Positions 1 through 25,502 of a stretch of 25,502 nucleotides of DNA are shown one piece after another. Source of the stretch: a virus; IMG/VR virus record IMGVR_UViG_3300031227_005097, positions 1 to 25,502 of that record; one strand, written 5' to 3'. The translations under genes were made by a program, and so were the position numbers. Each line of letters begins with the position of its first letter. Position 1 is the stretch's first letter. The notes below the pieces were generated by a model. It ran no database searches. It was not told the origin of the DNA and saw only the letters and a list, made by a program, of their open reading frames with translations.

Positions 1-52
1 CTGCAATAAAGCAACTACCCCAAAAGGAAACTCTATCGTTACTCATTGTCAT
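1..52 (-). CDS. Start of the next minus-strand gene (truncated by the window edge)
   Basis: An ATG at 52 overlaps the TGA of the preceding lipoprotein gene as TGATG, the coupling pattern used repeatedly in this window. The frame stays open to position 1, giving about 17 codons beginning MTMSND. A second in-frame ATG lies two codons downstream. The coupling is the only evidence that it is real, and nothing can be said about function from so short a piece. Confidence 0.4.
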   Translation of the reverse strand, partial: MTMSNDRVSFWGSCFIA

Positions 53-648
53 CAACCCTTCCACGGTCTTGGGGGTGAAGGCGAGTACACAACAGTAAAC
101 GCCTGTCCGCCATAGCCTCGCCAGTTGCGTAGGAATGTGGCCTTCGGAACTTTGATGTCTCTTTTGGGATTATTGTTATCCGTCAAAATTGCATTGCCCC
201 CAACGTAGCCGCAGAATGTGATTGCATGGCTACTGTAGTAAGTAATAGACGCGCCACGCCGCGTTCGGGAACACCACTCCAGGAATTCAGGGTCACCGAT
301 ACTCGTGTAGGCATACTTGAGGCCAATATCTTCCGCGATACGTGCGATGGTGCTAACGCTGGCTCCACCACTGAAATGTGATCTCCAGTAGTCTGCGATC
401 TTATGTAGATTCTGATGCCGCAACACGTTTTCTGTCCCAGCATGAAAACACGATCCACCACCGTAGTTCCGTGCTCGCAATTCAATGGGCAAGTCTAGCG
501 GTGGGACAAGGGCGAAAGGACACTTGCCTTCGTCCGGGCAGACACCGTCGGGGCAAGGGCTGGGTTTGTTGGGTGGCTCGAATGTGATTACACCGTCGCA
601 TCCAACCAGCAATACCAAAACACCACACAAAAAAACTATTCGCATCAT
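52..648 (-). CDS. Predicted lipoprotein with papain/C39-like cysteine peptidase fold
   Basis: The 198-aa product starts with a short hydrophobic signal ending in a lipobox, LVLLVGC, with Cys17 as the expected lipidated residue, so the protein should be anchored in the host envelope. A proline- and cysteine-rich linker follows (about residues 24-50). The body carries a papain-like arrangement: Cys67 in GGGSCFHAG, His141 in SSHAITF and Asp157/Asn158 in LTDNN, in the order Cys-His-Asp/Asn typical of C39-like and bacteriocin-processing peptidases. The ATG at 648 overlaps the upstream TGA as ATGA, and a GGGAG motif lies 8 nt before it. The neighbours are another lipoprotein and a permuted NlpC/P60-like gene, so a role in envelope modification, lysis or superinfection exclusion is possible. 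The peptidase call is inferred from motifs; activity and substrate are unknown. Confidence 0.65.
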   Translation of the reverse strand: MMRIVFLCGVLVLLVGCDGVITFEPPNKPSPCPDGVCPDEGKCPFALVPPLDLPIELRARNYGGGSCFHAGTENVLRHQNLHKIADYWRSHFSGGASVSTIARIAEDIGLKYAYTSIGDPEFLEWCSRTRRGASITYYSSHAITFCGYVGGNAILTDNNNPKRDIKVPKATFLRNWRGYGGQAFTVVYSPSPPRPWKG

Positions 649-1007
649 TCCAGTTCTCCCACGTCAGAAACGTATAACACCCGTCCAGCGTCCACTTTCA
701 CCCACACTTGCTTTCCTACCAAATCCTCAAGATACTTCACGGTTTTCAAATCCATTTTCGTCGGGTAGACTCCAGGATAATCACCTACTGGATACCCAAT
801 TATGATAATGCGATATGGACAACTATCTACCTCAATCCAACCGTCCCCATTCGATGTCCAGTATTTAGCTACCCCAGTTAAAATTCCATGATAATATACG
901 GGGGTGTCTGGAAAAACCGTAACACTTTCCTGCGGATTCTCAATTGTGATTATGCCGTCGCAACCAACCAGCAATACCAAGACACACAATAGATAAGACA
1001 ACTTCAT
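645..1007 (-). CDS. Small predicted lipoprotein of unknown function
   Basis: The 120-aa product begins with a signal peptide and lipobox LVLLVGC (Cys16), almost the same as in the gene immediately downstream; both continue as CDG(V/I)IT(F/I)E. The mature part has short beta-rich stretches and no motif I recognise; the pattern YHGILTGVAKYW could be part of a small OB- or SH3-like barrel, but that is a guess. I chose the ATG at 1007 because it overlaps the upstream stop as TGATG and starts exactly at the signal peptide; an upstream extension would put charged residues before the signal. It overlaps the next gene by 4 nt, so the three genes at this end are probably translated together. Confidence 0.7.
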   Translation of the reverse strand: MKLSYLLCVLVLLVGCDGIITIENPQESVTVFPDTPVYYHGILTGVAKYWTSNGDGWIEVDSCPYRIIIIGYPVGDYPGVYPTKMDLKTVKYLEDLVGKQVWVKVDAGRVLYVSDVGELE

Positions 1008-1588
1008 CACTTCTTTCTCCTCGGTTTTGCTAAAACGTGTGCGTGGCACTCGTGCCGAATAAACTTGTTCGGGTTCATTCGAGATTCGTTGTTTTGAAAT
1101 AATCCAATGTGCTTGTGTCCTGCGGCACAGAATTCCGAACAGAATACGCTCGTCATGTCCGGCGGTCGAAAAATCACCTTTTCGATCAAAGACAAACCGC
1201 GAGAACGAAATGCCCCAATTGCGTCATAGCTATTACCAAGAAACTTTTGACAGAACGCGTTTAACCGCGATATTCGCTTAGTGTCGAGTGGTTGATTTAG
1301 AGGGTAATGCCAAACGCGGCCGGGATACCCGTTGATCCGTGTGGTAATATCTTGCGCCTGCACACCCGACACATCTTTTCTCTGGATCAAACACGGTTGC
1401 CCGGCCATGCTTGTTGATTCCCACAACACTAATTGTCTTTTGTTTTCTTTCAATCGGCCAACTATTGCAACGTGCGAAGCTCCCCAGCCGGGAATTCCCC
1501 ATGTGCCGAGATTGATAGCACAACCCAGCCAATCACGACGGCTGAACGCTACTATGTCACCCGGTCTGTATGGAACAATAGGTAGCAT
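1007..1588 (-). CDS. Permuted NlpC/P60 (YiiX-like) cysteine hydrolase candidate
   Basis: The 193-aa product opens with YRPGDIVAFS, then a His in GASHVAIVG (His39), WEST (Glu57), and a late Cys in VFCSEFCAAG (Cys150). A His early, a Glu next and a Cys late is the circularly permuted NlpC/P60 order seen in YiiX-like proteins and other papain-like hydrolases that cleave amide or thioester bonds. There is no signal peptide. The ATG at 1588 lies one base after the TAA of the upstream gene (TAACATG), with an AGGA about 10 nt upstream; a longer frame upstream exists but overlaps the closure-protein gene. Together with the C39-like lipoprotein it gives two cysteine hydrolases next to the head-tail genes. 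It may act on peptidoglycan or lipids; the substrate cannot be read from the sequence. Confidence 0.6.
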   Translation of the reverse strand: MLPIVPYRPGDIVAFSRRDWLGCAINLGTWGIPGWGASHVAIVGRLKENKRQLVLWESTSMAGQPCLIQRKDVSGVQAQDITTRINGYPGRVWHYPLNQPLDTKRISRLNAFCQKFLGNSYDAIGAFRSRGLSLIEKVIFRPPDMTSVFCSEFCAAGHKHIGLFQNNESRMNPNKFIRHECHAHVLAKPRRKK

Positions 1589-1589
1589 G

Positions 1590-1955
1590 TTATGCCGATC
1601 CTGCCATTTCGTTGCTATAACGCATGAGTCCAACGGTGCAATAGTATTGCCTGCCTTTAACGTCCGGCACTTTGCTGAATGTTTTGACTTGATAAAGGTT
1701 CGTTACGGGGCTCGGTAAATCTGCCTTTTCACCCAACCACATCAAACTACCCACGGCAATATCTTGCGCAACCACTACGGTTACATCCAATGCGATTACG
1801 TTTCCCAGCGCATCTAATGACTCACTTTTTGATTCGTCCCACCTCACATTGATTTCCGTGGCTGTCCCAACCTTTGGCTCGCCGTAGGTGTCGTAACCAT
1901 CGGCTTCCCAGAACACCGCCTTGTGGTTTCGGTAATCTGTTTCTTGTACGGGCAC
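1590..1955 (-). CDS. Head-closure-like neck protein candidate
   Basis: This 121-aa, beta-rich protein has no signal or membrane segment. The pattern of a short N terminus, an acidic WEADGYDTYGEPK loop, an EINVRWDE strand and a C-terminal strand GLMRYSN resembles small phage proteins found directly after the head-tail adaptor. By position (capsid, SAP/HeH protein, adaptor, this gene) it would be a stopper or closure protein of the neck. It appears to start with GTG at 1955, immediately after the TAA of the adaptor gene, with an AAGGA about 11 nt upstream. The assignment rests mainly on gene order and is moderate. Confidence 0.55.
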   Translation of the reverse strand: MPVQETDYRNHKAVFWEADGYDTYGEPKVGTATEINVRWDESKSESLDALGNVIALDVTVVVAQDIAVGSLMWLGEKADLPSPVTNLYQVKTFSKVPDVKGRQYYCTVGLMRYSNEMAGSA

Positions 1956-2366
1956 TTACGATCTATCCTTGTAATCAGTTTGCTCAGATGGTGGAAGACC
2001 CAACCAATCAGCGCTTGCTTTTTTGGGACCATCGTTCATAGCAGCCAAAGTGCCGCTCGCATCGAGCATTATTGCCTGTTGGCCCCACCACGTTAGGTCC
2101 AGCTTCATTCCAGTTTGGCCCTGGAACGTGGCACTGGCACCGCCGGTACTCTTGGTTTGGTATTGGGGATCGCGAATAGCGTAGAAATGTGCCGCTAGAT
2201 ACAATTCAATTTGAATTAGCATTGCGCCGGAGAGAACTAGATCGCTGTCTTGGCTTGAGACATGATCCGTGAGAGCGTTGGCTGTCGCAATGAATGGACG
2301 AACCGGGTAGGTTGTCACTGTGTCAATGATTTCTCTGACATCTTCTTCGGTTGTTCGCCAGGCCAT
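1956..2366 (-). CDS. Head-tail adaptor/connector-like protein
   Basis: The 136-aa product starts with MAWRTTEEDVREII and continues with helices around PFIATANALTD and IQIELYLAAHFYA, the helical pattern of gp6-like and DUF4054-type connectors that dock under the portal. The LAAHF signature after a run of hydrophobic helix is typical of this group. The C-terminal half contains a beta region with GQTGMKLDLTWWGQQAI. The ATG at 2366 has a good GAGGAG 6 nt upstream. It sits between the capsid/SAP pair and the closure candidate, where adaptors normally occur. Confidence 0.65.
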   Translation of the reverse strand: MAWRTTEEDVREIIDTVTTYPVRPFIATANALTDHVSSQDSDLVLSGAMLIQIELYLAAHFYAIRDPQYQTKSTGGASATFQGQTGMKLDLTWWGQQAIMLDASGTLAAMNDGPKKASADWLGLPPSEQTDYKDRS

Positions 2367-2387
2367 TGCTCGCTCCTCTCCCGCTTA

Positions 2388-2741
2388 TTAAGTGGCCGAC
2401 CGGATCGCTTTAATGACGGCGTCCTTTTTCGTTGCCCCTCTCAGGTCCAGTTCCAATTCTTCGGCCATCCGCTTCAGTTCGGCCACAGTCAACCGATCCA
2501 ATCCATCGTCCGACTGGCTAGTTGCCTCAACCTTGCGTACCACATGGGCTACAGCCTTTTCCTCTTCGGCAGTCTCAGGGTCGATGTGTGACTCGTCCAA
2601 CCGTTGAAAGCGAATTGAGCCGGGATGGTTGTGTAGCGTGGTAAGGTCTACCTTGCTGTCAACTACATCGCCGTCCTTCTGATCGGGACCATAAATTTTG
2701 TTGCCTTCGTTGTGCAACCCCCGCAACACTTTGAATTTCAT
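2388..2741 (-). CDS. Small head-associated protein with C-terminal SAP/HeH-like domain
   Basis: The 117-aa product has an N-terminal region with a GDVVDSKVDL strand pattern, an acidic middle (DPETAEEEKA) and a C-terminal helix-extended-loop-helix motif: LTVAELKRMAEELELDL followed by GATKKDAVIKAI. That motif is the small SAP/HeH/Rho-N type often found in short proteins downstream of phage capsid genes, including lambda FI-like proteins. It lies directly after the capsid gene and a hairpin. The ATG at 2741 has GGAG 8 nt upstream. A role in DNA packaging or head maturation is inferred from the family and position. Confidence 0.6.
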   Translation of the reverse strand: MKFKVLRGLHNEGNKIYGPDQKDGDVVDSKVDLTTLHNHPGSIRFQRLDESHIDPETAEEEKAVAHVVRKVEATSQSDDGLDRLTVAELKRMAEELELDLRGATKKDAVIKAIRSAT

Positions 2742-2781
2742 TTGTTCGCTCCTATTTACGGATGGTATTGATTACCAAGAA

Positions 2782-2818
2782 GGAGCCCCACCGAGACCCG
2801 CAAACTCAGTGGGGCTCC
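2782..2818 (-). terminator. Strong hairpin downstream of the capsid gene
   Basis: A perfect 10-bp stem (GGAGCCCCAC paired with GTGGGGCTCC) encloses a 17-nt loop in the gap between the capsid stop and the next gene. In the minus sense it is followed by TTCTTGG, not a clean U-run, so it may be a partial terminator, attenuator or mRNA-stabilising hairpin that lets the capsid gene be expressed above its downstream neighbours. Confidence 0.55.
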
Positions 2819-2839
2819 CGTTCCACCCATCACCGACCG

Positions 2840-4063
2840 TTAGCTAGTTGTGCCGTGGACGATTCCGCATTTTCGGCTGCTGGTACTGCGACCAACATAC
2901 TGGCTACGAATGTCAGGCACATGGCAAACCATGACTTTATAGTTGGTTTGCAATCCCCCCTTGGCGGGCCACTGAATTGTACGGATGTCCATGCCGTTGA
3001 TGGCCCGAACCGTTTCCCCAGTCATTTGAACCAAAACCAGAACGTCATCCGAAGTCATCAAATCGAGTTGCTGAACCCGAGTGATGCCCTCGATCATTTC
3101 AACACGCTGGCGAACCGTCTTGCTAGGTGCGGCAGCGCCCGACGAAGTGGTGACGTAATAATCGCGGTCCAGGTATTCCGCCCAATTCGAGGAATGGTAC
3201 AGCACCCAAGGCCCGTAGAATTTCTGGTCACGAGCCAACTGGCACATCGTGATAATCTCGGTAACGAACGTTTCCGGATCGAAACTGGCCGATGCCGTAA
3301 TATCCGTTTTGGTAATCCGATCCGGATGCGTCAGGAACCCGTAAATTCCGCGATTAGTAAATACCGATGACGAACCGATTTTGAGACCACTGTAGTCAAC
3401 AATTCCGATTGTCATGTTTTCAACTGCTTCCGCCACCCGTCGCGCGCACGCTTCGGCCATCGCCGTATCGAACGGTGTACCGCTGTTACGCGACTGGGCC
3501 AACTGTCGAGCGTCGAAATGGAAACCCGAGTGAGTGAACGGCAAGGGCAGAATGTCCGGCGAGAACAGCGGGGCATCTCCCTGCCCTTCGTCTACCGGCG
3601 ACATACTGACCATTGCGCTGCCGGGATCAACCATCGTATCCCGCACCAATCCAGTCACACCCATGGCATCGAATCCGCCGTAGGTATCGGCCGCACTGAT
3701 GTCCTTCCAAGCAACCAGTCGATCACGACTGGCCTTGATCACTGCTCGGTCGATGCGCTTCCACGTCTCGTGCGGCAAAGCGTCGGCATTGAAGACCGCC
3801 GGAACCGTACCATTGTTAATAAAGGTCTGGAGCTTGACAACCTCTCGTTCTGCTTCTTCCTCTTTAGTTCGCTCATTTACGACCATTTTGCCAGTTAGAA
3901 TATCCACGTAGCGCTGGCCATCGCCGTCGATCCAAGGACGCAACATCCCAGGATCAAACCGTACTGCGGCCATTTGCTGGCCGATTTCTCCCTCAGGTTT
4001 GAATTGACCACCACCTGAATTGATTACAAAATCGACTTGTGCTGAATCAACAAATCCAATCAT
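2840..4063 (-). CDS. Major capsid protein (HK97-fold, encapsulin-like subgroup)
   Basis: The 407-aa product has the length and block pattern of a major capsid protein related to the encapsulin/linocin-like branch of the HK97 fold. Key stretches are LPLPFTHSGFHFDARQLA, followed by SRNSGTPFDTAMAEACARRV in the backbone helix region, then a P-domain-like middle (FVTEIITMCQLARDQKFYGP) and a C-terminal strand region with VRAINGMDIRTIQW. The start at 4063 has AAGGAG 8 nt upstream. It lies downstream of the protease/scaffold and decoration candidate, and upstream of the adaptor genes, the canonical order. It should form the capsid shell, processed or guided by the upstream protease-scaffold. The capsid role is well supported; the exact family is from memory of motifs. 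Confidence 0.88.
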   Translation of the reverse strand: MIGFVDSAQVDFVINSGGGQFKPEGEIGQQMAAVRFDPGMLRPWIDGDGQRYVDILTGKMVVNERTKEEEAEREVVKLQTFINNGTVPAVFNADALPHETWKRIDRAVIKASRDRLVAWKDISAADTYGGFDAMGVTGLVRDTMVDPGSAMVSMSPVDEGQGDAPLFSPDILPLPFTHSGFHFDARQLAQSRNSGTPFDTAMAEACARRVAEAVENMTIGIVDYSGLKIGSSSVFTNRGIYGFLTHPDRITKTDITASASFDPETFVTEIITMCQLARDQKFYGPWVLYHSSNWAEYLDRDYYVTTSSGAAAPSKTVRQRVEMIEGITRVQQLDLMTSDDVLVLVQMTGETVRAINGMDIRTIQWPAKGGLQTNYKVMVCHVPDIRSQYVGRSTSSRKCGIVHGTTS

Positions 4064-4123
4064 GCCTAAATCTCCTTCACAAAGTATTGTTGTTAGTTGC
4101 TCACCTTTCGGTGTTGGTTTCAG

Positions 4124-4630
4124 TTAGCCCGCACCACCGGTAAACATGCACCATGCGTGCGTGTCTGCGGTTAGCCCGGCCACCGTTTCCAAAACAGTAA
4201 ACGGATGGGCTTCTGCGTTATCGTCGCAGGCCAACAGTTTTCCAGTCCCGTCGTCCAGCATCATTTCGTCTCCAATCGAAAACGAATCGCCGGTTCCAGG
4301 CTGGTTTTCGATGATCATGTTGAGTTCATCTCCCGGCAAGGGGAAGTACAACTCGCCATGGTCTTCGTCAGCGTAAGCATCGTTGTAGGTACTGCCGTCC
4401 TGCCACCGTTCCAGCAAGACCGCAATGATCTTTCGGTCGCCATCGCTCGCCACCCCTTGACCACTGGATGCTGCCGTAGTGCCGTAGGGTTGCCAGGTAA
4501 ATACACCCCCAACGGCTGCGACTTCATAATCTATTTCCATCACGGTGCCTGGTTTCGGCGTCCCATTGATCGTGCAGGGCTTTCGATAACCCTTGGGATT
4601 CTCCGTGACAATAATCTTAGTTCCCTTCAT
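4124..4630 (-). CDS. Capsid decoration/cement protein candidate
   Basis: This 168-aa, beta-rich and acidic protein lies directly upstream of the capsid gene. It begins MKGTKIIVTENPKG and contains PGTVMEIDYEV, GDELNMII and IGDEMMLDDGTGKLL, a pattern of short strands around a barrel like that of phage decoration or cement proteins. The ATG at 4630 is chosen because a GGAGG lies 8 nt upstream; upstream codons in the same frame would overlap that site and add no conserved-looking sequence. There is no signal or membrane segment. It may stabilise the mature capsid. The call depends on position and composition. Confidence 0.55.
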   Translation of the reverse strand: MKGTKIIVTENPKGYRKPCTINGTPKPGTVMEIDYEVAAVGGVFTWQPYGTTAASSGQGVASDGDRKIIAVLLERWQDGSTYNDAYADEDHGELYFPLPGDELNMIIENQPGTGDSFSIGDEMMLDDGTGKLLACDDNAEAHPFTVLETVAGLTADTHAWCMFTGGAG

Positions 4631-4692
4631 CTCATACGCCTCCGATATGTTTGAGTAATTGGTTAGCGTTCTTCGTGGCCTCTCGGCCAACC

Positions 4693-5256
4693 CTATCGGG
4701 CCATTTCAAATTCGTACTCCGCATTCGACGGAAGCGGTTTGGGTTTTAGTCCGCCCTTTGATCCGGGAGCAACAGCGCCTTGCCCAAAGAAGTTGGATAC
4801 CGGGGGCGCCTCAAGTTGCCGCCGTCTGGGAGGTGTCATCTTGGCCAACTGGGTCAGGTCGTCCATGCTCTTAGTCTTGAGGAATTCAATGAACTCCTTG
4901 TCGCTTTCACGACCAGTGTTTTCCACGATCTCTTCAATCATTCGTGCCGTTTGCCTCGCGCGCTCGTTGCGTGCAAACTGGAGGTCTTGGATTACGTTGT
5001 CCGGCGCACCTGCCAACCATTCCTCCTCGGTCTTGGGTTTGGCTTGAATGTTGGCTACCGGGTCTTTCTTCTTTTCCGGCTCCTTTTGGTTGGCAGTCAA
5101 CTTCTCGATTTTGGTATCGCGATCCTCGATCGTTCGGACCATATCGTACTGAAGCTGAAGCTGCTCATCGTCCCACTCGTTGACAGTCACCTCATCGCAG
5201 CGGTCACAATTTTCCACCACGTATGCAGCCATCTCTTCTCGTTGTTTTTCGTCCAT
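4693..5256 (-). CDS. Internal start: separate scaffold protein inside the protease gene
   Basis: An in-frame ATG at 5256 (MDEKQREEM) is preceded by a full AAGGAG with a 7-nt spacer, much stronger than the site at the start of the whole gene. Initiation here would make a 187-aa acidic, helix-rich protein equal to the C-terminal scaffold part, including TVNEWDDEQLQLQYD, a Lys-rich stretch and a Pro-rich tail. Lambda C and Nu3 show the same logic: a protease and a scaffold sharing one frame through an internal start. The independent product is inferred from the ribosome binding site only. Confidence 0.6.
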   Translation of the reverse strand: MDEKQREEMAAYVVENCDRCDEVTVNEWDDEQLQLQYDMVRTIEDRDTKIEKLTANQKEPEKKKDPVANIQAKPKTEEEWLAGAPDNVIQDLQFARNERARQTARMIEEIVENTGRESDKEFIEFLKTKSMDDLTQLAKMTPPRRRQLEAPPVSNFFGQGAVAPGSKGGLKPKPLPSNAEYEFEMAR

Positions 5257-7107
5257 TACAGGACTCCTTCTGTTTTTGTTAAAGTTATGGCCACTGCTGC
5301 GGCCGAAATTACGAACTGAAATGTTTTTGGTCGTCTTCTTTTTTGTTTTCTTTTTGGTGGGACCATTACCAACAGGTATCCCCATCGGTCCTTTGCCTTT
5401 GCCACGAGCCAAACCACGACCCTTTCCCTTGGATCGAAGTTTGTCACCGGGTTTGGCGTTCGACTCATCCAACTCAGTAGGTTTGCTACCGCTGATCCTT
5501 GCATCATCCCCCTTGCCAGAGTAACTCAGGCGATACATTTTTCCACGGTTCTTGTATGTCACTGAATTGCCGGCCGTGCGTACTGCCTCAACCTTTTCCC
5601 CGAACCGGTCCCGCAACTGCTCCAACAGTTTTTCACTAGCGGCGTTTTCTACACCGTCCTGGTTTCCAGTGGGCTCGTAACTCCCGCCATGAAAACGAGA
5701 AGCCATTACCTCATGCCCTTGCGCGATTGTGGTATGTGCCCGCGACGTATCAAATCTACCCTTATCGAGGTAATGATCGGCAGCTTTGTAGTGTTGCTCA
5801 GCCGCGTCTAAGTGGCTCCTACCGTCTTTTGCCGAATGACTCGCCTTCATCGCCGATTTTGTGATGGGGCTCTTTAGTTTGTTTAGCCTTTTGGCAGACT
5901 TACTTAGCGAATCAGTCCAATGCTCTCCGCCACCTCCGCCACCTCCACCATCGCCTTTGTCCGGTGCTAGTTTACCTCCACCGCCTCCACCTCCACCTCC
6001 ACCTCCACCGGAACCAAATCTACCCTGTGCATCACGAGGTTGTTCGTTCTTTACTGCCTCATAGCTGGTGGTGCGTTTGACTTCGACCGGCGACTGGCTG
6101 CTAAGCGATACCTTACCGTTGCGTTTGTCAACGGTGAATCCCAACTTTTGTAGTTGGCCGTCTTGGTCAAAGATAAAGAACGACCCACCGCGCTCATAAG
6201 TGAATACGTCGCGGACGTAAAGATCGGGTGTGGTGGGACTGCCTGGGCCGGTTATAATCGCGTCAGACTGGAACCGATCCTTAACTAGCGTATTCAACCG
6301 ATCGCGCAGGTCGTCCTGAGAAAGCGAATTATCTACTGCTGGATTATCTGGATCGATGGCAACACCCCCGTAGTTTTCTTTTAAAGTATCTTCCAAACTA
6401 TCCCAACGCTCGACACTTTCTGACCCGTCCTTGTTTACCAATACTCCGCAGCCGTCTTCTACCGAACATGCCCCGACTTGATCGGGCAACACAGCTAAGT
6501 GGTCCGGTTGATAATTGCGTGCCGTGAATGCGTAGCTCTGGCCGTTGTGCTTTTCGCCGTTACGTGCTGGTTCGTTGTCGGTAAATAGTCCGGTGCTCAG
6601 TTCAAACGGGTGACCACTGTTCAACAGCCGTAGAACACGATCGTCTACCTTTTCCAATCGCTCTATGTTGAACCAGCCCTCGGCAACGAGTTTATCTCGG
6701 TAGGTCGCATTGCGGATGGTGCCGACCCCTTGCCGATCCAAAACACCCGTGTCTCTTGCACCTACGTTGCGTCCATCTTCGTCTCGGGGATGATACACCG
6801 TGATTGGCACACCGTTCCACGCCTCAACTGATCGGGCAATTTCCTCGGGGGGATAATACAGCGCGCCTTGCGAACCGTTGAGGATGCCGGGGACAATCAA
6901 TGTCAAGGGAGCAACGACAAACTCTTGCCCATCCTCAACCACCCGACGTGTTCCGCCGGCTAGATTGGCTGTCAGCAAAGAGATACCAGAAGTGTTGGCA
7001 ACAATCTTTTTGTCGCCACCTCCACCACCGCCGCCACCACCAGAACCGAAGCGGCCTTTAAAATCGCGGGGTTGAGAACCACTGTAGTTGCGTACTGTAA
7101 TGCTCAT
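4693..7107 (-). CDS. Prohead protease (DUF2213-like) fused to linker domains and scaffold
   Basis: This 804-aa polyprotein-like gene has several parts. Residues 1-31 carry a linker cassette (QPRDFKGRFGSG then polyglycine). Residues about 40-225 match a DUF2213-type phage protease: LTLIVPGILNG, WNGVPITVYHP and GHPFELSTGLF are recognisable. Residues about 230-350 are an unrecognised domain. A second cassette at 356-378 has 12 glycines, followed by another glycine run, a helical domain with HLDAAEQHYKAADHYL, and a basic Lys/Gly-rich segment with KKKTKKKTT. Residues 618-804 are acidic and helical, like a scaffold. N-terminal protease plus C-terminal scaffold is a known phage arrangement; here extra domains have been inserted between them. 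The start has GGAG unusually close to the ATG. It lies just before the decoration and capsid genes. Confidence 0.75.
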   Translation of the reverse strand: MSITVRNYSGSQPRDFKGRFGSGGGGGGGGGDKKIVANTSGISLLTANLAGGTRRVVEDGQEFVVAPLTLIVPGILNGSQGALYYPPEEIARSVEAWNGVPITVYHPRDEDGRNVGARDTGVLDRQGVGTIRNATYRDKLVAEGWFNIERLEKVDDRVLRLLNSGHPFELSTGLFTDNEPARNGEKHNGQSYAFTARNYQPDHLAVLPDQVGACSVEDGCGVLVNKDGSESVERWDSLEDTLKENYGGVAIDPDNPAVDNSLSQDDLRDRLNTLVKDRFQSDAIITGPGSPTTPDLYVRDVFTYERGGSFFIFDQDGQLQKLGFTVDKRNGKVSLSSQSPVEVKRTTSYEAVKNEQPRDAQGRFGSGGGGGGGGGGGGKLAPDKGDGGGGGGGGEHWTDSLSKSAKRLNKLKSPITKSAMKASHSAKDGRSHLDAAEQHYKAADHYLDKGRFDTSRAHTTIAQGHEVMASRFHGGSYEPTGNQDGVENAASEKLLEQLRDRFGEKVEAVRTAGNSVTYKNRGKMYRLSYSGKGDDARISGSKPTELDESNAKPGDKLRSKGKGRGLARGKGKGPMGIPVGNGPTKKKTKKKTTKNISVRNFGRSSGHNFNKNRRSPVMDEKQREEMAAYVVENCDRCDEVTVNEWDDEQLQLQYDMVRTIEDRDTKIEKLTANQKEPEKKKDPVANIQAKPKTEEEWLAGAPDNVIQDLQFARNERARQTARMIEEIVENTGRESDKEFIEFLKTKSMDDLTQLAKMTPPRRRQLEAPPVSNFFGQGAVAPGSKGGLKPKPLPSNAEYEFEMAR
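5974..6042 (-). repeat. RFGSG-polyglycine linker cassette, copy in the middle of the protease gene
   Basis: This encodes QPRDAQGRFGS followed by 12 glycines, mostly GGT and GGA codons. It separates the protease-side domains from a helical domain. It shares EQPRDAQGRFGSG with the portal copy. Confidence 0.85.
7015..7074 (-). repeat. RFGSG-polyglycine linker cassette, copy at the protease N terminus
   Basis: This encodes QPRDFKGRFGS plus nine glycines, directly after a short N-terminal segment, and precedes the DUF2213-like domain. Confidence 0.85.
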
Positions 7108-7144
7108 ATCTCCGTTATAGGCCCGGAGACATCAATGTAAATAC

Positions 7145-7163
7145 GTAACTTAAAAGAAGTTAC
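7145..7163. promoter_or_regulatory. Hairpin in a repeat-rich leader upstream of the protease gene
   Basis: A perfect 7-bp stem (GTAACTT/AAGTTAC) has a 5-nt loop. Three related blocks, TTACCTAAGG, TTACCTAGAGG and TTATCTAGGG, follow at about 7160-7212 on the plus strand. The 96-nt gap between the two genes is thus almost entirely repeats. It may be an operator or an RNA control element for the head genes; no function is proven. Confidence 0.35.
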
Positions 7164-7203
7164 CTAAGGTAGCCGTTACCTAGAGGGAAGCCTAGATTGG
7201 AAG

Positions 7204-7542
7204 TTATCTAGGGGGTAACTGTTGAGGAGAGGTAGGCAACTGTTGAGGAGAAAGTGGCAACTCATCATCCTTGAATACGGGAGCAGGATGTTCGTTGCCT
7301 GGTGACCGCAATAGCTTAATCCAACGGTAGTGATAATTGCGGTCGATCCACTGACAGATTACGTCCATGCCTTGCGGTCTTAACCGCTTGCGAATCGCCG
7401 TTAGATGACGACGAATGTTGTGGGGATTACCTAACCCATCCGTTAAACAATCCACCAGTTTTTGGCGACGGTGCGGTTGCCCATCCTGGAGTACTTCCAA
7501 CATTTTTGATTCAGTTGGGGTGAATCCGTTACTGTTGATCAT
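7204..7542 (-). CDS. Winged-helix/HTH-like DNA-binding protein
   Basis: The 112-aa product has an N-terminal segment FTPTESKMLEVLQDGQ, then QKLVDCLTD and NIRRHLTAIRKRLR, matching the layout of a winged-helix DNA-binding domain like the C-terminal domain of response regulators: a helix, a recognition helix rich in Arg, and a WIDRNYHYRWI wing. The C-terminal end has a short repeat, SPQQLP, encoded by two copies of a 15-nt DNA repeat. It is inserted between the MuF gene and the protease gene, and lies just before the repeat-rich leader, so it might bind there; that is speculation. The ribosome binding site at the ATG is weak. Confidence 0.5.
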   Translation of the reverse strand: MINSNGFTPTESKMLEVLQDGQPHRRQKLVDCLTDGLGNPHNIRRHLTAIRKRLRPQGMDVICQWIDRNYHYRWIKLLRSPGNEHPAPVFKDDELPLSPQQLPTSPQQLPPR

Positions 7543-7573
7543 GTGGGCTTTCTGGTTTCAAGTTATTGCGGTA

Positions 7574-7750
7574 CTAGAGCAAGGATTTCGGATCAAACCC
7601 CAGCATTGCAACGACATCAGCGGGACTGGTTTCCAACTCTTCGTCGTCCGGGTCGTCATCGGGCAAATCAGCTTCTCTCCAATCAATCGGCGTATCTTCA
7701 AACTCGCCAAAATGGATACTCGTGTCGGGTTTCCCGTGCATGAGGGCCAT
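7574..7750 (-). CDS. Small acidic protein of unknown function
   Basis: The 58-aa product (MALMHGKPD at its start) contains a strongly acidic middle (DLPDDDPDDEELE) and ends in a short helix, VVAMLGFDPKSLL. The ATG overlaps the TAA of the MuF gene as TAATG, so it is probably translationally coupled to that gene. A longer frame from an upstream GTG exists but the coupled start fits the style of the window. It could be an accessory to head assembly or a small DNA-mimic; nothing in the sequence decides this. Confidence 0.55.
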   Translation of the reverse strand: MALMHGKPDTSIHFGEFEDTPIDWREADLPDDDPDDEELETSPADVVAMLGFDPKSLL

Positions 7751-10700
7751 TATGATGCCGTCCTCCACCCACTAAATACAGCGGGGTCAATATAGGATTG
7801 TAATGCAACCGTTGGAGTGTTGCCTAACACCTGGGACACTTTAGTAGCTACACCGCGTACAGCCTTTTTATATTCTTTGGGATTTTGCGGCACTGGTGCC
7901 TTGGAAACCAAACCAATTGCCGTTGATGTGCCCTTGGCTGTTCTGAAATCCTTTGTCTTAAATCCTCCCCCGTCTTTCGTGTGCGCGTATTCCGACAATT
8001 TGGATTGACTCGTATTAAACAGATCGCCGCGAGAACCCACCGTTCGTTTTCTCGCCATAAGGTCTTTTGCAATTGTTTTGTCGTTGACTGGAATATCCAA
8101 ATTCACTCCCTTCTTGCCGGTAAACTGCAACCGCACTTTTTCCCCCTTAACAACCACATGCTTCCCTTGCAAAGTTACCCCACCGTAAGCCTGCTTTTCT
8201 GCCATAGTGTCTCGCCTTGAGCCGGGTCTAATGCCTGTCTCTTGGATCAGCCGTAGGCACGCTGCCTCTTCCCTGACTTCGGGTCTTTTCACATCTTGAT
8301 TCAACTCTTTGCGAATAGCCTTTCGCTTTTTTCGCAATTCGTTGTTTCGAGCGAACTTTGCTTTGGCCACCTTTATGCAATGTGCATCGCTGTAAACTCG
8401 TTGTGTCCGCCCCTTGCTATCAAGTCCCGTTACAAGTAATTCATCTTGTTTATTTGTTGAAACTTTTACCTGCTTCCACGCCGGAGGAATGTTCTTTGGT
8501 ACGTGCTCAGGTAATTCAAAACCGTCTTCCATCACCCACCGCTTGCCTTTGCGTTTCGCATTAGACATACCACCTCCACCGCCGCCTCCCCCTGAACCGA
8601 ATCTACCTCTACTGTCTCTCTGATAGGTTCGGTTATACACGTTTTCAGTGTTCAGTACGCTCTTGGGGCGTTTCTTGGATAGTTGCAGATCGGCACCGGC
8701 CCATTTGCTTAGCTTCTTTTGTTGGGCTAGGGTACGCTTGGTCGTTAGCTTCTTGGGAATCTCTGCCCGAATCGAACGGTCAATTGCCTGTTGTATCCGT
8801 TGCTTGCCACGCACTTGATCCTTTGTCGGTTCTCCCACGTTCGCTGGAATATACGAACAGCGGCACTGGGGATGAACTGGTATGAGCCCGTGCGCCTCTT
8901 TAACTTTCAATACGATACCTTCCAACGCAGCACACCGCGCACAACGACGACCGTCCGGTGTGCTACTGAACTCGACCATGACGCCGACTTTTTCCACGCC
9001 CATTTGCTCCAACGCATCCAATTGCCCTTCGGCATGCGCTCGTATGGTGTTCCCGGTGTACAATGAGTTTATGGTATAGTACCCATCAACAGTTTGGAGA
9101 TTGTAAACATGCCCGCTAAATGGTCTGATTTTCACCGTCAGTACATCGTCAACCTCTACTTGAGCGGTCTCACCCAACGGGAAGTGGCTGTCCGAGTCGG
9201 CTCCGACCAGAAGCGGGTCGGTAAAGTTTTGCGACAAGAGGGCGTTAGCCGATCTAACTCGGCCACACAAGTCCACTCGTGGAAGCGTGGTCGGATTGGC
9301 TACCAGTACCGAACCGACATCGACCTCAGCAGAATCAAGGAGAGATACGTTGCTGGAAAGTCGATTTGCTGGATTGCAACAAACCTCGGGATAGACCGGG
9401 GCGTCGTCAAACGCCGCCTCTTGGAGTTGGGAATTCCACTCAGAACCGCAGCGGAAGCATACTCTTTGATTGATAGGCAGCAGTCCGCCGCAGTCAGGGC
9501 AGAATCGAGAAGCCGCCTTACCGGATGGGGTGAAAACATTCTTCAAAGCTGGTTGGTTGAGAGGGGTGAATCTCCCGATACTCAGTTCCCTGTCGGGACG
9601 AAAAATATTGACATCGCTATTCACCCCGTCGCCGTGGAAGTCTGGCTTTCGGCATCGCACCCGTTCACCGACCCCTACTGCCGAAAGAGAATTGTATATC
9701 TCGCGAAGCGTGGTTGGGCTTCCTATTACGTCATCATTTCCCGTAGAACGAGAGTCTTGCTTCCAACCGTTGCAGATAAGCTTGTCACCTTTCTTCAGCG
9801 AGCCCGCAGAAACCCAGCCATCCTGCGTAAGCATCGGGTGATTCGGGGTTGCGGAGAATTTGCGGGAACCGCGAGTTACCACCTCAACCATTGGACCGCT
9901 GTAAGACCGTCGAAAGACTGCCCTTACCATAGCACTGTCAACAATGGTGTCTCCAGGTAGGCACTCTGTACGGGCGATTAGCTTTGCGCGGTTTTTACCG
10001 ATGCCATCTACCACCTTGGCCATGGAGCGAGCAATCGTCAAAGGGTTTTCGCCTCGCGTCAAACCGTCCACTAACTCCCGGCTCATGTGCGTGGCCATCA
10101 CGTCCGTAACATTCTTCAAATCAGTCAACGTTCTCGATGCCAACAACTGGACTTTCTCAATTGACTCCGGTTGAGAAAATGCACTACGCAAAAACTCTTC
10201 ACGGGTGCCTTGATAAAACGCCAACTGCTCTGCACCTCCGTGTAGCTGCGCGCGTGCTTGCACTCGCTGATCGTCAAACGCCCGTGCCGCTCCTTGTTGG
10301 TACCCTTTCTGAATGTACTTTAACAAGCCCTTGCCACTAGCGCCACCTTCGTCGTCTTCTTCGCCGATTATCTCTGTCTGAACTTGCCCATGCACCCATT
10401 GCAAAAACATAGCCAATTGTTTGGGCGCAGCGTGAAACTTCCAACGGGTGTTCTCTACCGCTTGATGTGGTTGGTTTAGGTTGTAATTCGCAATAATTTG
10501 CTCCAGGGCAAGAGCATTAACTGCGATTGGAGATTTATCCCGCAAACCAAAAGCGTCTTCGTCAACGATCAATTCGCGTACCGCCCGTTTGATTCGATTG
10601 AATCGTTTACTCAGCTCAACTTCAAACGCACTCCGCAACGTAGCGGTACGGGTGGGGTCCATACGCAGTGGATTCGGTGCGCGGCGTTTCGGTTTGCCGC

Positions 10701-10854
10701 TACTCTGTGCGTTTGCTGTCCAGCCCGTGGCGAGTATCGCTGCTTCTTGCGCCTTGGCTTTGGCCAGCGCGCCATAGCCGGTGTAGCACTTACCCGACTG
10801 GCCAAATTTGTAGCCCAATTTGCCACTAGTATTTTTGCACCGTTGAATAGGCAT
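7750..10854 (-). CDS. MuF-like head morphogenesis protein with intein and C-terminal topoisomerase IB
   Basis: The 1034-aa precursor has four parts. Residues 1-50 hold a small Cys-containing motif (KLGYKFGQSGKCYTG). Residues about 60-297 and 603-690 form the MuF head protein; removing the intein joins LIARTE to TIRAHAEGQLDALE, the usual MuF core, followed by CARCAALEG and HPQCRCSY. Residues 298-602 are the intein. After the linker (RDSRGRFGSG plus polyglycine, about 745-762), residues 763-1034 form a complete type IB topoisomerase domain with Arg876 in TGIRPGS, Lys914/915 in FTGKKG, Arg971 in KDFRT, Asn1012 in LGNTP (as in bacterial enzymes, where viral ones have His) and catalytic Tyr1021 in QSYIDP. 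MuF proteins enter the procapsid with the portal, so the topoisomerase may be packaged. The start follows the HTH gene stop by one base. Confidence 0.85.
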   Translation of the reverse strand: MPIQRCKNTSGKLGYKFGQSGKCYTGYGALAKAKAQEAAILATGWTANAQSSGKPKRRAPNPLRMDPTRTATLRSAFEVELSKRFNRIKRAVRELIVDEDAFGLRDKSPIAVNALALEQIIANYNLNQPHQAVENTRWKFHAAPKQLAMFLQWVHGQVQTEIIGEEDDEGGASGKGLLKYIQKGYQQGAARAFDDQRVQARAQLHGGAEQLAFYQGTREEFLRSAFSQPESIEKVQLLASRTLTDLKNVTDVMATHMSRELVDGLTRGENPLTIARSMAKVVDGIGKNRAKLIARTECLPGDTIVDSAMVRAVFRRSYSGPMVEVVTRGSRKFSATPNHPMLTQDGWVSAGSLKKGDKLICNGWKQDSRSTGNDDVIGSPTTLREIYNSLSAVGVGERVRCRKPDFHGDGVNSDVNIFRPDRELSIGRFTPLNQPALKNVFTPSGKAASRFCPDCGGLLPINQRVCFRCGSEWNSQLQEAAFDDAPVYPEVCCNPANRLSSNVSLLDSAEVDVGSVLVANPTTLPRVDLCGRVRSANALLSQNFTDPLLVGADSDSHFPLGETAQVEVDDVLTVKIRPFSGHVYNLQTVDGYYTINSLYTGNTIRAHAEGQLDALEQMGVEKVGVMVEFSSTPDGRRCARCAALEGIVLKVKEAHGLIPVHPQCRCSYIPANVGEPTKDQVRGKQRIQQAIDRSIRAEIPKKLTTKRTLAQQKKLSKWAGADLQLSKKRPKSVLNTENVYNRTYQRDSRGRFGSGGGGGGGGMSNAKRKGKRWVMEDGFELPEHVPKNIPPAWKQVKVSTNKQDELLVTGLDSKGRTQRVYSDAHCIKVAKAKFARNNELRKKRKAIRKELNQDVKRPEVREEAACLRLIQETGIRPGSRRDTMAEKQAYGGVTLQGKHVVVKGEKVRLQFTGKKGVNLDIPVNDKTIAKDLMARKRTVGSRGDLFNTSQSKLSEYAHTKDGGGFKTKDFRTAKGTSTAIGLVSKAPVPQNPKEYKKAVRGVATKVSQVLGNTPTVALQSYIDPAVFSGWRTAS
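8569..8622 (-). repeat. RFGSG-polyglycine linker cassette, copy before topoisomerase IB
   Basis: This encodes QRDSRGRFGS plus eight glycines, immediately before Met763 of the topoisomerase domain. The glycine codons form a GGAGG four bases before that ATG. Confidence 0.85.
9072..9080 (+). promoter_or_regulatory. Extended -10 promoter candidate for the antisense endonuclease
   Basis: TGGTATAGT is an extended -10 (TGN plus TATAGT, one mismatch from TATAAT), about 29 nt upstream of the ATG at 9109. No convincing -35 was seen at the usual spacing. It lies in the sequence encoding the intein C terminus. Confidence 0.4.
9109..9960 (+). CDS. Homing endonuclease, Vsr/EDxHD-like (PD-(D/E)XK) with two HTH motifs
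   Basis: The 283-aa product begins MPAKWSDF. Two helix-turn-helix segments come first (about residues 16-46 and 78-110, each ending in a KxLxxxG(V/I) turn), as expected for target recognition. The catalytic half has Glu142 in GWGENIL, Asp168 in NIDIAI, Glu177 in VAVEVW, His184 in SASHP and Asp188, the residue order of Vsr-related EDxHD homing nucleases in the PD-(D/E)XK superfamily. A GGAG lies 9 nt before the ATG. A TTG 15 nt upstream is less likely. The TAG stop abuts the Cys1 codon of the intein on the other strand, so the gene is contained in the intein with codons exactly back-to-back. It probably cuts intein-free MuF alleles to spread the intein. Family is moderate, gene reality high. 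Confidence 0.8.
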   Translation: MPAKWSDFHRQYIVNLYLSGLTQREVAVRVGSDQKRVGKVLRQEGVSRSNSATQVHSWKRGRIGYQYRTDIDLSRIKERYVAGKSICWIATNLGIDRGVVKRRLLELGIPLRTAAEAYSLIDRQQSAAVRAESRSRLTGWGENILQSWLVERGESPDTQFPVGTKNIDIAIHPVAVEVWLSASHPFTDPYCRKRIVYLAKRGWASYYVIISRRTRVLLPTVADKLVTFLQRARRNPAILRKHRVIRGCGEFAGTASYHLNHWTAVRPSKDCPYHSTVNNGVSR

Positions 10855-10855
10855 C

Positions 10856-11185
10856 TCACCTTTCCAATTCGTACATGGGTTTGCCGTTGTGCCATTTTGT
10901 GACAGTCAGGTCCGGTATTTCGACCAGTCGTGGTCTCACACCAACTACATTCTGCTTTGCGCGCAATGCGTGTATCTCAGCTTTACGTTGCTCAACCTCT
11001 TCTGGTGTGGGCATCGGCGCTATGGCAATGTGCCGTACATGCATGCCGCGCTTCTTCACTACGTTCCTGACAGCCGTGATAGATCGACCAACAGCAGCCG
11101 CCACTCTATCGAGTGACTTTCCACTACGGTAGAGTCTAACGATTCGCTCCCGTTCATCCGGTGTCAACGATATGCGTCTTCCCAT
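10856..11185 (-). CDS. Small HTH DNA-binding protein
   Basis: The 109-aa product starts MGRRISLTPDERERIV and has a clear homeodomain-like helix-turn-helix (RLYRSGKSLDRVAAAVG, then SITAVRNVVKKRG). The same HTH style is used twice in each plus-strand endonuclease, so it may be a relic or free copy of such a recognition module. The C-terminal half is charged, without a nuclease motif. The ATG at 11185 is preferred since GAGGA lies 5 nt upstream; a GTG four codons upstream is the alternative. It ends one base before the MuF start codon, so it is coupled to that gene. Confidence 0.6.
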   Translation of the reverse strand: MGRRISLTPDERERIVRLYRSGKSLDRVAAAVGRSITAVRNVVKKRGMHVRHIAIAPMPTPEEVEQRKAEIHALRAKQNVVGVRPRLVEIPDLTVTKWHNGKPMYELER

Positions 11186-11193
11186 CTTCGTCC

Positions 11194-11355
11194 TCACTCT
11201 GGAGCCAATCTCAATTGGAATCCACCATCTTCAATTTCTTTTTGCCCTTTCCTGGCCTGTTCGATGAACTTCCGCTCTTCGTCGTCACTGGGATCAGGCT
11301 CTTCGCCCAATGCTAATCTACCGATAATGAAATTTGCTCGTTCTGCGGTGATCAT
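11194..11355 (-). CDS. Small 53-aa protein of unknown function
   Basis: The ATG at 11355 overlaps the TGA of the zeta-domain gene as ATGA. The product is charged and helical (MITAERANFIIGRLALG, then an acidic EEPDPSDDEE stretch, then a basic QARKGQKE). It fills an otherwise empty 150-nt gap and its stop is 8 nt before the next start. Small charged proteins next to zeta toxins can be antitoxins; the sequence shows no epsilon-like feature, so that is only a possibility. Confidence 0.55.
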   Translation of the reverse strand: MITAERANFIIGRLALGEEPDPSDDEERKFIEQARKGQKEIEDGGFQLRLAPE

Positions 11356-12023
11356 TTCTCTGTGCCCTTAGCTACGAATGAATTGTAAAGAGTTTGATTG
11401 TGAACGGTGAGAACAGTGCCTTTGGAACTAGCCATCAAAACAGGATTTCCTCTAGCTGTGGTATCGTAAAGTTTGGTGGTGTCGTAAAACCCTCTCTTAA
11501 CGGCTTCCGGATAAACTCTGGACACCGAAGCATGCACGTTGCTCACAAATGCCGGATTGACCAAAGTTCTATCGGGGTTTCTTTCAGCCCGTGCCCTGTT
11601 CCTTTCGTGCGCTACTTTTGTTGGTACACTAGCATAAACACCGTGAACTGGTTGACCCCCTTGTCGCATCATTTCGCACTTTCGGCCCAAACCCTCCACG
11701 GAACTATCACCCGTTCCGTCCAGCATCACATTGTAACCCCCTTTGGATGCTCGTGATGCAATTTCTTTCGACAGATAACTCGACTCTTCGTGAGCAAAGC
11801 TCGCAGCCTTTGGGTCGCCGGCAGCCATTTTGGCGTTGAACTCCGGCAAGGCTGCCTTGATTTTATCGCTATCCACCGTAACTAGGTTTTTGGGTATTTC
11901 TACATCGCCGCTTTTGATCAATGTGGACTTCCCCGATGCCGTACCTCCGCCCATCATTATAGCTTGGGGATTGTCTACGGGAGTGGCATCTTTGAGGTGG
12001 TCCTCAATAATAGCTTCGTGCAA
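11352..12023 (-). CDS. Zeta-type P-loop kinase/toxin domain, in frame with the portal
   Basis: A Walker A motif GGGTASGKSTL, an acidic VDSDKIKAALPEF, the HEESSYLSKEIA segment, VMLDGTGDSS and an Arg-rich RNRARAERNPDRT match zeta toxins, which phosphorylate UDP-N-acetyl sugars, and related kinases. A separate start would be the TTG at 12023 (AAGGA about 9 nt upstream). The same frame extends upstream through FKNPDGTWTKEREAL to the portal TAA at 12066-12068, with no other stop. So this is either a free protein, a recently split fusion, or the readthrough tail of the portal. The domain needs residues upstream of the TTG to look complete. Target and activity are unproven. Confidence 0.7.
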   Translation of the reverse strand: MHEAIIEDHLKDATPVDNPQAIMMGGGTASGKSTLIKSGDVEIPKNLVTVDSDKIKAALPEFNAKMAAGDPKAASFAHEESSYLSKEIASRASKGGYNVMLDGTGDSSVEGLGRKCEMMRQGGQPVHGVYASVPTKVAHERNRARAERNPDRTLVNPAFVSNVHASVSRVYPEAVKRGFYDTTKLYDTTARGNPVLMASSKGTVLTVHNQTLYNSFVAKGTEK

Positions 12024-12065
12024 AGCCTCTCGTTCCTTAGTCCAAGTACCGTCTGGGTTTTTGAA

Positions 12066-14042
12066 TTACTCCAAAGAATCAGCCCTGTCGGGATTCGCCG
12101 GTTTACCGTCGAACTTACCTTCCTTGGCATCTTTTAAGATAGTGCCACCACCTCCTCCACCACCTCCTGAACCGAATCTACCCTGCGCGTCTCTGGGCTG
12201 TTCGTTTAACAAAGCACTGTTACCGGTTGGTTTCTTTTTCTTTGCGTCTTTGTCTTTGTCTTTGTCTTTGTCTTTGGGCGTTGGTGGAAACGGTGGTCCC
12301 CCAGGTTTGCCACCGCCGGGTTTAGGCGGTCCTCCCTTTGGTTGTGGTGGTCCGCCCTTCGGTGGAAACGGTTGGCCTGATGCCCCAGGAGGTGCCCCAG
12401 GGGGCGTACCAAGCTCTACACCAGCAGCAGCCATGGCAGCAGCAGCCTGTTCGGCTTCTTCCGCTTGTTGTATGGCGGTTTCCTCCGCAGCCTCTTCGGC
12501 TTCCTCGGTGGCACGCGTCAGGATTTCCTCCGCTTCTTCGACTGGAAAGTCCAACACGCGCGTCAGGTAATCAATCGGTGTAAGCAACGACTGGACTTGA
12601 CCACCGACGTATTTGGCCATCGCTTCGGTTTTTTGCACTGCGACGGTGGCTTTCTCCGCATCGGACATTGCAGCCAAATCGGGCCAAACCACCGTGTACT
12701 CTTCGGGCTGAGGCAACACACCTAACGAGATTAACCGGTTAATAAATGGGACGACTACTCGCGGAGTTAAGTAGCGGTTTTGCCTATCACGTAGTCGGTC
12801 GTTCCAGGTGCCGGCGTCCTGACTACTGGACAATTCGCCGCGTTCACTTCCGACAAATATCCGTTTGGGCACTCCGAGTTTAATGCAGATCGCTTCGATA
12901 TGTGCATTGACGTGGGACATAGGATCAATCACTTGTGGCGCAACGGGTTTGGCACTCATGCCTTTAAGTAGCATCCACTGTTGCAATCCGTTTGCCATTT
13001 TTTCCATATCGCCGCGCATGCCTGCGACATCAACTTGCACATCGCCGCCCAACTGGGGATGTGTTTCAAAGAATAGTTTGAGCATCGCATTTCGCCAATA
13101 CGCTTCACCGTCTGCTCCGTATATCTTTTGCAGCGACATCAAATGGTTGAACACCGACTGCATTGCGGGCATGCCTAAAATCTCACTACTGCCCAAACTA
13201 TCTGCCAAGTGAATGCAGCGTGACCAGTGAACCTGGAACGTCTGGCTCGGTGGCATTTCACCCGTCCAATCGCTTGGTGATTGTTCGCCGAACGTGACTT
13301 GATACCGCAAGGGTTGACCATAACGGGAACTCGTAGGATTAGATTCGTAGCTGCCAATAAGCAGTTGTACTTCTTCAAAGCTACGCAAATACAACAACTC
13401 TCGGCCCTTGGTTGCCTCGGCATTTATCGTCAATCCATACGGTCCAGCGTTTTGCACTTGCTCACTTGTGGGCGTTGGTATTTCACCTTTCTTATCTGGC
13501 TTTCCGGGCAAACTTCCCTTCTCCTCAACACCGGCCGCCGGTTCGCTCATGGGCAGTCCATCATTCAATCCCAACAGCATCACACCGTAGCTACCGATTT
13601 TGCTCAACACATCAGCCCGCCGCAACGCTTCCCAAATCGGGTTGCCCTCTTCGCCGTGATACCAGTTCCGACCCAACAACTGCTGAGACAACGCATCCCA
13701 CGCTTCCTCGAATGCTGTTGTTTTCTCAACCTCTTCGGTCTCATAAATCGTGGGAGTGCTTGACCAACTCTCGTGCGGCATCAGTTCGACCACGCGCGCA
13801 GCAACCCCAAATCGTTTATACATATCGTGGTAATTTTGTGCCGAAATCGTACTGGGATAACCACATTCGTGATCGATGCTACGGCGGGGGTCCAGTGTAC
13901 TTTGCCATAATTCAGTTCTAGATCGTATAGCGTTTTCCACCATGCCCACCATCCGTTGTAGCTGATTAGCTACTAACGGATCGGGCAATCCGCCAAACGC
14001 CGGCGTACCATGACCGTTTCCCTCTTGATTTTGTTGAGCCAT
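12066..14042 (-). CDS. Portal protein with low-complexity C-terminal tail
   Basis: The 658-aa product has a DUF1073-like portal core: ARVVELMPHESW near the N terminus, then LLGLNDG, VHWSRCIHLAD (wing), VNAHIEAICIKLGVPKRIFVG (stem/crown), and WNDRLRDRQNRYLTP. It should form the dodecameric DNA gate at a capsid vertex. The core ends around residue 500. After it come an Ala/Glu-rich helix, a Pro/Gly segment, a Lys-Asp repeat and a linker cassette with EQPRDAQGRFGSG plus polyglycine, ending at a TAA. The next in-frame sequence is the zeta domain. The ATG at 14042 overlaps the upstream stop as TGATG; an upstream extension of 19 residues is not supported. Confidence 0.8.
   Translation of the reverse strand: MAQQNQEGNGHGTPAFGGLPDPLVANQLQRMVGMVENAIRSRTELWQSTLDPRRSIDHECGYPSTISAQNYHDMYKRFGVAARVVELMPHESWSSTPTIYETEEVEKTTAFEEAWDALSQQLLGRNWYHGEEGNPIWEALRRADVLSKIGSYGVMLLGLNDGLPMSEPAAGVEEKGSLPGKPDKKGEIPTPTSEQVQNAGPYGLTINAEATKGRELLYLRSFEEVQLLIGSYESNPTSSRYGQPLRYQVTFGEQSPSDWTGEMPPSQTFQVHWSRCIHLADSLGSSEILGMPAMQSVFNHLMSLQKIYGADGEAYWRNAMLKLFFETHPQLGGDVQVDVAGMRGDMEKMANGLQQWMLLKGMSAKPVAPQVIDPMSHVNAHIEAICIKLGVPKRIFVGSERGELSSSQDAGTWNDRLRDRQNRYLTPRVVVPFINRLISLGVLPQPEEYTVVWPDLAAMSDAEKATVAVQKTEAMAKYVGGQVQSLLTPIDYLTRVLDFPVEEAEEILTRATEEAEEAAEETAIQQAEEAEQAAAAMAAAGVELGTPPGAPPGASGQPFPPKGGPPQPKGGPPKPGGGKPGGPPFPPTPKDKDKDKDKDAKKKKPTGNSALLNEQPRDAQGRFGSGGGGGGGGTILKDAKEGKFDGKPANPDRADSLE
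12144..12200 (-). repeat. RFGSG-polyglycine linker cassette, portal copy
   Basis: This encodes QPRDAQGRFGS plus eight glycines near the portal C terminus, about 76 nt before the TAA. It shares the same peptide with the middle protease copy. Confidence 0.85.
12247..12282 (-). repeat. Six-copy 6-bp tandem repeat encoding Lys-Asp
   Basis: Six perfect copies of TCTTTG on the plus strand encode (Lys-Asp) repeats in the portal tail. Copy number is likely to vary by slippage in whole units without shifting the frame. Confidence 0.9.
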
Positions 14043-14518
14043 CACGTTACTGCCTTTTCTGTCCCAAATTGTTGCAACTCTTCTAGTTTCCGATTGCAAT
14101 CACGTAAATCCTTTTCCAACCATGACAGTCTTCCCCGACGCAGCATAGCAATATCCAAAGATTCGGTTATTGCCTTTTTGTGTTCGCGACCCTCGCTGTC
14201 CGTTACGGTTGTGTAGGTGGTGTGTTGCAATTCCACACTTCTGTTGGATTGTATCTCGCCAAGCGAATCAATGTGGCCTAGTAGCTGGTCGCGTTCTTGT
14301 CGTACAATCTGGCATCGCTTTTGCCAGTAGTGTACCTGTAATCGGCGAAACGTTTTTGCATTTTCCGGCGGACCCCACTCGGGGCCTTCGTAGCTATCTA
14401 CGGCATACGTCCACCCGTCGGGAAACAGCAATCGTTCACCGAACTGCACAGGCTCTCCGTGGAATCGTTTGAACTCTTCCCAGTACGCCTGCCAATTTAG
14501 TTGCATAGGTTCGGTCAT
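14042..14518 (-). CDS. Coiled-coil protein between terminase and portal
   Basis: The 158-aa product has an N-terminal region with tryptophans (WQAYWEEFKRFHGEP, DGWTYAVDSYEGPEW) and a long heptad-like helix (QKRCQIVRQERDQLLGHID) with a second helix at the C terminus (LSWLEKDLRDCNRKLEEL). There is no enzyme motif. It is encoded between terminase and portal, coupled to the portal by TGATG, and an isolated -10 element lies upstream. An accessory head or packaging protein is likely; I do not recognise the family. Confidence 0.7.
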   Translation of the reverse strand: MTEPMQLNWQAYWEEFKRFHGEPVQFGERLLFPDGWTYAVDSYEGPEWGPPENAKTFRRLQVHYWQKRCQIVRQERDQLLGHIDSLGEIQSNRSVELQHTTYTTVTDSEGREHKKAITESLDIAMLRRGRLSWLEKDLRDCNRKLEELQQFGTEKAVT

Positions 14519-14554
14519 AATTTCCTACCGCCTTACAAAATAGACACAACCGTT

Positions 14555-14560
14555 ATTATA
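14555..14560 (-). promoter_or_regulatory. -10-like TATAAT upstream of the portal operon
   Basis: In the minus sense the sequence GGGTATAATAAC occurs here in the 63-nt gap after terminase. No clear -35 lies 16-18 nt upstream. The GGTATAATAAC block also occurs upstream of the primase gene, so a phage-specific promoter is possible. Confidence 0.35.
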
Positions 14561-14581
14561 CCCTACTTTTACTGTTCCACT

Positions 14582-16159
14582 TTAGCATGCAACTCCTGCT
14601 TGGGACTGGATTGTCCTTCGTTCCAGAGCGTACACACCCAGCAGCAATGCCTCCAATTCGTCCGGACTACAGCCCACCAACTCCGTAAGAGTCTGCCGCT
14701 TATCTTGCGCGTCTTTCCGTCGTTTAAGCGGCAATATCATCCGTCCCTTATCGTCGTACTGCAATGGAATGGGTGCCATCTGCCGCCGCAAGCTCGGCTC
14801 TCCCAACCGTCGAGGGCGATTGACTATTTCCGGAGGCAACGCGAACACGTTACCATAGGCCGGGTCCAACCTACGTCGCATCGTACCATACAACTCTGCC
14901 CTTCGGTTAGCATAAACTAGCCTATCCCCTTCTTCAGCAACACGCTGATCAAAGGTTTTCAATCCACGCTTCTTTTGAGGCAACACAGCTCCGCCAAAGT
15001 TCACCGTCTGCACTGCAAAATCCGCCCTGTGTAAATAGTCAGCGTGTTGCTGACCACCACCGCCCACATCGAGCAGCACTTTTTCGGGAGCGATTTTGTA
15101 CTCTCGCATCAATCGCACGGTTTCGTCAAAAATTTCGGCTGTGTCCACTGTCTTCTTACTAATTATTTTTAATAGTCCCAAGCGGTCGCACACTGCCCAC
15201 GCCGTATTGTCACCCCCGGCAGCGCTATCCAAACCAATCGACTCTGGCACGCGCCTTTGCCCCTCCAATTGACGTGCCATCCTTTCTGCCGCATCCAACC
15301 AATCCGGAGGATACAACAGCACCTCCGCACCGACGAAGAATTTGCCATCCAACGACACCGACTGCCGTATTTTGTCCCACAGTATCCGTTCCCGCTTGTA
15401 GTCTTCCCAACTCTTAACCCCTGGAGTTAGCGTCTCGTTTGTGACCTTAACTCCGGCAGCCAATTGGGCGCGCGCCAATTGCACGTTCTGACTGTCTTCG
15501 GCCGTAATTTTAATCACACGACGGTAGCAAATCTTGCCGTCTTTCGACATGATGGTGCCGCCGGGATCGTTGGTTTCAGGGTTGCCATCAACCGCCCGAC
15601 GAAAGAAATTAGCGCAAGGCCAGGGGTTCCCAAAGATCAACTTGCGCTTGGCCCATGTATCAGCCATCTTGTAATACTCATCCGGCACGCCGCTCGCCTC
15701 GTCAACAACAAACAGATTTCTAGGGGTGCCATCCGAACTATCGGCATGATGTCCTTGCATCGCTGCACCTTCCGCCGCTACCATTCCTTTAACATAACTC
15801 ATAGGGCACTCCACCCCATGCACTATTTTACGGATCGACCGATGCAGTACAACTAACGTCCCTCCCTTGCCCGCCTCTAGTGGGAATTTACTCGACGTGA
15901 TAGCTCTCTTAATCTCGTCCCAAAGCACAACCAAGTGGTCATCTTTAACGCTAGTGGTAATAATCCTACAAGGAGTACGCGTCAAAAAGAATAGCAACAC
16001 AACATGCGCCGCAACATAGTCCTTGCCCAACTCGTTACCGGCTACAACCACCGTTTCCAGATCGTCCCAGACCGACCGAAAGATATCCCGCTGCTGCCTA
16101 TAAAAGTTTGTGTCGGGCCACAGCATCTTAGCCAACTTCAGTGGATCAGCGTTTTTCAT
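14582..16159 (-). CDS. Terminase large subunit
   Basis: The 525-aa product has the ATPase-nuclease layout of packaging motors. VVVAGNELGKDY (residues 37-48, Lys46) is the variant Walker A, LFVVDEASG (Asp153-Glu154) is Walker B with the catalytic Glu, and KLIFGNP follows as the coupling motif. The RNase H-like nuclease starts with IGLDSAAGGDNTA (Asp311, Asp317) and continues with LLDVGGGG (Asp364). It would cut concatemeric DNA and drive it through the portal. The ATG overlaps the methyltransferase stop as ATGA. There is no insertion in this gene. Confidence 0.85.
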   Translation of the reverse strand: MKNADPLKLAKMLWPDTNFYRQQRDIFRSVWDDLETVVVAGNELGKDYVAAHVVLLFFLTRTPCRIITTSVKDDHLVVLWDEIKRAITSSKFPLEAGKGGTLVVLHRSIRKIVHGVECPMSYVKGMVAAEGAAMQGHHADSSDGTPRNLFVVDEASGVPDEYYKMADTWAKRKLIFGNPWPCANFFRRAVDGNPETNDPGGTIMSKDGKICYRRVIKITAEDSQNVQLARAQLAAGVKVTNETLTPGVKSWEDYKRERILWDKIRQSVSLDGKFFVGAEVLLYPPDWLDAAERMARQLEGQRRVPESIGLDSAAGGDNTAWAVCDRLGLLKIISKKTVDTAEIFDETVRLMREYKIAPEKVLLDVGGGGQQHADYLHRADFAVQTVNFGGAVLPQKKRGLKTFDQRVAEEGDRLVYANRRAELYGTMRRRLDPAYGNVFALPPEIVNRPRRLGEPSLRRQMAPIPLQYDDKGRMILPLKRRKDAQDKRQTLTELVGCSPDELEALLLGVYALERRTIQSQAGVAC

Positions 16160-17952
16160 GTAGTTGCTTTAAGCCTTTGCATTGCTGTAACAATGGTGTC
16201 CGTGTCTTGATCCATGCCCGTTGCGCGTATACCCAACTTTTTACACGCAACCAGTGTGCTTCCCGAACCACAAAACGGATCAACAATGTGATTCCTTTCG
16301 GGCATCGTTACCAATTTAACTAGGTATTCCATCAGTGCAAGCGGTTTAACAGTCGGATGTTTGTTTTCAACCTGCCCGCCCGCCGTGCGTTCTGGTTTGC
16401 TGGCTTTGGCACAATAGAAGAACCGGGCGGCGCTGCCGGAGTCACCGAAATGAACACCACTTTTTATGTTCTTTGCGATATGGCAAGGGTTATCGTTATT
16501 GCTTTCCTCAAAGTTATAGCCACTTGCCGATCCCTTCTTGCTCTCCGGAAACAGCCCTACCACTTCGTCTTTTCCAGGGTTGGGCAACAGGTTTCCGGCA
16601 TCGTCGTACTCATCTTCTGGATAAGACAGAATCAGATTGGCAGGCCAGCGGCCTTGGGTTTCACGTCCCCCTGTTTCCTCGCCTTGAACTTGTCCATATA
16701 TCTCATTGCTCGATGCACTACTGTTAAACCTTTTCTCCGTCCCCACCCTACACCCATCCACGTTAATCCCCGCCACGCCATGCTCAAGCGCGTTGGCAGC
16801 GAACGTGCCGTCAAGCGGTTTCATGGCTAGGATGATGGGCTCCCAATTAGGAGCCAGTCCTAGATCGTCCGGAGGTAAGGTGTGCCCCTTTGATATAGCA
16901 CTTCCGAGAACAGAAAGCTCTCGGGTGCTGCTTATGTTGAGACAGACGGCGTTCAAATACCTTGCCGCAGGTTCGGCATTTAACCTTGATCCAGGTGCTT
17001 GCAATTCGGCCTTGATGATGGAGTGCGGCGTGAGAACCGACAGACAAGAGTTTAAGGTTTTCCAGTCGATTGTCTGCTCGGTCTTCGTTGATGTGGTGGA
17101 CATTTTCGCTAGTTCGCAACTTGCGTCCAAGATGCTTCGCCATGATGACACGGTGCTCAAGCTGGAAATTATCGCCGACACGAATTGCAATGTATCCGTC
17201 TGAGCGGACAAAGCATCCCGTAAACTGGACCTTTCGTCGGCACTCCATTGAGCAGAAGCGGCAGCCGCGTCTTGCTCGGCTTGGCTTAACCCGAAACTCC
17301 TTTTTGCAACACTCGCAGGTAATAACGACCATAACTTAGCCTCCAGGGTTAATAGGTTCTCAACTATTATACCCCGTTCCGTTTCTGCTGTCAACGGTTT
17401 TCGAGCACATACAATAATTTCATGGGCCGGCTTCAGCGCAGTCCCCCAGCCGTCCCAGAGTTTGGCGGCTTCGGTGGCGGGGGCTGTGATCTTACATTCT
17501 TCCACACCATCGCCATTCCCACCAAAGCCACCACCGTAACACACCGCGCCCTGGCCCATGGTTTTGCTATAGCCAGGCTGCCCAGCCTTACTGCCCACAA
17601 CTTCCCGCTCGGCCCCCGCCGCCTTGTCGATCGCCTTGCTGATGTTGTGCGACTTGGGAAACCCGCTCCCATAAACCCACATCAGGCAATCGCGAATCTC
17701 CCACCCGGCGTCCTCAATGGCACACATCAAGTGGTGGTGAGTTCGGGTCCCGCCAAACGCCAACAACATTGCGCCGGGAAAACAAGCATCACGTATCGCT
17801 TCCCAAAACGGCACGCCCGGTACGCCATGATCCCACCCCCACCCCATAAATTTCAGACCGTATGGCGGGTCAGTAACGCAAGCCGTGTACGTTGGTTCTT
17901 TCGGTAGCAAATCCAAACAGTCCCCACGCAATAACTTTATGCGATGTTTCAT
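16156..17952 (-). CDS. DNA adenine/cytosine-N4 methyltransferase with a 193-residue in-frame insertion
   Basis: The 598-aa product has DPPY at residues 28-31 (catalytic motif IV) near the N terminus and [13 protein letters not shown] followed by DPFCGSGST (SAM-binding motif I) near the C terminus, the beta-type order of amino-methyltransferases. Without the insertion it would be about 405 residues, a normal length. Residues about 186-378 are a Ser/Leu-rich stretch with no methyltransferase motif, encoded by the same DNA as the HNH gene in another frame. The core resumes as [15 protein letters not shown]. It would protect phage DNA from host restriction. It is coupled upstream to a small membrane protein and downstream to terminase (ATGA at both ends). 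Whether the enzyme still works with the insertion is unknown. Confidence 0.85.
16847..17332 (-). CDS. HNH homing endonuclease with two zinc fingers, overprinted on the methyltransferase
   Basis: The 161-aa product starts with a Cys cluster ([10 protein letters not shown], then CRFCSMEC), has an HNH core with [15 protein letters not shown] (His60), [13 protein letters not shown] (His79, His80, Asn82) and LENLKLLS, and ends with a second zinc finger (CRTCGKVF, then FCSRKC). The HNH_3 type is common in phage homing endonucleases. The ATG at 17332 has GGAGG with a 7-nt spacer and a consensus promoter upstream. The stop TAA falls in the right-hand copy of the flanking motif. It lies on the same strand as the methyltransferase but in a different frame, so both can be translated from one DNA stretch. 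Confidence 0.85.
17366..17394 (-). promoter_or_regulatory. Perfect consensus sigma70 promoter for the HNH gene
   Basis: TTGACA (17389-17394) and TATAAT (17366-17371) are separated by exactly 17 nt, all 12 key bases at consensus, 34 nt upstream of the HNH start codon. The same bases encode [11 protein letters not shown] of the methyltransferase frame. Confidence 0.85.
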
Positions 17953-18164
17953 GTGTAGCTTCTTAGCAGATACAATAGGGCGGTTGTGATTGCGGGGCTA
18001 GTTGCCACCAAGCCAATGACACCCCCAACAATAGCAGCAACAACCAAAAAAGGCAACAACGCAATAAGAAGGGCATATCTAGCAGCGCACCCAGCAACTG
18101 AGATTCCCAATTTTGTATTGAGAACCAAACAACGACTAATTGCAGTTAAAAGTCTGTGTTTCAT
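17949..18164 (-). CDS. Small membrane protein
   Basis: The 71-aa product has a basic N terminus (MKHRLLTAISR) and one long hydrophobic segment (about residues 29-55, YALLIALLPFLVVAAIVGGV), possibly two short helices, with a short tail. The ATG at 18164 has GAGGAG 8 nt upstream. It overlaps the methyltransferase start by 4 nt (ATGA). Small phage membrane proteins can be holins or exclusion proteins; neither is shown here. Confidence 0.65.
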   Translation of the reverse strand: MKHRLLTAISRCLVLNTKLGISVAGCAARYALLIALLPFLVVAAIVGGVIGLVATSPAITTALLYLLRSYT

Positions 18165-18197
18165 AATCAACTCTCCTCGTGATAGTTAGAACTAAAG

Positions 18198-18365
18198 TTA
18201 CTGTTGTAGGGGTTTATCGCGATGCTGTCCTATACTACTCACCACAACGGCGGACCGTTTTCCCTGTTGTTGGTTTCTTCGATTACACTTTTTACATAGT
18301 CTGTTTCCCGATCCACTGGAAACAAACGACGCACCACAAAGCAAACACGATCGCACAGATTCCAT
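18198..18365 (-). CDS. 55-aa zinc-ribbon protein
   Basis: A short frame between the terminase small subunit and the membrane protein encodes a four-cysteine ribbon: CLLC at residues 7-10, then GASFVSSGSGNRL, then CKKC at 24-27, followed by a basic tail. The spacing and the Arg-rich end after the ribbon are typical of small phage zinc-binding proteins. The ATG is 8 nt after the terminase stop. DNA or protein binding is inferred; no catalytic residues are seen. Confidence 0.65.
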   Translation of the reverse strand: MESVRSCLLCGASFVSSGSGNRLCKKCNRRNQQQGKRSAVVVSSIGQHRDKPLQQ

Positions 18366-18372
18366 TTTTAGT

Positions 18373-19056
18373 CTACTCTTCCTTAGTTACAGCCTTAGCC
18401 GCTATTTCAAGTATACGTTCTTCTCCTGGATCAGCAACACTTTCTGCACCGCCCAACTGATCCCAAAATTCCTGTCCAACTTGAGTGACACCTATCAGTG
18501 CCTCTACCTGGTGTGGCGGAAATAGATTGCGGTGTCGCATGGCCATGTCAATGGCTTGATTTTTGGAAGTCAGCTTTAGCACAGTTTCGATTTCCTCTAC
18601 TTCCGTACCATCGTCCAATGTGTAACACTTTCGCTTTTGTTTTATCTCATCAATTGCGCGCGTTACATCCTTGGGCAAATCGTTGATGCGTAATCCCTTT
18701 TTGACTTCACCGTTTCTGATAAACACACTACCAATCAACCGTCCCTTTTCATCAACGAACTGCCTCCCATCCCTAGTAGCACAAGATGCCAAATGTTTGA
18801 GAATCGTTTCGCGGTCAATCTCAAACTTCTTTTGGTCTTTTTTCTCCATGCGAGCCAGGGCACGAATTATCTCAGGATGCAATTTAGGGTCCAACAATTT
18901 CTGCGCTGTTTGGCTCGCGCATTTCGCGCTATATCCCGCTCTAATTGCTGCTGCTCCCGGTTTATAATCCAGTGGATATTCCAAAACGAACCTAACTTGT
19001 TTATCAGTTAAGTCCCTAAACCCCTTACCTTGTATCTTGCTCTTCAATCTCGCCAT
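18373..19056 (-). CDS. Terminase small subunit
   Basis: The 227-aa product has FRDLTDKQVRFVLEYPLDYK followed by AAAIRAGYSAKCASQTAQKLL in its first 60 residues, the HTH-containing DNA-recognition domain of the Terminase_2 type small subunits. The rest is helical with a charged middle (KKDQKKFEIDRETILKHLA) that can form oligomers. It would bind the packaging site and recruit the large subunit encoded 2.2 kb downstream; three genes separate the two subunits. The ribosome binding site is weak, but a promoter candidate lies upstream. Confidence 0.75.
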   Translation of the reverse strand: MARLKSKIQGKGFRDLTDKQVRFVLEYPLDYKPGAAAIRAGYSAKCASQTAQKLLDPKLHPEIIRALARMEKKDQKKFEIDRETILKHLASCATRDGRQFVDEKGRLIGSVFIRNGEVKKGLRINDLPKDVTRAIDEIKQKRKCYTLDDGTEVEEIETVLKLTSKNQAIDMAMRHRNLFPPHQVEALIGVTQVGQEFWDQLGGAESVADPGEERILEIAAKAVTKEE

Positions 19057-19083
19057 GCTTTATAACCCCATGTAATACCCATT

Positions 19084-19113
19084 AACATATTCCTATTCAG
19101 ATGTTCACGTCAA
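19084..19113 (-). promoter_or_regulatory. Promoter candidate for the packaging genes
   Basis: TTGACG (19108-19113) and TATGTT (19084-19089) are 18 nt apart in the 71-nt gap upstream of the terminase small subunit. The match is 5/6 and 4/6, so this is only a candidate. Confidence 0.35.
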
Positions 19114-19127
19114 AATCACCCACAGAA

Positions 19128-20045
19128 CTATGGAGACTCATGAGGGCAAAGTAGCTTATAAACCTTTCTCAGTATTTCTGCCCGCTGGTTGAAGCGTGCC
19201 GCCATCGCTTGCACTTTTGCATCTAACTCGCCCATCGTGAATAGTAATTCCACGTCACCCTCGATCCGAGAAACGTCACCGCCTTCCTCTTCTTTCCCTC
19301 TGGTCCACAATTGTATTCTCACACGGGATAAGTCAATCGCCAGCGTTTGGGATTCCTCTAGTCCCAATTTTTTAAGTGCCTCCTCTGCATTGCTTGCCGG
19401 AATCGTAATAACTACCCGACCTTTCGATGCAGTTTTCGGTTCTACGGCTTCCTTCAATGCTGGTTTGATGGTGATGTCAGGTTTCGATGGGCCTTTCTTT
19501 ATTAGATTGATGGCATCTTTCAGTGAGATTACTTCGCATTCTTTTTCTTTTTCATTACCATAAATGCCATTAGGTTTAATAAGCAACCACTGATAATTCA
19601 ATACAACATTCAAGGCAGAACCTTCCCAACCATGCTCTCTGGCTAACTCAACCAATGCTCGATAGCGTAGACCATCAACACAATCAACTTGCACGTTGTC
19701 CATGACCGCTTCCCTTTTGCTTGAGTTCGTTACTACCAAACAGTGCGCAATGCTATCGCCTGCCTTTGCGTCCGCACAATCCACGTCCATACCGCAATGC
19801 AAAAGATGCATCATAACCTGATGTCGCAAACGTAACTGCCCGACTTCTTTGCGTAATTCCTTGACTTCTCTGCGCAAGGTTCTATTCTCTTCAATCAGTT
19901 CATCGGTTGCATCCTTCAAAATTGTCTCCGGCGACGTAGGCGGGATACGATGATCAACGACCGGGTAGCAATCGGAAAACTCAGACAGCCCAAAACTAGC
20001 TTGCGCCGCTTTGGCAGCATTTATCATACAATCGTAATCGCCCAT
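19128..20045 (-). CDS. Coiled-coil protein of unknown function
   Basis: The 305-aa product has an N-terminal acidic region, a coiled coil at about residues 44-75 (ENRTLRREVKELRKEVGQLRL), a middle domain with GLRYRALVELAREHGWEGSAL and NYQWLLIKPNGIYG, and a C-terminal part with strands VVITIPASNAEEALKKLGL and SRVRIQLWT. The ATG has GAGGAG 8 nt upstream. It is one of the accessory genes between replication and packaging. I do not recognise a family. Confidence 0.65.
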   Translation of the reverse strand: MGDYDCMINAAKAAQASFGLSEFSDCYPVVDHRIPPTSPETILKDATDELIEENRTLRREVKELRKEVGQLRLRHQVMMHLLHCGMDVDCADAKAGDSIAHCLVVTNSSKREAVMDNVQVDCVDGLRYRALVELAREHGWEGSALNVVLNYQWLLIKPNGIYGNEKEKECEVISLKDAINLIKKGPSKPDITIKPALKEAVEPKTASKGRVVITIPASNAEEALKKLGLEESQTLAIDLSRVRIQLWTRGKEEEGGDVSRIEGDVELLFTMGELDAKVQAMAARFNQRAEILRKVYKLLCPHESP

Positions 20046-20106
20046 AACTCACACTCCTCAAAAAAGTGAAAAAACTTGGTTTGTCAGGTCTAGTCTGCTA
20101 TGCCCA

Positions 20107-20286
20107 TCACTCACCTCCCGCCGCGTCGTCGGCTTCCACAATAATGAGTCCCGTCCCGCCACACGCCTTGCAGGGATACGGTGCAGCCTGCGAGTCCACC
20201 CATGTCTGCTGATCCCCCGCTATTCCTGGTGGGCGTGAGACGAGGCCCGTTCCATCGCATACTGGGCATTTATGAATCGTGTCCAT
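20107..20286 (-). CDS. Internal start: 59-aa DnaJ-like zinc-finger protein
   Basis: An in-frame ATG at 20286 (MDTIHKCPVC) is preceded by AGGAGG with a 5-nt spacer, a near-perfect Shine-Dalgarno. Translation from here gives only the two-CxxCxGxG zinc finger. A separate product is inferred from the ribosome binding site alone. Confidence 0.35.
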   Translation of the reverse strand: MDTIHKCPVCDGTGLVSRPPGIAGDQQTWVDSQAAPYPCKACGGTGLIIVEADDAAGGE

Positions 20287-20790
20287 TGGTTCCTCCTGCC
20301 GCGTCTGTGGCTTCTGGATACCCATTCCACTCTCGACCGTCGAGCAAGCGCCCGGCGGCTTGTCTATGATGGCATGAAGATCATCATTTGCCGCCTCCGT
20401 GCCAAGTAGCGACTGCGTAACGGCCCATGCCGCTTGAGATGCCTGGTTTGGTAGGGAATCCTTCCACGGATAGTCCGGACATACTTCCCGGCTTTGTTTC
20501 AACGCATTTGCGATGTCGGCCTTCAGTCGCTTAATTTCGACAACGCCAGCCTCGATAGCCGCGAATGCGTTGTCGAGTTTCGCATCATGCCTAGGCAACT
20601 CGCCAGCAAGTGCCAATAGGCGGTCGCCGACAATTACTGCTAGATCGTCGGCCCAAATTGCAAGTGTCGCGGCCGCATACTCGCGAATCGTAGCTACTGC
20701 GTTTTCGAGTTCGTTTTTATCCGCGGTTTCTCCCTCTCGGTTTAGCTTGGTCAAAACAGCACCTCTTGACGTAATCGGTTCGTCAGGCAT
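20107..20790 (-). CDS. Helical protein with C-terminal DnaJ-type zinc finger
   Basis: The 227-aa product has a helical N-terminal half (ELENAVATIREYAAATLAIW, then DNAFAAIEAGVVEIKRLKADI) and a C-terminal zinc-binding part with two CxxCxGxG motifs, CPVCDGTG and CKACGGTG, as in the DnaJ cysteine-rich region. The chosen start, ATG 20790, overlaps the small zinc-ribbon gene upstream by 8 nt and has GAGGA about 8 nt before it; longer frames run into that gene. The zinc part also has its own strong ribosome binding site. Function is unknown. Confidence 0.6.
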   Translation of the reverse strand: MPDEPITSRGAVLTKLNREGETADKNELENAVATIREYAAATLAIWADDLAVIVGDRLLALAGELPRHDAKLDNAFAAIEAGVVEIKRLKADIANALKQSREVCPDYPWKDSLPNQASQAAWAVTQSLLGTEAANDDLHAIIDKPPGACSTVESGMGIQKPQTRQEEPMDTIHKCPVCDGTGLVSRPPGIAGDQQTWVDSQAAPYPCKACGGTGLIIVEADDAAGGE

Positions 20791-20947
20791 CGTCTTCGTC
20801 CTCGTCCTCGGGGTCTGGGTAATGGTCGTCGCGCTCGTCCCATTCACAGAACATTTGCTCCCCGCATTTCGGGCAAGCCTTCTCTGTCTCGGAACCGCGA
20901 AACTCTTCAAAATACCCGCACTCGCAAACCCAGTCTGCGCAGCTCAT
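20783..20947 (-). CDS. 54-aa acidic zinc-ribbon protein
   Basis: The product begins MSCADWVCECG, has paired cysteines at 8/10 and 25/28 (ACPKCGEQ), and ends in an acidic tail (PDPEDEDEDDA). It looks like a short zinc ribbon with a charged tail. The ATG is 3 nt after the stop of the upstream gene, and the gene overlaps the next start by 8 nt, in keeping with the compact style. Function is unknown. Confidence 0.65.
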   Translation of the reverse strand: MSCADWVCECGYFEEFRGSETEKACPKCGEQMFCEWDERDDHYPDPEDEDEDDA

Positions 20948-20950
20948 AAC

Positions 20951-21172
20951 TTATTCAGTCGCTAGTTGGTTGTTCTCGATGCTCATGCCAGCTAACCTCA
21001 GTTTTTCCTGTTTCTCGTGGGAGAGGATCATCGTTACCAGCCGGCCCCCGCTCGAAAGAAAAGCAACATCAATTCCGATCAGTGATATGGTTGGCGTTCC
21101 TGCGGCGTCTTCGTGCATGAGGGTTTCCACAAACTCCGGTTCGCCCGACTGAATTAGTTTGTATGTGGGCAT
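20951..21172 (-). CDS. Small protein of unknown function
   Basis: The 73-aa product (MPTYKLIQSGEPEF) has a beta-rich middle (TISLIGIDVAFLSSGGRLVTM) and a charged helix (SHEKQEKLRLAGM). The ATG at 21172 has AAGGAG 7 nt upstream, itself within the last codons of the previous gene. A much longer upstream extension would run through that gene and is not supported. Confidence 0.6.
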   Translation of the reverse strand: MPTYKLIQSGEPEFVETLMHEDAAGTPTISLIGIDVAFLSSGGRLVTMILSHEKQEKLRLAGMSIENNQLATE

Positions 21173-21173
21173 G

Positions 21174-21590
21174 TCAGTTCTCCTTGTTTGGTTCAACTTG
21201 TTCTGTAAACCACTGCTTACGCAGCGAGTACACTTCTCCAGCTTCGCTTTGCATCTGTTGGTTGTTGACGAGTGCTGGTAGGGCGTAGATAACAGCCGCT
21301 TGCCTTGTAGTCGGGGTAAGGACATACACAACCGATATAAAGATCAATAACGGGAAGCAAATATTTAGCTTACGGGAAATCACACGAGCAAGGGTCTTGT
21401 TGGATATATCTTCTTTCTCTCTTTCTTTTTCATCACGTTGCGAACTTGGAACTTGACACACTGCTAGGCAAATGGCCCCAATTCCTATGGCGATATAGCC
21501 AAATATCTGGACAGTGATCATTATGCCATGGATTGTATCCAGCCGCAAAATCCAGTACAGCGTCCACGGTGAAATTAGTTCGGTTTCCAT
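21174..21590 (-). CDS. Two-helix membrane protein
   Basis: The 138-aa product has membrane segments at about residues 22-45 (GIMITVQIFGYIAIGIGAI) and 75-92 (NICFPLLIFISVVYVL), separated by a charged, Lys/Glu-rich loop. The C-terminal part (AVIYALPALVNNQQM, then EVYSLRKQWFTEQ) has an amphipathic look. AAGGAG lies 7 nt before the ATG. Similar two-helix proteins occur in many phages; a role in membrane attachment or lysis is possible but unproven. Confidence 0.65.
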   Translation of the reverse strand: METELISPWTLYWILRLDTIHGIMITVQIFGYIAIGIGAICLAVCQVPSSQRDEKEREKEDISNKTLARVISRKLNICFPLLIFISVVYVLTPTTRQAAVIYALPALVNNQQMQSEAGEVYSLRKQWFTEQVEPNKEN

Positions 21591-21613
21591 TTCAGTTCTC
21601 CTTGGTTAGTTGG

Positions 21614-21853
21614 TTACGGGTGAAACTCTCCTATGATTCGATTTGCAACTGCATCCAATGTTGCTTTGATTCGTATTTGCCTTTGCATGGCGGTCACGAT
21701 AGTGCAGGCATTTCGCACTGTAAAACCCGATCGTCCTACTTGACCCATGACGTGGTGGATCAACTCCAACACACGGTCCCCTGTATATCGGTAAATATGC
21801 CACTCGTTCCCTTTTCTGGCACGAATTTCAAAAATATATTGGCCTGCATTCAT
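21614..21853 (-). CDS. Small protein of unknown function
   Basis: The 79-aa product (MNAGQYIFEIRARKG) starts with two likely beta strands, then a helix-rich segment with [23 protein letters not shown]. It is the first gene after a 218-nt intergenic region. The ribosome binding site is weak. I do not recognise a family. Confidence 0.5.
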   Translation of the reverse strand: MNAGQYIFEIRARKGNEWHIYRYTGDRVLELIHHVMGQVGRSGFTVRNACTIVTAMQRQIRIKATLDAVANRIIGEFHP

Positions 21854-21993
21854 TATAGCTTTCCCCTACAAAACCCCCGTAAACTCCGCATAAACTCCGT
21901 GAATCTCTCCGGAAACCGCAAAATTGCGCCTTTGCAACGTATGGGCGCGGTCTCAAAATAGTGTATAATGGCTCATGCGGAGGTCTACTTACG

Positions 21994-22014
21994 TAATACT
22001 ACGTAGTAGTATTA
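21994..22014. promoter_or_regulatory. Stem-loop in the intergenic region after the ATPase gene
   Basis: A perfect 8-bp AT-rich stem (TAATACTA/TAGTATTA) has a 5-nt loop CGTAG. It lies in the 218-nt gap 21854-22071, the longest non-coding stretch here. The gap also holds a near-tandem TAAACTCCG repeat (about 21881-21899) and TATAAT on the plus strand (21964-21969). It may be an operator, terminator or replication element; no function can be read. Confidence 0.4.
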
Positions 22015-22071
22015 TAGTAGAGAGTCAATGCGTGATTGGTATACCTCTACCGTCACGGCTTTAACGATAGT

Positions 22072-24501
22072 CTAGGCATCTGGTTCTACCACGTCTTTAT
22101 ACAATTGGTGCATACGGGTTGTTAATCTCCACCGTGCCTTGCTTGTGATCCCTTTGGCCTTTGCGCTAAACAGTTCCACTACCCCGATCTGTTTTAGGAA
22201 CCGCAACATACCGCGTGTTTTCTCTTCCGTGCGGTTAGTGAATAGACTCAATCCCCGCACTTCTCTTCCATCGCGGCCGGCAGTATACAAATGTGCCGCA
22301 ATATCCAACGTCTGTCCACGGCTGGTATCCATCGCCACTTGCGTAGTGCGTCGCATCACTTCTTGATTTATCTGGTCGCAATTTAACACCAACGCCAAAC
22401 ATGCGGCCAATCGTACATGCTGGCTTACCAACCGGGCACCAAATTCACGTTCAGCGTTTTCTTCCTGGTGTTGGCTGGGTCTTGCTCGCATATGCGCAAC
22501 AAACTTTCCCAATTTGGTGCATTGTCGCATCGCCCACGGTGGGTAATCAATTGTCGATAGCTTACCAATGGCGTTCTCCCGCAAGTATGCAACGTAACCC
22601 CCGGTTAGTTGCATCGCTTTAGCCAGTTCTGGTTCGTATTGAGTTTCGGCTTTACCGTCGGACTCGTACACCAAATTGCGACTCGCACGGTTCGCCACTC
22701 GCCACAGCACCTCGTCCTCCAACTCATCATCAATACCATCCATAATAACACAGTCCAAGAAACGCTCGCCCAACTCGCTGCTATCAATTGCTCTCAACGA
22801 ACTCGTACCACACAGCAACCACGTCATCCGAATTCCACTGTAATCCTTGCTCATTGCGTTACGGTAGTGGGTGCGGCAGGTGCTATCGTACAAGTCTCGC
22901 GCCTCTGCTAAAATCTGCGACAAGTTGGGACTTTGCAATAGCGTATCGCCATCTTTTGTCACGAGCGTCTTATCTCGAATTGTCGGAATTAAACTGTGGT
23001 CCTGTTCTTCATCGCCACCATCCGACTTATACCCACTGTGGAATCCCCGGATCGTACTTTTTGCAACCACGTACTCCCGATTAACACTGATCGCCTCACA
23101 TAGAGTCGATTTTCCGCAGTTGTGATGAAACACACCATTCGCCCAATAGTTCTGCGTCTCCGGTACATGGAAATCGTAATAGGGCTTTTCACCGCAAGCC
23201 TTTACAGAGATAACCTTATCTGTTAGAGTAATAGGGCCGTACCGTTTACTTTCCCTAAAAATTGGAGTATGCCATGAAACCATGGAGCCAGAAAAAGATC
23301 GACCTGTGCGTACACCTCTATTCACAGGGATTTTCTCAAGACCAGGTTGCAAAGGAGTTGAAGGCCGGACAGGCCCATGTGTGCAAAATTCTGAAACAGC
23401 AAGGGATTGCTTGTCGGTTTGCCCCTTGGACGAAAAAGCGAATCCAGCGGATGGTTGGCTTCTATCGATCTGGATTGTCTGTGGCAAAGACAGCACAGAA
23501 GATGCACGCAAACCGCCACACCGTCCGTAAGTATCTTCAACAGACCGGAATTCCGATTCTGTTCTACTTCGAGGCAACCGGCAAGGTAGAACAGAATCCA
23601 AACTGGAAGGGTGGACGCCATGTTGGTGAGTATGTCTACGTCCGCTATCCAGACCATCCACACTGTAAGCGGTGCGGTTACATCCTAGAACACCGCTTAG
23701 TAATGGAAAAGCATCTTGGAAGACACCTCCGCCCTGGGGAAGTAGTTCACCATTGTAATGGGAAGAAGCATGACAACCGCATTGATAACCTCGAACTCTT
23801 TGCGACGAACGGGGAGCATCTTGCTGCCGAGCTAAAAGGCCGCTGCCCGAAATGGACGGAAGACGGTAGAAAGCGAATTGCCGCAGCGCATCGCAAATGG
23901 TGCCGACAGCAACGTAAGAAGAGCCGTTCCAAAAGCGGTGGCCGCCGGTAACTCGAATGCTCCTGCCGGATGCAAACACCACATCGTACATCAGTGCGGG
24001 TTTATACCTTTGCGGCGGCATTGCTTGGGTAATACCTATCTCTCCCTTAAATTGCGTGTAGACAAAAAATTTCTTACCATCTTTCCACCGCTCTGCAACT
24101 GTTTTTGTACTCCCATTCGTAGGGTCATGGATTGGGATATCCCCATCCAAACAAGCCGCTGGTCCAATCACTTTGATCCATAACTGGTCGCCGACGCTCT
24201 TTGTGGATGCAACCGATGCCAACATGACACTCAATGCGTGATCCAATCCCGGCGTCCATTTCAGTGCTTTGCGCCACGCCGTAACCAACGTTCGGTACTC
24301 CCGGCAGTCCACACATTCCATATACGCCTCGCCGTTGCTACTCGTAGATTTATCGGACACAGGGGCGTCCCCGTTTAGCCACTCTTTAGGTATAGGAGAT
24401 AAATACCGCAATAGCCTCTCCAATCCCTCCAGGCGACCGCACAGAGGCTTCTGTGGGCTTGCTACAGCGGGCAATCGAACCGCTTCAGACAACTTTGGCA
24501 A
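22072..24501 (-). CDS. P-loop ATPase (replication-associated) with intein in Walker A
   Basis: The 809-aa precursor gives a 464-aa ATPase after removal of residues 117-461. The exteins join GPAA to CGKSTL, restoring a perfect Walker A (GPAACGKST). Downstream are SGYKSDGGDEEQDHSL, TLVTKDGDTLLQSPN, then RMTWLLCGTSSLRAID (likely strand 4 and sensor) and ELGERFLDCVIMD (possible arginine finger region), all typical of an AAA+-like phage ATPase. The C-terminal end has a winged-helix-like pattern (EEKTRGMLRFLKQIGVVEL). It follows the primase gene, so a replicative helicase or helicase-loader role is likely. It starts with TTG, with GAGGA 7 nt upstream. The ATPase call is firm; the exact role is inferred. 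Confidence 0.75.
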   Translation of the reverse strand: MPKLSEAVRLPAVASPQKPLCGRLEGLERLLRYLSPIPKEWLNGDAPVSDKSTSSNGEAYMECVDCREYRTLVTAWRKALKWTPGLDHALSVMLASVASTKSVGDQLWIKVIGPAACLDGDIPIHDPTNGSTKTVAERWKDGKKFFVYTQFKGEIGITQAMPPQRYKPALMYDVVFASGRSIRVTGGHRFWNGSSYVAVGTICDALRQFAFYRLPSISGSGLLARQQDAPRSSQRVRGYQCGCHASSHYNGELLPQGGGVFQDAFPLLSGVLGCNRTAYSVDGLDSGRRHTHQHGVHPSSLDSVLPCRLPRSRTESEFRSVEDTYGRCGGLRASSVLSLPQTIQIDRSQPSAGFAFSSKGQTDKQSLAVSEFCTHGPVRPSTPLQPGLEKIPVNRGVRTGRSFSGSMVSWHTPIFRESKRYGPITLTDKVISVKACGEKPYYDFHVPETQNYWANGVFHHNCGKSTLCEAISVNREYVVAKSTIRGFHSGYKSDGGDEEQDHSLIPTIRDKTLVTKDGDTLLQSPNLSQILAEARDLYDSTCRTHYRNAMSKDYSGIRMTWLLCGTSSLRAIDSSELGERFLDCVIMDGIDDELEDEVLWRVANRASRNLVYESDGKAETQYEPELAKAMQLTGGYVAYLRENAIGKLSTIDYPPWAMRQCTKLGKFVAHMRARPSQHQEENAEREFGARLVSQHVRLAACLALVLNCDQINQEVMRRTTQVAMDTSRGQTLDIAAHLYTAGRDGREVRGLSLFTNRTEEKTRGMLRFLKQIGVVELFSAKAKGITSKARWRLTTRMHQLYKDVVEPDA
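23201..23229 (+). promoter_or_regulatory. Promoter candidate for the antisense HNH gene
   Basis: TTTACA (23201-23206, 5/6) and TAGAGT (23224-23229, 4/6) are 17 nt apart, 44 nt upstream of the start codon. It lies in the DNA encoding the intein C-terminal splicing domain on the other strand. Confidence 0.4.
23274..23951 (+). CDS. HNH homing endonuclease with two HTH motifs, antisense within an intein
   Basis: The 225-aa product starts MKPWSQKKID. Two helix-turn-helix units come first (about residues 12-45, ending CKILKQQGI; and 60-94, ending RKYLQQTGI). The HNH_3 domain follows: CKRCGYILEHRLVMEKHLG (His140), then GEVVHHCNGKKHDNR (His159, His160, Asn162), then IDNLELFATNGEHLA. A basic tail (RQQRKKSRSKSGGRR) ends the protein. 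The ATG at 23274 has GGAG with a 6-nt spacer; a TTG 12 nt upstream is less likely. The gene is on the opposite strand to the ATPase and wholly inside its intein. It would cut intein-free alleles at the P-loop codons. Confidence 0.88.
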   Translation: MKPWSQKKIDLCVHLYSQGFSQDQVAKELKAGQAHVCKILKQQGIACRFAPWTKKRIQRMVGFYRSGLSVAKTAQKMHANRHTVRKYLQQTGIPILFYFEATGKVEQNPNWKGGRHVGEYVYVRYPDHPHCKRCGYILEHRLVMEKHLGRHLRPGEVVHHCNGKKHDNRIDNLELFATNGEHLAAELKGRCPKWTEDGRKRIAAAHRKWCRQQRKKSRSKSGGRR

Positions 24502-24517
24502 TGTAGTATCCTCTTTT

Positions 24518-25408
24518 CTAGGTGCTTAGTAAATCTCGCACGTCTGCTCCGTTTGGTAACTCTGGATCAAATCCTCGATTGCCCCACGCCAAATAGCAAA
24601 TCTCGTTCGGCGGAATCTTAGCGCCGTTCAAAATGCGGGCAACGCGACGCATGCCTCGCATTCCAGGTGGCAGCTTCGTATCGGTTTTGGTCTGCGGGTG
24701 GTCGTTATCGTACATCAAATTAACTGTCTTCTTTGCAAATAGCCCGGTCCACTCGTCTTTGAATGTTGAGCAACCCGGCACTGCCAATACACTTGCTTCA
24801 GCGTACAAACAATTATCGTGACTGGCCGTCACTACCAGGTTGCCATCGTCGTTGCGTTTGCACTGCCGCAAAACTTCCCACAACGCCATTCCGTCCCACG
24901 GTCCCTCACACAGGTACACTACCGGTTTAGATAATTTGTAGAGGTTGACGCCGTGCAGTTGGTGGCCCAGTGTGGGCGTCGGTAACAAACGCATCCCTTT
25001 CTTTGTTTCCATGTATTGATATAACTGATTGAGTGCCCCGTTGGCTCCATACCCCGGCACCAGCCAGTTACCCGACACCACGGATCGAGTGATGCCCCAT
25101 TGCAGCACTGTGTCGAGGTTCAGAAATCTCCGCTCCGCTGCCAGCCGTTTGTAGTTGGCTGTCCCCGTTTGCTTCTCGCTCTGCTCCCATAGTCGTCGTA
25201 TGAACACCAAGCTGTTGCCGTGTTCGCTGCAAGACCAGCACTTAAATTTACTGGTTGCAACTTCTACACTGAACTTGCCCTCGCGATCGCAAAATGGGCA
25301 GTCGCCAACGGCCTGACCATCTTCACCTTGTTGGAGCGATACGCCGTGAAATAAGTATGGTCTAATTCCGTCCGGTGGTTTGCGTCGTAGATTTGGCATT
25401 AGTAGCAT
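24518..25408 (-). CDS. DNA primase (CHC2 zinc finger plus TOPRIM)
   Basis: The 296-aa product has a CHC2-type zinc finger, CPFC (Cys37, Cys40) and CWSC (Cys57, Cys60), followed by SEHGNSLVFI. After a linker with an WLVPGY strand comes a TOPRIM domain: VVYLCEGPWDGMALW (Glu168, Asp172) and NLMYDNDHP (Asp234, Asp236), the acidic metal-binding residues. It would synthesise RNA primers for phage replication, working with the adjacent ATPase. It is short for a DnaG protein and lacks a helicase-interaction domain. No strong ribosome binding site is visible; an ATG at 25399 is an alternative start. Confidence 0.85.
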   Translation of the reverse strand: MLLMPNLRRKPPDGIRPYLFHGVSLQQGEDGQAVGDCPFCDREGKFSVEVATSKFKCWSCSEHGNSLVFIRRLWEQSEKQTGTANYKRLAAERRFLNLDTVLQWGITRSVVSGNWLVPGYGANGALNQLYQYMETKKGMRLLPTPTLGHQLHGVNLYKLSKPVVYLCEGPWDGMALWEVLRQCKRNDDGNLVVTASHDNCLYAEASVLAVPGCSTFKDEWTGLFAKKTVNLMYDNDHPQTKTDTKLPPGMRGMRRVARILNGAKIPPNEICYLAWGNRGFDPELPNGADVRDLLST

Positions 25409-25453
25409 CAATTGTTATTGGGGAAAATAAGCTCACGCAGTAGCACTATGGTT

Positions 25454-25459
25454 ATTATA
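25454..25459 (-). promoter_or_regulatory. -10-like TATAAT upstream of the primase gene
   Basis: AGGTATAATAAC occurs here in the minus sense, about 45 nt upstream of the primase start. A TGACA lies only 12 nt upstream, too close for a normal -35. The block matches the one upstream of the portal operon. Confidence 0.35.
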
Positions 25460-25502
25460 CCTGCTACGTTTTGTCAGCACTGGTTGGGCCATCATCCACC
25501 TC

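Follow-up and report, generated by a model that had tools for sequence, protein, structure and literature searches.

A phage MuF intein carrying a putative homing endonuclease gene on its complementary strand

The window, by which we mean the whole stretch of viral DNA analysed here, is 25,502 bases long and corresponds to the full virus record, which is probably a genome fragment. Its structural genes lie on the minus strand. The gene 7750-10854 (minus strand) encodes a MuF-like minor head protein of phage head morphogenesis (Pfam Phage_Mu_F 5.5e-11; phrog_758 head morphogenesis 4e-29). The head protein bears a C-terminal fusion to a type IB topoisomerase-like catalytic-core domain (7750-8400, minus strand, residues ~831-1017; Pfam Topoisom_I 7.3e-18). 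Another minus-strand ORF, 11352-12023, has a match to part of a minor head protein family of 1440 residues (phrog_16619), besides a weak one to a family of polynucleotide kinases.

The MuF gene is interrupted at ARTE/T by an intein of 305 residues (CLPGDT...LYTGN; 9049-9963, minus strand; intein_Nterm TIGR01445 4.8e-5; Pfam Intein_splicing 2.8e-6). The boundaries were set from alignment A2 and the insertion contexts, and they agree with the coordinates and the length proposed in an earlier note on this DNA. The N-terminal splicing half of the Hint domain (9769-9963, minus strand; profile match 1e-35; pLDDT 77-93 for residues 1-60) contains Cys1 and the block B motif TPNH. The C-terminal half (9049-9156, minus strand; profile match 5e-19; pLDDT 78-94 for residues 271-305) contains block F, GHVYNL, and block G, which ends in YTGN and is followed by Thr at +1. 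Cys1, the nucleophile of Class 1 inteins, is invariant in alignment A2, as are T39, N41, and H42 of block B (T39-P-N-H42). The intein terminates with N305. In this subgroup the penultimate residue is Gly, thus the intein ends with Gly-Asn instead of the usual His-Asn.

In the AF2 model the ends of the intein adopt the Hint fold and match the Mtu RecA, DnaB, and RadA inteins (Foldseek probability 1.0). Confidence is mostly good at residues 1-66 and 267-305 (pLDDT 69-94), whereas over most of the middle part the pLDDT is 25-50 and no confident fold appears in the sense frame. Hence, most of the middle is what results when the complement of another gene is translated. Cysteines resembling a zinc ribbon in this part (DZR 0.019) are not conserved among the relatives; presumably they arise incidentally from Ala codons of the opposite strand.

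The opposite strand of the intein carries a putative homing endonuclease gene of 283 aa, which starts with ATG (9109-9960, plus strand); counted from an upstream TTG at 9094, the ORF would encode 288 aa. It overlaps 283 of the 305 intein codons, and its stop codon lies over the intein as well. Position 1 of the intein codon is opposite position 3 of the endonuclease codon, which confirms the back-to-back phase described earlier. The stop codon TAG faces CTA (Leu) of CLPGD, and the ATG faces CAT (His) of block F. A Shine-Dalgarno-like GGAG (9096-9099, plus strand) is located 9 nt upstream of the ATG, on the complement of the block F codons, so that the view of a 283-aa plus-strand gene with its own ribosome-binding site holds. 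The earlier placement of the gene inside the intein needs one correction: the overlap is there, however, the gene is not confined to the middle and spans the region from block F almost to Cys1.

These start signals recur in the relatives. Among the 93 inteins with a recognisable block F, the complement of its His is a start codon in 92 (ATG in 78 and GTG in 14), and in 82 of these 92 a Shine-Dalgarno-like sequence is found at suitable spacing. Thus, the site at which translation of the endonuclease begins lies on the complementary strand of a conserved splicing motif. A search for a sigma-70-like promoter upstream of the plus-strand gene and for a terminator found neither. Of the records examined, only that of Salmonella phage PK2 has the whole antisense ORF annotated, as the hypothetical protein XRA40007.1 (1319-2128, minus strand, of our locus L196); the others lack this annotation.

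The plus-strand protein is modelled with a pLDDT of 82.6 (AF2, alignment A1) as two helix-turn-helix regions and an alpha/beta core. The predicted DNA-binding repeats (residues ~7-106; 9127-9426, plus strand) coincide with AF2 helices and with matches to HTH_38 (3.3e-4) and HTH_58 (4.7e-4), both under the curated cut-offs; these weak matches are all that Pfam and PHROGs give, with none to the nuclease part. The predicted nuclease core, delimited with alignment A1, extends from E142 to E177 (9532-9639, plus strand). VIA-align superimposes the model on Vsr (1cw0) with a Z-score of 10.1 over 109 residues at 2.6 A, and on I-Bth0305I with a Z-score of 8.9. In Foldseek, the catalytic domain of I-Bth0305I provides the best two matches, which are two of its chains; the first-ranked one has a probability of 0.97 and a weak E-value of 0.04. 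In the 14 sequences of alignment A1, E142, Q159, and E177 do not vary and D168 hardly does; the assignment is by alignment and does not pick out the H-D part of the EDxHD motif. By its model, the protein has a fold of the Vsr/EDxHD type, and the predicted fold fits the earlier proposal that the plus-strand gene encodes an endonuclease.

A genome scan had subset A3 of alignment A1 as its query. More than 560 related inteins are present in IMG/VR, of which 80 loci were taken per scan; this gave 105 distinct inteins, 78 mainly through the endonuclease scan and 27 through the intein scan. In all 105 the antisense frame is open in the same phase for ~235-360 codons, whereas a stop mostly ends each of the remaining two antisense frames after 20-150 codons, occasionally after up to ~225. 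The earlier note had named inteins that are intact while the plus-strand frame is often broken as the case against it; there are none among the 105 inteins and the 12 Guernseyvirinae phage inteins. The endonuclease is inside an intein at each of the 80 viral loci of the endonuclease scan, with no free-standing copy among them. A Tsukamurella genome also has a relative of the endonuclease, which is outside the final intein set. In almost all close viral relatives, similarity is higher for the antisense protein than for the intein (56% vs 46% at L002, 49% vs 42% at L005, and 44% vs 34% at L001). Judged from sequence, the arrangement is conserved in more than 100 other phage inserts, and it is also found in Gordonia phages, which are actinobacteriophages. 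Two MuF genes carry two inteins each, at different sites and each with an antisense endonuclease (2750-3841 and 4028-4840 at L007; 3001-4068 and 4297-5262 at L012).

In its middle part, the main demand on the intein frame is that no stop codon interrupts it, and TTA, CTA, and TCA are therefore forbidden in the endonuclease. None of these three occurs among the 22 Leu and 23 Ser codons of the gene, as had been noted earlier, although 7.4 would be expected from the codon usage of the minus-strand genes of the phage; the avoidance is significant (p = 2.6e-4). Conversely, 11.2 antisense stops would be expected in the intein frame of the window from extein codon usage, and none occurs (p = 3e-6). 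Over the endonuclease span of the first 78 inteins (~23,000 codons) the same calculation gives ~457 expected antisense stops, against none observed.

Selection is distributed unevenly between the two frames. In 34 close inteins the codon-position entropy switches at the Hint boundaries. Opposite endonuclease residues 16-225 antisense position 3 is generally the most variable one and the antisense protein varies less than the sense one, whereas opposite the Hint halves the order is reversed and the intein frame is the constrained one. The codon-level dN/dS comparison of both frames proposed earlier gives the same picture, with the middle constrained in the antisense frame and the ends in the intein frame. 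For the intein middle of Salmonella phages of ~95% identity, the antisense dN/dS is ~0.05-0.15 in most comparisons and the intein frame is little constrained. Between S55 and BPS11T2 the changes in the middle at endonuclease positions 1, 2, and 3 number 4, 1, and 19, and the dN/dS values there are 0.010/0.184 (endonuclease) and 0.055/0.026 (intein frame). Summed over non-independent pairs of Guernseyvirinae, the changes at these positions are 1055, 492, and 2168 in the middle, 574, 224, and 428 in the N half of Hint, and 216, 20, and 31 in its C half. The similarities, the open frames, the missing stops, the entropy, and the substitutions all point the same way, to a real plus-strand protein.

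The view of the intein middle as an antisense translation product thus stands for most of its length, which is mostly complement, but one motif has extra constraint. DFHGDG (9625-9642, minus strand) is the one sense motif that is nearly invariant outside the splicing blocks; it lies opposite the core strand PVAVEV of the endonuclease, its codons are fixed, and both frames are constrained there. The endonuclease codons at this place are GAA in 91/94, GCC in 94/94, and GTG in 88/94 sequences, while elsewhere in the same regions GAA makes up 52% of Glu, GCC 40% of Ala, and GTG 18% of Val codons. Since this choice goes beyond the endonuclease sequence alone, selection must act either on some function of the sense peptide or directly on the DNA sequence.

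The relatives in Salmonella phages, rather than the virus of the window, provide the evidence of mobility. With the MuF gene of S55 as a query, 364 phage records were matched, 58 of them over >=80% of the query, which means that the intein is present. Most of the others, in the listed sample, match in two pieces over ~50-57% and have no intein. Exact intein-free alleles, with the junction PAHPN/CRST, are those of MA12 and wksl3. At the same time, an 816-nt intein is identical in the four phages sam, F12013, demigod, and dunkel, despite the N-exteins of sam and dunkel being 70.9% identical. Intein-free alleles together with identical inteins in MuF genes that are ~71% alike indicate that the element moves. 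There are two main insertion sites in MuF, ARTE/T and HPN/CRC, and some inteins are found in other contexts.

The window contains a second intein of this kind, in a P-loop ATPase/helicase-like gene (22072-24501, minus strand). The intein (23119-24153, minus strand; GPAA/...HHN/CGKST; Pfam Intein_splicing 8.6e-6) is 345 aa long, and its opposite strand encodes a 225-aa HNH endonuclease with a helix-turn-helix (23274-23951, plus strand; HNH_3 8.2e-10 and HTH_23 1.4e-8, over the cut-offs). Unlike in the MuF intein, position 1 lies here over position 1. Ten such HNH proteins used as queries gave 570 relatives, of which 80 were taken. The gene is antisense between Hint halves at 66 of the 69 distinct loci; of the other three, two belong to truncated contigs, which leaves L224 as an apparent exception. 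The 66 loci with a long opposite ORF are all in one phase, and in 133 of 159 columns variability is greatest at position 3 of the HNH frame. By their sequences, genes for large terminases, clamp-loader subunits, and helicases seem to be among the hosts. As the two nucleases are unrelated and differ in phase, the arrangement would have arisen at least twice. A near-identical virus (L015) has the second intein too; its record is without a match to the MuF gene and hence gives no empty site.

In summary of the mechanism, we suggest that the insert is very probably a mobile intein with its homing endonuclease encoded by a gene apart, on the other strand. Translation from the minus strand would give the MuF precursor, out of which the insert would be spliced by the Hint halves at its two ends. 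Antisense transcription of the plus strand would yield the 283-residue protein from its own start and ribosome-binding site, with helix-turn-helix repeats for DNA binding and a predicted EDxHD (Vsr-like) nuclease domain. This nuclease may cut intein-free MuF at or near ARTE/T, and the repair would copy the intein in. The splicing frame would thus keep MuF functional while the antisense nuclease spreads the insert. The DNA is shared as a mosaic, with the ends held by the splicing frame and the middle being mostly a passive complement of the endonuclease. We also find it reasonably probable that encoding the endonuclease antisense is a general design among phage inteins, which arose at least twice (EDxHD in phase 1-over-3, HNH in phase 1-over-1), is old enough to span phages of Actinobacteria and Proteobacteria, and has in the DFHGDG/PVAVEV core a region selected on both strands at once.

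Other readings of the locus have to be considered. The antisense ORF might be a non-coding statistical shadow of the intein codon bias, since the phase 1-over-3 tends to give long antisense ORFs where TTA, CTA, and TCA are avoided, and the extein rate of these codons is just 1.5%. However, the GC content of the window is 51% and the openness by chance has p = 3e-6; moreover, the antisense protein is better conserved than the intein and is modelled with a nuclease fold, and synonymous changes cluster at antisense position 3. We rejected this reading on the codon usage, the codon-position counts, and the dN/dS pattern and regard it as extremely improbable. Only slightly more credence can be given to an insert that no longer splices, i.e. 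an out-of-frame endonuclease insertion tolerated by the host protein in the manner of ShiLan elements; this would agree with the lack of a predicted fold in the intein middle and with the ShiLan-like insert in the methylase of the window. Against it, both Hint halves are confidently modelled and match solved inteins, among the conserved residues are Cys1, the T..H of block B, and the C-terminal Asn, and the intein frame is constrained exactly at the Hint halves.

The plus-strand protein might also be real without being a homing enzyme, for instance a regulator, or a nuclease against competitor phages, that shelters in the intein. Helix-turn-helix repeats are regulator-like, and nucleases of the Vsr fold have other roles, too. 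Nevertheless, we think this unlikely, because the location inside inteins at 80/80 viral loci of the endonuclease scan ties the protein to the spread of the intein, the nearest homing protein by structure, I-Bth0305I, is itself a homing enzyme, and the insert acts as a mobile unit in Salmonella phages. Hence, we retain the mobile intein with an opposite-strand endonuclease as the preferred reading.

The MuF intein resembles canonical ones such as PI-SceI and the archaeal VMA inteins (PMC8966425) in that the Hint domain is interrupted by an endonuclease region, the insertion lies in a conserved region of the host gene, and the insert is present in some relatives and absent from others. However, the canonical endonuclease is translated within the intein as a domain of the same polypeptide, often of the LAGLIDADG type, while here the nuclease frame is a separate gene on the opposite strand with its own start. 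I-Bth0305I and other EDxHD (Vsr-like) homing endonucleases (PDB 3r3p; PMC3943268) share the predicted catalytic fold and have extra DNA-binding modules as well. The EDxHD enzymes described are intron-encoded or free-standing; here the gene is antisense within an intein at every sampled locus. Dassa et al. 2009 reportedly placed EDxHD-type endonucleases between split-intein genes.

The ShiLan domain (PMC11855218) is similar in hiding an endonuclease in another frame and leaving the host ORF open, but it is on the strand of the host gene and has no splicing domains, in contrast to the opposite strand and the Hint halves of the MuF intein. Antisense homing endonuclease genes occur in nuclear group I introns, and one such enzyme, I-DsqI, is active (PMC9548176). 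I-DsqI is likewise expressed opposite to its host gene; for the MuF intein we infer such expression. Unlike the MuF intein, the group I antisense genes show no codon-over-codon double coding, as the host is an RNA intron and its complement need not be a readable protein. Inteins in MuF of Guernseyvirinae are known from E. coli phage Snoke (PMC6776784) and Jersey-like phages (PMC8425127), being present or absent between phages; they are relatives of the intein of the window, and these two papers describe no endonuclease in them. Actinobacteriophage inteins with a 'non-canonical architecture' are the subject of a preprint, as cited in PMC11855218. Apart from this preprint, which our literature search did not cover, we found no published antisense endonuclease inside an intein.

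The arrangement would part the two halves of a selfish element, with splicing and mobility placed on opposite strands and thus separately regulable. At the same time, the two genes are locked together, since nearly every mutation touches both. We note that this is among the clearest cases of long and ancient opposite-strand double coding, and its 105 and 66 distinct loci serve as natural replicates in which the sharing of one DNA by two proteins can be measured. Many phage endonuclease genes appear to be missing from annotation, including those of widely used Salmonella phages, and the existing phages with and without the intein make homing testable.

Last, a third out-of-frame endonuclease is present in the window. 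It is an HNH protein of 161 aa with Cys-pair motifs (16847-17332, minus strand; HNH_3 4.5e-9), located within the DNA methylase ORF 16156-17952 on the same strand and in a different frame, and the insert is flanked by [11 protein letters not shown] and [12 protein letters not shown]. Same-strand, out-of-frame HNH genes occur in phage DNA methylases (PMC11855218), and this insert looks like the ShiLan element described there.
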